From: an uncultured Pelagibacteraceae bacterium | GTDB taxonomy: Bacteria; Pseudomonadota; Alphaproteobacteria; Pelagibacterales; Pelagibacteraceae | Length of the DNA: 64,000 bases | NCBI GenBank assembly: GCA_902517615.1 | Contig: CABYCY010000009.1 | Coordinates: 1-64,000 of the forward strand | Direction of reading: 5' to 3' | Shown: piece after piece, positions 1 to 64,000 of the stretch | Layout: every line of letters begins with the position of its first letter | Position numbering within the stretch: position 1 is the stretch's first letter | Made by a program: the position numbers and the translations under genes | The notes under the pieces: generated by a model | The model's database searches: none | Told to the model about the DNA's origin: nothing | The model's input: only the letters and a program-made list of their open reading frames with translations

Positions 1-236
1 AGATCTGATTTTCTTACTGATTCTTTTAAATTATATGAAAAGTTTAATCTTTTATTTTTGAAATTTTTTAAAACTAATTCTTCTAAACCTGGTTCATAAA
101 TTGGAATAATACCTTTTTTTAAATTATTAATTTTATCAATATCTTTATCTACACAAATTACATCATTCCCTAAGTCGGCAAAGCAAACACCACTCACCAA
201 ACCAACATAGCCGGTTCCAATCATGCACAACTTCAT
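1..236 (-). CDS. ugd: UDP-glucose 6-dehydrogenase, N-terminal part (runs off the window)
   Basis: Only the first 78 or so residues are present; the gene continues below position 1. The N-terminus has the Rossmann dinucleotide motif GTGYVG followed by [11 protein letters not shown] and a VDKD acidic end of the second strand, which is the usual start of the UDP-glucose/GDP-mannose dehydrogenase family. The enzyme oxidises UDP-glucose to UDP-glucuronate in the cytoplasm for surface polysaccharide. The ATG overlaps the galU stop codon as ATGA, so the two genes are co-translated: GalU makes the substrate and Ugd uses it. A GDP-mannose dehydrogenase is the alternative, because the sugar-specific part is outside the window; the galU neighbour favours UDP-glucose. 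Confidence 0.85.
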
Positions 237-1048
237 AATTTTTCTATAACTTTAGAGGAATTGATGTAACCATTCATTGTTCCGCAGTCAAGATATTTAC
301 CTTCAAAATTATGAGCTATAAATTTTTCTTTATCATTTATGAGCAATTGTATGGCATCTGTAATATGTATTTCATTACCTTTATTAGGTTTCAAAAATTT
401 TAACTTTTTAAAAATTTTTCGTGGCAATATATATCTGCCTATAACGGCACTATTTGAAGGAGCATTTTTAATAGATGGCTTTTCGACAACACCATCAATA
501 ACAAAATCTCTTTTGTTTATTTTTTTTTTTAATTTATATATTCCCCATCTTGAAACAGATCTTTTTTTAACTTTCATGGAGGCCATAACTGATGCTTTAT
601 GCTTTTCATGAACCTTAATCAAAGCTTTTGAGCAATTTTTTTTTATTATCAAATCATCTGGTAGCAACATTAAAAAATACTTATTTGTAATATATTTTTT
701 AGTTTTAAACACTGCGTCGCCGGTACCTTTCGGAATATTTTGATATACAAATTTAATTTTTTTTTTATATTTTAATATTTTTTTATACTCATTAATAATT
801 CTTGGATCTTTATTTTTTTTTATTATGCTTCTGTATAATTGATCGCTGTAAAAATATTTTTTTATCATTAATTTCTTTGTAGATATAATAAATATTATTT
901 CTTTTATGCCAGCATTGATGCATTCATCTAAAATATACTCAATACCCGGTTTACCATTAATTGGTAAAAGTTCTTTAGCAAAAATACTTGTTAAAGGTAA
1001 TAATCTTGTACCTAAACCGGCTAAGGGAATAATTGCTTGTTTAATCAT
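233..1048 (-). CDS. galU: UTP--glucose-1-phosphate uridylyltransferase
   Basis: 271 residues, the usual length for bacterial GalU (about 280-300). The N-terminal nucleotide-binding signature [11 protein letters not shown] followed by KELLPI (residues about 9-29) is typical of GalU. Further family features are LLPDDLI near residue 130 and GVVEKP near residue 187. It joins UTP and glucose-1-phosphate to make UDP-glucose, the precursor for sugar nucleotides of the cell envelope. The stop codon overlaps the ugd start, so the pair forms an operon. On the other side it diverges from panC with only 34 bp between the preferred start codons, so any promoters must overlap there or lie inside the coding ends. 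Confidence 0.93.
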
Positions 1049-1082
1049 TTAAATGTTTTACTTATTAAATATTTTAATTCAA

Positions 1083-1898
1083 ATGAAAATATTATTAGAC
1101 AATACCTCATTATTTAAATCATTAAGGCCTTTTAATGACTTGGGTTTTGTCCCAACAATGGGTGGTATACATAAAGGTCATTTATCACTTGTAAATAAAT
1201 CAAAAAAACAATGTAAGAAAACCATTGTAAGTATTTTCTTAAATCCAAAACAATTTAACAATAAAAACGACCTAAAATCATATCCTAGTAATATAGAAAA
1301 AGACTTACAAATATTAAAAAATAGTAAAAAAGTGGATTTTGTTTACATGCCAAAATTTAGAGACATATATAAAAATAGTAAGAAATCTAAAATTACTCTT
1401 AATAAAAAAGATAAAATTTTATGTGCAAAATTTAGAAAAGGTCATTTTGAAGGAGTTTTGGATGTAATGGATAGATTAACAAATATTATAAATCCCAAAA
1501 AAATATTTATGGGAGAAAAAGATTATCAGCAAATGTATTTAGTTAAAAATTTCTTAGAAAAAAAATACAGAACAAAAATTATATCTTGCAGAACTAAACG
1601 TGATAGTAATAAAGTAGCACTATCCTCTAGAAACCTACTATTAAATAAATCCAATTTATCTTTAGCAGGAGAAATATATAAAAAATTAATTAATATTAAA
1701 AAAAATATAAAAAATAATAAAAATATTTATAATTTTTTATTGCTTAAAAAAAAGCAACTTGAAATTAATTTTAATATTAAAATTGATTATTTGGAACTAA
1801 GAAGAGAAAAAAACCTTAAAATCTCTAAAAAAACAAAAAAATCACGATTGTTTATTGCTTATCAATTAAACCACGTCAGATTAATTGATAATATTTGA
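1083..1898 (+). CDS. panC: pantoate--beta-alanine ligase (pantothenate synthetase)
   Basis: 271 residues from the preferred ATG at 1083. An upstream ATG at 1053 would add ten residues (MFYLLNILIQ) not expected in the family and would leave 4 bp to galU; homologues begin as here with MKI about 20 residues before the ATP-binding motif. That motif is PTMGGIHKGH at residues 24-33. GEKDYQQ and ALSSRN are further active-site motifs of PanC. The enzyme condenses pantoate and beta-alanine with ATP to give pantothenate for coenzyme A. The protein is very Lys/Asn rich toward the C-terminus, which may reflect base composition. It converges on mgtE with a 2-bp gap. Confidence 0.92.
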   Translation: MKILLDNTSLFKSLRPFNDLGFVPTMGGIHKGHLSLVNKSKKQCKKTIVSIFLNPKQFNNKNDLKSYPSNIEKDLQILKNSKKVDFVYMPKFRDIYKNSKKSKITLNKKDKILCAKFRKGHFEGVLDVMDRLTNIINPKKIFMGEKDYQQMYLVKNFLEKKYRTKIISCRTKRDSNKVALSSRNLLLNKSNLSLAGEIYKKLINIKKNIKNNKNIYNFLLLKKKQLEINFNIKIDYLELRREKNLKISKKTKKSRLFIAYQLNHVRLIDNI

Positions 1899-1900
1899 CG

Positions 1901-3274
1901 TTATAAAAAATAGGCTCCTACACCTAAAAAGGAAACAAAGCCAATTACATCTGTTATTGTTGTTACAAAAACACTTGATGCAATCGCTGGATCAATATTC
2001 ATTTTCTTTAAAGTAAAAGGAACTAAAATACCAAATAACCCTGCTATAATCATTGTTAGTACCATTGAAATAGAAATAATAATTGAGAGAATGCTATCTT
2101 GGAACCAAATCTGTACAATAAAAGCGCTTATTGCAGCAAAAATAATTCCATTTAAAATCCCTATTGAAAATTCTTTGAATACATTTGATGAGAAATTGTT
2201 TTGGGTTAAATCATTAGTAGCTATTGTTCTAACTGTAACTGCAAGAGTTTGCATCCCAGCATTACCACCCATAGAAGCAACAATAGGCATAAGAAAAGCT
2301 AATACTACCATTTGTTCTATGGTTGCTCCAAACAAACTAATACACCAAGTTGCTAAGAATGCTGTAAACAAATTTAATAATAACCAGTTAAATCTTCTTT
2401 TAGTTTTTTTAACAACACCATCAGTAATTTCTTCATCACCTACTCCAGCTAATCTTAAAGCATCCTCCTCAGCTTCTTCTTTCAATACTGTTAAAACATC
2501 ATCGTTCATTATCATTCCAACTAATTTGTTGTTTTTATCGATAACAGCCGCTGAATTTAAATTGTAATTTTCAAATAAGTTAGCAACCTCTTCTTTATCC
2601 ATTTCAACTGGAACTAATAATTGAGATTCTGACATAATTGTTGCCATTTTAGTGTCACGTGGTGATGTTAAAACTCTAGATGAAGGTACTGTTCCAACTG
2701 GTTTGAAATCTTCATTTACAATAAAAATTTCTAAAAATTCTTCAGGTAAATCTTTATTTTCCCTAAGATAGTCTATCGTTTGACCTACAGACCAATTACT
2801 TGGTATTGCTGTAAATTCACGCTGCATAAGCCTAGCAGCTGTATCTTCTGGATAGCTTAAACTTTCTAATAATGCAAAACGGTCCTTGGGAGGTAAAGAG
2901 CTAAGTATTGAATTTTTATCTTCTTCAGGAACGTTTTCTAAAATGGAAATAGCGTCATCAGACTCTAATCCTTTTAAGATACTGACGATTGAGTCAGATG
3001 AAAGATATGTAATAATTTCTGATTGGATGGCTTCATTTAATTCAACAAAAACCTCAGGATCTATATTAAAATTATTTAATTTAATTAAACTTTCTCTATC
3101 ACCATCACTTAAATGTTCAATAATATCAGCCGCATCAGCAGGGTGCATTTCATTAAAAGAATTTGTAATAAATTGAGCGTCATTGTTAGCTATTTTAGAA
3201 GTAACAACTCTGATATATTCTTTATTAAATTCAAAATTTACTTTTTTATCTTTAGTTTTTTTTGTTAAAGACAT
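1901..3274 (-). CDS. mgtE: MgtE-family magnesium transporter
   Basis: 457 residues, the full length of the family. The N-terminal third (about 30-150) is the helical MgtE_N domain with its repeats HPADAADIIEHLS and LPPKDRFALLESL. A pair of CBS domains follows (about 150-270). The C-terminal 165 residues form the membrane domain of about five helices with the conserved pore segment MGGNAGMQT. Members of this family carry Mg2+ across the inner membrane and are gated by Mg2+ binding to the cytoplasmic domains. Acidic residues are abundant in the N domain, as expected. The gene diverges from lipB across 61 bp and meets panC tail to tail. Confidence 0.93.
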   Translation of the reverse strand: MSLTKKTKDKKVNFEFNKEYIRVVTSKIANNDAQFITNSFNEMHPADAADIIEHLSDGDRESLIKLNNFNIDPEVFVELNEAIQSEIITYLSSDSIVSILKGLESDDAISILENVPEEDKNSILSSLPPKDRFALLESLSYPEDTAARLMQREFTAIPSNWSVGQTIDYLRENKDLPEEFLEIFIVNEDFKPVGTVPSSRVLTSPRDTKMATIMSESQLLVPVEMDKEEVANLFENYNLNSAAVIDKNNKLVGMIMNDDVLTVLKEEAEEDALRLAGVGDEEITDGVVKKTKRRFNWLLLNLFTAFLATWCISLFGATIEQMVVLAFLMPIVASMGGNAGMQTLAVTVRTIATNDLTQNNFSSNVFKEFSIGILNGIIFAAISAFIVQIWFQDSILSIIISISMVLTMIIAGLFGILVPFTLKKMNIDPAIASSVFVTTITDVIGFVSFLGVGAYFL

Positions 3275-3295
3275 AAATCTACCTATAATTTAGAT

Positions 3296-3324
3296 TTGCA
3301 CTATTAATACATAATAAAGATAAT
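3296..3324 (+). promoter_or_regulatory. candidate sigma-70 promoter for lipB
   Basis: TTGCAC (3296-3301) and GATAAT (3319-3324) are separated by 17 bp, close to the sigma-70 consensus. A start about 7 bp downstream would lie near 3331 and leave roughly five nucleotides before the lipB ATG at 3336, so the message would be almost leaderless. No ribosome binding site is visible there. AT-rich DNA gives such matches by chance, so this is tentative. Confidence 0.45.
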
Positions 3325-3335
3325 ACAATTTATAA

Positions 3336-3953
3336 ATGACAATTCAGATCAAAAAGTCAATAAAACCAATAAATTATTTTGATGCTATAAATGTATTGGA
3401 AACAAGATTAAGAGATTTATATGATAATCAGAAAAAAGAACTAATTTGGATTTTAGAGCATAATGAGGTTTTTACTGCAGGAACTTCATATAAGGAAAAT
3501 GAAATAATTGATAAATCTACAAAAATTTTAGAAACTAATAGAGGTGGTAAAATTACATACCATGGGCCAGGACAATTAATTTGTTATTTTGTTATTGATT
3601 TAAGAAAAAAAAAAGATATCAGAAAATTTATTACGATAATAGAAAAAACAATTATTCAAACTTTAAAGTTTTATAAAATTGAAACTTTTCCTGACAAAAA
3701 AAATATTGGTATCTGGCATAAAGATGAAAAAGAGATCAAAAAAATTGCAGCTATTGGTATAAGAGTCAGTAAATGGATTGCTTATCATGGATTTTCAATT
3801 AATATAAATACTGATTTAAATAAATATAAAAAAATTATTCCCTGTGGTATTTCAGATAAGGGTGTAACAAATTTAAAAAATATATTAGACCAGGATTACT
3901 CTAACTTAAGTGATAAATTAATAAAAAATTTTATTATAAATTTGAAAATCTAA
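3336..3953 (+). CDS. lipB: octanoyl-[acyl-carrier-protein]:protein N-octanoyltransferase
   Basis: 205 residues, the normal LipB length. The signature [12 protein letters not shown] lies at residues 69-80. The active-site lysine is K136 in KKIAAIG and the active-site cysteine is C170 in IIPCGI, so the catalytic pair of the family is intact. It moves octanoate from acyl-carrier protein to the lipoyl domains of 2-oxoacid dehydrogenases and the glycine cleavage H protein; LipA would then insert sulfur. The last 20 bp overlap the tail of the convergent pseudouridine synthase gene, which is a sign of extreme compaction. The start is an ATG preceded by a good promoter but no clear Shine-Dalgarno. 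Confidence 0.95.
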
Positions 3954-4848
3954 GTCTTTTAGATTTTAATAATTTTTTAAAATAATCAGGTAAAAGAGCT
4001 GAATAAGTATGTTTTACTTCATTAATTTTAAATTTTATTTGATATGAATGTAACATCAAATTTTTATTAACTCCTTTGTTAAAATTTGAAATTTTATATT
4101 TTGTATCTCCAAAAATAGGGTTTCCAATGGCGTATAACTGCTTACGTAACTGATGTTTCCTTCCAGTTATAGGTTTTAATTCTAATAAGCTAGCCTCAGA
4201 ATTTTTATCAACAACTTTAAAAATAGTTTTTGCTTTTTCAGCTATTTTTTTATTTCCGTCATATTTAATCAAATCATCATCCCAAATGCCTGAATTATTA
4301 ATAACTTCTCCTTGGCAGATAGCTAAATAAGTTTTATGAACTTTTCGTAATCTAAACAATGAAGTTAATAACTGAGCAGTCTCTCTATTTTTAGCAATTA
4401 TAAAAACTCCAGAGGTATCTTTGTCTAATCTGTGAACAGAATAAGGCTTTGTGTCTTTAAAAATTTCACTTTTTGCAAAAATATCAACTAAATTTTTTTT
4501 AGACTTTGTTCCGCCTTGAACAGATATGCCTGATGTTTTATTTAAGACTATAAAGTCATTATTGTTGTCAATTATTTGATCCTCATTTGATTTAATGATT
4601 TCTTTTGAAGGTAAAAAATTAATTTTTTTTTGCTTAATTCTCTCTTTAAAATCTATACTAAAAATATTTATCTCATCTTTAGTTTTTATTTTATAAGAAC
4701 TTTTAACTTTCTTTTTATTAAGTTTTATTTTTCCAGTTCTTATATATTTTTCAATAAGGCTTTGTGGAATTTTTCCAATTTTGACTCTTAACCATCTATC
4801 TAAACGCATATCATTACACGTTGTATCAACGATGTAAGATTTTTTCAT
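3934..4848 (-). CDS. rluC: 23S rRNA pseudouridine synthase, RluC/RluD type
   Basis: 304 residues. An S4-type RNA-binding domain occupies about residues 12-65 ([12 protein letters not shown]..., IRTGKIKLN). The catalytic domain has HRLDKDTSG at 139-147 with the nucleophilic Asp142, and [10 protein letters not shown] further on, both diagnostic for the RluA/RluC/RluD family. These enzymes convert uridines of 23S rRNA to pseudouridine. RluC and RluD cannot be told apart from motifs alone; the position beside rplQ slightly supports an rRNA target. It starts 10 bp after the L17 gene and could be read through from the alpha operon. Its end overlaps lipB by 20 bp. Confidence 0.88.
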
Positions 4849-4858
4849 GATTTAAGAT

Positions 4859-5302
4859 TTAAGCTGTTGCTAGTTTTTTCTCTTCTGTCTTAGTTGGTTC
4901 TTTAATTGGATCTTTTTTCTTTTTATCAACTCTTTTAGCTTCTAAATCTCTATCAACAAACTCTATTATTGCCATTGGTGCATTATCACCATATCTAAAT
5001 CCTGCTTTAATAATTCTAGTATAACCACCTTTTCTATTCGCATATCTTTTTGAAAGAGTTTTTTTTACTTTATTTGCAGATTTTATGTCTTGTAATTTAG
5101 AAACTAACATTTTTGTTGTCTGTAATGTTTCTTTTTTACCTATAGTAATTATTTTATCAGCTTGAGGTTTCAAAAACTTAGCTTTTGGCAAAGTAGTTTT
5201 AATTTGCTCGTACTTAATTAATGAATTAAGCATATTTTTTAAAAGAGCTTTTCTATGCTCCGAAGTTCTATTCAGCTTCTTATTGACAAAGCCATGTCTC
5301 AT
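4859..5302 (-). CDS. rplQ: 50S ribosomal protein L17
   Basis: 147 residues; the conserved L17 core covers the first 120 ([20 protein letters not shown] at the start, TRIIKAGFRYGDNAPMA later). The last 25 residues are a Lys/Glu-rich tail, as in other alphaproteobacterial L17 proteins that are longer than the 127-residue E. coli form. L17 binds 23S rRNA near the peptide exit tunnel. It is the last gene of the alpha operon, and its start overlaps the rpoA stop by one base. Only 10 bp separate it from the next gene on the same strand, and no terminator hairpin fits there. Confidence 0.97.
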   Translation of the reverse strand: MRHGFVNKKLNRTSEHRKALLKNMLNSLIKYEQIKTTLPKAKFLKPQADKIITIGKKETLQTTKMLVSKLQDIKSANKVKKTLSKRYANRKGGYTRIIKAGFRYGDNAPMAIIEFVDRDLEAKRVDKKKKDPIKEPTKTEEKKLATA

Positions 5303-6330
5303 TAGATTGCTTCCTCTAATTTTTTTGACATTTCAGCAATATTATCTGGCGGCCAATTAGGTATCTCCATGCCCAAATATAAAGACATCCCAGTAAGGAC
5401 TTCTTTAATTTCATTTAAAGATTTTCTTCCAAAATTAGGTGTTCTTAACATTTCCCCTTCGGACTTTTGTACTAAATCACCTATATAAATTATGTTATCA
5501 TTTTTTAGACAATTCATTGATCTTACAGATAATTCTAATTCATCTACTTTTCTTAATAAGTTTTTGTTAAATTCTGGTTCTGATGAGACTTCTTTAACAG
5601 GTGCTTCAACAGGTTCATCGAAATTAACAAACATTTTTAACTGATCTTGAAATATCCTAGCAGAGTAAGCTACAGCATCTTCAGCTGAAATTGATCCATT
5701 TGTTTCAACTTCCATTGTAAGCTTGTCATAATCAAGAGCTTTACCTTCTCTAGCAGTGCTAACTGAATATGAAACTTTTTTTACAGGACTATATAATGAA
5801 TCAATTGCTATCAGACCTAAAGGTGGCTCTTCAGGTTTATTTAAATCTGCTGGAACATAACCTTTTCCAGTGTTTACGTTCATTTCCATATGAAAAGTCG
5901 TATTTTCATCTAAGTTGCATATTACTAATTCTGGATTTAATATTTCTACATCTGCAACAGGAGCTATATCTGATGCTTTAATCTCACCGGGTCCCTTAGC
6001 ATCTAAAACTAATTTTTTTGTTCCCTCAGCATTACATTTTAAAGCTAAAGTTTTGACGTTTAATACTATATCTGTAACGTCTTCCCTAACTCCTTTTATT
6101 GATGTGAATTCATGTAGCACTCCGTCAATCTGTATTGAAGTTACAGCAGCACCTCTAATAGAAGAAAGCAAGATTCTTCTTAAAGAATTTCCTAAAGTTA
6201 AACCATAGCCTTTTTCTAAAGGCTCTGCAATTATCTTAGCATGGGATAGGTCATCACTAATTTTTACATCTAATTTAGATGGTTTAATTAATGACTTCCA
6301 ATTTTTAACATTAACATTCTCGACTTCCAT
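5302..6330 (-). CDS. rpoA: DNA-directed RNA polymerase subunit alpha
   Basis: 342 residues. The N-terminal assembly domain carries [20 protein letters not shown] (about 37-56), the most conserved alpha motif. The C-terminal domain begins near residue 260 and includes [15 protein letters not shown] and [17 protein letters not shown], the surface that touches the UP element and activators. Alpha dimerises to start assembly of beta and beta-prime. It lies in the classic rpsM-rpsK-rpoA-rplQ order with one-base overlaps at both ends, so its level is tied to ribosomal protein translation. Confidence 0.98.
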
Positions 6331-6779
6331 TAAACTCTCCTTTTCTTTGGTGGTCTAGTTCCATTATGAGGCATAGGTGTAGTATCTTTTATAGATAAAA
6401 TTTTAAAACCTCTAGCTTGTAAAGCTCTTAAGGCTGTTTCCCTTCCAGAGCCTGGTCCTTTAACTTCAACTGATAAAGTTTTCATTCCATATTCTAAAGC
6501 TTTTGAAGCTGCTGAGTCTGCTGCAATCTGTGCAGCATATGGAGTAGATTTTCTTGATCCTTTAAAACCTTTTTGTCCAGCTGACGCCCAGGAAATTACA
6601 TTACCATTTGTATCAGCTATAGAAATAATTGTATTGTTAAATGTTGATTGTACATATGCGATTCCATTTAAAATATTTTTTTTAATCTTTTTCTTTTTAG
6701 AATAAGAACTTTTTACACTTTTCTTTGAAGACTTTTCAACCTTCTGATCTTTATTCTCAATTTTATCAGCTTTAGCCAT
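6330..6779 (-). CDS. rpsK: 30S ribosomal protein S11
   Basis: 149 residues against 129 in E. coli. The extra part is an N-terminal Lys/Ser-rich leader of about 30 residues before the conserved core [19 protein letters not shown]. The core ends in the invariant [11 protein letters not shown] tail. S11 sits on the platform of the small subunit near the mRNA Shine-Dalgarno path and helps assemble the S6/S18/S11 group. A later start is conceivable but no ATG exists between the given one and the core, so the long form is the best reading. Its stop overlaps the rpoA start by one base. Confidence 0.97.
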
Positions 6780-6781
6780 AA

Positions 6782-7165
6782 CTATTTTTTAGTTGGTGTT
6801 AATTTTTTTCCTGCAATTGCTATTGCTTTACCTTTTCTTGTTCTAGCATTACATCTTGTTCTTTGTCCTCTAACAGGTAATTTTTTTCTATGTCTAGTTC
6901 CTCTATAACAAGCTAAATCAATCAATCTTTTTATACTTAAAGAATATTCTCTCCTTAAATCACCTTCTACTTTAAAGTTTTGATCTATGTACTCTCTAAT
7001 TTTTAAAATTTCTTCATCTGTTAATTCGTTTACTCTTTTGGCTCTTGGAATTTCTAAAGATGAACAAATTTGCTCAGAAAACTTATCGCCAATTCCATAA
7101 ATATAAGTCAAACCTATATGGACAAGTTTATTCTGTGGAATGTTTATACCTGCGATACGAGCCAT
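6782..7165 (-). CDS. rpsM: 30S ribosomal protein S13
   Basis: 127 residues. The start [13 protein letters not shown] and the basic segment [20 protein letters not shown] are invariant S13 features. S13 is in the head of the 30S subunit and contacts both the P-site tRNA and L5 across the subunit bridge. It is the first gene after the 55-bp gap that follows adk, the largest gap in the ribosomal block apart from that before rpsL, and a strong promoter-like site lies in that gap. It therefore probably heads the alpha operon (rpsM-rpsK-rpoA-rplQ). Confidence 0.98.
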
Positions 7166-7188
7166 AATTTTTGTGATAAATTGTGCCT

Positions 7189-7216
7189 TTTATATAATAA
7201 GATTAATCAAAGTCAA
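7189..7216 (-). promoter_or_regulatory. candidate sigma-70 promoter for the alpha operon (rpsM-rpsK-rpoA-rplQ)
   Basis: Read on the minus strand, TTGACT (7216-7211) and TATAAA (7194-7189) are spaced by 16 bp, each one mismatch from the consensus hexamer. It sits in the 55-bp gap between adk and rpsM, one of very few gaps in the ribosomal block, and leaves a leader of about 16-18 nt before the rpsM start codon. Read-through from upstream genes is still likely, as no terminator is visible after adk. Confidence 0.6.
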
Positions 7217-7220
7217 CGTC

Positions 7221-7784
7221 TTAAACATTGATAAAAGTATCTATTTTACTTGTTATTTCATCAATTTCTAAGCTTCCATCAATCTCATTAAAATTTGAAT
7301 TCTTAGAGTAGAAATCAAGAACAGGTTTTGTAGTTTTCATGTATGCATCATATCTTCTTAGTATAGTATAAACAGCATCATCAGACCTATTTTCTTCGAT
7401 TTTTCTCTTCTCAAGCCTTTTAAGTATAGTTTCTTTATCTACATTAAGAAATAAAATTAAATCTATCTTCTGATTTGTACTTTCAAGCAATGAGTCCAAA
7501 TTTTTAGCCTGACTCAAAGATCTAGGATATCCGTCAAAAATTAAATTACTTTTTTTTTGAGGATCAGATACAAGTTTTTCTATAAGATTATTAACAATTT
7601 CATCACTTATAAATTTTCCATTCTTCATATCATTAGTTATTGCTTTTCCAGTATCTGAATTTTTTTTTATTTCTTCTCTTAAAAGTTCACCGGTAGAAAT
7701 TTGAAAAGCATTTAATTTTTGTACTAGATATTTAGACTGAGTACCTTTTCCAGCACCAGGCGGTCCAAATAAAATAATATTCAC
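7221..7784 (-). CDS. adk: adenylate kinase (short form)
   Basis: 187 residues. The P-loop GPPGAGKGT is at 7-15, and FDGYPRS and the LEKRKIEENRSDD segment are the NMP- and lid-side motifs. At this length it belongs to the short type, with a reduced lid instead of the 30-residue lid of the 214-residue E. coli enzyme. It interconverts ATP, ADP and AMP. Position directly after secY in the spc operon is the common arrangement in many bacteria. The start abuts the secY stop with no gap. Confidence 0.96.
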   Translation of the reverse strand: MNIILFGPPGAGKGTQSKYLVQKLNAFQISTGELLREEIKKNSDTGKAITNDMKNGKFISDEIVNNLIEKLVSDPQKKSNLIFDGYPRSLSQAKNLDSLLESTNQKIDLILFLNVDKETILKRLEKRKIEENRSDDAVYTILRRYDAYMKTTKPVLDFYSKNSNFNEIDGSLEIDEITSKIDTFINV

Positions 7785-9065
7785 TTACTTACCAAATTTA
7801 GTTTTTTTAATTAGTTGTTCGTATTGTGAACTCATTAACCTTGTTTGAATTTGAGTTACAGTATCAATTGCAACTACAACAACAATTAATATGGAAGCAC
7901 CACCTAAATAAAAAGGTATTGGATAATTTGCAATTAAAAACTCTGGCATTAGACAAACTAATGTAAGATATAAAGCTCCTATAGTAGTTAATTTGGTTAA
8001 AATATTTTCAATATATAAAGCTGTACTTTCTCCGGGTCTAATACCAGGTACAAAACCACCGTGCTTTCGTAAATTTTCTGCTGTTTCATTTGGATTAAAT
8101 GTTATTGATGTATAGAAAAAAGTAAAAAATATAATACCCGAAGCATAGAGCAACATGTAAAGAGGTTGTCCTTGCGTAAAATAAGAACTTAAATTTAAGA
8201 AAGTTTCGTTGTTTGAAAATGAAAAATTTGAAAACGTAACTGGCAATAACAATAAAGCTGATGCAAAAATTGCAGGTATTACACCTGCTTGATTTATTTT
8301 TAAAGGTAGGTGTGAAGACTCTCCTCCATACATTTTATTACCCATTTGCCTTTTTGGATAATTAATTAATATTTTTCTTAGAGCTCTCTCCATAAAAACT
8401 ACAAATAAAATAGTCGCTATTAAAAGAACAAAAATACCTAAAATCATGAAAGTTGATACCGCTCCAGTTCTTCCAAGTTCAAAGGTAGTAACAAGTGCTC
8501 TAGGGATTTCTGCCACAATACCTGCAAATATAATTAAAGATATACCGTTTCCGATACCCCTTTGTGTAATTTGTTCACCGAGCCACATTAAGAAGATTGT
8601 GCCAGCAACAATTGTTGTTACGGTCGTAACTTTAAAGAAAGCTCCTGGATTAATTACTAAATCAGCTGATGATTCTAGTCCAACTGATAATCCATAACCT
8701 TGTACGGTTGCTAATAACACTGTTCCGTATCTAGTTATTTGTGTAATTTTAGATCTACCTATTTCTCCTTGTGCTTTTAAATTTTTAAAATAATCAGACA
8801 CACCTGTAAGTAGCTGCACTATAATGGCTGATGATATGTAAGGCATTATTCCTAAAGCAAATATTGCCATTCTGCTTACTGCACCACCCGCAAATACATT
8901 AAACATTCCAAGCAATCCTTTTTGGTTACCCTCCATCATTACTTTCAATTGCTCTGGATCTATCCCGGGTAGAGGTACAAAAGTTCCAAATCTATAAACA
9001 GTTAAAATTAAAATAGTAAATATTATTCTGTTTCTTAAATCATTTGTTGACGATGAACCGCTCAT
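7785..9065 (-). CDS. secY: protein translocase subunit SecY
   Basis: 426 residues with about ten hydrophobic segments. Family motifs include FVPLPGIDPEQL in the first periplasmic loop, QGYGLSVGLE, GIGNGISLIIFAGI and the cytoplasmic loop FNPNETAENLRKHGGFVPGIRPG. SecY forms the protein-conducting channel of the inner membrane together with SecE, which lies at 31744-31935 in the same supercluster, and SecG. It follows rplO after 9 bp, as in the spc operon of most bacteria. Confidence 0.98.
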   Translation of the reverse strand: MSGSSSTNDLRNRIIFTILILTVYRFGTFVPLPGIDPEQLKVMMEGNQKGLLGMFNVFAGGAVSRMAIFALGIMPYISSAIIVQLLTGVSDYFKNLKAQGEIGRSKITQITRYGTVLLATVQGYGLSVGLESSADLVINPGAFFKVTTVTTIVAGTIFLMWLGEQITQRGIGNGISLIIFAGIVAEIPRALVTTFELGRTGAVSTFMILGIFVLLIATILFVVFMERALRKILINYPKRQMGNKMYGGESSHLPLKINQAGVIPAIFASALLLLPVTFSNFSFSNNETFLNLSSYFTQGQPLYMLLYASGIIFFTFFYTSITFNPNETAENLRKHGGFVPGIRPGESTALYIENILTKLTTIGALYLTLVCLMPEFLIANYPIPFYLGGASILIVVVVAIDTVTQIQTRLMSSQYEQLIKKTKFGK

Positions 9066-9074
9066 ATAAACAAA

Positions 9075-9527
9075 CTATTTTTTTAATTGAATAGATCCAC
9101 CAATTTTTTCAAGTTTTTCTATTGCTGATTTTGAGGCTAGGTCAGCTTCAATATTAATTTTATCCTTAACTTCTCCAGATCCTAAAATTTTTAGCTTCTT
9201 TGAATTTTTGTTTATTAATTTTAGTTTTTTTAATAATTCTGAGTTAAGGACTTCATTTGGATTAATATTTTTTTTATCTATATACGACTGAATTTTATCT
9301 AGATTTAATATTGCAACGCTTTCCTTTGAAATTGGATTAAAACCTCTTTTAGGTAATCTCCTGTATAATGGCATTTGACCACCCTCAAAACTTTTTATTG
9401 CTACTCCAGATCTTGATTTTTGACCTTTTACACCTCTACCTGATGTTTTGCCTTTACCAGAACCTATTCCTCTACCAACTCTCAATTTCGATTTATTGAT
9501 TTTTTCTCTATTATTTAAAGTGATCAT
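9075..9527 (-). CDS. rplO: 50S ribosomal protein L15
   Basis: 150 residues. The Gly/Lys-rich N-terminal arm RVGRGIGSGKGKTSGRGVKG and the FEGGQMPLYRRLPKRGF segment are the hallmark of L15. It is a late assembly protein that binds 23S rRNA domain II. The start codon shares a base with the rpsE stop codon, so there is no room for the L30 gene (rpmD) that usually sits between S5 and L15. Confidence 0.98.
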   Translation of the reverse strand: MITLNNREKINKSKLRVGRGIGSGKGKTSGRGVKGQKSRSGVAIKSFEGGQMPLYRRLPKRGFNPISKESVAILNLDKIQSYIDKKNINPNEVLNSELLKKLKLINKNSKKLKILGSGEVKDKINIEADLASKSAIEKLEKIGGSIQLKK

Positions 9528-10042
9528 TATCCTCTTTTTTCTATTATTTCAGAAATTTTTTTATTTCTTATAGCTGAAATCTGTTTTGGTGAACTTTGTT
9601 TCATTAATGCTTTCATTGTAGCTCTGATTACATTATGAGCATTAGAAGTTCCCATTGATTTAGCAACAATATCTTTAACACCTAAAACTTCACATACTGC
9701 CCTAACGGGTCCTCCTGCGATAATGCCTGTTCCTTTTGAAGCAGCTCTTAAAACAATTCTACCAGATCCATCTTTAGCTTTAACATCGTGATGTATGGTT
9801 CTGCCTTCTCTTAAAGGTATATGTGTAAGTTTTCTTCGCGCCATTTCATTTGCTTTTTTAATTGCATCAGGTACTTGCTTAGCTTTAGCATGAGCTATAC
9901 CAATTTTTCCAGCTTGATTTCCAACTACAACAAGGGCTGAAAATCCAAATCTTCTTCCACCCTTAACAACTTTAGTAATTCGATTAATATGAACTAATTT
10001 TTCTAATATATCGTCAGTTTTTTTATCTTTAAAATTTTCCAT
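9527..10042 (-). CDS. rpsE: 30S ribosomal protein S5
   Basis: 171 residues. The double-stranded RNA-binding N-terminal half contains VKGGRRFGFSALVVVGNQAG, and the C-terminal half KGTGIIAGGPVRAVCEVLGV and KSMGTSNAHNVIRAT. S5 lies near the mRNA entrance and the decoding centre and affects accuracy. The gene follows rplR after 2 bp. Its stop overlaps the rplO start, which shows directly that rpmD has been lost from this spot. Confidence 0.98.
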   Translation of the reverse strand: MENFKDKKTDDILEKLVHINRITKVVKGGRRFGFSALVVVGNQAGKIGIAHAKAKQVPDAIKKANEMARRKLTHIPLREGRTIHHDVKAKDGSGRIVLRAASKGTGIIAGGPVRAVCEVLGVKDIVAKSMGTSNAHNVIRATMKALMKQSSPKQISAIRNKKISEIIEKRG

Positions 10043-10044
10043 AA

Positions 10045-10401
10045 TTAAAATTCCATCCCATTTTCTCTTAGAGTTTCAGCAAAAACTTTAATTCTACCAT
10101 GATATTTATATGAGCCTCTATCAAAATAAATTTTACTAATTTTTTTCTCTTGAGCTTTCTTTGCTAATTTTTTAGCAACTAATTTAGATAACTCTGTTTT
10201 GTTAATTTTGTCACCTGATTTTAGATCTTTTTCAACTGATGATGCTGATAATAAAGTTATTTTTTTTATATCATCAATGATTTGTGCTGAAATATTTTTT
10301 GAAGATCTAGAAATACTTAATCTAAATCTATCTTTTGCAGCAACTTTTTTAACTTTGTTGCTCACTCTAAATCTTTTTCTGATACTAGTATTTAGCTTCA
10401 T
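10045..10401 (-). CDS. rplR: 50S ribosomal protein L18
   Basis: 118 residues, the standard size. A basic N-terminus ([23 protein letters not shown]) leads into the conserved fold; the C-terminal [21 protein letters not shown] is the most diagnostic part. L18 binds 5S rRNA with L5 and L25 in the central protuberance. Its start overlaps the rplF stop by one base. Confidence 0.97.
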
Positions 10402-10940
10402 TATTTTTTCTTTCCTTCTTTTTTAAGAACATACTGACCTTTTTCTCTAACACCTTTGCCTTTGTATGGTTCAATTTTTCTAAAAGTTTTAATTTTTGAT
10501 GCCACTTCACCCACTATCTGTTTATCAGATCCTGTAATTTTTAGTGTTGTTTGTTTTTCAACAGCAATTTTAATACCTTCTGGTATATCAAAGTCAATAT
10601 CATGACTATAACCAAGTTGTAGATTTAACTGATTTCCTTTTAAGGCAGCTCTATATCCAACACCCACTAACTCTAAAGTTTTTTCATATCCTGTGCTTGA
10701 TCCTATTACTGCGTTATTGATTAAACTCCTATTCATACCCCATAGTCTTTTTGAGTTTTGATCTACCTTTTTTGGTTTGATTGAGATTTCTTTTCCTTCT
10801 ATTATATCTAAATTAAACATATCTAAATCAACGTTAACTGATTTTTTTCCTAAAGGTCCTTCAATATTTATAATGTTGCCAGCTAAAGCTACTTTTACTT
10901 TTTCAGGAATTGATATATTTATTTTACCTATTTTAGACAT
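10401..10940 (-). CDS. rplF: 50S ribosomal protein L6
   Basis: 179 residues from the ATG at 10940, which overlaps the rpsH stop as TAATG and gives the expected start [15 protein letters not shown]. The reading frame stays open five codons further upstream, inside rpsH, but that would add MQGIL, which does not fit the family. L6 has two similar alpha/beta domains; the C-terminal one ends in [12 protein letters not shown] and a basic tail. It sits near the factor-binding stalk base of the 50S subunit. Confidence 0.97.
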
Positions 10941-11335
10941 TAAAATACCTTGCAAATAATCTCGCCACCAACTTTTTGTTTTCTTGCATCTATATCAGTC
11001 ATTACTCCTTTTGGAGTTGAAACAATAGCAATCCCTAAACCGTTGTTAATTTTAGGCAAGCTATCTGCAGATGAAAAAATTCTTCTACCCGGTTTTGATA
11101 CTCTTTCAAAAGCACTAATAACAGGATTACCAGAATGATATTTAAGTTCTAATGATAAAATCGGTTTTTTATCTTCAGAACTTACTTTAAAATCTTTTAT
11201 AAAACCCTCATTTTTAAGTATATCAGCAATTTTAGTTTTAAAATTAGATGAAGGTAAATCTACTTTTTTATGATTTCTTGACTGTGCGTTCTTTACTCTT
11301 GCAATCAAATCTCCTATTGGGTCACTTAAACTCAT
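10940..11335 (-). CDS. rpsH: 30S ribosomal protein S8
   Basis: 131 residues, matching the 130 of E. coli. The start SDPIGDLIARVKNAQ and the C-terminal NNGLGIAIVSTPKGVMTDIDA with the final GGEIICKVF are family hallmarks. S8 binds helix 21 of 16S rRNA early in assembly and, in E. coli, also represses the spc operon by binding its mRNA; whether that feedback operates here cannot be seen. Confidence 0.98.
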   Translation of the reverse strand: MSLSDPIGDLIARVKNAQSRNHKKVDLPSSNFKTKIADILKNEGFIKDFKVSSEDKKPILSLELKYHSGNPVISAFERVSKPGRRIFSSADSLPKINNGLGIAIVSTPKGVMTDIDARKQKVGGEIICKVF

Positions 11336-11346
11336 AATTATCCTTT

Positions 11347-11652
11347 CTACCAGCTAGATTTAACTAAGCCTGGTATCTTTCCTTGTAATCCTAATTGTCT
11401 TAATGCAATTCTTGAAATCTTTAATTTTCTATAAACACCATGTGGTCTTCCAGTAATCTCACATCTATTCATAACTCTTATTTTTGCTGAATTTCTTGGT
11501 AATTTTGATAATTTTTGCTGAGCTTTAAATCTTTCTTCTAGTGAAATCTTTTTATCCATTACAATTTTCTTCAAAGCTTTTCTTTTTTTGTAAAGCTTAT
11601 CTGACAACATAATTCTTTTTTTATTTTTATTTACTGCGCTTAATTTAGCCAT
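11347..11652 (-). CDS. rpsN: 30S ribosomal protein S14 (zinc-free form)
   Basis: 101 residues, identical in length to the E. coli protein. The conserved C-terminal half reads NRCEITGRPHGVYRKLKISR and ends in KSSW. Only one cysteine is present, so this is the long form without the CXXC zinc ribbon found in the short paralogue. S14 is in the 30S head. It stands in the usual spc position between L5 and S8, 2 bp after rplE. Confidence 0.97.
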   Translation of the reverse strand: MAKLSAVNKNKKRIMLSDKLYKKRKALKKIVMDKKISLEERFKAQQKLSKLPRNSAKIRVMNRCEITGRPHGVYRKLKISRIALRQLGLQGKIPGLVKSSW

Positions 11653-11654
11653 GA

Positions 11655-12209
11655 TTAGTTATCTCCTTTTTTAATAAATGGAAAATTCATTTTTTCTAAT
11701 AAGGCAAAACTGTGATCTTTGCTGATTGCTTTAATTACTATTACTATATCTAAACCTCTAACTTTATCTGCTCTATCAAAGCTTACTTCAGGAAAAATTA
11801 TATGTTCTTTTATTCCAAAGGTATAATTTCCAAATTTATCAAAACCTTTAGAAGATAATCCTCTAAAATCTTTTATTCTTGGAAGAGCTATATTTACTAG
11901 TCTATCTAAAAATTCATACATTTTATTTTTTCTGAGAGTTACTTTAAGTCCAGCATTTGAGCCTTTCCTTGTTTTAAAATTAGCAACTGACTTTTTAAAC
12001 TTTGTAATAACAGGCTTTTGTCCAGTAATTTTTGACATATCTTCTTCACAAGATTTTAAAATTTTTGAGTCAGTTCCATCCAAACCAAGGCCCATATTCA
12101 ATACAACTTTTTCAATTTTAGGTGCCATAAAAATATTTTTGAGACCAAATTGTTCTTTTAAAGCTGGTTGAATTTCTTTTGTTAATGTTTCTTTTAATCT
12201 TGGTATCAT
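11655..12209 (-). CDS. rplE: 50S ribosomal protein L5
   Basis: 184 residues. Motifs GLKNIFMAPKIEKVVLNMGL, TGQKPVITKFKKSVANFK and FGIKEHIIFPEV are those of L5. The protein binds 5S rRNA, forms part of the central protuberance and bridges to S13. Its start overlaps the rplX stop by one base, in the invariant order L14-L24-L5-S14. Confidence 0.98.
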   Translation of the reverse strand: MIPRLKETLTKEIQPALKEQFGLKNIFMAPKIEKVVLNMGLGLDGTDSKILKSCEEDMSKITGQKPVITKFKKSVANFKTRKGSNAGLKVTLRKNKMYEFLDRLVNIALPRIKDFRGLSSKGFDKFGNYTFGIKEHIIFPEVSFDRADKVRGLDIVIVIKAISKDHSFALLEKMNFPFIKKGDN

Positions 12210-12454
12210 TATTTTTTAGCCTCTTTTTTTTTTATATCTTTTTCATCAATTAATTTTAGATTTGAAATATGTATAAAGCTTTCTTTAGGGAAAATTCCAC
12301 CTTTTTTTTCTTTTGTTGTTTTTACGTGCTTTTTTACCATATTAATTTCTTTTACTTTTGCTCTATTATTTGGTCTATCAATTTCAATTACTTCGCCTTC
12401 TTTTTTTTTATCTTTCCCAGCTAAAATTCTTACTTTTAAACCTTTTTTTATCAT
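12209..12454 (-). CDS. rplX: 50S ribosomal protein L24 (short)
   Basis: 81 residues against about 104 in E. coli. The KOW motif is clear ([17 protein letters not shown]) and is followed by [16 protein letters not shown]. The C-terminal part is shortened and ends in a Lys/Glu run. L24 starts assembly of the 50S subunit and lies at the tunnel exit. The short length is probably real because the stop codon overlaps the following rplE start; no frameshift is needed to explain it. Confidence 0.95.
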
Positions 12455-12455
12455 T

Positions 12456-12824
12456 TTATAAAACCTCCGGTGCTAGAGATATAATTTTCATTTGTCCTCT
12501 ACTTCTAAGTTCTCTTGTGACAGGTCCAAAAATCCTAGTTCCTACTGGTTCTCCTTTTTCGTCAACTAAAACTGCAGCATTATTATCAAATTTAACTTTT
12601 GATCCATCATTTCTATGAATACCTTTTTTAACTCTTACCACCACTGCTTTATGTACAGTTCCTTTTTTAACTTTCCCTTTCGGGATAGCTTCTTTAACTG
12701 CGATTACAATCGTATCACCGATACTTGCATATCTTCTTTTAGATCCACCAAGTACTTTTATACATTCTATTCTTTTTGCGCCTGTATTATCTGCTACTTG
12801 TAATTCAGTTTGAACACCAATCAT
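12456..12824 (-). CDS. rplN: 50S ribosomal protein L14
   Basis: 122 residues, nearly constant in bacteria. [19 protein letters not shown] at the start and [13 protein letters not shown] near the end identify it. L14 lies at the subunit interface, contacts 16S rRNA in bridge B8 and is the docking site for the silencing factor RsfS. It follows the rpsQ gene with a one-base overlap, the normal start of the spc section. Confidence 0.98.
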
Positions 12825-13060
12825 TATTTTATACTTTCTATAACTTGAAATTTTTTATTTTTAGAAAATGGTTTGCTTTCAATTATTGACACCTTATCAC
12901 CAGTTTTAAATTTATTATTTTCATCGTGAGCATTGTAATTTTTTCTAACTCTGATTACTTTTTTAAGAACAGGGTGTGAATATCTACGCTCTACCATAAC
13001 TGTAATAGTTTTATTAGGTTTGTCACTTATTACTACTCCAGTTAATATTTTTTTAGGCAT
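12824..13060 (-). CDS. rpsQ: 30S ribosomal protein S17
   Basis: 78 residues. The OB-fold signature lies in [20 protein letters not shown] and the loop segment [20 protein letters not shown]17 is a primary binder of the 5' domain of 16S rRNA. It starts inside the last codons of rpmC (8-bp overlap), so the two are translationally linked. Confidence 0.97.
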
Positions 13061-13244
13061 TCATTTTTCCTTTTAAAATTGTTTTTAATCTCGCTATTGT
13101 CTTTCTTGTTTCACCAATCTTTGCTGGGTTTGTTACTTGTGAATTCATTTTTTGAAACCTAAAATTAAATAGGTCTTTCTTATGTTTATCTATATTTTTA
13201 ATAACTTCATCTTTAGATAACTTTTTAATTTCTTGTTTTTTCAT
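13053..13244 (-). CDS. rpmC: 50S ribosomal protein L29
   Basis: 63 residues, all helical as expected. The motif [19 protein letters not shown] and the [11 protein letters not shown] helix are characteristic. L29 lies next to L23 at the tunnel exit and is part of the docking site for chaperones and the signal recognition particle. Start shares a base with the rplP stop. Confidence 0.96.
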
Positions 13245-13654
13245 TATGCAAATCTTTTAATTGTTTTAGTTTTTATAGGTAGTTTAGCTGATGCTTTATA
13301 TAAAGCTTCTTTAGCAATTTGTTCAGAAACACCATCGACTTCAAATAATATTCTTCCTGGTTTTACTCTACATGCAAAATATTCTGGTGAACCTTTGCCT
13401 TTACCCATTCTTACTTCAATCGGTTTTTTAGAAACTGGTATGTTAGGAAATATTCTTGTCCAAACTCTACCTTGTCTTTTCATATGTCTTGTTAAAGCAA
13501 CTCTGGCTGCCTCTATTTGTTTTCCAGTAACTCTTTCTGGCTGTAATGCTTTTAATGCATAAGCACCATAATTAATAGTACTTGCTCTAGTAGCGTTACC
13601 ATGAATTCTACCTTTATGTGCTTTTCTCCATTTTGTTCTAACTGGTTGAAGCAT
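13244..13654 (-). CDS. rplP: 50S ribosomal protein L16
   Basis: 136 residues, exactly the E. coli length. [19 protein letters not shown] at the start and [16 protein letters not shown] with [18 protein letters not shown] in the middle are the most conserved L16 segments. It organises the A-site tRNA region of the 50S subunit. One-base overlap with the rpsC stop. Confidence 0.98.
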
Positions 13655-14334
13655 TATTGTTTGCCTTCCTTTGGTGTTACTTTATTTGTCTCTTGGCTAA
13701 ACTCTCTTGCAAAAACTTCACCTTTATAGATCCAAACTTTAATACCAATAATTCCATAAGTTGTTAGAGCTTCAGCTTCAGCATAATCTATATCAGCTCT
13801 TAAAGTATGAGAAGGTATGCTTCCATCCCTTAACCATTCTGTTCTTGCAATTTCATTTCCCCCAAGTCTTCCACTAACAGATACTTTTATTCCTTTAGCT
13901 CCTAATCTAATACATGATTGCATAGCTCTTTTCATTGCTCGTCTGTATGAAATTCTTTTAACAAGTTGTTGAGCTATATTTTCTGCTACTAAATAAGCAT
14001 TAGTCTCAGGTTTTTTTACTTCTTTAATATTAAGATTTACTTCATTTGTTGTAAATTTTGACAAATTATTCTTGATTTTATCAATATCACTTCCTTTTTT
14101 ACCGATTACAAAACCAGGTCTGGATGTGTAAATAGTAACGTAACATTTGTTTGATGTTCTCTCTATCATAACTTTAGACACACCAGAATTAATTACATTT
14201 TTTTTGATATATTCCCTAATTTTAAAATCTTCAATTAAATAATTTCCAAAATCTTTTTTCTTTGCATACCAAACAGAGTCCCATCCTCTGTTGACACCTA
14301 ATCTAAAACCTACAGGATTAACTTTTTGTCCCAT
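13654..14334 (-). CDS. rpsC: 30S ribosomal protein S3
   Basis: 226 residues. [20 protein letters not shown] is the standard start; a KH RNA-binding domain follows with the GXXG loop in [12 protein letters not shown]. The C-terminal domain has [13 protein letters not shown] and the basic loop that lines the mRNA entry pore. The start lies inside rplV (17-bp overlap), the largest overlap in the ribosomal block. Confidence 0.98.
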
Positions 14335-14716
14335 GTTTCTCCATTTGTTTTGCTTCTGATAATATTATTGTCACCGTAGACCAAGGTTTTAAAATTGGCG
14401 CTGCCCTACCTTTGGCTCTTGGTCTAAATCTTTTCATAACAATTTTTTTTCCGCAATAAGCTTCTTTAACAATTAATTTATCAATATCGTATTGAAAATT
14501 ATTTTCAGCATTAGCGACAGCTGAACTAATTGTTTTTCTTACATCTCTAGTAATTCTTTTTTCAGAAAACTGTAAATCTCTAATGGCTGCGTCTACTTTT
14601 TTCCCAACAATACTTTTTAGTATTGGGTTAAGTTTTCTTACACTTGTTCTAACTCCATTATTAATAGACTTTACTGTCTTATCTTTATTTTTATCTATTT
14701 TCTTTTTTTTACTCAT
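14318..14716 (-). CDS. rplV: 50S ribosomal protein L22
   Basis: 132 residues against 110 in E. coli; about 20 extra Lys-rich residues come first ([17 protein letters not shown]). The core contains [20 protein letters not shown] and the tunnel hairpin [19 protein letters not shown], the region where macrolide resistance mutations arise in other bacteria. No alternative ATG exists between the first codon and the core. L22 lines the peptide tunnel. The end overlaps rpsC by 17 bp. Confidence 0.96.
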
Positions 14717-14718
14717 AA

Positions 14719-15009
14719 TTATTTTTTCTCAGCTGGTTTAGCTTTTTTGTCTGCAGGCGTGTGGCCAAAAAATGTTCTTGTTGGTGAAAATTCACCTAAT
14801 TTATGTCCTACCATATCTTCTGATATAGTGATTGGTATAAATTTTTTACCATTGTAAATTTGAAAACTAACTCCCACAAAATCTGGTAAAATAGTCGATT
14901 TTCTAGACCAAGTTTTAATAGGAATTCTTTTTGGGTCAACTTTGTATTTATCAACTTTTTTCATTAAACTTTCTTCAACAAAAGGTCCTTTCCAAACTGC
15001 TCTAGCCAT
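14719..15009 (-). CDS. rpsS: 30S ribosomal protein S19
   Basis: 96 residues. The start [18 protein letters not shown] and the central [20 protein letters not shown] with [16 protein letters not shown] leave no doubt. S19 pairs with S13 in the 30S head and contacts the A-site finger. One-base overlap with rplB before it, 2 bp to rplV after it. Confidence 0.98.
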
Positions 15010-15848
15010 TACTTAGTATCCTTCCTTTTATTTCTTCTCTTTACTATAAACTTGTCTGTTCTCTTATTATCTCTAGTTTTTAATCCTTTGGCTGACTGTC
15101 CTGTTGGAGAAACAGGATGTCTTCCTCCGGCAGATTTACCTTCACCACCACCGTGTGGGTGATCTACAGGATTTTTAACTACACCTCTAGTATGTGGTTT
15201 TCTACCTAGCCATCTCGATCTACCAGCTTTACCTATTTTAATATTTTTTTGATCTGGATTGCTTAAAATCCCTATAGTAGCTAAAGATCTAGAATCTATT
15301 TTTCTTACTTCTCCAGATGCTAATTTAATTAAACTATAGTTCCCGTCTAAACCACTAATTGTAACAGAAGATCCTGCTGCTCTAGCTATTTTGCCGCCAC
15401 CACCAGGCTGTATTTCAACATTATGAATGTTTATGCCTACAGGTATATCTTGTAATGGCATACAATTACCTATTTTAATTTCTTTTTTTGATCCACTTTC
15501 TATTTTATCACCAACTTTAACTTTTTGTGGCGCTAAAAAATAAGCGTGAGTTCCATCTTCAAACTTAACTAACATAATATAACAAGATCTATTTGGATCG
15601 TATTCAATTCTTTCGACTGTGGCTTGCATGTCGAATTTTTTTCTATAGAAATCTACATGTCTGTACATTTTTTTATGACCACCAGCTCTATTTATAGAAG
15701 TTATATGGCCATTATTGTTTCTACCTTTCATGGCATTTTTGGCTGAAACAAGTGTTTTAAAAGGTTTGCCTTTCCACAGACCTGACCTATCAACTAAAAT
15801 AGTCCCTCTAGTTGATTTTGTATACGGTTTAAAAGTTTTTAATGCCAT
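15009..15848 (-). CDS. rplB: 50S ribosomal protein L2
   Basis: 279 residues. The middle region with [18 protein letters not shown] and the C-terminal loop [20 protein letters not shown], containing the conserved histidine needed for peptidyl transferase activity, identify L2. It binds 23S rRNA domain IV and is essential for subunit association. It follows rplW after 3 bp in the invariant L3-L4-L23-L2-S19 order. Confidence 0.98.
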
Positions 15849-15851
15849 ACT

Positions 15852-16145
15852 TTAAATTCCTGTTGTTAAATCAATACTTTGACCTTTTTTAAGTGTAATT
15901 ATTGCTTTTTTATAACCTGATACTTTAACTTTCTTACCTCTAGTAATTTTCGTTCTATTTTTTTTGTTTATAATATTAATCTTTGTAACATTAACTTTAA
16001 AAATTTTTTCAATATTTTTTTTAAGATTTATTTTATTTGCTCCATCAGGTACTTTAAAAACTATTTTATTAAATTCTGACAAATTAGTTGTTTTTTCTGT
16101 AACAACAGGAGAAAGAATTTTGTCATATAAATGAATTTTTTCCAT
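15852..16145 (-). CDS. rplW: 50S ribosomal protein L23
   Basis: 97 residues. The opening ILSPVVTEKTTNLSEFNKIVF and the flexible basic loop KKNRTKITRGKKVKVSGYKKA match L23, the tunnel-exit protein that binds trigger factor and the signal recognition particle. One bp separates it from rplD. Confidence 0.96.
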   Translation of the reverse strand: MEKIHLYDKILSPVVTEKTTNLSEFNKIVFKVPDGANKINLKKNIEKIFKVNVTKINIINKKNRTKITRGKKVKVSGYKKAIITLKKGQSIDLTTGI

Positions 16146-16146
16146 T

Positions 16147-16770
16147 TTATGAATATCTCTTTTCTAATTCCTTTACCGAACTTTCTGTAAAGACAACTTT
16201 TTTATATTTAATTATATCATAGGCACTAAAATGATTTACATCTGTTAATTTTATGTTTGGAATATTTCTTGTTGATTTTTCAATTTTTTCTTTAGAATTC
16301 TTATCTAATATTAAAAGTGAATTTGTAATTTCAAGTTTATTAATTATAGAATTCATTTCCTTAGTTTTTTTAATCTCAGAATTTAAATCGTTTAAAATTA
16401 CTAAATTTTTACTTTTATTCTTCTCTGTAATTAATGAAGCTATACTTTGTTTTTTTTCATTCTTATTCAATTTTCTTTTTTTATAGGCCAACTCTCCTTT
16501 TGGTCCGTGAGCTACACCTCCACCAACGAATATTGGTGCTTTTCTACTTGCGTGTCTTGCTCCACCAGTACCTTTTTGAGCATAAATTTTCGATGTTGGT
16601 CCTCTAACTTCATTTTGTTGCTTGGTTTTAGCATGTCTGCCTTTATAATTAGCATTTGTTTTATAAAGAACGCTGCTAACTAATCTATTATTTACTCGAG
16701 TAAAAAAGATTTTATCTAGAACTTCAATACTATCTTTTTTTCCATCAATGCTAATTTTATCTAATTTCAT
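16147..16770 (-). CDS. rplD: 50S ribosomal protein L4
   Basis: 207 residues. The extended tunnel loop KTKQQNEVRGPTSKIYAQKGTGGARHASRK with the FVGGGVAHGPK segment is unmistakable, and the C-terminal half is the alpha/beta domain. In E. coli L4 represses the S10 operon through the leader of rpsJ; here rpsJ directly follows fusA with no leader, so that control is unlikely to exist in the same form. Start shares a base with the rplC stop. Confidence 0.97.
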   Translation of the reverse strand: MKLDKISIDGKKDSIEVLDKIFFTRVNNRLVSSVLYKTNANYKGRHAKTKQQNEVRGPTSKIYAQKGTGGARHASRKAPIFVGGGVAHGPKGELAYKKRKLNKNEKKQSIASLITEKNKSKNLVILNDLNSEIKKTKEMNSIINKLEITNSLLILDKNSKEKIEKSTRNIPNIKLTDVNHFSAYDIIKYKKVVFTESSVKELEKRYS

Positions 16771-17480
16771 TATTTTTTCTTTTTATCAGGGGTTTTTTTA
16801 GCTTCTTCAGCAGCAGCTAGTTTTTCAGTTATTGTCATTTTATTAATATTTTTAACCGAACCTTTAACCATCACTTCTGTATTTTTTGTACCTGGTATTG
16901 ATCCTTTTAAGTAAAGTAATTCATTTTCTAAATCAGTTTTGATAATCTCAATATTTTGCATTGTTCTTAATTTATCACCCATATGACCAGCCATTTTTTT
17001 TCCCTTAAAAACTTTACCTGGATCTTGACTATGGCCAGTTGAACCATGAGCTCTATGAGATACTGATACTCCATGACTCGCTCTTAGGCCGCCAAAGTTA
17101 TGTCTTTTCATTACTCCTGCAAATCCTTTTCCTATTGTTTTTGACCTTGTGTCTACAAATTTTATGTCCTTGAATATTTCCAAACCAAACTCATTTCCTT
17201 CTTTGTATGCTGAAGTATCGTTTACTCTAAATTCTTTAAGTTTTTTCTTAGCTTCAGTGTTTTTTTTAGCAAAAACACCTTTCATAGCTTTCGTTAATTT
17301 TGAATTTTTAATTTTACCATACCCAAGTTGGACTGCTTTATAACCTCTTTTTTCCTCTTCAATAACATGTATTACTCTAGCCTTCTCAACTTTTAATACA
17401 GTTACCGGCACCAATTGACCAGATTTATAAAACTCTCTAGTCATACCTATTTTTTTTCCTAATAAAGCAATCTCACTCAT
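16770..17480 (-). CDS. rplC: 50S ribosomal protein L3
   Basis: 236 residues, with about 25 more than E. coli at the C-terminus (EEAKKTPDKKKK). MTREFYKSGQLVPVTVLKVE at the start and SVSHRAHGSTGHSQDPGKVF, including the glutamine methylated by PrmB in other bacteria, are conserved. The central loop reaches the peptidyl transferase centre. Two bp after rpsJ. Confidence 0.98.
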   Translation of the reverse strand: MSEIALLGKKIGMTREFYKSGQLVPVTVLKVEKARVIHVIEEEKRGYKAVQLGYGKIKNSKLTKAMKGVFAKKNTEAKKKLKEFRVNDTSAYKEGNEFGLEIFKDIKFVDTRSKTIGKGFAGVMKRHNFGGLRASHGVSVSHRAHGSTGHSQDPGKVFKGKKMAGHMGDKLRTMQNIEIIKTDLENELLYLKGSIPGTKNTEVMVKGSVKNINKMTITEKLAAAEEAKKTPDKKKK

Positions 17481-17482
17481 AG

Positions 17483-17791
17483 TTAAATTTTTATCTCCAC
17501 ATCTACACCTGAAGCTAAATCCAATTTCATTAATGCTTCTACTGTTTGAGGTGTTGGTTCAATAATATCTATTAATCTTTTATGTGTTCTTGACTCAAAT
17601 TGTTCTCTACTTTTTTTATCAATATGTGGTGATCTTAATACAGTATATCTTTCAATACGAGTTGGTAATGGTATTGGTCCTTTGATAGTTGCACCTGTTC
17701 TTTTAACAGTATTTACAATCTCTTCTGTAGAGGCATCTAGAACTTTATTATCGTAAGCTCTTAATTTAATTCTAATATTCTGTTTTTCCAT
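17483..17791 (-). CDS. rpsJ: 30S ribosomal protein S10
   Basis: 102 residues. [20 protein letters not shown] and the loop [20 protein letters not shown] are the standard S10 motifs. Besides its place in the 30S head, S10 (NusE) joins NusB and NusG in antitermination. It normally heads the S10 operon behind a long leader, but here starts 2 bp after the fusA stop codon, so the str and S10 operons appear to be fused into one transcript. tuf, often located between fusA and rpsJ, is absent here. Confidence 0.98.
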
Positions 17792-17793
17792 AA

Positions 17794-19872
17794 TTATCCT
17801 GCTATCTTCTTCGTTACTTCGTCTTGAACATTTTGTGGAACTTTTGAATAATGATCAAAAAACATAGAGTATTGTGCTCTGCCTTGAGACATAGACCTTA
17901 AATTATTTATATATCCAAACATGTTTGCTAGTGGAACCATTGCCGTTATTACAGTTGCATTACCTCTTTGTTCTTGTGTACTTATTTGACCTCTTCTACT
18001 ATTTAAGTCACCTATAACATCTCCCATGTAATCTTCGGGAGTTACAACCTCTACTCTCATAACAGGCTCTAATAATTTTAATCCACCTTTTGTGCAAGCT
18101 TCTTTAAAACATGCTCTACTTGCCAATTCAAAAGCTAATACACTCGAATCAACATCATGGTGAAGTCCATCTAAAATAGTCACTTTATAATCTATCATTG
18201 GAAAACCAGCTAAAATTCCAGTATCTGAAACTGTTTCAATTCCTTTTTCAACACCTGGAATAAATTCTTTTGGAATTGCCCCACCTTTAATTTTACTTTC
18301 AACATCTCTACCTTTGCCAGGCTCTTGAGGTTCTACTAAAAGCTTAACTTTTGCAAATTGTCCGGCACCACCACTTTGTTTTTTGTGAATATATTCAACT
18401 TCTGAAGCGGATTCTATTGTTTCTCTATAAGCAACTTGTGGAGCTCCAACATTAGCCTCTACCTTGAATTCTCTCTTCATTCTATCTACAATAATATCTA
18501 AGTGCAATTCTCCCATTCCTTTTATAATTGTTTGACCAGACTCTTCATCAGATGTAACTCTAAAAGAAGGATCTTCTTTAGCCAATCTACCTAAAGCCTC
18601 TCCCATTTTTTCTTGGTCAGCTTTTGTTTTGGGTTCAACTGCAATCTCAATAACTGGATCAGGGAATTCCATTGGTTCAAGCAGAATAGAATTTTCTTTG
18701 TCACATAAAGTGTGACCTGTTATAGTATTTTTAAGTCCAGCTAAAGCTACTATATCACCAGCATTAGCTTCTTTAATATCTTCTCGAGAGTTTGCATGCA
18801 TCAAAAGCATTCTGCCAACTCTCTCCTCTTTCTCTTTTGAAGAGTTAAAAACTGCTGTTCCTGTTTTGATTGTCCCTGAATAAATTCTAATGAAAGTTAA
18901 TGAACCAACAAATGGATCATTAGCAACTTTAAAGGCTAAAGCTGAAAATGGAACACTATCTTCAAATTTCATTTCCATCTCTTCTTCTGTACCTAGTTTA
19001 GTTCCCTTAATAGAGCCTATATCAACTGGGCTTGGTAAATAATTTACAACAGCATCTAGTAAAGGTTGGACACCTTTATTTTTGAATGCTGAACCAGTTA
19101 GAACTGGAACAAAACTAAAGTTTAGAGTTCCTTTTCTAATACATTTAACTAAATCTTCTTCTTTGATTTCATCACCATTTAGATAAGCTTCCATTAACTT
19201 TTCATCTTGTTCAACTGCTGTTTCTACTAATTCTGTTCTATATTTTTCAGAAATTTCTTTTAAGTCTTCAGGAATTTCTTTATATTCCCACTCTGCTCCA
19301 AGAGCTTCATTTTTCCAGACCTGAGCTTTCATTTTAACTAGATCAACTACACCAGATAAAGAAGCTTCTGCACCAATTGGAACTTGAAGAACTAAAGGTT
19401 TTGCACCTAATCTATCTCTAATCATGTCTACACATCTAAAAAAATCTGCACCAGTTCTATCTAATTTGTTAACAAAACAAATCCTTGGTACTTTATACTT
19501 ATCAGCTTGTCTCCATACTGTTTCTGATTGAGGTTCTACACCTGCAACACCATCAAAAACTGCAACAGCGCCATCTAAAACTTTTAAAGATCTCTCAACT
19601 TCAATTGTAAAATCTACATGACCAGGAGTATCAATAATATTGATTCTATGATCATTCCAAAAACAAGTAGTGGCAGCAGAAGTGATAGTAATACCTCTTT
19701 CTTGTTCTTGCTCCATCCAATCCATTGTTGCAGCGCCATCATGCACTTCACCAATTTTATGACTTTTACCTGTGTAGTACAATACTCGTTCAGTGGTAGT
19801 CGTTTTACCTGCATCTATGTGAGCCATGATCCCAATATTTCTATATTTTTCTAAAGTATGAGTTCTAGCCAT
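17794..19872 (-). CDS. fusA: translation elongation factor G
   Basis: 692 residues, the normal five-domain length. GTPase motifs are [15 protein letters not shown] (G1), [11 protein letters not shown] (G2), DTPGHVDF (G3) and NKLD (G4). Domain IV shows [19 protein letters not shown] and domain [24 protein letters not shown] drives translocation and, with ribosome recycling factor, subunit splitting. It lies 6 bp after rpsG and 2 bp before rpsJ. Confidence 0.98.
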
Positions 19873-19878
19873 GATTTA

Positions 19879-20349
19879 TTACCATCTAAAATGTGCAAAA
19901 GCTTTATTTGACTCTGCCATTTTATGCACATCCTCTCTTTTTTTAACGGCAGCACCTTTCTTTTCATAAGCATCATAAAGTTCATTAAAAATTTTATCCG
20001 CCATATGTTTATCTTTTCTTTTTCTTGCAGAATCTACCAACCATCTAATAGCTAAAGCTTGTGCTCTTTTGCTTTTTACTTCGACAGGGACTTGATAAGT
20101 TGCACCTCCAACTCTTCTAGATCTAACTTCTACAGTCGGTTTAATGTTGTTGATTGCTTCATTGAAAATATTAATTGGCTCATCCTTTGTCTTTGTTTTA
20201 ATTTTATCGATTGCATCATAAACTATTTTTGCAGCTATTCCTCTTTTACCATCGTACATTATGTTGTTAATTAATTTAGGTATTATAGTTGATTTGAATT
20301 TTGGATCAGGAACTACTTTTTTTTTGGGTTGAGTTTTTTTTCTAGACAT
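19879..20349 (-). CDS. rpsG: 30S ribosomal protein S7
   Basis: 156 residues, the short S7 type. The segments FINNIMYDGKRG-like (KLINNIMYDGKRGIAAKIVYD), VEVRSRRVGGATYQVPVEV and the tail HKMAESNKAFAHFRW are diagnostic. S7 nucleates assembly of the 30S head and contacts tRNA in the E site. Start overlaps the rpsL stop by one base, the standard str arrangement. Confidence 0.98.
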   Translation of the reverse strand: MSRKKTQPKKKVVPDPKFKSTIIPKLINNIMYDGKRGIAAKIVYDAIDKIKTKTKDEPINIFNEAINNIKPTVEVRSRRVGGATYQVPVEVKSKRAQALAIRWLVDSARKRKDKHMADKIFNELYDAYEKKGAAVKKREDVHKMAESNKAFAHFRW

Positions 20350-20720
20350 TACTTACCTTTTTTTGTTCCGTATAAAGATCTACGTTGTTTTCTGTTCGCA
20401 ACACCTTGAGTATCAAGATTTCCTCTTAAAATATGATAACGAACACCTGGTAAATCTTTTACTCTACCACCTCTAATTAAAACTACTGAGTGTTCTTGAA
20501 GATTATGACCTTCACCAGGGATATAAGCCGTTACCTCAAAGCCATTTGATAATCTTACCCTTGCAACCTTTCTTAATGCAGAATTTGGTTTCTTGGGAGT
20601 TGTTGTATAAACTTTAACACACACACCTCTTTTTAAAGGTTGTTTCTGTAAAGCTGGAACTTTGTTCCTCGAAGCTTGTTTAACTCTTTTTTTTCTTAAC
20701 AACTGATTAATAGTTGGCAT
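20349..20720 (-). CDS. rpsL: 30S ribosomal protein S12
   Basis: 123 residues from the ATG at 20720, giving the usual start [20 protein letters not shown]. The frame is open 32 codons further upstream, but that stretch is Cys/Asn-rich, unlike S12, and lies in the leader. [12 protein letters not shown] carries the lysine (K42 in E. coli) and [12 protein letters not shown] the second lysine (K87) whose changes give streptomycin resistance; both are wild type here. S12 shapes the decoding centre. It heads the rpsL-rpsG-fusA group behind a 167-bp gap with its own promoter candidate. Confidence 0.97.
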
Positions 20721-20755
20721 AAATTTTTTAAAATTAATTAATTTATTTTTAGATG

Positions 20756-20777
20756 AAAATAACTGACAGGTTATTTT
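20756..20777 (-). other. hairpin in the rpsL leader
   Basis: An 8-bp perfect stem (20756-20763 with 20770-20777) with a 6-nt loop lies about 36 nt upstream of the rpsL start codon, inside the proposed transcript. It is not followed by a run of T on the minus strand, so it is not an intrinsic terminator. It could be a translation-control or RNase site, as ribosomal operon leaders often contain such elements; this role is inferred only. Confidence 0.4.
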
Positions 20778-20830
20778 GTGGCAGCGTTTAGCACTGTTAG
20801 AAGTACTACATTCCAACCAAAAACATCGCC

Positions 20831-20858
20831 AAATTACTTATTAATAAGCCTTTGTCAA
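20831..20858 (-). promoter_or_regulatory. candidate sigma-70 promoter for the str operon (rpsL-rpsG-fusA...)
   Basis: On the minus strand a perfect TTGACA (20858-20853) is followed after 16 bp by TAATTT (20836-20831). It lies in the only large gap (167 bp) between rpoC and rpsL, where an internal promoter would be needed to feed the downstream ribosomal genes. The -10 hexamer is weak, so the exact -10 is uncertain. The leader to rpsL would be about 100 nt. Confidence 0.5.
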
Positions 20859-20887
20859 ACTAAAACTTCAATTTTTAAGCGATTTTT

Positions 20888-23800
20888 TTACTGATTTGCT
20901 TGTGTTTCTTCAGGTTCTGAACCTTCGATTTTTTCTTGTTCAGATAAGAAATTATTATCGTCCTCTAGAGCCTTATTGTTCCATCTATTTTTAATATTAC
21001 CTGTGCCTGCAGGAACTAATCTACCAACTATAACGTTCTCTTTTAAGCCGTTTAGAGGGTCAACTTTTCCTTTAATAGCTGCATCTGTTAAAACTCTTGT
21101 TGTTTCTTGGAATGAAGCAGCAGATATAAATGACTCAGTTTGTAAAGAAGCTTTAGTAATACCCATTAGAACTCTTTCTCCCACAGCAGGTGTTTTGCCC
21201 TCTGCAACTAATTTTTCGTTAGTATTATCAAACTTAATTCTATCAACAACTTCACCAGGTAAATAAGAAGAATCTCCAGATACTTTGACTTCAACCTTTT
21301 TAAGCATTTGTCTTAAAATAGTTTCTATATGCTTATCATTTATAATTACACCTTGTAATCTATAAACTTCTTGAACTTGGTTAACAAAATATTCTGTTAA
21401 TTCCTTAATTCCTAAAATCCTTAAAATATCATGTGGTAAAGGTTGGCCATCTAAAAGATATTCACCTTTTTGAATTTTTTCACCTGGGTTAAAATTAATA
21501 TGTTTACCTTTTGGAATTAAATAATTTGAAGGTTCGGCCCCATCTTCAGGAACAATAGAAACTCTTTGTTTACCTCTAACCTCTTTACCAAAAACAACGT
21601 TACCATCATTTTCTGCAATAATTGCACTATCTTTAGCTTTTCTTGCTTCAAATAATTCGGCAACTCTTGGCAAACCTCCGGTAATATCTTTTGTTTTTGT
21701 AGTTTCCTTAGGTAATCTAGCTATTACGTCACCAGCATAAACTTTCTGACCATCTTTAATTGATAAGATCGAATCTGGTACCAAATAATATCTAGCTTCA
21801 TTATCATCAGCTTTTTTTATCACATTACCTTTATCATCTCTAAGTGTTATTCTTGGTTTTAAATCAGTGCTCTTAGATTGACCCCTCCAATCAATTACTG
21901 ATTTAGATGAAATTCCTGTTGCATCATCTGTTGTTTCTTGAATTGAAACACCATCTATTAAATCTACATAACTTGCTGTACCACTTTTCTCTGCAATAAC
22001 TGGTGTTGTGTATGGATCCCATTCACAAATTTTAGTATTTGCTTTAACCTTATCTCCATTGTTAAAAAATAATCTTGAACCATAAGCAACTTTATATACG
22101 GCTACTTGAACACCTTTATCATCTTCAATTGAAAGCTGAGTGTTTCGACCCATGACAATTAAATTCTTTTTAGAATCTTCTAAAATGTTTGAATTAATAA
22201 TTTTTAATGTACCTTCATTTTTTGTAACAATTTGAGAATCTTGTTTTACTGAAGCAGTTCCTCCAACGTGGAAAGTTCTCATAGTTAACTGTGTTCCAGG
22301 TTCTCCAATAGACTGTGCTGAAATCATACCAATAGCCTCACCTACATGAACCATTTTACCTCTAGATAAATCTCTTCCATAACAAGTGGCACAAACACCT
22401 TCTTTTGAACTACATGTCATTACTGAGTAAACTTTAATTGATTTAACACCTGCTGCATCAATTTTATCACAGCCAGCCTCGTCAATCATTTCTGATTTCT
22501 TAATAATTATTTCGCCACTTAAAGGATTTTTAACTTCTGCTGCTGTAACTCTTCCTAAAGCTCTTTCAGATAGACTAACCACTATATTTCCACCCTCAAG
22601 TATCTCTGATAATTCTATAAATCCAGGGTTATCACATTGCACTTTGGTAATTGTTAAATCTTGAGCTACATCACATAGTCTTCTTGTTAAATATCCTGAA
22701 CTTGCAGTTTTAAGAGCAGTATCAGCTAATCCTTTTCTAGCACCGTGAGTTGAATTGAAATATTCTAGAGCTGTTAAACCCTCTTTAAAATTTGAAATAA
22801 TTGGACTTTCAATAATTTCACCTGATGGTTTTGCAATCAAACCTCTCATACCAGCTAATTGTTTCATTTGAGCAGCAGATCCCCTTGCTCCACTATCCGC
22901 CATCATAAATACTGAGTTTATTTTTAATCCTTCGTCAGTTTTTTCTGTTGCAGAAATTCCCTTCATCATTTCACCGGCAACTTTGTCTGTACACTTAGAC
23001 CATGCATCTACTACTTTGTTATATTTCTCACCTCTTGTAATTAAACCTTCAGCATATTGCGTTTCATAATCTGCAATCAATTTTTTTGTATCATCAATTA
23101 ATTGAGTTTTATTTTCAGGAATTACTAGATCGTCTTTACCAAATGAAATTCCTGCTTTAAATGCGTGTTTAAATCCTAAATCTTTAAGTTTATCGCAGAA
23201 AATAACTGTAGTTTTTTGACCACAAAATCTAAATACTATATCTATTATTTCTGAAACTACTTTTTTAGGTAACAATCTATCTACTAAAGAAAATTTAATG
23301 TTGTTATTCTTAGGCAATAAATTTGCTAATAAAAATCTTCCAGCAGTCGATGTATATTTTTCAGTTTTTTTATTACCATTCTCATCTTCTGTTTCATATC
23401 TAGATATTATTGTACTATGAACATTTATTTGACCTGAAGCTAATGCAAATTCAATTTGGTCTGAGTTCACAAAATATCCTACTGGTTTTTCAGATAAAGG
23501 TTCTTGAGAAAGATAATATATTCCCAAAATCATATCCTGACTTGGAACAATAATTGGTTTGCCGTTAGAAGGTGAAAGAATGTTGTTTGTAGATAACATC
23601 AAAATTCTTGCTTCCAATTGAGCTTCCAAACTAAGTGGAACATGAACAGCCATTTGGTCACCATCAAAATCTGCATTGAACGCTGCACAAGTTAATGGGT
23701 GTAATTCAATAGCATCACCCTCAATTAGTTTCGGCTCAAATGCCTGAACACCAAGTCTATGAAGTGTTGGTGCTCTATTTAAAAGTACAGGATGTTCTCT

Positions 23801-25060
23801 AACAATCAATTCAAGAGCATCCCAAACTGCATTTGTTTCTTTTTCTACTAACTTTTTTGCCTGCTTTATAGTAGATGCTAAGCCTAATTTATTTAACCTT
23901 GCATATAAAAATGGTTTAAATAGTTCAAGGGCCATCTTTTTAGGCAAGCCACACTCATGTAATTTTAAATCTGGACCAACAACAATTACAGATCTTCCAG
24001 AATAATCTACTCTTTTTCCTAATAAGTTTTGTCTAAATCTACCCTGCTTACCTTTTAACATTTCTGCAAGTGATTTTAATGGTCTCTTACCAGTTCCAGT
24101 AATTACTCTGCCTCTTCTTCCATTATCAAATAAAGCGTCAACTGATTCTTGAAGCATTCTTTTTTCATTTCTTACAATGATATCCGGAGCTTTAAGATCC
24201 ATTAATCTTTTTAATCTATTGTTTCTATTAATTACTCTTCTATACAAATCGTTTAAATCAGATGTAGCAAATCTTCCTCCATCTAGCGGTACTAACGGTC
24301 TTAACTCAGGTGGTATAACAGGAACAACTGTCATAATCATCCACTCAGGTTTTTGACCAGTCTCAATAAAAGACTCGATTAATTTTAATCTCTTAATAGC
24401 TCTTTCTTCGTTAACCTTAGATTTTGTTTCTTTAATAAAGCTTGCTAGATTTTTTCTTTCTAATTCTAAATCCAGACTTTTTAGCATTTCAAGAACAGCC
24501 TCAGCTCCTATTCCTGCTGTAAAACTTTCGTCACCAAATTCATCTTGGTATTTTGCTAATTCTTCCTCATTTAAAAGTTGATTTTTTTGCAAACCTGTTA
24601 GGCCAGGTTCAATTACTATAAAGTTTTCAAAATAAAGAACTCTTTCTATTTCTTTAAGCTTCATATCAACAGCAAGAGCAATTCTACTTGGAAGAGATTT
24701 TAAGAACCAAATATGTGCTACAGGAGTTGCAAGATTAATGTGCCCCATTCTTTCTCTTCGTACATTAGATTTTGTAACCTCAACTCCACACTTTTCACAA
24801 ATAATCCCTCTAAATTTCATTCTTTTATACTTGCCGCATAAACATTCGTAATCTTTTATTGGACCAAATATTCTTGCACAAAATAAACCGTCTTTTTCAG
24901 GTCTAAATGTTCTATAATTTATTGTTTCGGGTTTTTTAATTTCACCAAAAGTCCAAGATTTAATTTTCTCTGGACTTGCAAGTGATATTTTAATGCTATT
25001 AAAATTCTGAGCTTCTGAAATTTCACTTCCTTTAAATAAATCTGTCAATTCTTTTTTCAT
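20888..25060 (-). CDS. rpoC: DNA-directed RNA polymerase subunit beta-prime
   Basis: 1390 residues, close to the E. coli 1407. The N-terminal zinc site is [19 protein letters not shown]; the catalytic loop is [11 protein letters not shown] with the three Mg-binding aspartates; the second zinc site is near [16 protein letters not shown]. The bridge helix and trigger loop region follows ([15 protein letters not shown]). Beta-prime forms one pincer of the clamp and holds the active site. The start overlaps the rpoB stop by one base, so the large subunits are made in equal amounts. Confidence 0.99.
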
Positions 25061-28000
25061 TAATTAAGCTCCACATTTAATGCTAATGATTTAATTTCTT
25101 TTACTAACACATTGAATGATTCTGGTATTCCAGATTCAAAATTTTCCTCACCTTTAACTATAGTTTCATAAACTTTAACTCTACCGGCAACATCATCAGA
25201 TTTGACAGTTAAAATTTCTTGCAAAGTATAAGAAGCACCATAAGCTTCTAAAGCCCACACTTCCATTTCACCAAATCTTTGACCACCTAATTGAGCTTTT
25301 CCGCCAAGGGGCTGTTGAGTTACCAAACTATAAGGACCGGTTGATCTTGCATGAATTTTATCTTCAACTAAATGATGAAGCTTTAACATGTAAATTATTC
25401 CAACAGTAACCGGTCTATCAAATTTTTCTCCTGTTCTTCCATCCCATAAATAAGTTTGACCAGAGCCAGGTAAATTTGCTAATTCAAGCATCTCAGTAAC
25501 ATTTTTCTCTTTAGCTCCATCAAAAACAGGTGTTGAAATTGCAATACCATTTTGTAAATTTTCACAAAGATCTTTAAATTCACTTTTACTTAATTTATTT
25601 AGCTTCTCATTAAAAATTTCATCTCCATATATGGATTTTAAAAATTTTTCTATTTTTTCAGTTCTTTCAATTTTTTTATTATTTTCGTTAACTAAATTTT
25701 TAACCTGCTCCCCAAATTCTTTACAAGCCCAGCCTAGATGTGTTTCTAGAATTTGACCAACGTTCATTCTACTTGGTACTCCTAGCGGATTTAAAACTAT
25801 ATCAACTGGTCTACCGTCTTCTCTATATGGCATATCTTCGACAGGTACAATTTTACTCACAACTCCTTTATTACCATGTCTACCTGACATTTTATCACCA
25901 GGTCTTAATCTCCTTTTGATAGCAACAAAAACTTTTACCATTTTCATTACACTTGGTAATAAATCATCACCGCTTCTAATTTTTAAAACCTTATCTTCAA
26001 ATCTTTCTGTAATATCTTGTTTGGCTTTGTTATATTGATCTTTTAATTGAGCTAGAGTTGCTTCATTGCTAACATTACCTACTGTTATTTTAAAAACATC
26101 ATTAATTGATAATTTATCTATAATTTCAAAATCTAATTTACTTCCTTCAGGTAAATCTTTTATTTTTTTTGCTAAAGTTGAACCTGATAAAATCTGTGAA
26201 GCTCTTTGTTTAATACTTCTTTCCAAAATTTCTTCTTCTACAATCTTATCCTGTTGAACTTCGTCAATTTCTGCTCTCTCGATTGTTATCGATCTTTCAT
26301 CTTTTTCAATACCATGTCTATTAAAAACTCTAACATCAACAACAGTGCCACTACTACCTCTAGACATTCTTAATGAAGTATCTGTTACATCTATCGCTTT
26401 TTCTCCAAATATTGATCTTAAAAGTTTTTCTTCAGGTCCAGATGCTGAATCCCCTTTTGGAGTTACTTTTCCTACCAAAATATCGCTAGCATTTACTTCA
26501 GCACCTATATAAACAATGCCTGACTCATCTAAATTTTTTAACGCTTCTTCATTAACATTAGGTATATCTCTAGTGATTTCCTCTTCTCCCAATTTTGTAT
26601 CTCTTGCCATTATTTCATATTCTTCAATATGAACCGATGTAAACACATCATCTGTAACACATCTTTCCGAGATCAAAATTGAATCCTCAAAGTTGTAACC
26701 TTGCCATGGCATAAAGGCTACTGTTACATTTTTTCCTAAGGCTAATTCACCTAATTTAGTTGATGGACCGTCAGCAATAATATCGCCTGATTTAACTTTA
26801 TCTCCAACTCTAACTAACGGACGTTGATTTATGCATGTATTTTGATTTGATCTTTTAAATTTTTGAAGATTATAAATATCTACACCAGACTCACTAAATT
26901 CAGTTTCTTCAGTTACTTTAATAACAATTCTTTTACCATCAATCTTATCAACTATACCCTCTCTCTTTGCCACTATTGTTACACCTGAATCTAGAGCAAC
27001 ATCGCTTTCTATACCTGTTCCAACTAGTGGAGACTCAGGTTTTAACAAAGGTACAGCTTGTCTCATCATATTAGAACCCATAAGAGCCCTGTTTGCATCA
27101 TCATTTTCAAGGAATGGAATTAAAGAAGCTGCAACAGATACAAGTTGTTTTGGAGATACATCTATGTAATCAATTGAATCAGGTTTTGCTAAAAGAAAGT
27201 TTAAGTTTTCTCTGCAAGAAACTAATTCTTCAATAATTTTCCCATTTTTATCTAATTTTGTATTAGCTTGAGCAATAGTAAATTTTGTTTCTTCCATTGC
27301 GGACAAATACTCAACTTTGTCTTGTACAACTCCATCTTTTACTTTTTTGTAAGGACTTTCAATGAAACCATATTTATTTATTTTTGCATAAGTTGATAAA
27401 CTATTTATCAATCCAATATTAGGTCCTTCAGGAGTTTCTATTGGACATATTCTGCCATAATGAGTTGGATGAACGTCTCTAACTTCAAATCCAGCTCTTT
27501 CTCTTGTTAATCCACCTGGGCCCAACGCAGAAACTCTTCTTTTGTGTGTTATTTCAGATAGAGGATTTGTTTGGTCCATAAACTGAGAAAGTTGAGAACT
27601 GGCAAAAAAATCTTTAAGAGAGACAGTTAATGGTTTAGCATTAATTAAATCCTGTGGCATTGCAGATTCAACGTCTAGGGTTGTCATCTTTTCCTTAATT
27701 GCTCTTTCCATTCTGTAAACACCAATCCTAGCTTGGTTTTCAACCAGCTCACCAACAGAACGAACTCTTCTATTTCCTAAGTGATCAATATCATCAACAT
27801 CATCTTTTCCATCACGTAAATCTAACATTTTGTGAACAATCGCAATTATGTCATCATTTCTTAAAATTGTAATCTTATCTGAGCATTCTTGATTTAATCT
27901 TGAGTTCATTTTTACTCTTCCAACATCTGATAAATCATATCTGTCTGAACTAAAAAATAGATTGTTGAATATTTGAGTTGCAATCTCAATAGTAGGTGGC

Positions 28001-29148
28001 TCACCTGGTCTTAGCATTTTATAGATCTCGGTTATAGCTTCGTCTTTTGTATTATTTTTATCAGCAAGAACAGTTGTAAGTAAATAGGAGCCTTTATTAA
28101 TTGAATTTGTAACTGAAATTTGCAGTGAGTATATATTTGCATCCAATATTTGTTGAATAATTGTATCATTCAGCTCTGTTCCAATTTTAAAAACACCTTC
28201 TTCTTCCTCGTTAACTTTTACATCTCTATGTAAAAATTTACCAAACAATGACTCTTTTGAAACTAATATATCCTTAAGACCATCATTTGCTAATTTCTTT
28301 GCATTTAAAAAATTAATTTTATCACCTAATTTTATTACTATATCACCAGTTTTCGCATCAATAACTTCTTCTGAAAAATTTTTGGCTTTATAGTTTTCAG
28401 GATTAAATTTAGTCCTCCATTTTTCTGTTTTAGGGTCGTATGTATATTGTTCACTTTCATAAAACTCATCTACTATTTCTGATTTTGTAAAACCTAAAGC
28501 TAAAAGCAGTGTAGAAGCAAATATTTTTTTTTTTCTATCTATTTTAAAATACAAAAAATCTTTGACGTCATATTCAAAATCTAACCAAGAACCTCTATTT
28601 GGTATAACTCTACAGTTAAACAGCAGCTTACCACTTGCATGTGTTTTACCTTTATCATGATCGAAAAACACCCCTGGACTTCTATGCATTTGATTAACTA
28701 CAACACGTTGTACTCCGTTGGTAATAAATGTTCCACTGTTAGTCATCATAGGAACTTCACCCATATAAACTTCTTGTTCCTTAGCAGACAAAATATCTTT
28801 TGTATTATTCTCTTGATCTATTTCATAAACAACTAGCCTTAACGTACATTTTAAAGCTGAAGAATAAGTTAATCCTCTTGTAATACATTCTTCAACATCA
28901 AACTTTGGTTTTTCTAATCTGTATGAAGCGTATTCAAGTGTTGCTTTGTCGTTAAGATCTTCAATTGGGAAAATACTTTTAAAAACTCTATCAAAACCTT
29001 TTGTAGGTTCATATTCTTGATGGTTAAATTCTGTTAATTCTTTATAAGAGTTTTTTTGAACTTCAATTAAATTTGGTATAGATAAGCTCTCTTTAAGTTT
29101 TCCAAAACTTTTCCTAATATTCTTTTTTTCAGTAAAAGATAATTGCAT
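25060..29148 (-). CDS. rpoB: DNA-directed RNA polymerase subunit beta
   Basis: 1362 residues, full length. The rifampicin pocket segment [20 protein letters not shown] matches sensitive enzymes: the serine, aspartate and histidine positions commonly mutated to resistance are unaltered. [12 protein letters not shown] and the C-terminal [20 protein letters not shown] are further universal motifs. It follows rplL after 56 bp that hold a clear hairpin, and shares a base with rpoC. Confidence 0.99.
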
Positions 29149-29160
29149 TTATATTTATAG

Positions 29161-29184
29161 ATACTGATTAAAAATAATCAGTAT
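29161..29184 (-). terminator. hairpin between rplL and rpoB (possible attenuator or RNase processing site)
   Basis: ATACTGATT (29161-29169) and AATCAGTAT (29176-29184) form a perfect 9-bp stem with a 6-nt A-rich loop. On the transcribed strand it is followed by CTATAAATATAAATG rather than a T-run, so full intrinsic termination is unlikely. In E. coli the same spot holds an attenuator and an RNase III cleavage site that lower rpoBC expression relative to the L7/L12 gene; a similar role is inferred here from position. Confidence 0.5.
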
Positions 29185-29204
29185 TTGAATTCTTTCTAAT
29201 TAAT

Positions 29205-29570
29205 TTATTTAAGTTCTACTTTAGCGCCTGCAGCTTCTAACTTAGCTTTGATTTCTTCAGCGTCTTTCTTGTTAACACCAGACTTAACTTCTTTTGGTGC
29301 TCCTTCAACAAGATCTTTAGCCTCTTTTAAACCTAATGAAGTAGCTGCTCTTACTTCTTTAATAACATTAATTTTTTTATCACCTGCAGAAACTAACATG
29401 ATTGTAAAATCATCTTTATCTTCTGCTGGAGCTGCACCACCCGCTGCTGCTGGAGCCGCTGCTGCCATTGGAGTTACACCCCATTTTTCTTCTAATTGTT
29501 TTGAAAGTTCAGCTGCCTCTGCAACTGTCAAACTTGATAAGTCTTCAATAATTTTATTTAGGTCAGGCAT
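29205..29570 (-). CDS. rplL: 50S ribosomal protein L7/L12
   Basis: 121 residues, as in E. coli. The N-terminal dimer domain has [20 protein letters not shown]-like sequence, an Ala/Gly/Pro hinge ([17 protein letters not shown]) follows, and the C-terminal factor-binding domain carries [20 protein letters not shown]. Several dimers on L10 form the flexible stalk that recruits EF-Tu, EF-G and initiation factors. It is the most GC-rich stretch of the block because of the alanine hinge. 5 bp after rplJ. Confidence 0.98.
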
Positions 29571-29575
29571 ATATA

Positions 29576-30097
29576 TTACTCTTTGGGTTGTGTTTCAGAA
29601 ATTTCTGCCGACAAACTACTCATTTTTTCTGAATGTGCAAGCAAAATACTTATTAATTTAGATGCAGAAGCATTCAAAATACCAACAATATTGGCTCTCG
29701 CTTCGTCTAATGTGGGCAAATTAGCTACATTTTCGACACCGCTCTGATCAAGAACCTCATTATCCATTATTCCGCCAATGAGTTTTAAGTTTTCATTATC
29801 TTTTGCAAATTTTGATAGAATCCTAGCTGACATTATAGCATCTTCACCAAATGCTACTGCAGTCGGGCCAGTAAATAAATTTGATAAATCTTTGCACTTT
29901 GTTTTTTCTAAAGCTAATTTTGTTATTCTATTTTTTGTAATTTTAAAGATTATTCCGTGTTCTCTCATTTTAGATCTTAATTCGTCTAATTGGTTCATTG
30001 TTAAACCCTGATAATGAGTTACCATAACAGCTTTACTGTTTTCAAATTTGCTAATCATTTCTTCAATATAATTTTTCTTTTGTTGTTTATTCATCAT
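29576..30097 (-). CDS. rplJ: 50S ribosomal protein L10
   Basis: 173 residues. Family features are [22 protein letters not shown], the [13 protein letters not shown] segment and [10 protein letters not shown]. The C-terminal helix that binds L7/L12 dimers is at the end. The gene starts with two consecutive ATG codons; either can be used. Ten or so codons at the 5' end overlap no other gene; 2 bp separate it from rplA, leaving little room for the mRNA site through which L10 represses its operon in E. coli. Confidence 0.96.
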
Positions 30098-30099
30098 AA

Positions 30100-30789
30100 C
30101 TATATCGATTTCCCTAATTTAACTTTATATGAAACACCCATTGTTGAAGTGGCAAAAGTATTTTTAATTAGATCACCTTTTAAAGTATTGTTTGATTTTT
30201 CTTTTTCTAACGCATCTAAAATAGCATTATAATTTTTTAACAGCTGTTCATCACTAAAAGATTTCTTGCCAATACTAACTCCAATATTTCCATCTTTATC
30301 ATTTCTGATTTCAACTTGTCCAGATTTAGCATTAGTCACAGCTTCTTTAATATTATCTGATACTGATCCAAGTTTAGGGTTAGGCATTAAACCTTTGGGT
30401 CCTAGAACTTTTCCTAATTTTGATAATTTAATCATCATTGCTGGTGTGCAAATTAATTTTTCAAAATTTATTTCACCACTTTTAATATTTTCAATAAATT
30501 CATCTCCACCAACTATATCTGCACCTGCTTCTTTAGCGTCTTGTGCTTTATTGTCTTCACAAACAACAGCAACTTTAACTTTTTTTCCTGTTCCACCGGG
30601 AAGATTAACTACTGTTCTTATGTTAACTTCACTTTTCTTTTGTTTGTTATTTATTTGAAAACTTAAATCAAGAGACTCATCAAATTTTGATGTACAATTT
30701 TTTTTAAGTTCAGATAGTAATTTTTCGATAGGCTCTGGATTTAAATCTTTTGTTTTTTCTGGCAACTTTTTGTATCTTTTAGATGACAT
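30100..30789 (-). CDS. rplA: 50S ribosomal protein L1
   Basis: 229 residues. VRTVVNLPGGTGKKVKVAV, the LGPKGLMPNPKLGSVSDNI signature and the SGQVEIRNDKDGNIGVSIGK segment are those of L1. It forms the mobile L1 stalk at the E site and in many bacteria represses the rplK-rplA message. One-base overlap with rplK. Confidence 0.98.
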   Translation of the reverse strand: MSSKRYKKLPEKTKDLNPEPIEKLLSELKKNCTSKFDESLDLSFQINNKQKKSEVNIRTVVNLPGGTGKKVKVAVVCEDNKAQDAKEAGADIVGGDEFIENIKSGEINFEKLICTPAMMIKLSKLGKVLGPKGLMPNPKLGSVSDNIKEAVTNAKSGQVEIRNDKDGNIGVSIGKKSFSDEQLLKNYNAILDALEKEKSNNTLKGDLIKNTFATSTMGVSYKVKLGKSI

Positions 30790-31214
30790 TATTCTTTTAC
30801 CTCAATACCCATGGATCTAGCTGATCCAGCTATAATTTTTATTGCTTCCTCAACATCATGTGCATTTAGATCGTTCATTTTTTCTTTAGCTATATCTTCA
30901 AGTTGTTTTTTTGAAATAGATGCAACAATGTTTCTACCTGGTTCTTTTGATCCACCTTTAAGTTTGACAGCTTCTTTTATATAAAAAGATGCTGGTGGTG
31001 ATTTAATTTTGAAATCAAATTTTTTATCTTTATAAACAGTAATTTCAACAGGCACTGGCTTTCCTGCCATTGATTTTGTTTTATCATTGAATGCCTTGCA
31101 AAACTCCATTATATTTACACCACGTTGACCTAATGCAGGACCAACTGGAGGTGCTGGGTTAGCCTGACCACCTTTTATTTGTAATTTAATAAATCCACTA
31201 ATTTCTTTTGCCAT
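30789..31214 (-). CDS. rplK: 50S ribosomal protein L11
   Basis: 141 residues. [20 protein letters not shown] is the invariant start, containing the proline-rich turn contacted by thiostrepton; [12 protein letters not shown] is the conserved end. L11 is at the stalk base and is needed for RelA stimulation. One-base overlap with nusG, in the invariant secE-nusG-rplK-rplA order. Confidence 0.98.
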
Positions 31215-31744
31215 TAACTTACTTTCTCAACTTGGTTATACTCTAAATCTACTGGTGTTGGACGACCAAATATAGAAACTGACACCTTAAGTCTAGCTTT
31301 TTCTTCATCAATTTCCTCAATCATTCCATTAAATGATGCAAAAGGTCCATCAACTACTTGCACTTTTTCACCAACGCTGTACTCTATACCAGATTTTGGC
31401 TGAGCCACACCATCTTTAATTTGTCCTAAAATTTTTTCTACTTCTTTATCTGAAACTGGAACTGGAATACCTTTGGTACCTAAAAAGCCACTTACTCTCT
31501 TTATATTTTTTATCATGTGATAAATATTATTATCCATCTCGCTCTTTATTAGTACATAACCTGGAAAATATTTCTTTTTTCTTTGAATTCTCTTACCTCT
31601 TTTAACTTCGGTAACATCATGGGTTGGTACTATTATCTCTTCAAATTTTTCACTAATTTTAGCTTTATCTGCTTCTTCTTTAATTAATGAAGCAACTTTA
31701 TTCTCAAAACTTGAATGAGACTGAACTATGTACCAGTTTTTCAT
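31214..31744 (-). CDS. nusG: transcription termination/antitermination factor NusG
   Basis: 176 residues. NGN domain at the N-terminus ([15 protein letters not shown], then [11 protein letters not shown]) and a KOW domain at the C-terminus ([20 protein letters not shown]). NusG binds the polymerase clamp and links it to Rho or to S10 of the leading ribosome. Start overlaps the secE stop by one base. Confidence 0.98.
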
Positions 31745-31935
31745 TATATACTCACTTTAAGTAAAAGTTCTAAGAAAAACTTTAAAACCTGATCTAAAAG
31801 AAGAAAAAACAAAGACATAACAACAGCCATAATAAAAACCATTAAAGCACCTTGTAATGTTTCTTTCCAAGTGGGCCATGTAACTTTGAAAGCTTCTTGT
31901 TTTACTTCCTGTATAAATTTAATCGGGTTTTTCAT
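31744..31935 (-). CDS. secE: protein translocase subunit SecE (minimal form)
   Basis: 63 residues with one transmembrane helix near residues 30-58, preceded by the conserved amphipathic helix FIQEVKQEAFKVTWPTWKE. E. coli SecE has 127 residues and three helices, but the one-helix form is normal in most bacteria and is sufficient to clamp SecY. The gene sits between tRNA-Trp and nusG as in many bacteria. Confidence 0.96.
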   Translation of the reverse strand: MKNPIKFIQEVKQEAFKVTWPTWKETLQGALMVFIMAVVMSLFFLLLDQVLKFFLELLLKVSI

Positions 31936-31950
31936 AATATTAAGCTCAAT

Positions 31951-32026
31951 TGGCAGGAGCGGAGGGACTCGAACCCTCAGCCTCCGGTTTTGGAGACCGG
32001 CGCTCTACCAATTGAGCTACACTCCT
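31951..32026 (-). tRNA. tRNA-Trp (anticodon CCA)
   Basis: 76 nt including an encoded CCA end. The acceptor stem AGGAGTG pairs with CGCTCCT (one G-T pair), the D arm has TAGCTCAATTGGTAGAGC and the T arm GAGGGTTCGAGTCCCTC. The anticodon loop is CTCCAAA within a CCGGT/ACCGG stem, giving CCA for tryptophan. It lies between tuf and secE, the usual place for this tRNA. Confidence 0.97.
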
Positions 32027-32036
32027 ATTTATAGAG

Positions 32037-33227
32037 TTACTCTATAATTTTAGTTACTACTCCTGCTCCAACAGTTCTTCCACCTTCCCTAATAGCAAAA
32101 TTTAATTTTTCAGCCATTGCGATTGGTGTTATTAGTTTAACAGTAAATTTAGCGTCATCACCTGGCATAACCATTTCAGTACCTGCCGGTAATTCAACCT
32201 CACCTGTAACATCTGTTGTTCTAAAATAAAACTGAGGTCTGTATTTAGTAAAGAAAGGAGTATGTCTTCCACCCTCATCTTTTTTAAGTACATAGGCCTG
32301 AGCTTCAAATTTAGTATGTGGAGTAATTGATCCAGGTTTACAAAGAACTTGACCTCTTTCAATATCAGTTCTCTCTATACCTCTCAATAAAATTCCAACA
32401 TTATCACCAGCTTCTCCTGAGTCTAAAAGTTTTCTAAACATTTCTACTCCTGTACAAACTGATTTTTTAGTTTCTCTAATTCCAACTATTTCAACTTCCT
32501 CACCAGTTTTGACTACACCTGACTCAACTCTACCAGTTGCTACCGTTCCTCTTCCTGAAATCGAGAATACGTCCTCTACTGGCATCAAGAATGGTTTATC
32601 AACTTCTCTAGCTGGTTGTGGAATGTGTTCATCAACAGCTTTCATTAATTCTAAAATTGAATTTTTTCCAATTTCATCATCTCTACCTTCTACAGCTGCT
32701 AATGCGGAACCTTTAACGATTGGTGTTTTATCACCAGGATATTTATAAGAAGTTAAAAGCTCTCTAATTTCTTCTTCTACAAGTTCAATCATTTCTTTAT
32801 CATCAACCTGATCAACTTTATTTAAATAAACAACAATTGCTGGTATACCAACTTGTCTTCCTAAGAGAATATGCTCTCTAGTTTGTGGCATAGGACCATC
32901 AGCAGCATTAACAACTAAGATGGCTCCGTCCATTTGTGCTGCTCCAGTAATCATGTTTTTTACATAGTCAGCGTGTCCTGGACAATCTACGTGAGCATAA
33001 TGCCTTTTTTCAGTTTCATACTCAACGTGTGCTGTTGAAATTGTTATACCTCTTTCTTTTTCTTCAGGTGCTTTATCAATTTGATCATAAGCAACTGCAG
33101 TTCCACCACCTGCTTGCGCTAACACATTTGTAATCGCAGCAGTAAGAGTCGTTTTGCCATGGTCGACATGACCAATAGTCCCAATGTTACAGTGGGGTTT
33201 ATTTCTTACAAATTTTTCTTTTGACAT
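32037..33227 (-). CDS. tuf: translation elongation factor Tu
   Basis: 396 residues. GTPase motifs are GHVDHGKT (G1), [12 protein letters not shown] (G2), DCPGHADY (G3) and NKVD (G4). Domains II and III follow with [13 protein letters not shown] and the conserved end [14 protein letters not shown]. It carries aminoacyl-tRNA to the ribosome. Only this copy is in the window; the second copy common between fusA and rpsJ is absent. It is preceded by tRNA-Gly and tRNA-Tyr and followed by tRNA-Trp and secE, close to the E. coli tyrU-glyT-thrT-tufB-secE order. Confidence 0.99.
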
Positions 33228-33274
33228 TACTTTTTTTACCTCAGTTATTTTTGTTTCATTACTAATTTCTTTCT

Positions 33275-33348
33275 TGGAGCGGGTAAAGGGAATCGAACCC
33301 TTACATCCAGCTTGGAAGGCTAGCGTTCTACCATTGAACTACACCCGC
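33275..33348 (-). tRNA. tRNA-Gly (anticodon TCC)
   Basis: 74 nt with encoded CCA. The acceptor stem GCGGGTG pairs with TACCCGC (one G-T pair); the T arm is AAGGGTTCGATTCCCTT. The anticodon loop CTTCCAA in a CTAGC/GCTGG stem gives TCC, glycine. It lies 47 bp upstream of tuf and is probably cut from the tuf precursor transcript. Confidence 0.96.
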
Positions 33349-33394
33349 ACAACCCCAAGAGTAACACTCCATGTTAAATAAAAAAAATATTGAA

Positions 33395-33480
33395 TGGTGG
33401 AGGGGGAAAGATTCGAACTTTCGAAGACCGAAGTCAACGGGTTTACAGCCCGCCCCATTTGACCGCTCTGGAACCCCTCC
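33395..33480 (-). tRNA. tRNA-Tyr (anticodon GTA)
   Basis: 86 nt with encoded CCA. The acceptor stem GGAGGGG pairs with CCCCTCC. A long variable arm marks it as a class II tRNA, and the anticodon loop CTGTAAA in a CGGG/CCCG stem reads GTA, tyrosine. It is the first gene of the long minus-strand supercluster. Confidence 0.96.
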
Positions 33481-33527
33481 TTTGGGGAAGTGTCCCCTTG
33501 TTCAATAAAGCTTCAAATAACAAGCGT

Positions 33528-33555
33528 TTTATATATTTTATTTATGCAATTGCAA
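33528..33555 (-). promoter_or_regulatory. candidate sigma-70 promoter for tRNA-Tyr/tRNA-Gly/tuf
   Basis: On the minus strand TTGCAA (33555-33550) and TATAAA (33533-33528) are 16 bp apart. They lie in the 129-bp gap between tRNA-Tyr and the divergent rlmB, the only gap in front of the supercluster. A start near 33521 would give a leader of about 40 nt to the tRNA, removed by RNase P. Confidence 0.5.
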
Positions 33556-33609
33556 CACGTGATTTATTAGGAAAATATTAAAAAAAACGTGTAAAACACA
33601 TCATAATTT

Positions 33610-34353
33610 ATGAATAAGTCATCTTTTTTTATTGTAGGCCAGCATGCTGTTATGGAAGCACTAAGAAACCATAAAAGAAAAGTTTTGAGGGTTTTTTTAA
33701 CTGAAGAAAGTAAAAAAAACATTCATAGAAAAAATCCTAAAAAAAATATCTTGGAAGATGTGAAAGTATATTTTAAATCGAAGAAGGAATTGGATAAATA
33801 TTCATCTAAAGAACAATTGATGCACAATGGTTACGTTGCAGAAATTGAACATCTTGATCAACCTGACTTAAAACAATTTATAAAAGGGAAAAATAATTTA
33901 ACATTGGTTTGTTTAGATGAGGTAACAGATCCAAGAAACATTGGTTCACTAATAAGAAGTGCCGCATCTTTTAATATTGATGGTTTAATAATAAAAGAAA
34001 GACAATTTCCTGGCGATAGCAAACTAATGTATAAATCAGCAAGTGGTTGCATGGAGTATGTAAACATTTTTAAAGTATCAAATATCAATTCTACATTAAA
34101 AAACTTAAGAGAAAAAAATTTCTGGGTTTATGGATTTGATGCGAAAGGTGAAAAAGATTTTACAGATATAAAATGGGAAGGAAACAATATTCTTTTGTTT
34201 GGCTCTGAAGGTTTTGGAATGAGACAACACACTGGAAAATATGCTGATTTTTTTGTTAAAATAAATATAAATAAGAATATAGAGAGCTTAAATATCTCAA
34301 ATAGTGCAGCAATTGTATTTCATCATTTAAGTTATTTAAAAAAAAAGAGTTGA
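33610..34353 (+). CDS. rlmB: 23S rRNA (guanosine-2'-O)-methyltransferase RlmB, SPOUT family
   Basis: 247 residues. The N-terminal substrate-binding domain starts with FFIVGQHAVMEALRN, typical of RlmB, and the C-terminal SpoU domain shows the three motifs LDEVTDPRNIGSLIRSA, LLFGSEGFGMR and LNISNSAAIVFHHL. RlmB methylates G2251 in the peptidyl transferase loop of 23S rRNA. TrmH-like relatives act on tRNA; the N-terminal domain favours rRNA. The gene faces away from the tRNA-Tyr/tuf cluster and ends 33 bp before tRNA-Thr. Confidence 0.9.
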   Translation: MNKSSFFIVGQHAVMEALRNHKRKVLRVFLTEESKKNIHRKNPKKNILEDVKVYFKSKKELDKYSSKEQLMHNGYVAEIEHLDQPDLKQFIKGKNNLTLVCLDEVTDPRNIGSLIRSAASFNIDGLIIKERQFPGDSKLMYKSASGCMEYVNIFKVSNINSTLKNLREKNFWVYGFDAKGEKDFTDIKWEGNNILLFGSEGFGMRQHTGKYADFFVKININKNIESLNISNSAAIVFHHLSYLKKKS

Positions 34354-34386
34354 TTAATTAACAAATAGTTAATAATTATTGCCCAT

Positions 34387-34462
34387 GCCCTTGTAGCTCA
34401 GCTGGTAGAGCAATTGATTTGTAATCAATAGGTCCGCGGTTCGAATCCGTGCGGGGGCACCA
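34387..34462 (+). tRNA. tRNA-Thr (anticodon TGT), anchor of the first island
   Basis: 76 nt with encoded CCA. GCCCTTG pairs with CGGGGGC; the D arm is TAGCTCAGCTGGTAGAGC and the T arm CGCGGTTCGAATCCGTG. The anticodon loop TTTGTAA in an ATTGA/TCAAT stem gives TGT, threonine. A decayed copy of its anticodon-to-T-arm portion recurs at 36975-37004, so the gene appears to have served as an integration site for the DNA between. Confidence 0.97.
34416..34445 (+). repeat. attL-like direct repeat inside tRNA-Thr
   Basis: Starts in the anticodon stem of tRNA-Thr. Against 36975-37004 the first 15 bases (GATTTGTAATCAATA) are identical and 25 of 30 match overall. The crossover class in which tyrosine integrases use the anticodon stem-loop fits this boundary. 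Confidence 0.65.
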
Positions 34463-34527
34463 TCACTCAATAAAATCAACGTTAAATATTTTTTAAAAAT
34501 TAGAAATACATCCGTTAAAACACAATC

Positions 34528-34560
34528 ACTGTGTTAATAGTGTGTTAGGAGTGTGTTAAG
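34528..34560 (+). repeat. three tandem 11-bp repeats, left end of tRNA-Thr islet
   Basis: ACTGTGTTAAT, AGTGTGTTAGG and AGTGTGTTAAG follow one another without spacing. The 11-bp period equals one helical turn, and similar units occur at the other end (36895-36916). Arm-type integrase sites are the best analogy; this is an inference. Confidence 0.6.
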
Positions 34561-34572
34561 GTCAAGTGGTCG

Positions 34573-34950
34573 TTAATTAATAAATTCTTTTTTTAAATCA
34601 CATTCATAATGATCTAAAAATTTATCATTTTTATAATCATATTTAGACATTGTGATTGTAGGTTTCGTTTGTCCTTCAAAAACTATTCTTTGGAAACCTA
34701 ATTCATATTCTGGAAATTTAACGGTGAATCTATCTTCGCCAAACTCTAATTCTTTGCTAGGGATAATTATAAATTTATTTTGTTTTTCATCAAAATAATG
34801 AAATCCTGTTGCTTCAAGTTTATAGTTTAAAGGCTCAAATTTCTTTCCAAAAGCTGACAACATATTTAAACAAGAAAGATTTAAACCTTGGTCTGCATAA
34901 GATATTGATGGAAATAATAAAATTAAAAAAAGGATAATGATTTTTTGCAT
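34573..34950 (-). CDS. exported two-cysteine protein of unknown function
   Basis: 125 residues. Residues 1-19 are a good signal peptide (basic K3, hydrophobic IIILFLILLF, cleavage after SYA). The mature part is about 105 residues, mostly predicted strand with alternating hydrophobic residues, and has just two cysteines, C27 near its start and C117 near its end, suggesting a disulfide that closes the domain. A similar Cys-near-start, Cys-near-end layout recurs in two exported proteins of the next island. I do not recognise the family. It is the gene closest to tRNA-Thr in the islet, 63 bp from the next one. Confidence 0.75.
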   Translation of the reverse strand: MQKIIILFLILLFPSISYADQGLNLSCLNMLSAFGKKFEPLNYKLEATGFHYFDEKQNKFIIIPSKELEFGEDRFTVKFPEYELGFQRIVFEGQTKPTITMSKYDYKNDKFLDHYECDLKKEFIN

Positions 34951-35013
34951 CTTTAAATCATCATATTATTTAAAGTCTATTTATTGTCTCAATAATGGCA
35001 GATTAAAGTTTTT

Positions 35014-35388
35014 TTAATTCAACTTATTTCTTTCACAATCTCTATCAATCGTTTGCCAGTCCCCTTCTTCAAAAGGTATATCCATATCGTTTAAAACTCT
35101 TTTAAACTTCTCAAGTCTGTCTGCACGTCCATTAATACTTTTTAGGTACATAAAAAACCACTTAAATGCAGATTTTCCTAAACCGTTTTTATCAATATGA
35201 ATCCAATTTTCAAAGTCCATACATTGAGTGGTGTTATAAGTGTACTCATCATAACTTATCTTTTTTCCATCATCACTTAATGAGTCAGACCAGCTGCAAA
35301 TTTGATTTTTTCCCTCATCGATAACTCGATAAGCTTCATAGTGATCAGAAAGATTTATTGAATTAAAATCTAATTCTAATTGTTTCAT
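35014..35388 (-). CDS. small acidic cytoplasmic protein of unknown function
   Basis: 124 residues, no signal peptide or membrane segment. It is acidic overall and rich in aromatic residues (SAFKWFFMYLKS, WQTID, WIHIDKNG), and looks like a folded alpha/beta protein. I recognise no domain. The start ATG at 35388 is preceded 16 bp upstream by a 16-bp sequence (35405-35420) that recurs in front of another islet gene and contains a TATAAA on the coding strand, so it is probably independently transcribed. Open frame of normal composition; the call that it is a real gene rests on length and position. Confidence 0.6.
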   Translation of the reverse strand: MKQLELDFNSINLSDHYEAYRVIDEGKNQICSWSDSLSDDGKKISYDEYTYNTTQCMDFENWIHIDKNGLGKSAFKWFFMYLKSINGRADRLEKFKRVLNDMDIPFEEGDWQTIDRDCERNKLN

Positions 35389-35404
35389 AGTTTATGTGTT
35401 GCTG

Positions 35405-35420
35405 AAGTTTATACGTTAAA
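35405..35420 (-). promoter_or_regulatory. 16-bp repeated element, copy 1 (promoter-like)
   Basis: Exact repeat of 35968-35983. Read on the coding strand it is TTTAACGTATAAACTT, with a TATAAA that could be a -10 box. It lies 17 bp before the start codon of the 124-residue protein; copy 2 lies 15 bp before the start of the 55-residue protein. The same distance and orientation suggest a shared promoter or operator. Confidence 0.5.
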
Positions 35421-35470
35421 GAACTTTAACAATTATTAATATAAAGATTAATTATGTCTTTTTTTTGAAT

Positions 35471-35788
35471 TTAGTCCAACATTTCTAAAAACCAATCAGG
35501 CAAATCATCTGGATTTGTTATGCAAATATCTTTATCTGCAATGCCATACTTTGTTAACTGGACTGTAATATCTGCTATTCCATACCTTGTTAATTCCACT
35601 AAAGAATAAGTTCCTGCATTTTTGCAGCTACCAACTATCTTCCAAGTCTCATCCCCAATACCATACTTCGTGATGTCAATTGTAAGATCAGGAATTAAAT
35701 ACTTTGTTATCTTGATAGCATAAGTATTAGCAGCAACAATATTGGTCCAAAGAAAACCCAGAACCACGATCCCTAAAAGTTTTTTCAT
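35471..35788 (-). CDS. exported protein with 12-residue TKYGIAD repeats
   Basis: 105 residues with an N-terminal signal peptide (MKK, then a hydrophobic stretch to about residue 20). The mature chain has four copies of a [IL]T[KR]YGIAD-like unit, at T28, T40, T67 and T79: two pairs, each with a 12-residue period, separated by a linker with C55. The last unit is followed by C89 and an acidic DDLPDWF tail. The repeat period suggests stacked short strands. I do not recognise the family. Its start overlaps the stop of the preceding 55-residue membrane protein as ATGA, so the two are translated together. Confidence 0.75.
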   Translation of the reverse strand: MKKLLGIVVLGFLWTNIVAANTYAIKITKYLIPDLTIDITKYGIGDETWKIVGSCKNAGTYSLVELTRYGIADITVQLTKYGIADKDICITNPDDLPDWFLEMLD

Positions 35789-35952
35789 TTATTCTTATCT
35801 CTAGTGAACTGATTAATGGTTTCACCATACTTTTTGATTTTTTCAAATTCTTCTTGTTGTGCTTTCTTTTTCTTTTCTGATGAATAATAAATTGGCATTA
35901 TAATTGATAAGCCGACGATAATAATTGCTAATATAATTTGCCAAGTATCCAT
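35785..35952 (-). CDS. small single-pass membrane protein, 55 residues
   Basis: Reads MDTWQIILAIIIVGLSIIMP, then IYYSSEKKKK and a charged helix AQQEEFEKIKKYGETINQFT. One membrane helix (about 5-23) with an N-out, C-in orientation expected from the lysine cluster, followed by a probable coiled cytoplasmic tail. It is too short for standard gene finders, but it has an ATGA overlap with the repeat protein downstream and the 16-bp promoter-like element 15 bp upstream, which together support it. Function unknown; a partner or anchor for its neighbour is a guess. Confidence 0.65.
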   Translation of the reverse strand: MDTWQIILAIIIVGLSIIMPIYYSSEKKKKAQQEEFEKIKKYGETINQFTRDKNK

Positions 35953-35967
35953 TTAGTTATCTACTAA

Positions 35968-35983
35968 AAGTTTATACGTTAAA
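35968..35983 (-). promoter_or_regulatory. 16-bp repeated element, copy 2 (promoter-like)
   Basis: Identical over 16 bp to 35405-35420, 15 bp upstream of the 55-residue membrane protein start, same orientation. See copy 1. Confidence 0.5.
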
Positions 35984-36014
35984 AATGATAATTCTAAAAT
36001 TATAAGTGCTTCTA

Positions 36015-36881
36015 TCAAATTGCACCCATCATCATAGCAATACCAGCTCCACCACCCATTGCTGCTAAAGTTTTTCCATGTTTTTTAATTTGATCTCTAA
36101 ACCAATCATAAATTTCTGAAACCTCTATTTTTTTAAGTTGTTTTTTAACAACTATTAAAACTACTAAACCAATTATTATTCCAAGAAGTGGACTAGCAAA
36201 TAAACTTGCTGTCATTATAAAAGAACCCATTCCCAATAATCCTTCGATCGTTCCTTTTTTGAATGCTTTTTTGTTTTTATCTTTGGTATAAGATTTTGCC
36301 CATGAAACTATTGATACAATCAATAAAATTGGATTAGCACTAACAGCGCCAGCTAATATCAAAGATGATGCTAAATTTGCAAATTCTTCTTTTTCATGTT
36401 TCTTCCATCCAAACATTAAGGCCACAACGCCTATAGTTGCGCCAAATATTTCTGATAAGTTCACGCTTTGAATATCAAGTAGCCAACTTTTTTTAACAGC
36501 AAATTTTTCACTCATATGTATTGCAAATTTATCAAATGCTTCTTTGTTATCTATATTATGTAATGGAATACCCATTGGTGTTTGAAGATCTTTAAATAAA
36601 GATAAAAAATAATTTTTTAATTCTTCGAAGTTGCTATCGTTAGGCAAAGTCTCTTTAACCTTTTCCCACATTTGTAACGGTGTATGACTTCCATCAAAAT
36701 GTCTGTGAGTGAAACCACCTATATGCGTTTCGTTATAAAATTTGTCAATTTGTTGATCGTAGACAGTTGCCTTGTCATCTATTATTTTTGATAATGATTT
36801 TTCAACTTTCTTTCCAAAGGGAACTGAAAATAATCCAGCTATACCTAAAGCTGCTTGTCTTAATCTTTTTATAAAATACAT
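36015..36881 (-). CDS. polytopic membrane protein with an HRHFDGSH motif, function unknown
   Basis: 288 residues from the ATG at 36881; a GTG at 36896 would add five residues (VYFF-type) and is less likely. Residues 1-135 are soluble and helical and contain the His-rich HRHFDGSH at 59-66 followed by TPLQMW, a candidate metal or active site. From about 146 there are four hydrophobic segments (146-159, 168-193, 213-246, 273-287), and the chain ends in a Gly/Met-rich hydrophobic tail. Basic stretches between helices indicate inner-membrane location. I do not recognise the family. The upstream region holds the right-end 11-bp repeats of the islet, so its promoter would overlap them. Confidence 0.7.
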   Translation of the reverse strand: MYFIKRLRQAALGIAGLFSVPFGKKVEKSLSKIIDDKATVYDQQIDKFYNETHIGGFTHRHFDGSHTPLQMWEKVKETLPNDSNFEELKNYFLSLFKDLQTPMGIPLHNIDNKEAFDKFAIHMSEKFAVKKSWLLDIQSVNLSEIFGATIGVVALMFGWKKHEKEEFANLASSLILAGAVSANPILLIVSIVSWAKSYTKDKNKKAFKKGTIEGLLGMGSFIMTASLFASPLLGIIIGLVVLIVVKKQLKKIEVSEIYDWFRDQIKKHGKTLAAMGGGAGIAMMMGAI

Positions 36882-36894
36882 GAAAAAATATACC

Positions 36895-36916
36895 ACTGTG
36901 TCTATAGTGTGTATAG
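36895..36916 (+). repeat. two tandem 11-bp repeats, right end of tRNA-Thr islet
   Basis: ACTGTGTCTAT followed directly by AGTGTGTATAG. They resemble the three units at the left end (ACTGTGTTAAT / AGTGTGTTAGG) in sequence, length and orientation, and lie 59 bp inside the decayed tRNA-Thr repeat. Confidence 0.55.
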
Positions 36917-36974
36917 ATTTGAAATAGTTTTAAATTAATATTGATAGTATTTATCTTTTTGAATTTAGACTCTC

Positions 36975-37004
36975 GATTTGTAATCAATAAATCCACAGAT
37001 CGAA
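36975..37004 (+). repeat. attR-like decayed copy of the tRNA-Thr anticodon/T-arm region
   Basis: 15 of the first 15 bases and 25 of 30 overall match 34416-34445 in tRNA-Thr, in the same orientation. The T-arm part keeps ATCGAAA-like sequence but has lost pairing, so it is not a functional tRNA. It marks the probable right edge of the islet. Confidence 0.65.
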
Positions 37005-37007
37005 ATT

Positions 37008-37145
37008 TTACCAGGCTGTCAATTTCCAACACTCATTTGCATCTTCAATACGGGCATAACAACCCAGAAAAGACATAATTTTAAATGCACAAAAACCTCC
37101 AACTAAAATAATGACTACAAACATTATTGGATTAATTTTTTTCAT
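37008..37145 (-). CDS. small membrane protein, 45 residues
   Basis: Reads MKKINPIMFVVIILVGGFCA, then FKIMSFLGCYARIEDANECW and KLTAW. A single hydrophobic helix (about 7-25) follows a basic start; three cysteines (C19, C29, C39) are present, a high number for so short a protein. The frame ends four bases outside the decayed tRNA-Thr repeat. Its start codon lies 4 bp below nadK. Real but unrecognised is my best guess; it is too short for strong support. Confidence 0.45.
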   Translation of the reverse strand: MKKINPIMFVVIILVGGFCAFKIMSFLGCYARIEDANECWKLTAW

Positions 37146-37149
37146 TTAT

Positions 37150-37920
37150 CTAACTAGTCTCTCTTCTTATTTGCTCAATTTTAATCTTTTTTTGTAAGCT
37201 TCTATTTTTATCATAAAGAAGATTAAACTTTATTTTATTATTTATTTTAACAACAATTGATTTTGCATTCCTTACTTCTAAATTATCAGCAACAGCACTA
37301 ATAGGCCTTTTAGATGGGTTTAAATTATTTATAATAATTTTAGTCTTATCATTTACAATTTTGCCTTTCCATCTTCTTGGTCTAAACGCACTTATAGGAG
37401 ATATGGATAATTTTTTTGAATGTAAGCTTAAAATCGGTCCATGAACTGACAAGTTGTAGGCCGTACTACCAGCTGGTGTTGATACTAGTACCCCATCAGA
37501 AACTAATTCTTTAATAATCTGTCTTGGACCCTGCTTTATTGACAATGATGCAGCCTGTCTACTTTGTCTAAGTACTGAGACTTCATTAATTGCTATCGAT
37601 CTTTTAATCTGATTATTTTTATTTTTAACAATCATTTCTAAAGGTGAAATTGAAACCATATTTGCTTTAGATAAATTTTTAATTATATTTTTTGATGAAA
37701 ATTTATTCATCAAAAACCCGTAGTTTCCTGAATTTATTCCATAAAATTGTTTTTTTAAATTCTTATTTTTTTTAAGTGTTTGAAGCATAAAGCCATCACC
37801 TCCAATCACAACGACAAGGTTTTTTTTCTTAAAATGACTGGTTTCTAATTTTTTAATTAAAAGTTTTTTAATTAAGGAAGATTTTTTATTTTTATCAGAA
37901 ATTATCTGAAGTTTAATCAT
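37150..37920 (-). CDS. nadK: NAD kinase
   Basis: 256 residues from the ATG at 37920 (MIKLQIISDKN). The frame is open 14 codons further, but those lie inside tRNA-Leu, so that start is rejected. VVIGGDGFMLQTLK is the GGDG ATP-binding motif and LVSTPAGSTAYNLSVHGPIL the NAD-binding signature. It phosphorylates NAD to NADP and is essential in most bacteria. It lies between the two islands and is probably the original neighbour of tRNA-Leu; only 5 bp separate its start codon from the tRNA. Confidence 0.94.
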   Translation of the reverse strand: MIKLQIISDKNKKSSLIKKLLIKKLETSHFKKKNLVVVIGGDGFMLQTLKKNKNLKKQFYGINSGNYGFLMNKFSSKNIIKNLSKANMVSISPLEMIVKNKNNQIKRSIAINEVSVLRQSRQAASLSIKQGPRQIIKELVSDGVLVSTPAGSTAYNLSVHGPILSLHSKKLSISPISAFRPRRWKGKIVNDKTKIIINNLNPSKRPISAVADNLEVRNAKSIVVKINNKIKFNLLYDKNRSLQKKIKIEQIRRETS

Positions 37921-37925
37921 TTTAG

Positions 37926-38011
37926 TGGTGCCCTCGGCCAGACTCGAACTGGCACTCCGCAAGCGGCAAGGATTTTAAGTCCTTTGTGTCTACCAATTTC
38001 ACCACGAGGGC
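37926..38011 (-). tRNA. tRNA-Leu (anticodon TAA), anchor of the second island
   Basis: 86 nt with encoded CCA and the long variable arm of class II tRNAs. GCCCTCG pairs with CGAGGGC; the D arm is TGGTGAAATTGGTAGACAC and the T arm CCAGTTCGAGTCTGG. The anticodon loop CTTAAAA in an AAGGA/TCCTT stem gives TAA, leucine. The 5' half up to the anticodon loop plus 72 bp of upstream DNA is repeated at 40327-40437. Confidence 0.97.
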
Positions 38012-38083
38012 ATTAATGAATTTCATGAGTATTTATGCTAATATTTATAATTGAACAAGGGTAATAAGTAAAATTTTTTTAAT
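37973..38083 (+). repeat. 111-bp direct repeat, copy at tRNA-Leu (functional side)
   Basis: Covers the tRNA-Leu 5' half, starting exactly in the anticodon loop (37973), and 72 bp upstream of the gene. It matches 40327-40437 at 107 of 111 bases; all four differences lie in the outer 35 bp. The repeat includes the likely tRNA promoter (38030-38058). Confidence 0.95.
38030..38058 (-). promoter_or_regulatory. candidate promoter of tRNA-Leu
   Basis: On the minus strand TTGTTC (38058-38053) and TAAATA (38035-38030) are 17 bp apart, with the tRNA 5' end 18 bp below the -10. The same two hexamers are preserved in the repeat copy (40384-40412), where they no longer serve a full tRNA. Confidence 0.4.
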
Positions 38084-38085
38084 TT

Positions 38086-38115
38086 ATCTCTCTATGCTCT
38101 AGTCATGCTCTAGTT
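38086..38115 (+). repeat. 30-bp repeat with two tandem 11-bp units, left end of tRNA-Leu islet
   Basis: ATGCTCTAGTC (38094-38104) and ATGCTCTAGTT (38105-38115) are in tandem. The 30-bp block matches 40172-40201 at 28 of 30 bases in the same orientation. The distance from the anticodon-loop boundary is 113 bp here and 126 bp at the other end. Confidence 0.75.
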
Positions 38116-38159
38116 ATCCCATAAAGTCCTATAATAATTAGTTAACATTTGTTAATTAC

Positions 38160-39023
38160 CTAACTAACTTTTTTTATTCCCTTTTTTGATTTAAAATACT
38201 CTTTTTTAAGTTTTTTTAACCTATCTTTGTCAGCCGAGTTATACAATGGTAAACCAAAGAAATGTCTTTCACTTAAGTCTTTAACATCCTCGAATACAAG
38301 TTTTTGACCTCGTTCGAATTTTAAATAATTTCTATTTTTCAAAAAAATAAAATTATTAGAGCTATTTTTAAATAATTTAGCCTTATACAAATACAACAAA
38401 CTATCTAGATCTTTTACAACATAACTTTGAAGGTTCACGATATCGTAATTTGTAGTGTCTTTTTTAATTGTACTTTTTCTTTTTTTTTTCTTCTTAGTTT
38501 CTATTGATCCACCAAATGGAAGTGCACCAATATTCTTTGCCATCTTCTTTTCTTTAGCATTATAATCATACCATCTACATCGGATTGAAAAATTAAACCT
38601 ATTTAAAGATATACCTGCCTGATCAATTCGTGAAGTAAACATGCCTGTTCTTCCATCTGATCCTATAGACACACTGTTGTTGTAATTATATTTTATAATC
38701 TTACCTTTATCACCCTTAATATCTTGCTGATTAGTATAGTTGATGCCAGCACCTGTCTTTCTAAAATTTAATACACCTTGATTAATACCAGTAATAACAC
38801 TCATTTGACTACTTTCAGAAAGATCGTAAACTAAATTTTCATCCAGATCTATTTTGAGCTTAATTACTTTGCCTGCAAATCTGTCAAATTCAGATTTATC
38901 TAACTTTGCTTTTTTCAGATCTGATTTACCTATAAGACAAAACATATCTAGAACTTCTGAATAAGATGGATTGGTTAAAAAAATATTAAATAAAAATAAT
39001 ATAAAAAGTTTTTTCATAATCAT
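38160..39023 (-). CDS. exported protein of unknown function, partner of the protease gene
   Basis: 287 residues. A signal peptide spans about 1-22 (MIMKKLFILFLFNIFLTNP, cleavage near SYS). The first 150 residues of the precursor form a strand-rich domain with C29 near its start and C149 near its end (FSIRCRWYD). A Lys-rich linker (KKKKKRKST) leads to a helical, basic C-terminal part (about 190-287) without recognisable domain. The start codon overlaps the protease stop as TAATG, so the two are co-translated and probably act together outside the inner membrane. A second in-frame ATG two codons on may be used. I recognise no family. Confidence 0.75.
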   Translation of the reverse strand: MIMKKLFILFLFNIFLTNPSYSEVLDMFCLIGKSDLKKAKLDKSEFDRFAGKVIKLKIDLDENLVYDLSESSQMSVITGINQGVLNFRKTGAGINYTNQQDIKGDKGKIIKYNYNNSVSIGSDGRTGMFTSRIDQAGISLNRFNFSIRCRWYDYNAKEKKMAKNIGALPFGGSIETKKKKKRKSTIKKDTTNYDIVNLQSYVVKDLDSLLYLYKAKLFKNSSNNFIFLKNRNYLKFERGQKLVFEDVKDLSERHFFGLPLYNSADKDRLKKLKKEYFKSKKGIKKVS

Positions 39024-40150
39024 TAATTACAATAAGTATAAACAGTTCCCTCTTCTAAAATTGCTAACAATTTATCATTCTCTTTTATTCCAGCATACAT
39101 TGATTTTTTAGGATTAATCTTATTTGATCTTAAAAATACTTCTGCTGCTGATGATTTTATACCAAAGTTAATCCCTTCTGTTTGGTCTTTAGCTAACCCT
39201 GAGACGGCTATTGCAACTAGATCACCATTTTCATTAATAATAGGCCCACCACTGTTACCTGGATTTATTGGTGCATCAATTTGTATTTCGTTAGAGTTAT
39301 CTTCAAAACCTTTTAGTGAACTGACTATTCCAGATGATATTTTAAGATCATTACTTAAGCCCTTACCAAGTGGATATCCTGCCACATAAACTTTGTTAAG
39401 TTTCTTTGCTTCATCTTTTGAAAAGATAAAAAAAGATTTAGGTTTGAGTTCAGCCTTAAGCAAAGCAAGATCCAGAGTTTTATCTGTTGCTATTAGTTTT
39501 GTATCATAATCTTTATTTTTATAGGAAATTTTAGATAGTGTGCATCCTTCAACTACATGATTATTAGTTAACAAATGACCTTTATTATTAATAAAGAAAG
39601 CTGTACCACTTGAAGCTCCACTGTTTCCATCTTCATTTTGATTTTCTCTATCACATTTTAGAATAGCAAAATTTCTGCCATATACCGACTCTTTAAAATT
39701 ATTTAATATTGTAATTAATTCTTTTCCTGCTGAATTAATTCCCCTATCATAAATTTCTATCGTGTTTTTATCTAAATTTATAAAAATTTCTGTTTCAGTC
39801 TTTATTGAAGCGCCATTAGAAATTTCTTCTTCTTCCATCTTAGCTGTTATTAAATCTTTATCAAAATAAGTGATAAAAAATTCTGCATTGTTAACTCTAC
39901 TTACGCTATCGTTAGAATTGGATGAGTCCAAAGCATCATTGATAGTATTAGTTAAAATGTTTGAATTTACAACTGACCTAAAGACTTTTGCATTATCAAA
40001 ACTTATATAATATTCATTCCTATCTCTTCCTATCTCTTTTTTAGGATTATTATTTTTATCCAATATCAAACAGTTTTTAAATATGATGTCTGCATTACTG
40101 TAATTAAAAATAGATAAAAGTATAAAAATTGAACTTAAAATTATTCTCAT
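39023..40150 (-). CDS. secreted trypsin-like serine protease (S1C/HtrA-like, no PDZ) with an N-terminal two-cysteine domain
   Basis: 375 residues. Signal peptide about 1-20 (cleavage at SNA). Residues 21-170 are a separate strand-rich domain with C27 and C166. From about 175 comes a chymotrypsin-fold protease: H198 in TNNHVVEGC, D227 in KTLDLALLK and S300 in NPGNSGGP, so the triad is complete. No PDZ domain follows; the chain ends shortly after the protease fold, which distinguishes it from DegP/DegQ. It probably works in the periplasm. The N-terminal domain resembles the layout of its partner and of the 125-residue islet protein, and may bind substrate or partner. Confidence 0.85.
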   Translation of the reverse strand: MRIILSSIFILLSIFNYSNADIIFKNCLILDKNNNPKKEIGRDRNEYYISFDNAKVFRSVVNSNILTNTINDALDSSNSNDSVSRVNNAEFFITYFDKDLITAKMEEEEISNGASIKTETEIFINLDKNTIEIYDRGINSAGKELITILNNFKESVYGRNFAILKCDRENQNEDGNSGASSGTAFFINNKGHLLTNNHVVEGCTLSKISYKNKDYDTKLIATDKTLDLALLKAELKPKSFFIFSKDEAKKLNKVYVAGYPLGKGLSNDLKISSGIVSSLKGFEDNSNEIQIDAPINPGNSGGPIINENGDLVAIAVSGLAKDQTEGINFGIKSSAAEVFLRSNKINPKKSMYAGIKENDKLLAILEEGTVYTYCN

Positions 40151-40171
40151 TTAATTAAGCTTATAATATTA

Positions 40172-40201
40172 TCTCTCCATGCTCTAGTCTTGCTCTAGTT
40201 T
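40172..40201 (+). repeat. 30-bp repeat with two tandem 11-bp units, right end of tRNA-Leu islet
   Basis: 28 of 30 bases match 38086-38115. The units are ATGCTCTAGTC and TTGCTCTAGTT. It lies just upstream of the protease gene start and could also affect its promoter. Confidence 0.75.
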
Positions 40202-40280
40202 GAGCAAATTAATTAAGCCTTATTCTCTAACATTAGTAGAAAGCTAATTTAAAGTAATGAGATTTTATAGGATGTTTTAG

Positions 40281-40320
40281 ACTTCCTTGGACTACTATAG
40301 ACTGACTTTAACTTCTATCC
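40281..40320 (+). repeat. four degenerate 10-bp repeats next to the tRNA-Leu copy
   Basis: ACTTCCTTGG, ACTACTATAG, ACTGACTTTA and ACTTCTATCC follow in register, all beginning with ACT. They abut the tRNA-Leu remnant. No counterpart is visible beside the intact tRNA-Leu. They could be further recombinase-binding units; the similarity is weak. Confidence 0.35.
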
Positions 40321-40437
40321 CTCGGCTTTTAAGTCCTTTGTGTCTACCAATTTCACCACGAGGGCATTAATGAATTTCATGAGTATTTATGCTAATATTT
40401 ATAAATGAACAAGTCTAATAATTAAAATTTTTTTAAT
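40319..40437 (-). pseudogene. tRNA-Leu remnant (5' half plus promoter, possibly an acceptor fragment)
   Basis: 40327-40437 is the 111-bp copy of the tRNA-Leu 5' half and upstream region. Directly next to it, 40319-40326 reads CCCTCGGC, the same 8 bases that lie at the tRNA-Leu 3' end (37931-37938). If not chance, this is a whole tRNA-Leu copy that has lost 34 bp (variable and T arms). It cannot fold into a tRNA. The region 40151-40436 contains no coding gene. Confidence 0.75.
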
Positions 40438-40841
40438 CAAGACCCTTGTAAACCTTTCTTAAGATATTTTTCATTTAAATTACAATCTTTATAACCTCTC
40501 TTAACAATATTTAAGTATCTTTCAGTTGGAAACTTAAATGGTGATTTATTAACCATTGTATAAGTCATAACTTTTTTTCCATAATAATTAAAAAAATATT
40601 TTTTATATAAAATAGGAAAATCCTCGTAAACATCTAATTTTTTTTCATCACTTTTTGATATTTCGAATAAACCTCCTGGAACTATTGAGTTTCTTTTTGG
40701 CTCAATATCTGCAGCTCTATATTTGCTTCTAAAAGTTAATCTAAAGTCTTTTAAATTTATTTTTTTAAGAAAAATACTATCCTTGCATCTTCTTTTCATT
40801 TGAAAATGATGAAGATTACTGCCGTAAGCAAAATATAACAT
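40437..40841 (-). CDS. gamma-glutamylcyclotransferase-like (GGCT/AIG2) protein
   Basis: 134 residues. The start MLYFAYGSNLHHFQM holds the YGSNL motif that binds the gamma-glutamyl group, and LDVYEDFP provides the conserved Glu of the family around residue 80. GGCT-like enzymes release 5-oxoproline from gamma-glutamyl compounds; the true substrate here cannot be told. Its stop codon overlaps the last bases of the tRNA-Leu repeat copy, so the islet boundary reaches up to this gene. The start overlaps the stop of the CinA-like gene (TAATG). Confidence 0.82.
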   Translation of the reverse strand: MLYFAYGSNLHHFQMKRRCKDSIFLKKINLKDFRLTFRSKYRAADIEPKRNSIVPGGLFEISKSDEKKLDVYEDFPILYKKYFFNYYGKKVMTYTMVNKSPFKFPTERYLNIVKRGYKDCNLNEKYLKKGLQGS

Positions 40842-41590
40842 TAACGATCTACTACTTCTATTTTTTTCTCATTAACAAATTTTAAAATTTGAGAATTACA
40901 ATTATCAATTTTATTTTGATTTTCAGATCTAATGACTATTGAAACCCCTAATTTTCCTGCATGAAAAAATGGGTAACTACCAATTTCTACATCCATATTA
41001 TCATTTTGAACCTTGGTTAGCGAATTCGCTATTTCACTTTCAACTGTTCTTAAACTTATAGTAAGACTTTTTATTGGTTCTCCTCCAACAATTTTGTTTG
41101 TTAAACCACCTAACATTGATTTTAAAATTGAAGGGACCCCTGGCAAAGAAAAAACATTCTCAACATTAAATCCTGGAGCACCACTCGTTGGATTTAAAAT
41201 TAATTTTGCGTTCTCTGGCATCCATGCCATTTTTTGTCTACCTTCATTAAATTTACCTGGGTCGTAATAAGATTCTAAAATTTTAAATGCTTCTTTATGA
41301 GCCTCATATTTAATCCCAAAAGCCTTTGAAACAGATTGAGCAGTAATATCGTCATGCGTAGGGCCTATACCTCCAGTTGTAAATACATAATCATATGTTG
41401 ACCTAAGAAAATTTAATGTTTCTATAATTGCTTGTTCAACATCAGGAATTACTCTAACCTCAGCAACACTTACCCCTATTGAATTTAACCAAGTGGCTAT
41501 AGTAGAGGTATTTGTATCTTGGGTTCTGCCAGACAAAATTTCATTACCTATTATTAAAATTGAGGCATTAACTTTTGCTTTTTTTTCCAT
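40841..41590 (-). CDS. CinA N-terminal (MoaB/Mog-like) domain protein
   Basis: 249 residues. IIGNEILSGRTQDTNTSTIA and VFTTGGIGPTHDDITAQSV are the molybdopterin-binding-like motifs of the CinA/COF N-terminal domain (about 8-175). The C-terminal nicotinamide-nucleotide deamidase part of full CinA is absent, which is common for alphaproteobacterial members of this length. In related proteins the domain acts as an ADP-ribose pyrophosphatase, but the role of the single-domain form is unclear. It is divergent from sfsA across 20 bp and co-translated with the GGCT-like gene. Confidence 0.85.
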   Translation of the reverse strand: MEKKAKVNASILIIGNEILSGRTQDTNTSTIATWLNSIGVSVAEVRVIPDVEQAIIETLNFLRSTYDYVFTTGGIGPTHDDITAQSVSKAFGIKYEAHKEAFKILESYYDPGKFNEGRQKMAWMPENAKLILNPTSGAPGFNVENVFSLPGVPSILKSMLGGLTNKIVGGEPIKSLTISLRTVESEIANSLTKVQNDNMDVEIGSYPFFHAGKLGVSIVIRSENQNKIDNCNSQILKFVNEKKIEVVDR

Positions 41591-41610
41591 ATGAAATATA
41601 TAATTTAGTA

Positions 41611-42309
41611 ATGGAATTTACCAAGTCTTTAGTAAAAGGCAAACTAATCAAACGTTACAAAAGGTTCTTTACCGACGTTAAACTAACAAAAGAAATTGTC
41701 ACAGCTCACTGTCCTAATACTGGATCAATGAAAGGGTTATTAGATGAGGGTAATGAAGTTTATTTACTTCCTAATAATGATCCAAAAAGAAAGCTTAAAT
41801 ATGGATTGGAAATTATTAAATCTAGAAAAAATTTAGTTGGTGTAAATACTCATATGGCCAACAGAATTGTTGAGCATGGTCTTAAAAATAATCTTATTAA
41901 CGAACTTAAAAATAATGATAGTATAAAACCAGAAGTTTTTTTTAATAAAGAGACAAGATTTGATTTTTTATTAGATAAAAATAATCAAAAAACCTTTGTT
42001 GAGGTTAAAAATGTTACATTATTCAGAAATAAAGATATCGCTGAGTTTCCAGATGCGCCAACAGCAAGAGGAATTAAGCATTTATTAACCCTTATTGATG
42101 CCATAAAAAAAAGTTATAAAGCATACTTAATATTTTTAGTTCAAATTCAAAATATGAAATATTTTAAGATAGCTAAGGATATAGACGAAGAATATTATAA
42201 AAATTATTTAATAGCTAAAAAAGCTGGGGTAAATTTTTTGGCATATAAGTGTAATATAAGTTCTAAGAAAATTTTTATAGATAAAAAGCTTAAGATTATT
42301 GATGACTGA
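41611..42309 (+). CDS. sfsA: SfsA family protein
   Basis: 232 residues from the ATG at 41611 (MEFTKSLVKGKLIKRYKRF). An upstream in-frame ATG at 41575 lies within the divergent CinA-like gene and is rejected. CPNTGSMKGLLDEGNEVYL and FVEVKNVTLFRNKDIAEFPD are SfsA signatures; the latter (E, K) resembles a PD-(D/E)XK nuclease centre. SfsA was named for sugar fermentation stimulation; its molecular role is not settled. It is followed by map with an 8-bp overlap and starts the plus-strand run to 48836. Confidence 0.92.
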   Translation: MEFTKSLVKGKLIKRYKRFFTDVKLTKEIVTAHCPNTGSMKGLLDEGNEVYLLPNNDPKRKLKYGLEIIKSRKNLVGVNTHMANRIVEHGLKNNLINELKNNDSIKPEVFFNKETRFDFLLDKNNQKTFVEVKNVTLFRNKDIAEFPDAPTARGIKHLLTLIDAIKKSYKAYLIFLVQIQNMKYFKIAKDIDEEYYKNYLIAKKAGVNFLAYKCNISSKKIFIDKKLKIIDD

Positions 42310-43072
42310 TTACAAAGAAAAATTTGAAAAAATGAGAGTTGCTGGAAATCTAGCTGCAAGAACTTTGGATATGTTGACTGAAAATATTAAAGAAGGTGTT
42401 TCTACTGATTATATCGATAAGCTAGGATATGAATTTATAAGAGATAACGGCGGCTACTCTGCCCCACTATATTATAGGGGATTTACAAAATCTTTATGTA
42501 CATCTTTAAATCATGTTGTGTGTCATGGAATACCATCTGATAGAATTTTACATGATGGTGATGCAGTAAATGTAGATGTCACTGCAATTGTCGATGAACA
42601 TTATGGGGACACAAGTAGAATGTTTTGTATTGGAAGAACTCCTGTAAAGTTAAACAATCTTATTGACGCTACCTACGAATCTATGATGAGAGCAATAAAA
42701 ATTTTAAAACCTGGAACTAAATTAGGCGATATTGGTTATCAAATTCAATCTTTTGTAGAAGATAAGGGTTTTTCTGTTGTTAGAGATTTTTGTGGTCATG
42801 GAATAAGCACAACATTTCATGAAGCGCCAAATATTTTACACTATGGCAAGAAGAATACTGGTATGGAATTAAAATCTGGCATGACATTTACTATAGAGCC
42901 AATGATTAATGTGGGTAAATATGATGTTAAAATGTTAAATGATGGTTGGACAGCCGTTACAAAAGACAAATCTTTATCTGCACAATTTGAACATACAATA
43001 GGAATTACTGAAAATGGTTATGAAATCTTTACAGAATCTGCTAAAGGTTATTTAAAGCCTCCATACTTATAA
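42302..43072 (+). CDS. map: methionine aminopeptidase, type I
   Basis: 256 residues from the ATG at 42302; a TTG one codon earlier is also open. The metal ligands of the family are present: Asp in VNVDVTAIVDEHYGDTSRMF (two aspartates), His in CGHGIS, Glu in TIEPMIN and Glu in QFEHTI. LNHVVCHGIP is the substrate-side histidine motif. The enzyme removes the initiator methionine. It overlaps sfsA by 8 bp and ends 3 bp before purB. Confidence 0.96.
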   Translation: MTDYKEKFEKMRVAGNLAARTLDMLTENIKEGVSTDYIDKLGYEFIRDNGGYSAPLYYRGFTKSLCTSLNHVVCHGIPSDRILHDGDAVNVDVTAIVDEHYGDTSRMFCIGRTPVKLNNLIDATYESMMRAIKILKPGTKLGDIGYQIQSFVEDKGFSVVRDFCGHGISTTFHEAPNILHYGKKNTGMELKSGMTFTIEPMINVGKYDVKMLNDGWTAVTKDKSLSAQFEHTIGITENGYEIFTESAKGYLKPPYL

Positions 43073-43075
43073 TTA

Positions 43076-44368
43076 ATGATTAAAAGATACTCGCGAAAAG
43101 AATTAACCGATATTTGGTCAGAAGAAAATAAATACAAAATCTGGCTTGATGTTGAAGTTGCATCTGCTGAGGCAATGGAAAAACTTGGTCAAATCCCAAG
43201 AGGAGTTGCTTCAGTTGTGAAAAAAAAAGCTAGAATTAATGTAAGTAGAATTCATAAAATAGAGGCTGATGTTAAGCATGATGTAATAGCATTTCTTACA
43301 TCTGTAACAGAAAGAGCTGGTATTAAAGCAAGATACCTTCACCAAGGGATGACTTCATCAGATGTTTTAGATACGAGTTTTAATATCCAATTAGTTCAAT
43401 CAGGTAAAATTATTTTAAAAGATATTGATCAAATCTTGAAAGTTATAAAAAGACAGGCTAAAAAATATAAATTTACGCCATGCATGGGTAGAAGTCATGG
43501 TATACATGCTGAACCCATTACTTTTGGTTTAAAATTAGCTTCATTTTATGAAGAATTTAAAAGAAATAGAAAAAGACTGAAAGATGCTATTGATGAGGTA
43601 TCAACTTGTGCAATTTCAGGTGCTGTTGGTACATTCGCTAACATTAATCCAAATGTTGAAAAATATGTTGCCAAAAAATTAAGTCTAAAAGTTGAGCCAA
43701 TTTCTACACAAGTAATTCCAAGAGACAGACATGCATTTTATTTTTCTGTACTTGGAATTATTGCAGGATCAATTGAAAGAGTAGCAATAGAAATTAGACA
43801 CTTACAAAGAACTGAGGTTTATGAGCTCCAAGAATATTTTTCAAAAAAACAAAAAGGTTCTTCAGCAATGCCTCATAAAAAAAATCCAATCTTAAGTGAA
43901 AATCTGACTGGATTAGCTAGAATGGTTAGAAGTGCTGTAATACCAGCTCTTGAAAATATAGCTCTTTGGCATGAAAGAGACATCTCTCACTCAAGTGTGG
44001 AAAGAAATATTGGGCCTGATGCTAATATAACAACAGATTTTGCATTAGTTAGACTTACAAATATTTTAGATAACATGATTGTTTATCCAAAGAAAATGAT
44101 TGAAAATTTAAATTTGACTAAAGGTTTAATTTTTTCACAAGAGGTTATGTTAGAGCTAACTAAATCAGGTTTAAGTAGAGAAAAATCTTATAAAATGGTT
44201 CAATCTTATGCAAAGAAATGTTTTACCGAAAATTTAAATTTAATTGATGTGATTTTAAATGATAAACAGATAATGAGTAAAATCACACCAAAAAAACTAA
44301 AATCTATATTTAATTACTCTAAACACTTTAAAAATGTAAATTTTATCTTTAGGAGAGTTTTCAAATAA
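43076..44368 (+). CDS. purB: adenylosuccinate lyase
   Basis: 430 residues, the usual length of the shorter PurB type. The fumarase/aspartase superfamily signature is GSSAMPHKKNP, containing the catalytic loop serine; QGMTSSDVLDT and GRSHGIHAEP are the other two active-site regions. It splits SAICAR and adenylosuccinate, acting twice in purine synthesis. Its last base is the first of the purC start codon (TAATG). Together with purCSQL it forms a purine operon. Confidence 0.96.
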   Translation: MIKRYSRKELTDIWSEENKYKIWLDVEVASAEAMEKLGQIPRGVASVVKKKARINVSRIHKIEADVKHDVIAFLTSVTERAGIKARYLHQGMTSSDVLDTSFNIQLVQSGKIILKDIDQILKVIKRQAKKYKFTPCMGRSHGIHAEPITFGLKLASFYEEFKRNRKRLKDAIDEVSTCAISGAVGTFANINPNVEKYVAKKLSLKVEPISTQVIPRDRHAFYFSVLGIIAGSIERVAIEIRHLQRTEVYELQEYFSKKQKGSSAMPHKKNPILSENLTGLARMVRSAVIPALENIALWHERDISHSSVERNIGPDANITTDFALVRLTNILDNMIVYPKKMIENLNLTKGLIFSQEVMLELTKSGLSREKSYKMVQSYAKKCFTENLNLIDVILNDKQIMSKITPKKLKSIFNYSKHFKNVNFIFRRVFK

Positions 44369-45153
44369 TGAAAAAAGGTAAAAAAATATACGAAGGAAAA
44401 GCTAAAATCATTTATGCAACAAATGACAAAAATTTAGTTATCCAATATTTTAAAGATGATGCAACTGCATTTAATAATCAAAAAAAAACTACTATTGAAG
44501 GTAAAGGTGTTTTAAATAATCGAATATCTGAACATATACTTTCTAATTTGTCTGAAATTGGTATTAAAAATCATTTAGTAAAAAGAATAAACATGAGAGA
44601 ACAGCTTGTTAAACTCGTAGAGATAATACCTATAGAATTTATTATAAGAAATATTGCAACTGGATCATTAACCAAAAGACTAGGTATTGAAGATGGAACA
44701 GTTCTTGACCGACCTTTAATAGAATATTGCCTTAAAGATGATAAGCTTGGAGATCCGATAATTAGTCGTGAACATATTTTAACTTTTAATTGGCTCAATG
44801 TTATGCAGCTTGATTGGATTGATGAAAATCTATCAAGACTAAATGATTTTCTTCTAGGTATGTTTAGAGGTGTGGGTATAAAATTGGTAGATTTTAAAGT
44901 TGAGTTTGGTTTTACAAATGAAAGTGGAAAAACTGAAATAATACTAGCTGATGAAATAAGCCCTGATACATGTAGGTTATGGGATTCTGTTACAGACAAA
45001 AAACTTGATAAAGATAGATTTAGAAAAGATCTGGGAGATCTTATTCCAGCATACACAGATGTTGCTAAAAGATTAGGAATTCTTCATGAACAATCAAATG
45101 TTACTGCAGTTAATGTAACAAAACTATCTTCAGTTAAAAATAAAAGAAAATGA
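44368..45153 (+). CDS. purC: phosphoribosylaminoimidazole-succinocarboxamide synthase
   Basis: 261 residues, about 25 more than E. coli PurC, with the excess at the C-terminus. KKIYEGKAKIIYATND is the SAICAR-synthase start; VDFKVEFGF and LADEISPDTCRLWD are the nucleotide- and substrate-binding motifs. It joins CAIR and aspartate. The end overlaps purS by 4 bp. Confidence 0.96.
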   Translation: MKKGKKIYEGKAKIIYATNDKNLVIQYFKDDATAFNNQKKTTIEGKGVLNNRISEHILSNLSEIGIKNHLVKRINMREQLVKLVEIIPIEFIIRNIATGSLTKRLGIEDGTVLDRPLIEYCLKDDKLGDPIISREHILTFNWLNVMQLDWIDENLSRLNDFLLGMFRGVGIKLVDFKVEFGFTNESGKTEIILADEISPDTCRLWDSVTDKKLDKDRFRKDLGDLIPAYTDVAKRLGILHEQSNVTAVNVTKLSSVKNKRK

Positions 45154-45392
45154 AAATTTCAGTAATTATTACACTTAAAAAAGATGTTCTTGACCCTCAA
45201 GGGAAAGTTATTCATCAAGCATTAGATGGAATGGGTTTCGGCAATGTAAATGAAGTTAGACAAGGAAAATATTTTGAAATAAATATTAAAGAAAGTGATC
45301 CAAAAAAAGCTAAGGATAAAGTTGAAGAAATGTGTAAAAAACTTTTAGCTAATCTTGTTATTGAAAATTATAAAATTATTGATGCACAATAA
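45150..45392 (+). CDS. purS: phosphoribosylformylglycinamidine synthase, PurS subunit
   Basis: 80 residues, the normal PurS size. KISVIITLKKDVLDPQGKVI and VNEVRQGKYFEI match the family. PurS bridges PurQ and the small-type PurL and helps channel ammonia. Its place between purC and purQ and the lack of a fused synthase confirm the three-protein FGAM synthetase. A 4-bp overlap with purC and a 3-bp gap to purQ. Confidence 0.94.
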   Translation: MKISVIITLKKDVLDPQGKVIHQALDGMGFGNVNEVRQGKYFEINIKESDPKKAKDKVEEMCKKLLANLVIENYKIIDAQ

Positions 45393-45395
45393 TTA

Positions 45396-46079
45396 ATGAA
45401 ATCATCAGTAATTACATTTCCCGGCTCAAATTGTGATAGAGACATGGATGTTGCTCTAAAAAAATTTGGTTTTAAAAACAAAATGGTTTGGCATAATGAT
45501 GCAGAACTTCCCAAAAGTGATTTAGTGGTTCTGCCTGGTGGTTTTTCTTATGGGGATTATTTGAGATGTGGAAGTATGGCTTCAAAATCAAAAATAATGA
45601 AATCTGTAATCAATTTTGCAAAATCTGGTGGAAAGGTAATGGGAATTTGTAATGGATTTCAAATTTTAGTTGAAACTGGTTTAGTTCCTGGCGTGTTATT
45701 AAGAAACAAATACTTAGAATTTATTTGTAAAAATGTATTTATTAAAATTAAAAATAAAAAAAATATTTTTTTTAAAAATATAGATAGAGATGTTTTAGAG
45801 TTACATATTGCTCACAATGAAGGAAACTATTTCTGCACTAATGATCAATTGAAAGAAATTGAATATAATGATCAAGTTGCAATAAATTACTGCAATAAAG
45901 ATGGTAAAATAGAAGAAAAATTTAATCCTAACGGATCTATTAAAAATATTGCTGGTATTTTTAATAAAGAAAAAAATATTTTAGGGATGATGCCTCATCC
46001 AGAAAGAATGATTGATCCATCATTGTCGGGTGAAGATGGGTCTCTTTTTTTCAATAATTTAATTAATAATCTAAAATGA
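45396..46079 (+). CDS. purQ: phosphoribosylformylglycinamidine synthase, glutaminase subunit
   Basis: 227 residues. Class I glutamine amidotransferase: nucleophile C85 in GICNGFQIL, and the His/Glu pair in MMPHPER near the C-terminus. [15 protein letters not shown] is the PurQ-specific segment. It hydrolyses glutamine and passes ammonia to PurL. The stop overlaps the purL start by 4 bp. Confidence 0.96.
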
Positions 46080-48268
46080 TTGTAAACGAACAAGTAGCTA
46101 TTGATCATGGTCTTAAAAAAGATGAGTATGTAAAAATTTGCAAACTACTTGATCGAACTCCAAATATTACAGAACTTGGAATTTTTTCAGCAATGTGGAA
46201 TGAACATTGTTCCTATAAATCATCAAGGTTACATTTAAAAAAACTTCCAACTAAAGGTAAACAAGTTATTCAAGGACCAGGTGAAAACGCAGGAGTTGTT
46301 GATATTGGTGACAATGATGCAATTGTATTTAAAATTGAAAGTCATAACCATCCCTCTTTTATTGAGCCTTATCAAGGCGCGGCAACTGGTGTTGGTGGAA
46401 TTATGAGGGATGTTTTTACAATGGGAGCACGTCCTATTGCAAATTTAAACTCTATTCATTTTGGCTCACCCCAACATAAAAAAACTAAAAATCTATTAAG
46501 AGGTGTGGTTCATGGCATTGGTGGTTATGGAAACTGTATGGGTGTCCCAACCATAGCTGGTCAAACAAATTTTGACAGCTCTTATAACGGTAATATTTTA
46601 GTAAATGCCATGACTTTGGGTTTGGTTAAAAAAGATAAAATTTTTTACTCAAAAGCAGCAGGCTTAAATAAACCAGTAATTTATGTTGGCTCAAAAACTG
46701 GTCGAGACGGAATTCATGGAGCAAGTATGGCTTCAGCTAGTTTTGATGAAAAAATAGAAGAAAAAAAACCAACAGTACAAGTTGGAGATCCTTTTACAGA
46801 AAAGCTATTACTTGAAGCCTGCCTAGAATTAATGGCTGGAGACTCAATTATAGCTATTCAAGATATGGGTGCTGCAGGATTAACATCTTCAAGTATTGAA
46901 ATGGCTTCGAAAGGAAATCTTGGAATTGAAATTAATTTGAATAAAGTTCCTTGTAGAGAAGCAAAGATGACACCTTATGAAATAATGCTTTCGGAAAGCC
47001 AGGAGAGAATGTTAATAGTTCTTGAAAATGGAAAAGAAGAACAAGCTAAAAAAATATTTGATAAATGGAATTTAGACTTTGCTATAATTGGAAAAACAAC
47101 CAAATCTAAAAAAATTGAATTGTTTTTTAATAATGAGCAAGTTGCAGATATTCCAATAAATACTTTGGTTGAAAACTCTCCAATGTATGACCGAAATTGG
47201 AAAAAAGCCAAACTTCCAAAAAAAAATAAAATTAAAAAAGAAGTTCTTAAGAACTTGAAAATTATAGATGTTTTAAAGAAAGTTTTAAATAATCCAAATG
47301 TTTGTAGCAAAGAATGGATTTGGCAACAATATGACCATACAGTTATGGGTGATACTATTCAAAAACCTGGTGGTGACTCTGGCGTTGTTAGAGTTCATGG
47401 AACTGATAAAGCTGTGGCAGCATCAGTAGATTCATCTGCAGTATATTGTTGGGCTCACCCTTTAACTGGCGGAAAACAAGTTGTTTGTGAAAGTTTTAGA
47501 AATTTAATTTCTGTTGGTGCAAAACCTATAGCTATTACAAATTGCTTAAACTTTGGTAGTCCAGAAAATGATGAGAATATGGGAGAGTTTGTTGAATGTG
47601 TTCAAGGCATTGGTGAAGCTGCTGAATATTTGAAATTTCCAATCGTTTCTGGAAATGTATCTTTTTATAATCAAACTAAAGATGAAGGAATTAAGCCTAC
47701 CCCATCCATTGGTGGCGTTGGTTTAATTAAAAATTATAAAAAAATGATCACAATGGATTTTAAAGATGTTGATAATATTGTTTTAGTTATAGGTAAAACC
47801 GAAGGCCATATTGATCAGAGTTTGTTTGCAAGAAATATCTTAGATGAAAAAAATGGTCCACCCCCTGAAATAAATTTATTTAATGAAAAAAATAATGGAG
47901 AAACATTGCTTAAGTTAATTGATAATAATTTAGTAAAAAGTGCTCATGACGTATCATTAGGTGGAATAATTACTGCAGTTTCAAAGATGTGTATTAAAGG
48001 AAAGAAAGGTATTAATCTAAAAAAGCCAAAATATTTAATCAATGAAATTGAATATTATTTTGCCGAAGACCAAAGTAGATACATTATCGAAGTTAGTAAT
48101 GATAATATTAAAAAAGTGACTGATATTTTAAACAAAAATGCAGTACATTTTGATGAACTAGGAACAATTAATGAAGATCAATTGTTTGTTAATGAAAAGA
48201 CAAAAGTATCAATTGACGAATTAATAACATCGAATACAAATTGGTTAGTAAATTATATGAGCAAATAA
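46076..48268 (+). CDS. purL: phosphoribosylformylglycinamidine synthase, PurL subunit (small type)
   Basis: 730 residues, the small PurL that needs PurS and PurQ (the enterobacterial fusion is about 1300). Motifs [37 protein letters not shown] and the second-domain HDVSLGGI are in place. Two AIRS-type halves are visible. It uses ATP and ammonia to convert FGAR to FGAM. Its stop codon overlaps the bolA start as TAATG. Confidence 0.97.
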
Positions 48269-48498
48269 TGGCAATGGATTTAAAAGAAATTGAAAGTTTA
48301 ATTAAAGAAGCATTATCTGATGCTATAGTTGAAATTCAAGATTTAGCTGGTGACGGTAATCATTACTCGGCAACAATAACTTCATCTCAATTTTCAGGTA
48401 AAAGCAAAATTGAGCAACATAAAATGGTATATAATTCTTTAAAAGGTAAAATGGGAAACGAATTACATGCCCTAGCAATTAAAACAAAGGAGCAATAG
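48268..48498 (+). CDS. BolA family protein
   Basis: 76 residues from the ATG at 48268, which overlaps the purL stop; a TTG start at 48241 would lie inside purL and is rejected. DLAGDGNHYSATITSSQFSG and KIEQHKMVYNSLKGKMG-like sequence are the BolA class II core, with the conserved histidine in HALAIK. BolA proteins pair with monothiol glutaredoxins to bind a [2Fe-2S] cluster. The next gene is exactly such a glutaredoxin, with overlapping stop and start, so the pair is very likely functional. Confidence 0.93.
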   Translation: MAMDLKEIESLIKEALSDAIVEIQDLAGDGNHYSATITSSQFSGKSKIEQHKMVYNSLKGKMGNELHALAIKTKEQ

Positions 48499-48836
48499 TG
48501 GACGATAATATAAAAAACTTAATTCAAAATCATATTGATAATAATAATGTATGTTTATTCATGAAAGGGACTCCAGATGCTCCACAATGTGGATTTTCAA
48601 TGGCTACCTCAAACATATTAAAAGTTCTTGAAGTAAATTTTAAAGGTGTAAATGTTTTAGAAGATCAAAATTTGAGAGAAGGAATTAAAGCTTACAGCGA
48701 CTGGCCTACTATACCCCAACTATACATTAATAAAGAATTTGTTGGTGGATGTGATATAATTAAAGAAATGTATGAAAATGGTGAATTGACTAAACTACTT
48801 GAGTCCAATGGTATTTCTTTTAAATCAAAAAATTAA
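48498..48836 (+). CDS. grxD: monothiol glutaredoxin (Grx4 type)
   Basis: 112 residues starting with GTG, which shares a base with the bolA stop TAG; no in-frame ATG is close. The CGFS active site is at residues 31-34, preceded by the conserved K23-containing MKGTPDAPQ, and WPTIPQLYINKEFVGGCDI provides the glutathione-binding TIP and GG motifs. It binds a [2Fe-2S] cluster with glutathione and BolA and takes part in iron-sulfur trafficking. The last 12 bp overlap the convergent methyltransferase gene. Confidence 0.95.
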   Translation: MDDNIKNLIQNHIDNNNVCLFMKGTPDAPQCGFSMATSNILKVLEVNFKGVNVLEDQNLREGIKAYSDWPTIPQLYINKEFVGGCDIIKEMYENGELTKLLESNGISFKSKN

Positions 48837-49493
48837 AAAAACAAAAACAAATACTATCAATACTAATAAAGATGCTAATTTATTATTTCTAATTAAAAAG
48901 CTTAAATATTTTTTGATAATAGTTAAAAAAAAAGTTTTTTTTACTGGAACAGAAAAGTTTTTAAATTCATAATTAATTTCATTTTTCCATAAAAGTTCTA
49001 GAACAAGACTACTTCTAAAATTTTTTCTCAAATTGCTAAACAATATTCCATGTGTAAGAAAAGGTTCAATAAACTGTTTTTTCTTCTCAGCTAATAAAAT
49101 TTTATTTACGTCATCAAATTGAAAAAACCATTTGTGATCTTTTATACTATTATCTGATAAAACCAAATTATCCTCTAACATAGATGGTAACTCTATATAA
49201 CCTTGTTTTGATATTCTTTGAAGTTCTTTAATAAAATATGAAATATCATCCACATGTTCAATTACATGGCTTGCATAAACAAAATCAAATTGATTATCTT
49301 TAAAAGGGAGGTCTTTATTTTTTATTAATACAAATTCTTTATCTTTGTAAAATTCAGAAAAATTTTTAATATCAGCAACAGTTTGAGCATATTGAACAGC
49401 ATCTTTATTGCATCCAATATCTAAAATTTTCCAAGTTGTTTGGTTTCTTTTTAATATCTGAAGAACATGCTCTCTTGATGTTCTTTCTATCAT
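48825..49493 (-). CDS. class I SAM-dependent methyltransferase with a C-terminal membrane anchor
   Basis: 222 residues. Motif I is WKILDIGCNKDAVQYAQ and the post-motif region FDFVYASHVIEHVDD is typical of the Methyltransf_11 type. The last 22 residues (LASLLVLIVFVFVFLIF) are a hydrophobic helix, so the enzyme is likely tied to the membrane with its active domain in the cytoplasm. The substrate is unknown; a lipid or quinone-like substrate fits the anchor but is a guess. It starts 2 bp after rpsD and ends inside grxD. Confidence 0.8.
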   Translation of the reverse strand: MIERTSREHVLQILKRNQTTWKILDIGCNKDAVQYAQTVADIKNFSEFYKDKEFVLIKNKDLPFKDNQFDFVYASHVIEHVDDISYFIKELQRISKQGYIELPSMLEDNLVLSDNSIKDHKWFFQFDDVNKILLAEKKKQFIEPFLTHGILFSNLRKNFRSSLVLELLWKNEINYEFKNFSVPVKKTFFLTIIKKYLSFLIRNNKLASLLVLIVFVFVFLIF

Positions 49494-49495
49494 TA

Positions 49496-50113
49496 TTATC
49501 TTGAGTAATATTCAATCACTAAATTTGGTTCCATAATAACTGGATAAGGAACTTCATCAAATTTTGGAACTCTTACAAATTTAAATTTTTTATTTTTTTC
49601 ATCCATTTGTATGTATTCGGGTGTTTCTCTTTCTTTATTTGCAAGAGCGATATCAATTATGGCTAATTGTTTAGACTTATCTCTAATTTCAATAGAATCC
49701 TCTTCTCTAATAAGATAACTACCAATATTAACCTTTTTACCATTAACTTTAACATGACCATGATTGATTAATTGTCTTGCAGAAAAAATTGTCGTTGCAA
49801 ATTTAGCTCTATAAATAACAGCGTCCAGTCGTCTTTCAAGTAATCCTATAAGATTTTCTCCTGTATCTCCTTTAAGCATTACCGCTTTTTTATAAATGTT
49901 TCTAAATTGTCTTTCATTAATATTACCATAATAAGCTTTTAATTTTTGTTTAGCTTGTAATTGAATTCCAAAATCTGAAGGTTTTGATGTTTTGGTTTGA
50001 CCATGTTGGCCTGGACCATATGCCCTGGTATTAAAAGGACTTTTAGGTCTTCCCCAAAGGTTAACTTTTAATCTTCTATCTACTTTATGTTTAGAGTTTA
50101 ATCTTTTTGTCAT
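49496..50113 (-). CDS. rpsD: 30S ribosomal protein S4
   Basis: 205 residues against 206 in E. coli. The S4 RNA-binding domain reads [33 protein letters not shown]. The tail [21 protein letters not shown] is the S4 C-terminus. S4 nucleates the 30S body. It lies apart from the alpha operon where E. coli has it, as is common in Alphaproteobacteria. The N-terminus lacks the zinc cysteines. Confidence 0.98.
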
Positions 50114-50153
50114 TTAATAATGGGCTTTATAAACTTACCCTTAATTTTGTCAA

Positions 50154-50867
50154 TCAACGTTTTTTGCCTAAACTAGCAAATACACTTGATAATATACGCG
50201 TTTCTTTTGATGATAGCTCCATACTGTAGAAAATATTTCTCAAGTTTTCTAACATAACTGGTTTCTTTTCTTTTGATTTAAAGAAGCCAATCTCCTCAAG
50301 ATTACTAATACAAAGATTTGCCATAGCAACTATCTCATTTTTAGAGGCTGATTTAACTTTATTTGATTTCTTAAAAAATGATACATTTGAATTAATTATA
50401 CTTGAAACATATTGGGCAATTATTATCAGGCTATGTGAAAGGTTTAGTGATTTAAAATCAGGATTAGTTGGTATTTGAAGAGTATAATTTGCATAACTAA
50501 TTTCATTATTTGACAAACCAGATGCTTCTGACCCAAATAAGAAGGCTACTTTTTTATTGTAATTTATTTTTTTTAGATCTTCTAGTTGAATATGTTTAAT
50601 ATTTTTATTTCTAAATCTTGCTGATGTTGCAATTACAATATCAATATTTTTTAAAGATTTTTCTATACTCTCAAAATACTTTGCTTTGTTAACTATATTT
50701 TTTGCACCAACTGACGTTGCTAAAATTTTATCATTTGGAAAAATTGGTTTTGGGTCAACAACGAAAAGTTTATGAAAATTAAAATTTTTAATTCCTCTTG
50801 CGCAAGCTCCAATATTTTCTGAAAGTTGAGGTTTATGTAAAATAAATACTATATTGTTAATAGACAT
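50154..50867 (-). CDS. trmJ: tRNA (cytidine/uridine-2'-O-)-methyltransferase TrmJ
   Basis: 237 residues. SPOUT fold with the motifs LHKPQLSENIGACARGIKNF, LFGSEASGLSNNEI and LNLSHSLIIIAQYV, the last two forming the SAM knot. The C-terminal extension of about 80 residues is that of TrmJ, which methylates position 32 of tRNAs. It could also be another member of the TrmH/TrmJ group. It follows the DUF1989 gene after 1 bp. Confidence 0.85.
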   Translation of the reverse strand: MSINNIVFILHKPQLSENIGACARGIKNFNFHKLFVVDPKPIFPNDKILATSVGAKNIVNKAKYFESIEKSLKNIDIVIATSARFRNKNIKHIQLEDLKKINYNKKVAFLFGSEASGLSNNEISYANYTLQIPTNPDFKSLNLSHSLIIIAQYVSSIINSNVSFFKKSNKVKSASKNEIVAMANLCISNLEEIGFFKSKEKKPVMLENLRNIFYSMELSSKETRILSSVFASLGKKR

Positions 50868-50868
50868 A

Positions 50869-51732
50869 TTATTCTATGCCATGATTTCTATTATATGTTG
50901 AAATATTAGATGGTTTAATATGATTTAAATATTTTTGATCTACTGACCAAATAGAAACTTTTAAAGGATAACATTTTGCTATATCTGAAGAGTGTTCAGA
51001 ACCACAATCACCTCCTGGACAAGCAGACAGGGCTCCTAATAAATTGGTCTCAGCGAAAAATTCTAAATAATCACCTGGTCGAACTGGACTTGCTTTCATA
51101 AAGTATTGTTTAGTTTCATTAGTAAATCCAGTTAACATAAAAACATTTAATACATCATGGATTATTTGTTCTGCTTTATCTAATTTAATATTTTTTTCTT
51201 TAACTAAGGCTCTAGTTAAATTCGAATGACAACAATAATGATAATCATTATTACTTAACAACTTTGAGGTATATGGATCACATCTTGTACCAATTACATC
51301 ATGAACTGAACCTCCATCTTTATCATAATCATACCAATCTAATGTATCCCAAGTTATTGTTGCTAAAGATCTAAGGTAAGGAAAACTGCTAAACATTTTA
51401 TCACCAACTGAAAGATGAGTGCCATATAATGCTCTTGTTTTTCCTGAATAAAATTTTTCCTCTAAATTATTTAAATTAAATAAGTTTAAATCTCCAACTT
51501 GTGGTCCTTCTACACTCTCAATTCTAAAAAACTCACCAAATTTTACCTCAAATGTTTTTGCATCACGAGGGGGTATTATAACTTCATTTTTCTTAATCAG
51601 ATGTTCTCTTGCAGAATGTAAAATATCTAAATTTTTTTCTTCTAAATTAGTGGTTGGATAACAAACTATTGGTTTAGCACCAATTCTATCCCTTAAATCA
51701 TGTGGTTTTTTTGAAAATTTCTTAATTTTCAT
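50869..51732 (-). CDS. DUF1989 (urea carboxylase-associated) family protein
   Basis: 287 residues. The family pattern is seen in IPPRDAKTFEVKFGEFFRI, SVHDVIGTRCDPYT and LSACPGGDCGSEHSSD, with the cysteine of ACPGGDC likely catalytic or metal-binding. Members are found beside urea or guanidine carboxylases, and some act as carboxyguanidine deiminases. No carboxylase is present here; instead it stands between cimA and trmJ, 2 bp from cimA. Thus a role in nitrogen metabolism is suggested by family only, and the substrate remains open. Confidence 0.8.
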   Translation of the reverse strand: MKIKKFSKKPHDLRDRIGAKPIVCYPTTNLEEKNLDILHSAREHLIKKNEVIIPPRDAKTFEVKFGEFFRIESVEGPQVGDLNLFNLNNLEEKFYSGKTRALYGTHLSVGDKMFSSFPYLRSLATITWDTLDWYDYDKDGGSVHDVIGTRCDPYTSKLLSNNDYHYCCHSNLTRALVKEKNIKLDKAEQIIHDVLNVFMLTGFTNETKQYFMKASPVRPGDYLEFFAETNLLGALSACPGGDCGSEHSSDIAKCYPLKVSIWSVDQKYLNHIKPSNISTYNRNHGIE

Positions 51733-51734
51733 CT

Positions 51735-53336
51735 CTATAAACTTCCAGGGGCTTTATCCTTAAATAATTTATAGTCCAAACTATCTACTAAAGCTTTAAA
51801 AGAAGCATCAATGATATTAGGTGACACCCCAATTGTGAACCAATTAACTCCCTTTGAATCTGTGCTCTCTATACTAACTCTTGTAACAGCTTCTGTACCA
51901 GTGTTTAAAATTCTAACTTTATAATCAACTAGTCTTAAATCTTTTAGATATTCTGAATATTTAGCAAGCTTATTAACATTCTTTCTAATTGCATTATCTA
52001 AAGCATTAACTGGTCCATTTCCTTGACCTTCACACAAAATTTTATCTCCATCTACTTCTAAATGAGCTTTTGCATATGAAACAATTTCACCTGAATTATT
52101 TTTCTTCACTGAAACATCGTACTCATTGATAGAAATATATCTTGGTATTTCCTTCATTAATCTTCGTGCAAGCAATTCAAATGATGCATCAGCACCATCA
52201 TAACTATAACCAATAAATTCTCGATCTTTAACTTCATCTAAAAGTTTTTTAATTTTTGGATCATTTTTTTCAACTTCTATTCCAATTGATCTCAATCTAG
52301 ACATAATATTTGATTGTCCTGATTGATCTGAAACAATAATATTTCTAGAATTACCAACTTCTTCGGGATCTATATGTTCGTACGTTTTGGGATTTTTTTG
52401 AACCGCAGAAACGTGCATTCCACCTTTGTGAGAAAAAGCTGAAGCCCCAACATAAGGTAAATGTTTATTAGGTTTTCTATTTAAAATCTCATCTAACAAT
52501 CTTGAGCATTGTGTTAAATTTTTTAAATTTTCTCTCTTAATACTTAACTTGAACTTATCTGAAAAATCTTTCTTTAAAAAAAATGATGGTATTAAAGACA
52601 TTAAATTTGCATTACCACATCTTTCCCCTAAACCATTTATCGTACCTTGTACTTGTCTTGCTCCCGCCTGAACTGCTGCAAGACTATTTGCTACTGCATT
52701 TTCAGTATCATTATGGGCATGTATTCCTAAATTTTTTCCAGGTATATGTTTGCTTACTTCATACACAATTTTTGATATCTCATGTGGAAGTGTTCCACCA
52801 TTTGTATCACATAGAACAGTCCATCTCGCTCCATTATCATAAGCAGCTTTTAAGCATGACATTGCATACTCAGGATTGGATTTATATCCATCAAAAAAAT
52901 GTTCAGCGTCAAACATAAATTCTTTACCAGATTTGACAACATGTTTTGTACTTTCACTTATGTTGATTAAATTCTGCTCATTACTAATTCCTAAAGCGAC
53001 ATCTACTTGAAAATCCCATGATTTTCCAAAGAGGCAAACTGAAGTACTTTTTGAATTAATTAATGATGACAACATAGGGTCATTTTCTGCGCTATGCTCT
53101 GATTTTTTTGTCATACCAAATGCAGTCAGCTTTGTAGATTTAAAGTTATGATCTTTGTTAAAAAACTCAGTATCTGTAGGGTTTGCTCCTGGCCAACCAC
53201 CTTCAACATAATCTACACCCAATTTATCTAAAACTGATGAAATTTTCTCTTTATCATCAATTGAAAAATCTACACCTTGTGTCTGTGCACCATCACGTAA
53301 GGTCGTATCAAATATATAAAGTTGATCTTTGCTCAT
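51735..53336 (-). CDS. cimA: (R)-citramalate synthase
   Basis: 533 residues. The HMGL-like TIM barrel begins with FDTTLRDGAQTQGVDFS (metal and pyruvate site); HAHNDTENAVANSLAAV and GLGERCGNANL are the other metal-binding motifs. A LeuA-type regulatory domain follows (about 370-533). The length and VEGGWPGANPTDTEFF motif favour citramalate synthase over isopropylmalate or homocitrate synthase. It makes citramalate from pyruvate and acetyl-CoA, giving a threonine-independent route to 2-oxobutyrate and isoleucine. Overlaps cysS by 4 bp. Confidence 0.93.
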   Translation of the reverse strand: MSKDQLYIFDTTLRDGAQTQGVDFSIDDKEKISSVLDKLGVDYVEGGWPGANPTDTEFFNKDHNFKSTKLTAFGMTKKSEHSAENDPMLSSLINSKSTSVCLFGKSWDFQVDVALGISNEQNLINISESTKHVVKSGKEFMFDAEHFFDGYKSNPEYAMSCLKAAYDNGARWTVLCDTNGGTLPHEISKIVYEVSKHIPGKNLGIHAHNDTENAVANSLAAVQAGARQVQGTINGLGERCGNANLMSLIPSFFLKKDFSDKFKLSIKRENLKNLTQCSRLLDEILNRKPNKHLPYVGASAFSHKGGMHVSAVQKNPKTYEHIDPEEVGNSRNIIVSDQSGQSNIMSRLRSIGIEVEKNDPKIKKLLDEVKDREFIGYSYDGADASFELLARRLMKEIPRYISINEYDVSVKKNNSGEIVSYAKAHLEVDGDKILCEGQGNGPVNALDNAIRKNVNKLAKYSEYLKDLRLVDYKVRILNTGTEAVTRVSIESTDSKGVNWFTIGVSPNIIDASFKALVDSLDYKLFKDKAPGSL

Positions 53337-54688
53337 TTAAATTTCCAGGTCGTTTTATCACCTTTATCTTCTATTAAAACACCTTTATCTAAAAGTTCAT
53401 TTCTAATTTTATCAGCTTCTTTGTAATTTTTATTGTCTCTTGCTTTATTTCTATCATCAATTTTAAGTAATATTTCTTTTTCTGAAATTGAAGCTTTGCT
53501 CATTTTCGAGTTCAGCCAATCTTCTTTTTTTTCATATAATAAACCTACGAATTGACAAGCAGAAACAAATATGGCTTTGTCTTGATCATTGCCCTTATTA
53601 GCTTTCTCATATAACTGATGTAAATTAGCAATATAACCGGGGGTATTTAAATCATCATACAGTGGTTGAAGAATTTCATTAGAAATATCTATTTCATCTT
53701 TAATATCTATATAAACATTATACCATTTGTTAATTGTATCTTGACTGTCTTTTAAAAGTTTGTCATTCCAATCTAATGGTTGTTTATAATGTGCACTCAT
53801 TAAAGCTAATCTTAAAATTTGACCATTTATTTTACTCCTAAAATCTTTTATTTTTAAAATATTTCCTTGAGATTTTGCCATCTTTTCATTGGACATAGTT
53901 ATGAAAGCATTGTGTAACCAAAAATTAGCGAACACTTTTGTGTCATTAGCACATCTAGATTGAGCAATTTCATTTTCATGATGTGGAAATAATAAATCAA
54001 TACCACCACCATGAACATCGAACTCATCTCCTAAAAATTTCTTTGACATTGCAGAACATTCTAAATGCCATCCTGGTCGTCCTTTTCCCCAAGGAGATTC
54101 CCATGATGGCTCATCATTTTCTGAAGGTTTCCATAAAACAAAATCTTCAGAATTTTTTTTATTATCACTTACTTCAATTCTTGAACCCGCAACCAAATCT
54201 TCAAGTTTTTTATTTGATAATTGACCATAGTCTTTAAATTTTTTAACCTCAAAATAAACATGCTTATTATTTTCATAAGCAAATCCTTTTTTTATTAATT
54301 CAGAAACCATTTTAATCATCAAATCAATATTTTCTGTTGCCTTAGGTTGATGGGTTGGAGTTTCACAATTTAAATAATTACAATCCTCACTAAAACTTTC
54401 AGTTACTTTGTTAGTTAATTCTGAAATTGAAATATTATTTTCTTTAGAGGATTTAATAATTTTATCATCTACATCTGTAATATTTCTTACATAAGTAACC
54501 TTTGGATAATTTTTTTTAAAAATTTTATAAAGAATATCAAATACAACTATTGGTCGTGCATTCCCAATATGAGGATCATCATAAACTGTTGGTCCACAGA
54601 CATACATTCTGATATTTTTTTGATCTAATGGAACAAACTTTTCTTTTTTGTTTGTGAGGTTATTTGTTAAAAAAATATCATTATTCAT
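53333..54688 (-). CDS. cysS: cysteinyl-tRNA synthetase
   Basis: 451 residues. MYVCGPTVYDDPHIGNARP holds the zinc cysteine C31 and the HIGH-like PHIGN; further ligands are in WHLECSAMS and the HHENEIAQ segment; KMAKSQGN is the KMSKS loop. The length is about 10 shorter than E. coli. It charges tRNA-Cys. Ends 4 bp into cimA. Confidence 0.96.
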   Translation of the reverse strand: MNNDIFLTNNLTNKKEKFVPLDQKNIRMYVCGPTVYDDPHIGNARPIVVFDILYKIFKKNYPKVTYVRNITDVDDKIIKSSKENNISISELTNKVTESFSEDCNYLNCETPTHQPKATENIDLMIKMVSELIKKGFAYENNKHVYFEVKKFKDYGQLSNKKLEDLVAGSRIEVSDNKKNSEDFVLWKPSENDEPSWESPWGKGRPGWHLECSAMSKKFLGDEFDVHGGGIDLLFPHHENEIAQSRCANDTKVFANFWLHNAFITMSNEKMAKSQGNILKIKDFRSKINGQILRLALMSAHYKQPLDWNDKLLKDSQDTINKWYNVYIDIKDEIDISNEILQPLYDDLNTPGYIANLHQLYEKANKGNDQDKAIFVSACQFVGLLYEKKEDWLNSKMSKASISEKEILLKIDDRNKARDNKNYKEADKIRNELLDKGVLIEDKGDKTTWKFK

Positions 54689-54732
54689 AATTTAGAAATA
54701 TACTTAAAATTTAGATTTGTGAATCTATTTGA

Positions 54733-55470
54733 TTAATTTGGAATTTTGCACACTGGAATAGGCTCCATTTTATGCAAATTTTGTTTTCTAATGGTTTCGT
54801 ATTTTGCTCTATTTGAAGAATTTGGATTATCCATAGCCTCTTCAAGCTCATCATACTTTAATCCAAGTTGTCCCTCATCTGTTCTGCCATCATCCCACAA
54901 ACCATCAGTAGGTGCAGCCTCTATAATTTCATTTAACACTCCAAGTTCTTTTCCAAGCTCCCAAACTTGAGTTTTATTGCAATCTGCTATTGGAGAAATA
55001 TCAACTCCTCCATCTCCATATTTTGTATAAAAACCAACCCCAAAATCCTCAACTTTATTACCTGTTCCAACTACAATTCCTTTGTTAGAAGCAGCAACCT
55101 GGTAAAGAGTAGTCATTCTTAATCTTGCTCTAGAATTTGCCATTCCATGTTCATTATCAAATTTAGATAAACTAGAACTAAAAGCTAAAAATAATTCATC
55201 TAGATTAATTGTATGCGCTTCAACATTTTTAAATTTTCTTACTAACCAGTCTTGATGTTTTAAACTTAAATCATGCTGATGGGATTTTTGCTTAATTGGC
55301 ATTGACAAAACAATTGTTTTTAAACCACTCATAGCACTTAATGTGCTAGAAACAGATGAGTCTATACCTCCAGATATTCCTATAACAAGTGACTCCGCTT
55401 TTTTAGGCATATTATCTACATAATTTTTAATCCAATCAGAGATAAATTTTACTTTTTCTGAAGCATTCAT
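54733..55470 (-). CDS. nadE: NAD synthetase, ammonia-dependent type
   Basis: 245 residues. The PP-loop GISGGIDSS is at 31-39; NSRARLRMTTLY and the GTGNKVEDFGVGFYTKYGDG segment are typical of NadE. No glutaminase domain is present, so it uses free ammonia, unlike the long two-domain form. It makes NAD from deamido-NAD. With nadK in the same window the last two NAD(P) steps are both covered. Confidence 0.95.
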   Translation of the reverse strand: MNASEKVKFISDWIKNYVDNMPKKAESLVIGISGGIDSSVSSTLSAMSGLKTIVLSMPIKQKSHQHDLSLKHQDWLVRKFKNVEAHTINLDELFLAFSSSLSKFDNEHGMANSRARLRMTTLYQVAASNKGIVVGTGNKVEDFGVGFYTKYGDGGVDISPIADCNKTQVWELGKELGVLNEIIEAAPTDGLWDDGRTDEGQLGLKYDELEEAMDNPNSSNRAKYETIRKQNLHKMEPIPVCKIPN

Positions 55471-55508
55471 AATTTTAAAATATTTAATTTTAAAGATATT
55501 ACAATGTA

Positions 55509-56888
55509 TTAAGATGCCGCTCTATCCGCATTTTTAGAATAAGAGCTATTCTTTTTAATCTCATCTGAGATCAAGAAAGCTAATTCTAATGCCTGGTTAG
55601 CATTAAGTCTTGGATCGCAATGAGTATGATATCTTGAAGATAAATCTTTCTCAGATATTTTTTGAGCACCACCAATACATTCTGTAACGTTTTGACCTGT
55701 AAGCTCAATATGAAGTCCACCTGCATAACTTCCTTCACTTTGGTGACATGCAAATACATTTTTAACTTCTTTAAGCACACTATTAAATGGTCTAGTCTTA
55801 AACCCTGTTGTAGCTTGAATTGTATTTCCATGACATGGGTCACATGACCAGATTACATTTAAACCTTCTTTCTTAATCGTTCTAATAAGTTTTGGTAAAT
55901 GTTTTGAAACATTATCTGCACCAAATCTTGAAATCAGTGTAATTTTACCTTTTTCATTTTTTGGATTAATTCTATTACATAAATTAATCAAATCATCAGC
56001 TTTTAAAGTTGGTCCACATTTAATTCCAATTGGATTTTCTATACCTCTACAAAATTCAACATGTCCCCCATCTAATTGTCTAGTTCTGTCACCTATCCAT
56101 ACGAAGTGAGCTGAAGTATCATGATTTTCTCCCGTTGTAGAGTCTACTCTAGTCATGCTTTCCTCAAAAGGTAGTAACAGAGCTTCATGAGATGTCCAAA
56201 AGTTAACTGTTTTTAATCTTCTATTAAAATCTGAGTTAATTCCACATGCATCCATAAAAGCTAATGAATCAGCTATTCGATCCTCTAAATCTTTAAATCT
56301 TTTAAGCTCAGGAGAATTTTTTATAAATCCCAGATTCCAATTATGAACATTTTTAAGATCAGCAAAACCACCGTGACAGAAAGCTCTAATAAGATTTAAA
56401 GTTGCAGCAGATTGAGAATAAGCCTTAAATAATCTTTTTGGATCTGGAACTCTAGCTTTTTCAGTAAATTCCATTCCATTAATATTGTCCCCTAAATAAC
56501 TTGGAAGCTCAACACCATTTTTAATTTCAACAGGCGAGCTTCTTGGTTTAGAGAATTGTCCTGCTATTCTTCCAAGTTTAACAACTGGCAAAGATGCTGA
56601 GTAAGTTAAAACTAATGACATTTGTAGCATTAGTTTAAATGTATCTCTTATATTATCAGGATTAAATTCAGCAAAACTTTCAGCACAATCTCCACCTTGA
56701 AGTAAAAATGCTTTTCCATCTACAACATCTGCTAATTGATCTTTTAAGTGTCTTGTTTCCCCAGCAAAAACTAGTGGTGGAAATTTTTCAATCTTATTTA
56801 AAACCACATCCAATTCTTTCTTATCTGTATATTCAGGAATGTGCTTGACTGGATATTTTCTCCAACTATTTTTTTTCCAATTTTTCAT
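55509..56888 (-). CDS. 3-deoxy-7-phosphoheptulonate synthase, class II
   Basis: 459 residues from the ATG at 56888; a TTG two codons earlier is open but less likely. The class II signature includes FAGETRHLKDQLADV, FLLQGGDCAESFAEF, RVDSTTGENHDTSAHFVWIG and SEGSYAGGLHIELTGQNVTEC. This type of DAHP synthase is that of plants and many alphaproteobacteria, distinct from E. coli AroFGH. It condenses PEP and erythrose-4-phosphate at the entry of the shikimate pathway. Not linked to other aro genes here. Confidence 0.95.
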   Translation of the reverse strand: MKNWKKNSWRKYPVKHIPEYTDKKELDVVLNKIEKFPPLVFAGETRHLKDQLADVVDGKAFLLQGGDCAESFAEFNPDNIRDTFKLMLQMSLVLTYSASLPVVKLGRIAGQFSKPRSSPVEIKNGVELPSYLGDNINGMEFTEKARVPDPKRLFKAYSQSAATLNLIRAFCHGGFADLKNVHNWNLGFIKNSPELKRFKDLEDRIADSLAFMDACGINSDFNRRLKTVNFWTSHEALLLPFEESMTRVDSTTGENHDTSAHFVWIGDRTRQLDGGHVEFCRGIENPIGIKCGPTLKADDLINLCNRINPKNEKGKITLISRFGADNVSKHLPKLIRTIKKEGLNVIWSCDPCHGNTIQATTGFKTRPFNSVLKEVKNVFACHQSEGSYAGGLHIELTGQNVTECIGGAQKISEKDLSSRYHTHCDPRLNANQALELAFLISDEIKKNSSYSKNADRAAS

Positions 56889-56923
56889 ATTCAACCTGAA
56901 AGTGTTTTAACAGAGTTTAAAGT

Positions 56924-58744
56924 TTATTCAACAGTGACAGATTTGGCCAAATTTCTTGGCTTATCAATATCATAACCCTTTTTAAGGGCGGAATAATATG
57001 CAAGTTTTTGAAGGGGTATGGTTAATAAAAATGGAAGTAAATCATCATTAGTATTTTCAACTTCAATAGTTTCCCAAATATTTTCAGAAACTACTTCATC
57101 TGTGCTCTTATTTGTTATCAATAAAACTTTTGCTCCTCTTGCTATCACTTCCTGCATGTTTGAAATTGTTTTTTTATAATAATTATCTCTTGGTGCTAAA
57201 ACAACTACTGGAATGCCCTCTTCAATTAAAGCTAATGGCCCATGCTTCATTTCACCTGCAGGATATCCTTCAGCATGCACATAAGAAAGTTCTTTAAGTT
57301 TTAATGCGCCCTCTAAAGCTATTGGATAAGAAAAACCCCTTCCTAAAAACATTGAGCCCTTTGCATCATTGAATGTCGAAGATATTGCCTGAATATCATT
57401 ATCATGTTGTAATGTTTTTTCTATTAAGACCGGTAAAGTTTTTAAATCTTCTATCTTTTTTTGATATTTACTTTTTGAAATTTCATTTCTCAGAAACCCT
57501 AATTTTAAAACTAAAATATATAAAACAAGTATTTGCCCTAGAAATGCTTTTGTAGAAGCCACTCCAATTTCAGGACCACAATGAATTGGTAATACAAAAT
57601 TAGAGTCTCTTGCTATTGAGCTTTCAATTACATTAACAACAGCACAAGTTTTCATGCTATTTTTATTACAAAGATCTAAAGCAGCGTAAGTGTCTGCTGT
57701 TTCACCTGATTGCGAAACAAAAACATATAAATTATCTTTTTTGAATCTATTCTTTCTATATCTAAACTCTGATGCTATATCTATATTAACGTCTAAAGTA
57801 GTAAGTTCCTCTAGCCAATATTTAGCCATCAAGCAAGAATGGTAAGCAGTTCCACATCCTATTAAAGTTATTGATTTAATCTCTTCTATTTCCCAAGGAA
57901 AATTAATAATATTTATTTCCTTATTAAAATTATCTATATATTCTTTTATTCCTGTTTTAATTGTTGTTGGTTGTTCTTCGATTTCTTTTGCCATAAAATG
58001 TTTATAATCACCTTTGTCATAACTTGCTTCATTTGATGATAATTCTAATATTTTTTTATTAACTTTTATTCCCTGTTCGTTAAAAAAAAGAACCTGATCT
58101 TTTTTAACAACACAAAATTCACCGTCATCTAGATATGTGATCTTATTTGTCATTGATTTTAAAGCATAAGAATCTGAGCCCAGATAATTTTCATTTGGAC
58201 CATAACCTACAGCTAAAGGTGATCCTCTTCTTGCTCCTATAATTAAATCTGGTTTGTCTTTAAATACAATTCCAAGAGCAAAACTACCATGAAGTTGTTT
58301 AAGCGTTTTTGTTATTGCCTCTTCTAGTTCAGATGTTTTCAAATTCTCTGTTATTAAATGAACAATTACCTCTGTATCAGTTTGAGACTTGAATATATGA
58401 CCATTATTAATTAAGTATTTTTTTAATATTGTAGAATTTTCAATAATTCCATTATGAACAACTGAAACATTATGAGATGAGTGTGGATGTGCATTAACAC
58501 TATTTGGAATTCCATGTGTAGCCCATCTAACATGTCCAATACCAATGTTCCCTTTTAAATTTTTTAAGTCAAAATTATTTTCTAAATTATCAACTCTTCC
58601 TTCAGATTTTACCTCATTAATTTCACCATTTGAAAGTGTAGCAATGCCTGCTGAGTCATAACCTCTGTACTCTAATTTTTTTAATGAGTTTATTATGTTT
58701 GCTGAAACAGGTTTGTTGCTTGATATTCCAATAATTCCACACAT
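56924..58744 (-). CDS. glmS: glutamine--fructose-6-phosphate aminotransferase
   Basis: 606 residues, full length. The N-terminal Ntn glutaminase has the nucleophile C2 (MCGIIGISS) and GHVRWATHGIPNSVNAHPH; two SIS domains follow, with GCGTAYHSCLMAKYW and QSGETADTYAAL. The end KSVTVE is the conserved C-terminal tail. It makes glucosamine-6-phosphate for peptidoglycan and lipid A. No GlmS ribozyme is expected outside Firmicutes and none is visible. It starts 3 bp after the GlmU-like gene. Confidence 0.97.
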   Translation of the reverse strand: MCGIIGISSNKPVSANIINSLKKLEYRGYDSAGIATLSNGEINEVKSEGRVDNLENNFDLKNLKGNIGIGHVRWATHGIPNSVNAHPHSSHNVSVVHNGIIENSTILKKYLINNGHIFKSQTDTEVIVHLITENLKTSELEEAITKTLKQLHGSFALGIVFKDKPDLIIGARRGSPLAVGYGPNENYLGSDSYALKSMTNKITYLDDGEFCVVKKDQVLFFNEQGIKVNKKILELSSNEASYDKGDYKHFMAKEIEEQPTTIKTGIKEYIDNFNKEINIINFPWEIEEIKSITLIGCGTAYHSCLMAKYWLEELTTLDVNIDIASEFRYRKNRFKKDNLYVFVSQSGETADTYAALDLCNKNSMKTCAVVNVIESSIARDSNFVLPIHCGPEIGVASTKAFLGQILVLYILVLKLGFLRNEISKSKYQKKIEDLKTLPVLIEKTLQHDNDIQAISSTFNDAKGSMFLGRGFSYPIALEGALKLKELSYVHAEGYPAGEMKHGPLALIEEGIPVVVLAPRDNYYKKTISNMQEVIARGAKVLLITNKSTDEVVSENIWETIEVENTNDDLLPFLLTIPLQKLAYYSALKKGYDIDKPRNLAKSVTVE

Positions 58745-58747
58745 AAT

Positions 58748-59359
58748 TTATTTTTTCTTTCTTTTATAATTCTTAACTTCTAATTGTGGCGCTCTTGTTA
58801 ATGCTAATGTTTTTTTTCTAACATTTTTTGTGATTACCGATCCAGCACCAACTATACTCTCTTTATTGATAGTTATTGGAGCAACCAGAGAAGAATTTGA
58901 TCCTATAAATACTTTATCTTTAATTTTTGTTTTATTTTTATTTACACCGTCATAATTACAAGTAATTGTGCCTGCACCAATATTTACTGATTTACCAACC
59001 TCTGTATCACCTACATATGATAAATGGTTAACTTTAGATTTTTTTCCTACAATACTTTTTTTAATCTCAACAAAATTACCTACTTTAGAACCTTCTTTTA
59101 AGATTGAGTCTGGTCTTATTCTTGCATATGGACCTATCTCAACTTTATTTTCAATTTTACATGCTTCTAAATGAGAAAATGATTTAATTATTACATTGTT
59201 ACCAATTTTTACTCTAGAAGCAATGACAACATAAGGTTCAATGGTAACGTTACTACCAATCCTGGTATCATTCGAAAAAAAAATAGTTTCAGGACTTATC
59301 ATCTTAACTCCTGATTTTAGAAATTTATTTCTTAATTTTTTTTGATTTAAATCTTCCAT
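58748..59359 (-). CDS. glmU: GlmU C-terminal-type acetyltransferase (uridylyltransferase domain missing)
   Basis: 203 residues. Starts with a helix that matches the linker of GlmU (NKFLKSGVKMISPETIFF), then left-handed beta-helix hexapeptide repeats, with GPYARIRPDS, VGNFVEIKKS, HLSYVGDTEVG, NIGAGTITCNYDGVNK and the tail LALTRAPQ, all of GlmU type. This half acetylates glucosamine-1-phosphate with acetyl-CoA. The N-terminal pyrophosphorylase domain (about 230 residues in bifunctional GlmU) is absent, and nothing like it is encoded in the 69 bp upstream or in the window apart from GalU. The start codon is an ATG with no in-frame extension, so it is not a recent frameshift. Confidence 0.88.
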   Translation of the reverse strand: MEDLNQKKLRNKFLKSGVKMISPETIFFSNDTRIGSNVTIEPYVVIASRVKIGNNVIIKSFSHLEACKIENKVEIGPYARIRPDSILKEGSKVGNFVEIKKSIVGKKSKVNHLSYVGDTEVGKSVNIGAGTITCNYDGVNKNKTKIKDKVFIGSNSSLVAPITINKESIVGAGSVITKNVRKKTLALTRAPQLEVKNYKRKKK

Positions 59360-59428
59360 TTAGTAATGATTTACATTAAGTATATATTTAGATTAATTCA
59401 CAATTTATTTCTTTAAAATACTTTAATA

Positions 59429-60109
59429 ATGAAACAAAAATTTACAGTTTTATTTGATTTAGACGGCACTTTGGTTGATACCGCTCCAGATTTGATGCTT
59501 GCTCATAACCATGTAATGAAAAAATTTGGATATCCAACTAAATCCCTAGATGATTTAAAAAGCTCAGTTGGTAAAGGTGCGGGAGCTATGATTGGTAAAT
59601 CTATATGGAGTCAGGCAAAAAAAGAATTAACTTCTATTAATGAAAAAATTAAAAGTGAAATGACAGACGAGTTTATCTCTTTTTATGGAGCAAATATTTT
59701 AAAAGAAAGCACATTAATTAATGGAGTTAAAAATTTTTTAAGTTGGTGCAAAAATGAAAATATATCAATGGCAGTATGTACTAATAAAACCGAACATCTT
59801 GCAGTTGATCTCTTAAAAAAAATTGGAATCTATGATTATTTTGAATATGTTGCTGGTTATAATACATTTGAGTACTGCAAACCAGATCCAAGACATATAA
59901 CTACAATAATTGAAATTTTGAATGGTGAAATAAGTAAATCAGTAATGATCGGCGATAGTGAAACTGATGCTAAAGCAGCTAAGGCTGCTGAAATACCCAT
60001 GATTTTATTAGAAGATGGATATACTGAAAAAAATACAACTGAAATTTATCATAATCACTTAATAAAAGACTTTATTGGTATTGAAAAAATAATATCTCAA
60101 TATCTTTAA
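59429..60109 (+). CDS. gph: phosphoglycolate phosphatase, HAD family
   Basis: 226 residues. HAD motif I is FDLDGTLVDTAPDL with D10 and D12; motif II is the T in AVCTNK; motif III/IV is KPDPRH and MIGDSETDAKAA. A helical cap lies between. Gph removes 2-phosphoglycolate; other HAD phosphatases have the same motifs, but the length and VDTAPDL fit Gph. Diverges from the GlmU-like gene across 69 bp. Confidence 0.87.
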   Translation: MKQKFTVLFDLDGTLVDTAPDLMLAHNHVMKKFGYPTKSLDDLKSSVGKGAGAMIGKSIWSQAKKELTSINEKIKSEMTDEFISFYGANILKESTLINGVKNFLSWCKNENISMAVCTNKTEHLAVDLLKKIGIYDYFEYVAGYNTFEYCKPDPRHITTIIEILNGEISKSVMIGDSETDAKAAKAAEIPMILLEDGYTEKNTTEIYHNHLIKDFIGIEKIISQYL

Positions 60110-60162
60110 TATTGATTAATTTATTTTAACTATTAAAACAAAATCACTAATTAGGAGTTATT

Positions 60163-61665
60163 TTGATATTACATACAGTTAAAGTTTATCCGTCGAAAAT
60201 TAACCTTCCGAAGAAAAAGCAACTTGCATGGAAAATAGCTGAGATAGCTAACGATAATGCTAAATTAAATAAAGAAGCCATTGATATGGTTATTAATAGA
60301 ATAATTGATAATGCCTCGGTTGCCATTGCTTCTTTAAATAGAAAACCAGTAATCTCTTCTAGAGAAATGGCTATAAAGCACTCCAGAAAAAATGGAGCAA
60401 ACCTATTTGGAATAAATTCAAAACTAAAATTTGATTGTGAGTGGGCGGCTTGGTCAAATGGAACAGCTGTAAGAGAATTAGACTTTCATGATACTTTTTT
60501 AGCCGAGGATTATAGTCACCCAGGCGACAATATTCCTCCTATTATAAGTGTAGCACAGCAAAATAAAAAAAATGGGTTAGATTTATTAAGAGGAATAATT
60601 ACTGCTTACGAGGTTCAAGTGAATCTAGTAAAGGGGATTTGCTTACACAAACATAAAGTTGATCACATTGCTCATTTGGGACCAAGTGTGGCTGCTGGTA
60701 TTGGGACAATGTTAAAATTAAATACAGAAACTATTTATCAAGCTGTTCAACAAGCACTTCATACAACTATATCAACTAGACAATCTCGAAAAGGGGAAAT
60801 TTCAAGCTGGAAAGCTTACGCTCCTGCTCATGCTGGTAAGCTAGCAATAGAAGCTGTGGATAGAGCTATGAGAGGTGAAGGCGCGCCCAGTCCAATATAC
60901 GAAGGTGAAGATAGTGTAATAGCAAGAATATTAGGTGGTAAAAAAGCAAAATATAAAGTTCCTTTACCAAAAAAAGGTGAAAGTAAAAAAGCAATTTTGG
61001 AAACATATACAAAAGAATATTCTGCAGAGTATCAATCTCAAGCACTAATAGATTTAGCTAAAAAATTAAAATCGAAGATCCCTAATTTAAAAAATATTAA
61101 AAAAATCGATATTTTTACAAGTCATCATACACATTATGTTATTGGAACAGGTGCTAATGATCCTCAAAAAATGAGTCCTAATGCGAGCAGAGAAACTTTA
61201 GATCACTCTATAATGTATATTTTTGCAGTAGCTTTAGAGGATGGTGACTGGCATCATGTAAAATCATACACTAAAGCTAGAGCTAATAAAAAAAGTACAA
61301 TTAAAATTTGGAAATCAATTAAAACCTATGAAGATAAAAAATGGACCAAGAAATATCACGACCCTAACCCAAAAAATAAATCTTTTGGTGCACAGGTAGT
61401 TGTCACTTTGAAAAATGGAAAAAAAGTTATAGAAGAACTTGATAAAGCTGATGCCCATCCTTACGGAGCAAGACCATTTAAAAGACAGAATTATATAAAT
61501 AAATTCTTAACTTTAACTGAAAACATTATTGATAAAAAAGAAAGCTATAGATTTTTAAGAGATGTGCAAAATCTTAAAAATTTAAAATCTGGACAATTAA
61601 ATAAATTGAATATTGAAGTGAGAAAAAATAAATTAAAGAGAAATCTTAAAAAAGGAATTTTTTAG
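60163..61665 (+). CDS. prpD: MmgE/PrpD family protein, probable 2-methylcitrate dehydratase
   Basis: 500 residues with a TTG start: AGGAG at 60153-60157 ends 5 bp before TTG at 60163, one of the few clear ribosome binding sites in the window and decisive for the start. Motifs include [37 protein letters not shown] and [12 protein letters not shown], typical of PrpD. It dehydrates 2-methylcitrate. The direct neighbours prpB and prpC support this substrate rather than other MmgE/PrpD roles. 0 bp to prpB. Confidence 0.9.
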
Positions 61666-62562
61666 ATGCACTTTGTTGAAAAAGAACCTAGTCAAAAAAG
61701 AATTGATTTTGATCAAAAATTAAAATCAAATAAAATATTAAGAGTACCAGGGGCGTATAATCCATTAACCGCAAAACTAATTGAAGAGATAGGATATGAT
61801 GCAGTTTATGTATCAGGCGGTGTAATGGCTAATGATCTTGGTTTTCCTGACATTGGTTTAACAACTCTACAAGATGTAAGTACAAGGTCATATTTAATTT
61901 CTAGAGTTACAAATCTACCAACAATAGTTGATATAGATACTGGGTTTAAATCTTGTAAAGAAACAATAGAAACTTTTGAAGAGTTTGGAATTACAGGTGT
62001 CCATTTAGAAGATCAAGTAGAGAGAAAAAGATGTGGACATCTTGATAATAAGGAGCTGATTTCAACCGAAGAAATGATTAAAAAAATAAAAGAATGTACA
62101 AATTCTAAAAAAGATCAAAACTTTAAAATTATTGCACGTTCAGATGCAAAAAGTGTTGAAGGAATCGATAAAATGATTGATAGATGTAAAGCTTACGTAG
62201 ATGCTGGTGCTGAAATTATTTTTCCAGAGGCCTTGCACGATGAAAAAGATTTCGAAAAAGTTAGAAAAGAACTTTCATGTTATCTTCTAGCTAATATGAC
62301 TGAGTTTGGCAAATCTAAGCTCTTCAACTACAAAGAATTAGAAAGTTTTGGTTATAATATTGTTATTTATCCTGTAACTACTCAAAGATTGGCAATGAAA
62401 AATGTTGAAGATGGATTAAGGGACATTTATGCAAATGGACATCAAAACAATATAATTGATAAAATGCAGTCAAGAAAAAGACTTTACGAATTGGTTGAAT
62501 ATGAAAAGTATAACTCATTAGATGAAAAAATTTACAACTTTAGTACAGATGGTCATGAATAA
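61666..62562 (+). CDS. prpB: methylisocitrate lyase
   Basis: 298 residues of the isocitrate lyase/PEP mutase superfamily. TIVDIDTGFKSC has the metal-binding aspartates; GVHLEDQVERKRCGH carries the KRCGH catalytic signature with its cysteine. PVTTQRLAMKNVE near the end is typical of PrpB. It splits 2-methylisocitrate into pyruvate and succinate. Starts directly after the prpD stop and overlaps the prpC start by one base. Confidence 0.92.
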   Translation: MHFVEKEPSQKRIDFDQKLKSNKILRVPGAYNPLTAKLIEEIGYDAVYVSGGVMANDLGFPDIGLTTLQDVSTRSYLISRVTNLPTIVDIDTGFKSCKETIETFEEFGITGVHLEDQVERKRCGHLDNKELISTEEMIKKIKECTNSKKDQNFKIIARSDAKSVEGIDKMIDRCKAYVDAGAEIIFPEALHDEKDFEKVRKELSCYLLANMTEFGKSKLFNYKELESFGYNIVIYPVTTQRLAMKNVEDGLRDIYANGHQNNIIDKMQSRKRLYELVEYEKYNSLDEKIYNFSTDGHE

Positions 62563-63686
62563 TGAGTGAAGATATTAAAAAAGGCTTGTTAGGAATTGTA
62601 GTTGATGAAACTGAAGTTTCTAAAGTAATGCCAGAAATAAATTCTCTGACCTATAGGGGATATGCTGCTCAAGATTTATGTGCTGCTTGTAGATTTGAAG
62701 AGGTTGCTTACCTGATTTTGAATAAAGATTTGCCTAATTCAATTCAGCTCAAAAAATTTGAAAAAGAAGAAAAAGATAACAGAGAACTATCTAAAAATTT
62801 ATATGAAATTATCAAGCACATGCCAAAAAAATCTCATCCAATGGATGTTGCAAGAACTGCCGTCAGCGTTATGGGTTTAGAAGATAAAGAAACTTCAGAC
62901 TCATCTCCTGAAGCTAATATGAGAAAAGCTCTGAGAATTTTTGCAAAAACTCCTACAGCTTTAGCTGCGTTCTATAGAATTAGAAATGGAAAAAAAATAA
63001 TTAAACCAAAAAAATCTTTAACTTTTGCTGAGAATTTTTTCTATATGTGTTTTGGTAAAGTTCCTCAAAAAGAAATTGTTAAAGCATTTGATGTATCATT
63101 AATTTTATACGCCGAACACAGTTTTAATGTTTCAACTTTTACAGCAAGAACTATTACTAGCAGCTTATCAGATATACATGGAGCAATTACAGGAGCTATC
63201 GCTAGTTTAAAAGGCCCTTTGCATGGTGGTGCCAATGAAGAAGTAATGCACATGATGAGAAAAATTAAAAAACCTGAAAATGCATTAAAGTGGATCAATA
63301 ATGCTCTTAAAAATAAAGAAGTTGTTATGGGGTTTGGTCATAGAGTTTATAAATCAGGAGACTCAAGAGTACCAACTATGAGAAAATATTTTGGAAAAGT
63401 TGCTAAAATTAAAAAAGATAAAACTTTTGAAAAAATTTATGACATAGTTGAAAAAGTAATGATCAAAAAGAAAAATATTCATCCAAATGTTGATTACCCT
63501 ACGGGTCCAACCTACCATTTAATGGGTTTTGATACTGATTTTTTTACTCCAATTTTTGTAATTTCAAGAATTACAGGTTGGTCTGCTCATATCATGGAGC
63601 AACATACTGCAAACAAACTTATTCGTCCTTTAGCTAGCTACAAAGGTAGAAAGCATAGAAAAGTAATGCAGTTAAACCAAAGATAA
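62562..63686 (+). CDS. prpC: 2-methylcitrate synthase (citrate synthase family)
   Basis: 374 residues, the length of methylcitrate synthases and short of the 430 of typical hexameric citrate synthase. LYAEHSFNVSTFTARTI, GPLHGGANEEVM and GFGHRVYKSGDSRV carry the catalytic His residues and oxaloacetate sites; the Asp is in GFDTDFFTP. It condenses propionyl-CoA and oxaloacetate. Order prpD-prpB-prpC, with no prpE or prpR beside it. Ten bp separate it from the convergent nrdB. Confidence 0.92.
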   Translation: MSEDIKKGLLGIVVDETEVSKVMPEINSLTYRGYAAQDLCAACRFEEVAYLILNKDLPNSIQLKKFEKEEKDNRELSKNLYEIIKHMPKKSHPMDVARTAVSVMGLEDKETSDSSPEANMRKALRIFAKTPTALAAFYRIRNGKKIIKPKKSLTFAENFFYMCFGKVPQKEIVKAFDVSLILYAEHSFNVSTFTARTITSSLSDIHGAITGAIASLKGPLHGGANEEVMHMMRKIKKPENALKWINNALKNKEVVMGFGHRVYKSGDSRVPTMRKYFGKVAKIKKDKTFEKIYDIVEKVMIKKKNIHPNVDYPTGPTYHLMGFDTDFFTPIFVISRITGWSAHIMEQHTANKLIRPLASYKGRKHRKVMQLNQR

Positions 63687-63696
63687 ATTTAAAAAA

Positions 63697-64000
63697 TTAA
63701 CTAAAAGCTTCGGCCCAAGTTCCTTGCGTTGATGCTTTAGAATACTCGGTCGCACGTCCTTCAAAAAAGTTCATGTGCTCAACAGCATTTAACATTGTAT
63801 CCAACCAACCTAATGGATTTTTATCAACATCATAAATTGGCTCTAAACCTAACTGAACTAATCTTCTATTTCCGATAAATCTAATGTAGTCTTTTACTTC
63901 TCTTGAAGTAAGTCCTTCCATTGGACCCATTTCAAAAGCTAAATCAATAAATGCATCTTCATGCTCTATAATAGTTCTGCAAGCTTCATAAAGTTCTTTT
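63697..64000 (-). CDS. nrdB: ribonucleoside-diphosphate reductase beta subunit, C-terminal part (runs off the window)
   Basis: About 100 residues of the C-terminus are visible, including IIEHEDAFIDLAFE, EVKDYIRFIGNRRLVQLGL and the tail HMNFFEGRATEYSKAS ending in AFS. This matches class Ia NrdB, where the tail binds NrdA. The beta subunit holds the di-metal/tyrosyl radical for dNTP synthesis; its metal site is outside the window. Confidence 0.9.
   Translation of the reverse strand, partial: KELYEACRTIIEHEDAFIDLAFEMGPMEGLTSREVKDYIRFIGNRRLVQLGLEPIYDVDKNPLGWLDTMLNAVEHMNFFEGRATEYSKASTQGTWAEAFS

Follow-up and report, generated by a model that had tools for sequence, protein, structure and literature searches.

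Related Mobile Elements

Among the described systems, cis-mobilizable elements (CIMEs), defined in PMC5704250, are close to the elements reported here; the concept has been applied to the ssrA islands of Dehalococcoides (PMC3146451). CIMEs have no integration or transfer genes, keep attL and attR, and accrete in tandem at an RNA gene. The small tRNA-linked islands of SAR11 treated here, which we call islets, resemble them in these respects, although islet transfer genes were not separately searched for. Unlike CIMEs as portrayed there, islets have arm sites at both ends, a per-element repeat unit matching separate helpers, and ~0.3–5.7 kb of cargo unlike that of the helpers, and they imply that an islet can be transferred by itself as well as in cis together with a neighbor (PMC5704250, PMC3146451). 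Integrase-less integron cassette arrays (CALIN) and MITEs are likewise non-autonomous, being recognized at their end sites and moved by an enzyme encoded elsewhere (PMC11389934); islets differ from both in combining a tRNA core with phage-type arm sites and in pointing to a phage-type tyrosine integrase instead of IntI or a transposase.

In mycobacteriophages of cluster K, as in islets, the core is flanked on either side by paired arm sites of 11 bp (PMC3203893). That paper reports that arm-site variants accompany changes in the integrase N-terminus, and notes a possibly transitional mixed phage. Unlike the islet sites, these belong to phages with their own integrase, and P3/P4 are inverted in CrimD (PMC3203893). 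The integrase-encoding helpers resemble VEIMEs, tycheposons, and PICMI in looking satellite-like and in using tRNA targets in marine bacteria (PMC11389934, PMC10872708, PMC10803314). Tycheposons, at 4–200 kb, are far larger than islets, and the tyrosine recombinase that they encode is lacking from the islets of our window (PMC10872708); that source also describes a Methylopumilus island with recurring 20-bp tRNA-Lys ends. HTVC019P-like pelagiphages attach at tRNA-Leu in SAR11 as islets do, but are full phages (PMC3861242).

Two Islets with Tandem Repeats at Their Ends

The window, by which we mean the whole 64-kb stretch of DNA analyzed, derives from a member of the Pelagibacteraceae (SAR11) and contains one islet at tRNA-Thr(TGT) and another at tRNA-Leu(TAA) (Table 1). 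An earlier note on this DNA had claimed 11-bp direct repeats at all four islet ends, and they are indeed present, directly inside the duplicated tRNA fragments. Read directly, the left units of islet 1 are ACTGTGTTAAT AGTGTGTTAGG AGTGTGTTAAG and the right ones ACTGTGTCTAT AGTGTGTATAG, which have mainly ASTGTGT in common with the left end; the further claim that the two ends of each islet share their own unit holds for both islets, with the reservation that the second half of the right-hand units in islet 1 has diverged. In islet 2 the left units read ATGCTCTAGTC ATGCTCTAGTT and the right ones TGCTCTAGTCT TGCTCTAGTTT; the right repeats exist as claimed, but the frame first given for them was off by one base.

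With up to three mismatches, TGCTCTAGTNNTGCTCTAGT occurs twice in the window, against a mean of 0.04 in shuffles, and ASTGTGTNNNNASTGTGT, with up to two, occurs four times (three in islet 1) against a shuffle mean of 0.58, a count of four being reached in 0/100 shuffles. Period-11 pairs of 9-mers (at least 8/9 identical, at least three GC) are found at six places in the 64 kb, three of which are islet ends; the fourth end, the right one of islet 1, scores 7/9. That the islets lack their own recombinase is borne out by tblastn, as seven helper integrases gave no match in either of them. The relatives of the 55-aa cargo protein of islet 1 are 61 and 63% identical and adjoin tRNA-Thr copies in L017 and L307. 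In a relative, L004, the islet-2 unit has one unexplained hit, in a convergent intergenic region without tRNA. Empty sites are seen in L025 and L048, where tRNA-Leu stands 75 and 74 nt, respectively, from the next gene.

TABLE 1. Features of the two islets and their surroundings (positions in the window).
Feature	Position	Strand	Basis or remark
tRNA-Thr(TGT), islet 1 attachment site	34387..34462	+	ARAGORN
Islet 1, ~2.5 kb, without integrase	34463..36974	.	between tRNA-Thr and degraded 3′-half copy
Islet 1 left arm-type sites, three 11-bp units ASTGTGTTAnn	34528..34560	+	sequence
Islet 1 cargo, 125 aa	34573..34950	-	Pfam: no match
Islet 1 cargo, 124 aa	35014..35388	-	Pfam: no match
Islet 1 cargo, 105 aa	35471..35788	-	Pfam: no match
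Islet 1 cargo, 55 aa	35785..35952	-	relatives in L017, L307
Islet 1 cargo, 288 aa	36015..36881	-	Pfam: no match
Islet 1 right arm-type sites, two 11-bp units, second half diverged	36895..36916	+	sequence; period score 7/9
tRNA-Thr 3′-half degraded copy (far attachment site)	36975..37004	+	83% over 30 nt
tRNA-Leu(TAA), islet 2 attachment site	37926..38011	-	ARAGORN
Attachment repeat, first copy (5′ half of tRNA-Leu with 73 bp upstream)	37970..38083	.	109/114 identical to copy 2
Islet 2, ~2.3 kb, without integrase	38012..40323	.	
TTATCTCTC box (GAGAGATAA on tRNA strand), adjoins islet 2 left arm	38084..38092	+	sequence
Islet 2 left arm-type sites, two 11-bp units	38094..38115	+	sequence
Islet 2 cargo, 287 aa	38160..39023	-	Pfam: no match; N-terminus secretion-signal-like (by eye)
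Islet 2 cargo, trypsin-like peptidase (Trypsin_2)	39023..40150	-	Pfam E 2.9e-27
TTATCTCTC box, adjoins islet 2 right arm	40169..40177	+	sequence
Islet 2 right arm-type sites, two 11-bp units	40180..40201	+	sequence
Attachment repeat, second copy (5′ half of chromosomal tRNA-Leu with upstream part)	40324..40437	.	109/114 identical to copy 1
Chromosomal neighbor, GGACT family, first gene past site	40437..40841	-	Pfam

Distribution and End Matching of the Repeats

At tRNA-Leu(TAA), 87 entries were reduced to 81 by dropping six duplicates and to 79 islets by removing the helpers in G179 and G247; at tRNA-Thr, 19 segments yielded 17 islets after exclusion of the G039 helper and of L297, which spans ppnK. 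In the non-redundant tRNA-Leu islets, tandem 11-bp units typically keep a distance of 83 nt to the tRNA and of ~146 nt to the half-tRNA copy. Where such a unit is expected, the left end has one in 62/79, the right end in 64/79, both ends in 56/79, and either end in 70/79, against 18 of 16,200 random windows. The tRNA-Thr islets carry the left repeat in 16 of 17 cases; their right ends are weak, reaching at least 8/9 in 1/17 and at least 7/9 in 7/17 (control windows, 63/5400 and 192/5400).

The generic motif TTATCTC-N7..9-CTRGT-N6-CTRGT occurs in 94 of 399 genomes and its reversed pattern in none. Of its 118 matches, 77 are separated from the tRNA-Leu core by exactly 78 nt and five more fall on the same side within 11 nt of that position; 16 are on the other side of the core at 138–140 nt, and 20 have no exact core within 300 nt (eight at a third site, the rest at contig ends, with changed cores, or elsewhere). 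Neither of the outcomes named beforehand as refuting, random scatter or occurrence only as promoter parts, was met, most matches keeping a near-constant distance from the tRNA core. The four free bases of the motif agree at 4/4 in 77, at 3/4 in 29, and at 2/4 in four of the 110 distinct matches, and never above 2/4 in the 18 distinct viral-contig matches that served as a chance control. At loci chosen by purB only, islets with a half-tRNA copy carry an arm at one or both ends in 14/19 cases (both, 8/19), the five armless ones all belonging to one 2.13-kb family; among the 28 single-copy purB loci, 26 are filled but show no recognizable half copy, with a left arm in only one and none in the other 25.

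The unit differs between tRNA-Leu islets and agrees between both ends of the same islet; 19 unit types matched between ends can be told apart. For the 63 testable among the 81 entries (which include the helpers in G179 and G247; the rest lack a period-11 pair of at least 7/9 at one end), own ends match at 18.3/20 and cross pairs at 13.5/20, and the best of 20,000 shuffles scored 933 against 1151 observed. The 17 tRNA-Thr islets behave alike (10.0/11 for own ends, 9.06/11 for cross pairs; 0/20,000 shuffles as good). Unlike ends were found in L282, L286, L304, and L029.

The cargo of the 79 tRNA-Leu islets forms 62 groups. Tblastn with the seven helper integrases found no match in the 79 + 17 islets except a weak remnant of a helper-integrase N-terminus near the right end of L055 (E 1e-4 to 9e-4); no match to a helper primase was detected in the 79, nor any integration or transfer gene among the 25 commonest Pfam/PHROGs families of the 106 cargo proteins scanned (clusters whose representative has 80 aa or more number 119; helper, window, and four short ones were excluded). 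By the criteria for CIMEs, attL and attR are kept as half-tRNA copies plus arms, and decay is represented only by the L055 remnant, the cargo being otherwise unlike that of helpers. Tandem arrays were seen, and G281 has an islet next to an element with an integrase.

Helper Elements and Their Integrases

Integrase-encoding elements of 7.7–8.8 kb at both tRNA sites carry the same kind of repeat. Islets and helpers alike have a core matching the target and short arm repeats on both sides, and GAGATAA adjoins helper arms as well. The left spacer of helpers differs from that of islets, and their right-hand units lie inside the integrase gene, are less regular than in islets, and are spaced by 11 bp (L115, L119), 12 bp (L087, L114, L125), or 25 bp (G179). 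Two helpers have units identical to islet units, TGTGCTGGT with the 551-aa integrase of G179 and GTTTCTAGT with the 545-aa integrase of G247. Among 106 readable islet ends, GTTTCTAGT ranks first (24) and TGTGCTGGT second (17); by count of motif matches (n = 110), GTTTCTAGT is again first with 19, but TGTGCTGGT only joint sixth with seven. The helper in G039, at the tRNA-Thr site of islet 1, has one unit common to both its ends.

In the G039 integrase, Pfam places Arm-DNA-bind_3 (PF13356) at residues 4–92; it finds no arm domain in those of G179 and G247. For the L121 integrase, the predicted structure resembles lambda Int (E 1e-4) and, less convincingly, the arm-domain structures 3ju0, 3rmp, and 3jtz (E 0.05–0.3). 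Since the prediction is of low quality as a whole (mean pLDDT 54), it can be relied on for the catalytic part only, and the resemblance to arm domains lends no more than weak support. Residues 28–130 are 52% identical between the L115 and L119 integrases (rest, 96%) and 78% between those of L087 and L114 (rest, 94%), with different arms in both pairs; the values are 97% (rest, 94%) for L087 and L125, with the same arms, and 78% (rest, 58%) for L299 and L121, with similar arms. Across the helper integrases, the N-terminal region changes along with the repeat unit.

An open helper-type integrase was found in five of 399 genomes, and in 89 of the 94 genomes with the motif nothing matches the G179 integrase; as the genomes are incomplete, some helpers may be missed. 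No helper integrase was found in the genome of the window, nor any integrase element with the window's own units in the genomes and viral contigs searched; the exact units, which the earlier note had suggested looking for in marine phages, did not turn up in viral contigs. Helpers encode integrase and primase, with no capsid family among the proteins scanned; they are present in IMG/VR, where two are terminally redundant (L087, L121). Tblastn of the G179 integrase against 50,697 phage records gave nothing at E ≤ 1e-5. The generic motif occurs in 26 viral contigs, but only in the helper L121 is it a real arm site, and islets were not seen in excised, circular, or packaged form. One phage contig (L100) has a single islet-type end, missed by the motif itself. 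When the tRNA regions were compared with phage records by BLAST, the matches listed were mainly phage tRNA genes, and the tRNA-Thr viral scan gave mostly complete tRNA genes, only L164 being of use. A wider integrase search in viral contigs yielded eight loci, including a partial copy and L384, a helper at another tRNA. The G010 integrase, 34–36% identical to that of L164, was set aside, lying by eye at another tRNA. Further integrases are present in G028 and G036.

Probable Role of the Repeats

We consider it likely that the repeats serve an integrase as arm-type sites, and that the cassettes bearing them, which lack an integrase, are mobilized in trans by arm-matched helpers: with varied tags mostly at one place and like tags on integrase-encoding elements, the islands are probably moved by borrowed enzymes. 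The 11-bp direct repeats would be bound by tyrosine integrases, and a helper integrase with a matching N-terminal arm-binding domain would integrate and excise the islet in trans, the unit acting as the address that fixes which helper can use the cassette. A circular islet of the tRNA-Leu type would run from arm through ~125 bp, the tRNA core, and ~75 bp to the other arm. At tRNA-Leu(TAA) the core would lie near the anticodon, with the 5′ half and promoter coming from the element, and at tRNA-Thr(TGT) the element would supply the 3′ half. Mobilization in trans, already proposed in the earlier note, gains support from the layout, the shared helper units, and the tracking of the N-domain. Positions, end matching, shared architecture, the two exact helper units, the correlation of N-domain and unit, and the rarity of integrases in carriers are directly supported; integrase binding and recombination, trans action, helper autonomy, and a cell-to-cell vehicle are inferred.

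It seems unlikely that the islets are dead relics, that is, decayed CIME-like integrase elements with fossil arms that nothing moves now. Their ends are organized as in helpers, L055 keeps its remnant, some arms are damaged or unlike, and many purB loci are filled without half copy or left arm, all of which would suit decay; but the diversity of cargo without helper integrase or primase would not, and homologous cargo only 62–75% identical in L334, L308, and L358 bears a different unit in each of the three, with left and right ends in agreement, which is hardly to be expected of fossils. Moreover, islets 99.7–99.9% identical stand beside ppnK genes only 77–79% identical; such near-identity in distant hosts indicates recent movement, and at the level of sequence comparison recent horizontal transfer of islets is shown. 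That ppnK was not carried along also counts against homologous recombination, for example in natural transformation, through tRNA, promoter, and shared ends with the arms as mere passengers. This process does act on islets as well, as shown by end-module exchange: L295 and L296 differ at five of ~2350 interior but 43 of ~264 end positions, and L283 and L282 have mixed ends. Outer ends are also conserved between islets. As the whole explanation it is nevertheless improbable, because it leaves the presence of arms and their end-to-end and helper matching unexplained, and because arms accompany the half-tRNA copy.

The repeats are intergenic in islets, the left ones upstream of tRNA-Leu, where a promoter, terminator, or operator serving the cargo or the tRNA might be sought; a regulatory role is scarcely credible, however, given their single orientation at both ends, their near-constant spacing from the tRNA core, their absence from nearly all filled sites without an att copy, and their presence in integrase elements with another left spacer. 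Movement by a chromosomal Xer-type or unrelated resident enzyme could draw on the one PF00589 gene (325 aa) of the window's genome, present also in most genus members listed, but is very unlikely, since a single conserved enzyme would not yield so many end-matched unit types. To our knowledge, Xer needs no arm sites.

Starting from mobilization in trans by arm-matched helpers, a broader reading is possible, though only tentatively held: SAR11 may maintain a cassette economy, in which integrase-less cassettes of ~0.3–5.7 kb, rich in secreted and with some defense proteins, are addressed by arm-site barcodes, moved by phage-type integrases from small helpers in which capsid genes are not known, and change helpers by swapping end modules. 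Under such an economy, helpers may be phage satellites, and islets would then be satellites of satellites.

Meaning for SAR11

SAR11 bacteria are among the most abundant cell types of the ocean. Few of the searched genomes have an integrase of this kind, yet gene content varies, and mobilization in trans would offer a testable route for the transfer of small cargo. The helper integrases provide a natural series of N-domains and arm sites, in which the arm-recognition code and its evolution are directly testable, and the islets illustrate how a helper address may be retained and altered by elements that encode no recombinase.

Islets at the tRNA-Leu and tRNA-Thr sites

The chromosome in the window is that of a member of the Pelagibacteraceae (SAR11), with 80 loci of this group retrieved by a purB query at 90-95% identity. 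Islet 1 is flanked on one side by tRNA-Thr(TGT) and on the other by a degenerate copy of the 3′ half of this tRNA. Islet 2 is bordered by tRNA-Leu(TAA) and by a 114-nt segment that copies the tRNA-Leu 5′ half together with the preceding 73 bp, 109 nt being identical. From this tRNA-Leu half copy to the next gene there are 75 nt, like the empty sites of the relatives L025 and L048 (75 and 74 nt from the tRNA end). The earlier note had placed tandem 11-bp direct repeats at every islet end, and this is borne out: the units are read in the sequence and lie above chance. Its proposed check, whether the units flank tRNA genes and adjoin integrase genes, came out in its favor for units of this general type, which occur at the tRNA-Leu and tRNA-Thr sites of relatives and beside an integrase in helpers, that is, elements having both their own tyrosine integrase and repeats of this kind.

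Many of the 80 purB loci contain islets at the same two sites. The boundary copy of these islets covers tRNA-Leu positions 1 to about 39-44 or tRNA-Thr from about 23-31 onward, and tandem 11-bp units occur at similar positions near the islet ends, the unit sequence varying from islet to islet. The purB loci and those found with the motif TTATCTC-N7..9-CTRGT-N6-CTRGT gave 87 tRNA-Leu entries, or 81 once duplicates were removed; two of these are helper elements and the other 79 are islets, 0.85-5.65 kb long. Presence counts are inflated among the motif-search loci because these were selected for the motif at one end; among purB-only loci, the repeat is found at at least one end in 14 of 19 islets and at both in 8, and filled tRNA-Leu sites without a half copy have a left repeat in 1 of 26. 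The five purB-only islets lacking repeats are a single 2.13-kb family (L013, L046, L052, L061, L069), in which the half copy extends to tRNA position 40-44. The islet-2 unit pair is also seen in L004 without a tRNA, between genes that by eye resemble those for an aminopeptidase and dihydroxyacetone kinase.

Of the 188 ORFs of at least 60 aa in the 81 entries, the two helpers account for 23; 169 of the 188 lie on the tRNA strand. By a crude rule, 73 of the 188 have a secretion signal vs 8 of 183 chromosomal ORFs. Among the 25 commonest families in 106 scanned cargo proteins are restriction-modification, McrBC and Mads defense families, SOD, proteases and others. Partial relatives of the islet-2 trypsin-like peptidase (40-43% identity) are found in L022 and L029, close to the same site.

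Locations of individual features
Feature	Location
Trypsin-like peptidase, islet 2 cargo	window 39023-40150
Islet-2 unit pair without tRNA	L004:1501-1520
Islet-type end of viral contig	L100:4423-5129
Weak remnant of helper-type integrase N-terminus	L055:4892-5124
Third-site loci with unit GTATCTAGT	L331, L361, L373, L374, L328, L346, L342, L359

Matching of the two ends

At tRNA-Leu islets, the typical distance is 83 nt between the left unit and the tRNA and about 146 nt between the right unit and the half copy, with exceptions including L044, L055 and L294. In the 63 testable islets, the two ends of one islet agree at 18.3 of 20 positions vs 13.5 for cross pairs, and the end-match score is 1151 vs 933 for the best of 20,000 shuffles. 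The motif leaves four bases per unit unconstrained; these agree fully between unit 1 and unit 2 in 77 of 110 Pelagibacter matches and at three bases in another 29, an agreement missing from chance matches in viral contigs. When nine bases are read per unit, with the CnRGT part held fixed by that reading, 106 readable ends yield 19 distinct units. In tandem arrays each islet retains its own unit: in L287, ACGT marks the two ends of one islet and GTTT those of the next, bar one altered right unit. Seventeen tRNA-Thr islets show the same matching, with weak right ends. We read the matching as selection for a shared helper; its origin is not explained.

Helpers and their integrases

In six viral contigs, a tRNA-Leu 5′ half and 11-bp-type repeats adjoin an integrase of 515-549 aa. 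Five of them (L087, L114, L125, L115, L119) have a unit pair on each side, and L121 has a left pair and irregular right units; the right-hand units sit inside the integrase gene, in the 5′ portion of its coding sequence. L087 and L121, whose contigs are terminally redundant, give PF00589 matches; L115 and L119 give no match in the Pfam search and are called integrases because they are 32-38% identical to those of L087 and L121. Integrated tRNA-Leu elements with integrase and primase occur in the SAR11 genomes G179 (8.8 kb) and G247 (7.7 kb), the latter at the islet-2 site between ppnK and GGACT/cinA. For tRNA-Thr, the islet-1 site of G039 is occupied by a 7.7-kb element with unit TGTAGTCAA at each end, and the viral contig L164 combines a tRNA-Thr core, a unit pair on each side and a 328-aa integrase. 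PHROGs families in nine non-integrase proteins (all >110 aa) of the G179 and G039 elements include primase and a RusA-like resolvase and none for capsid or terminase; a search of 50,697 phage records with the G179 integrase gave no match.

Two helper units recur in islets, and a third resembles an islet unit. Islets in L023, L040 and L081 have ends identical to the left arm of the G179 element, AACCAGCACAAGACCAGCACAT, the G247 unit, GTTTCTAGT, is the commonest islet unit, and the L114 unit, GATCCTAG, is similar to that of islet L322. The G179 unit, TGTGCTGGT, ranks second among the 106 readable ends (17) but shares only sixth place when motif matches are counted (7 of 110). No helper with a unit of the window, TGCTCTAGT or AGTGTGTTA, was found.

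Residues 28-130 of the integrases vary with the arms. With different arms, identity in this region vs the rest is 52% vs 96% (L115/L119) and 78% vs 94% (L087/L114); it is 97% vs 94% for L087/L125, with the same arms, and 78% vs 58% for L299/L121, with similar units. A role of this region in arm binding would give such a pattern; the comparisons are not independent because all eight proteins are related. A precedent for arm-site change with integrase N-terminal change is given by cluster K mycobacteriophages in the available part of PMC3203893.

The motif is present in 94 of 399 genomes of the genus, and a reversed control motif in none of the 399. The G179 integrase is matched in eight of the 399: five times by an open gene of 535-560 aa (in one case just 27% identical), once by a broken gene and twice by a short weak match; these eight include 5 of the 94 motif genomes, with an open gene in three. 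The window's genome (91% complete) has a single PF00589 gene, of a conserved 325-aa kind inferred to be Xer, and no helper integrase was found in it. A weak remnant of a helper-type integrase lies at the right end of the L055 islet.

Other sites and previous reports

A third attachment site is the 5′ end of a conserved SAR11 gene of ~75 aa (MTPENASKLWKIIQEAGDYL...), where a further unit occurs in eight loci, six of them with gene-end repeats 1.9-3.6 kb downstream. Related integrases lie at the 5′ part of what we read as tRNA-Ser (L300) and tRNA-Cys (L384). No description of integrase-less SAR11 islets with arm sites was recognized in searches of the CC-licensed PMC literature, which leaves out most subscription papers. 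The nearest SAR11 report, as far as its available text goes, concerns a transferred phn operon in Pelagibacterales with tyrosine recombinases and tRNA genes next to it (PMC12416821); islands are reported in PMC7318151 and PMC7542561, the accessible portions of which contain nothing about these two attachment sites.

Transfer of islets

The islets of L295, L296 and L283 are 99.7-99.9% identical across 2344 bp vs 77-79% for the adjoining ppnK, and were therefore transferred horizontally in recent times. Between L295 and L296, 43 differences fall in the outer ~264 bp, all four units included, whereas the interior has 5; in L282 and L283 the end modules are mixed, and in this group the change-over lies at the arms. 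End modules have therefore been swapped while the cargo stayed constant, with recombination between islets as the presumed mechanism.

L100, a viral contig carrying T4-like genes (phoH), terminates in an islet-type end with a lipoprotein-like gene, two arms TGTACAGGT, a GAGATAA box and a SAR11-type tRNA-Leu promoter and 5′ half; it is possibly a vehicle for islets or a chimeric assembly.

The islet repeats very probably represent the arm-type sites of cassettes that lack an integrase. Mobilization of the islets in trans has not been observed; its performance by helpers with matching arms is the best explanation.
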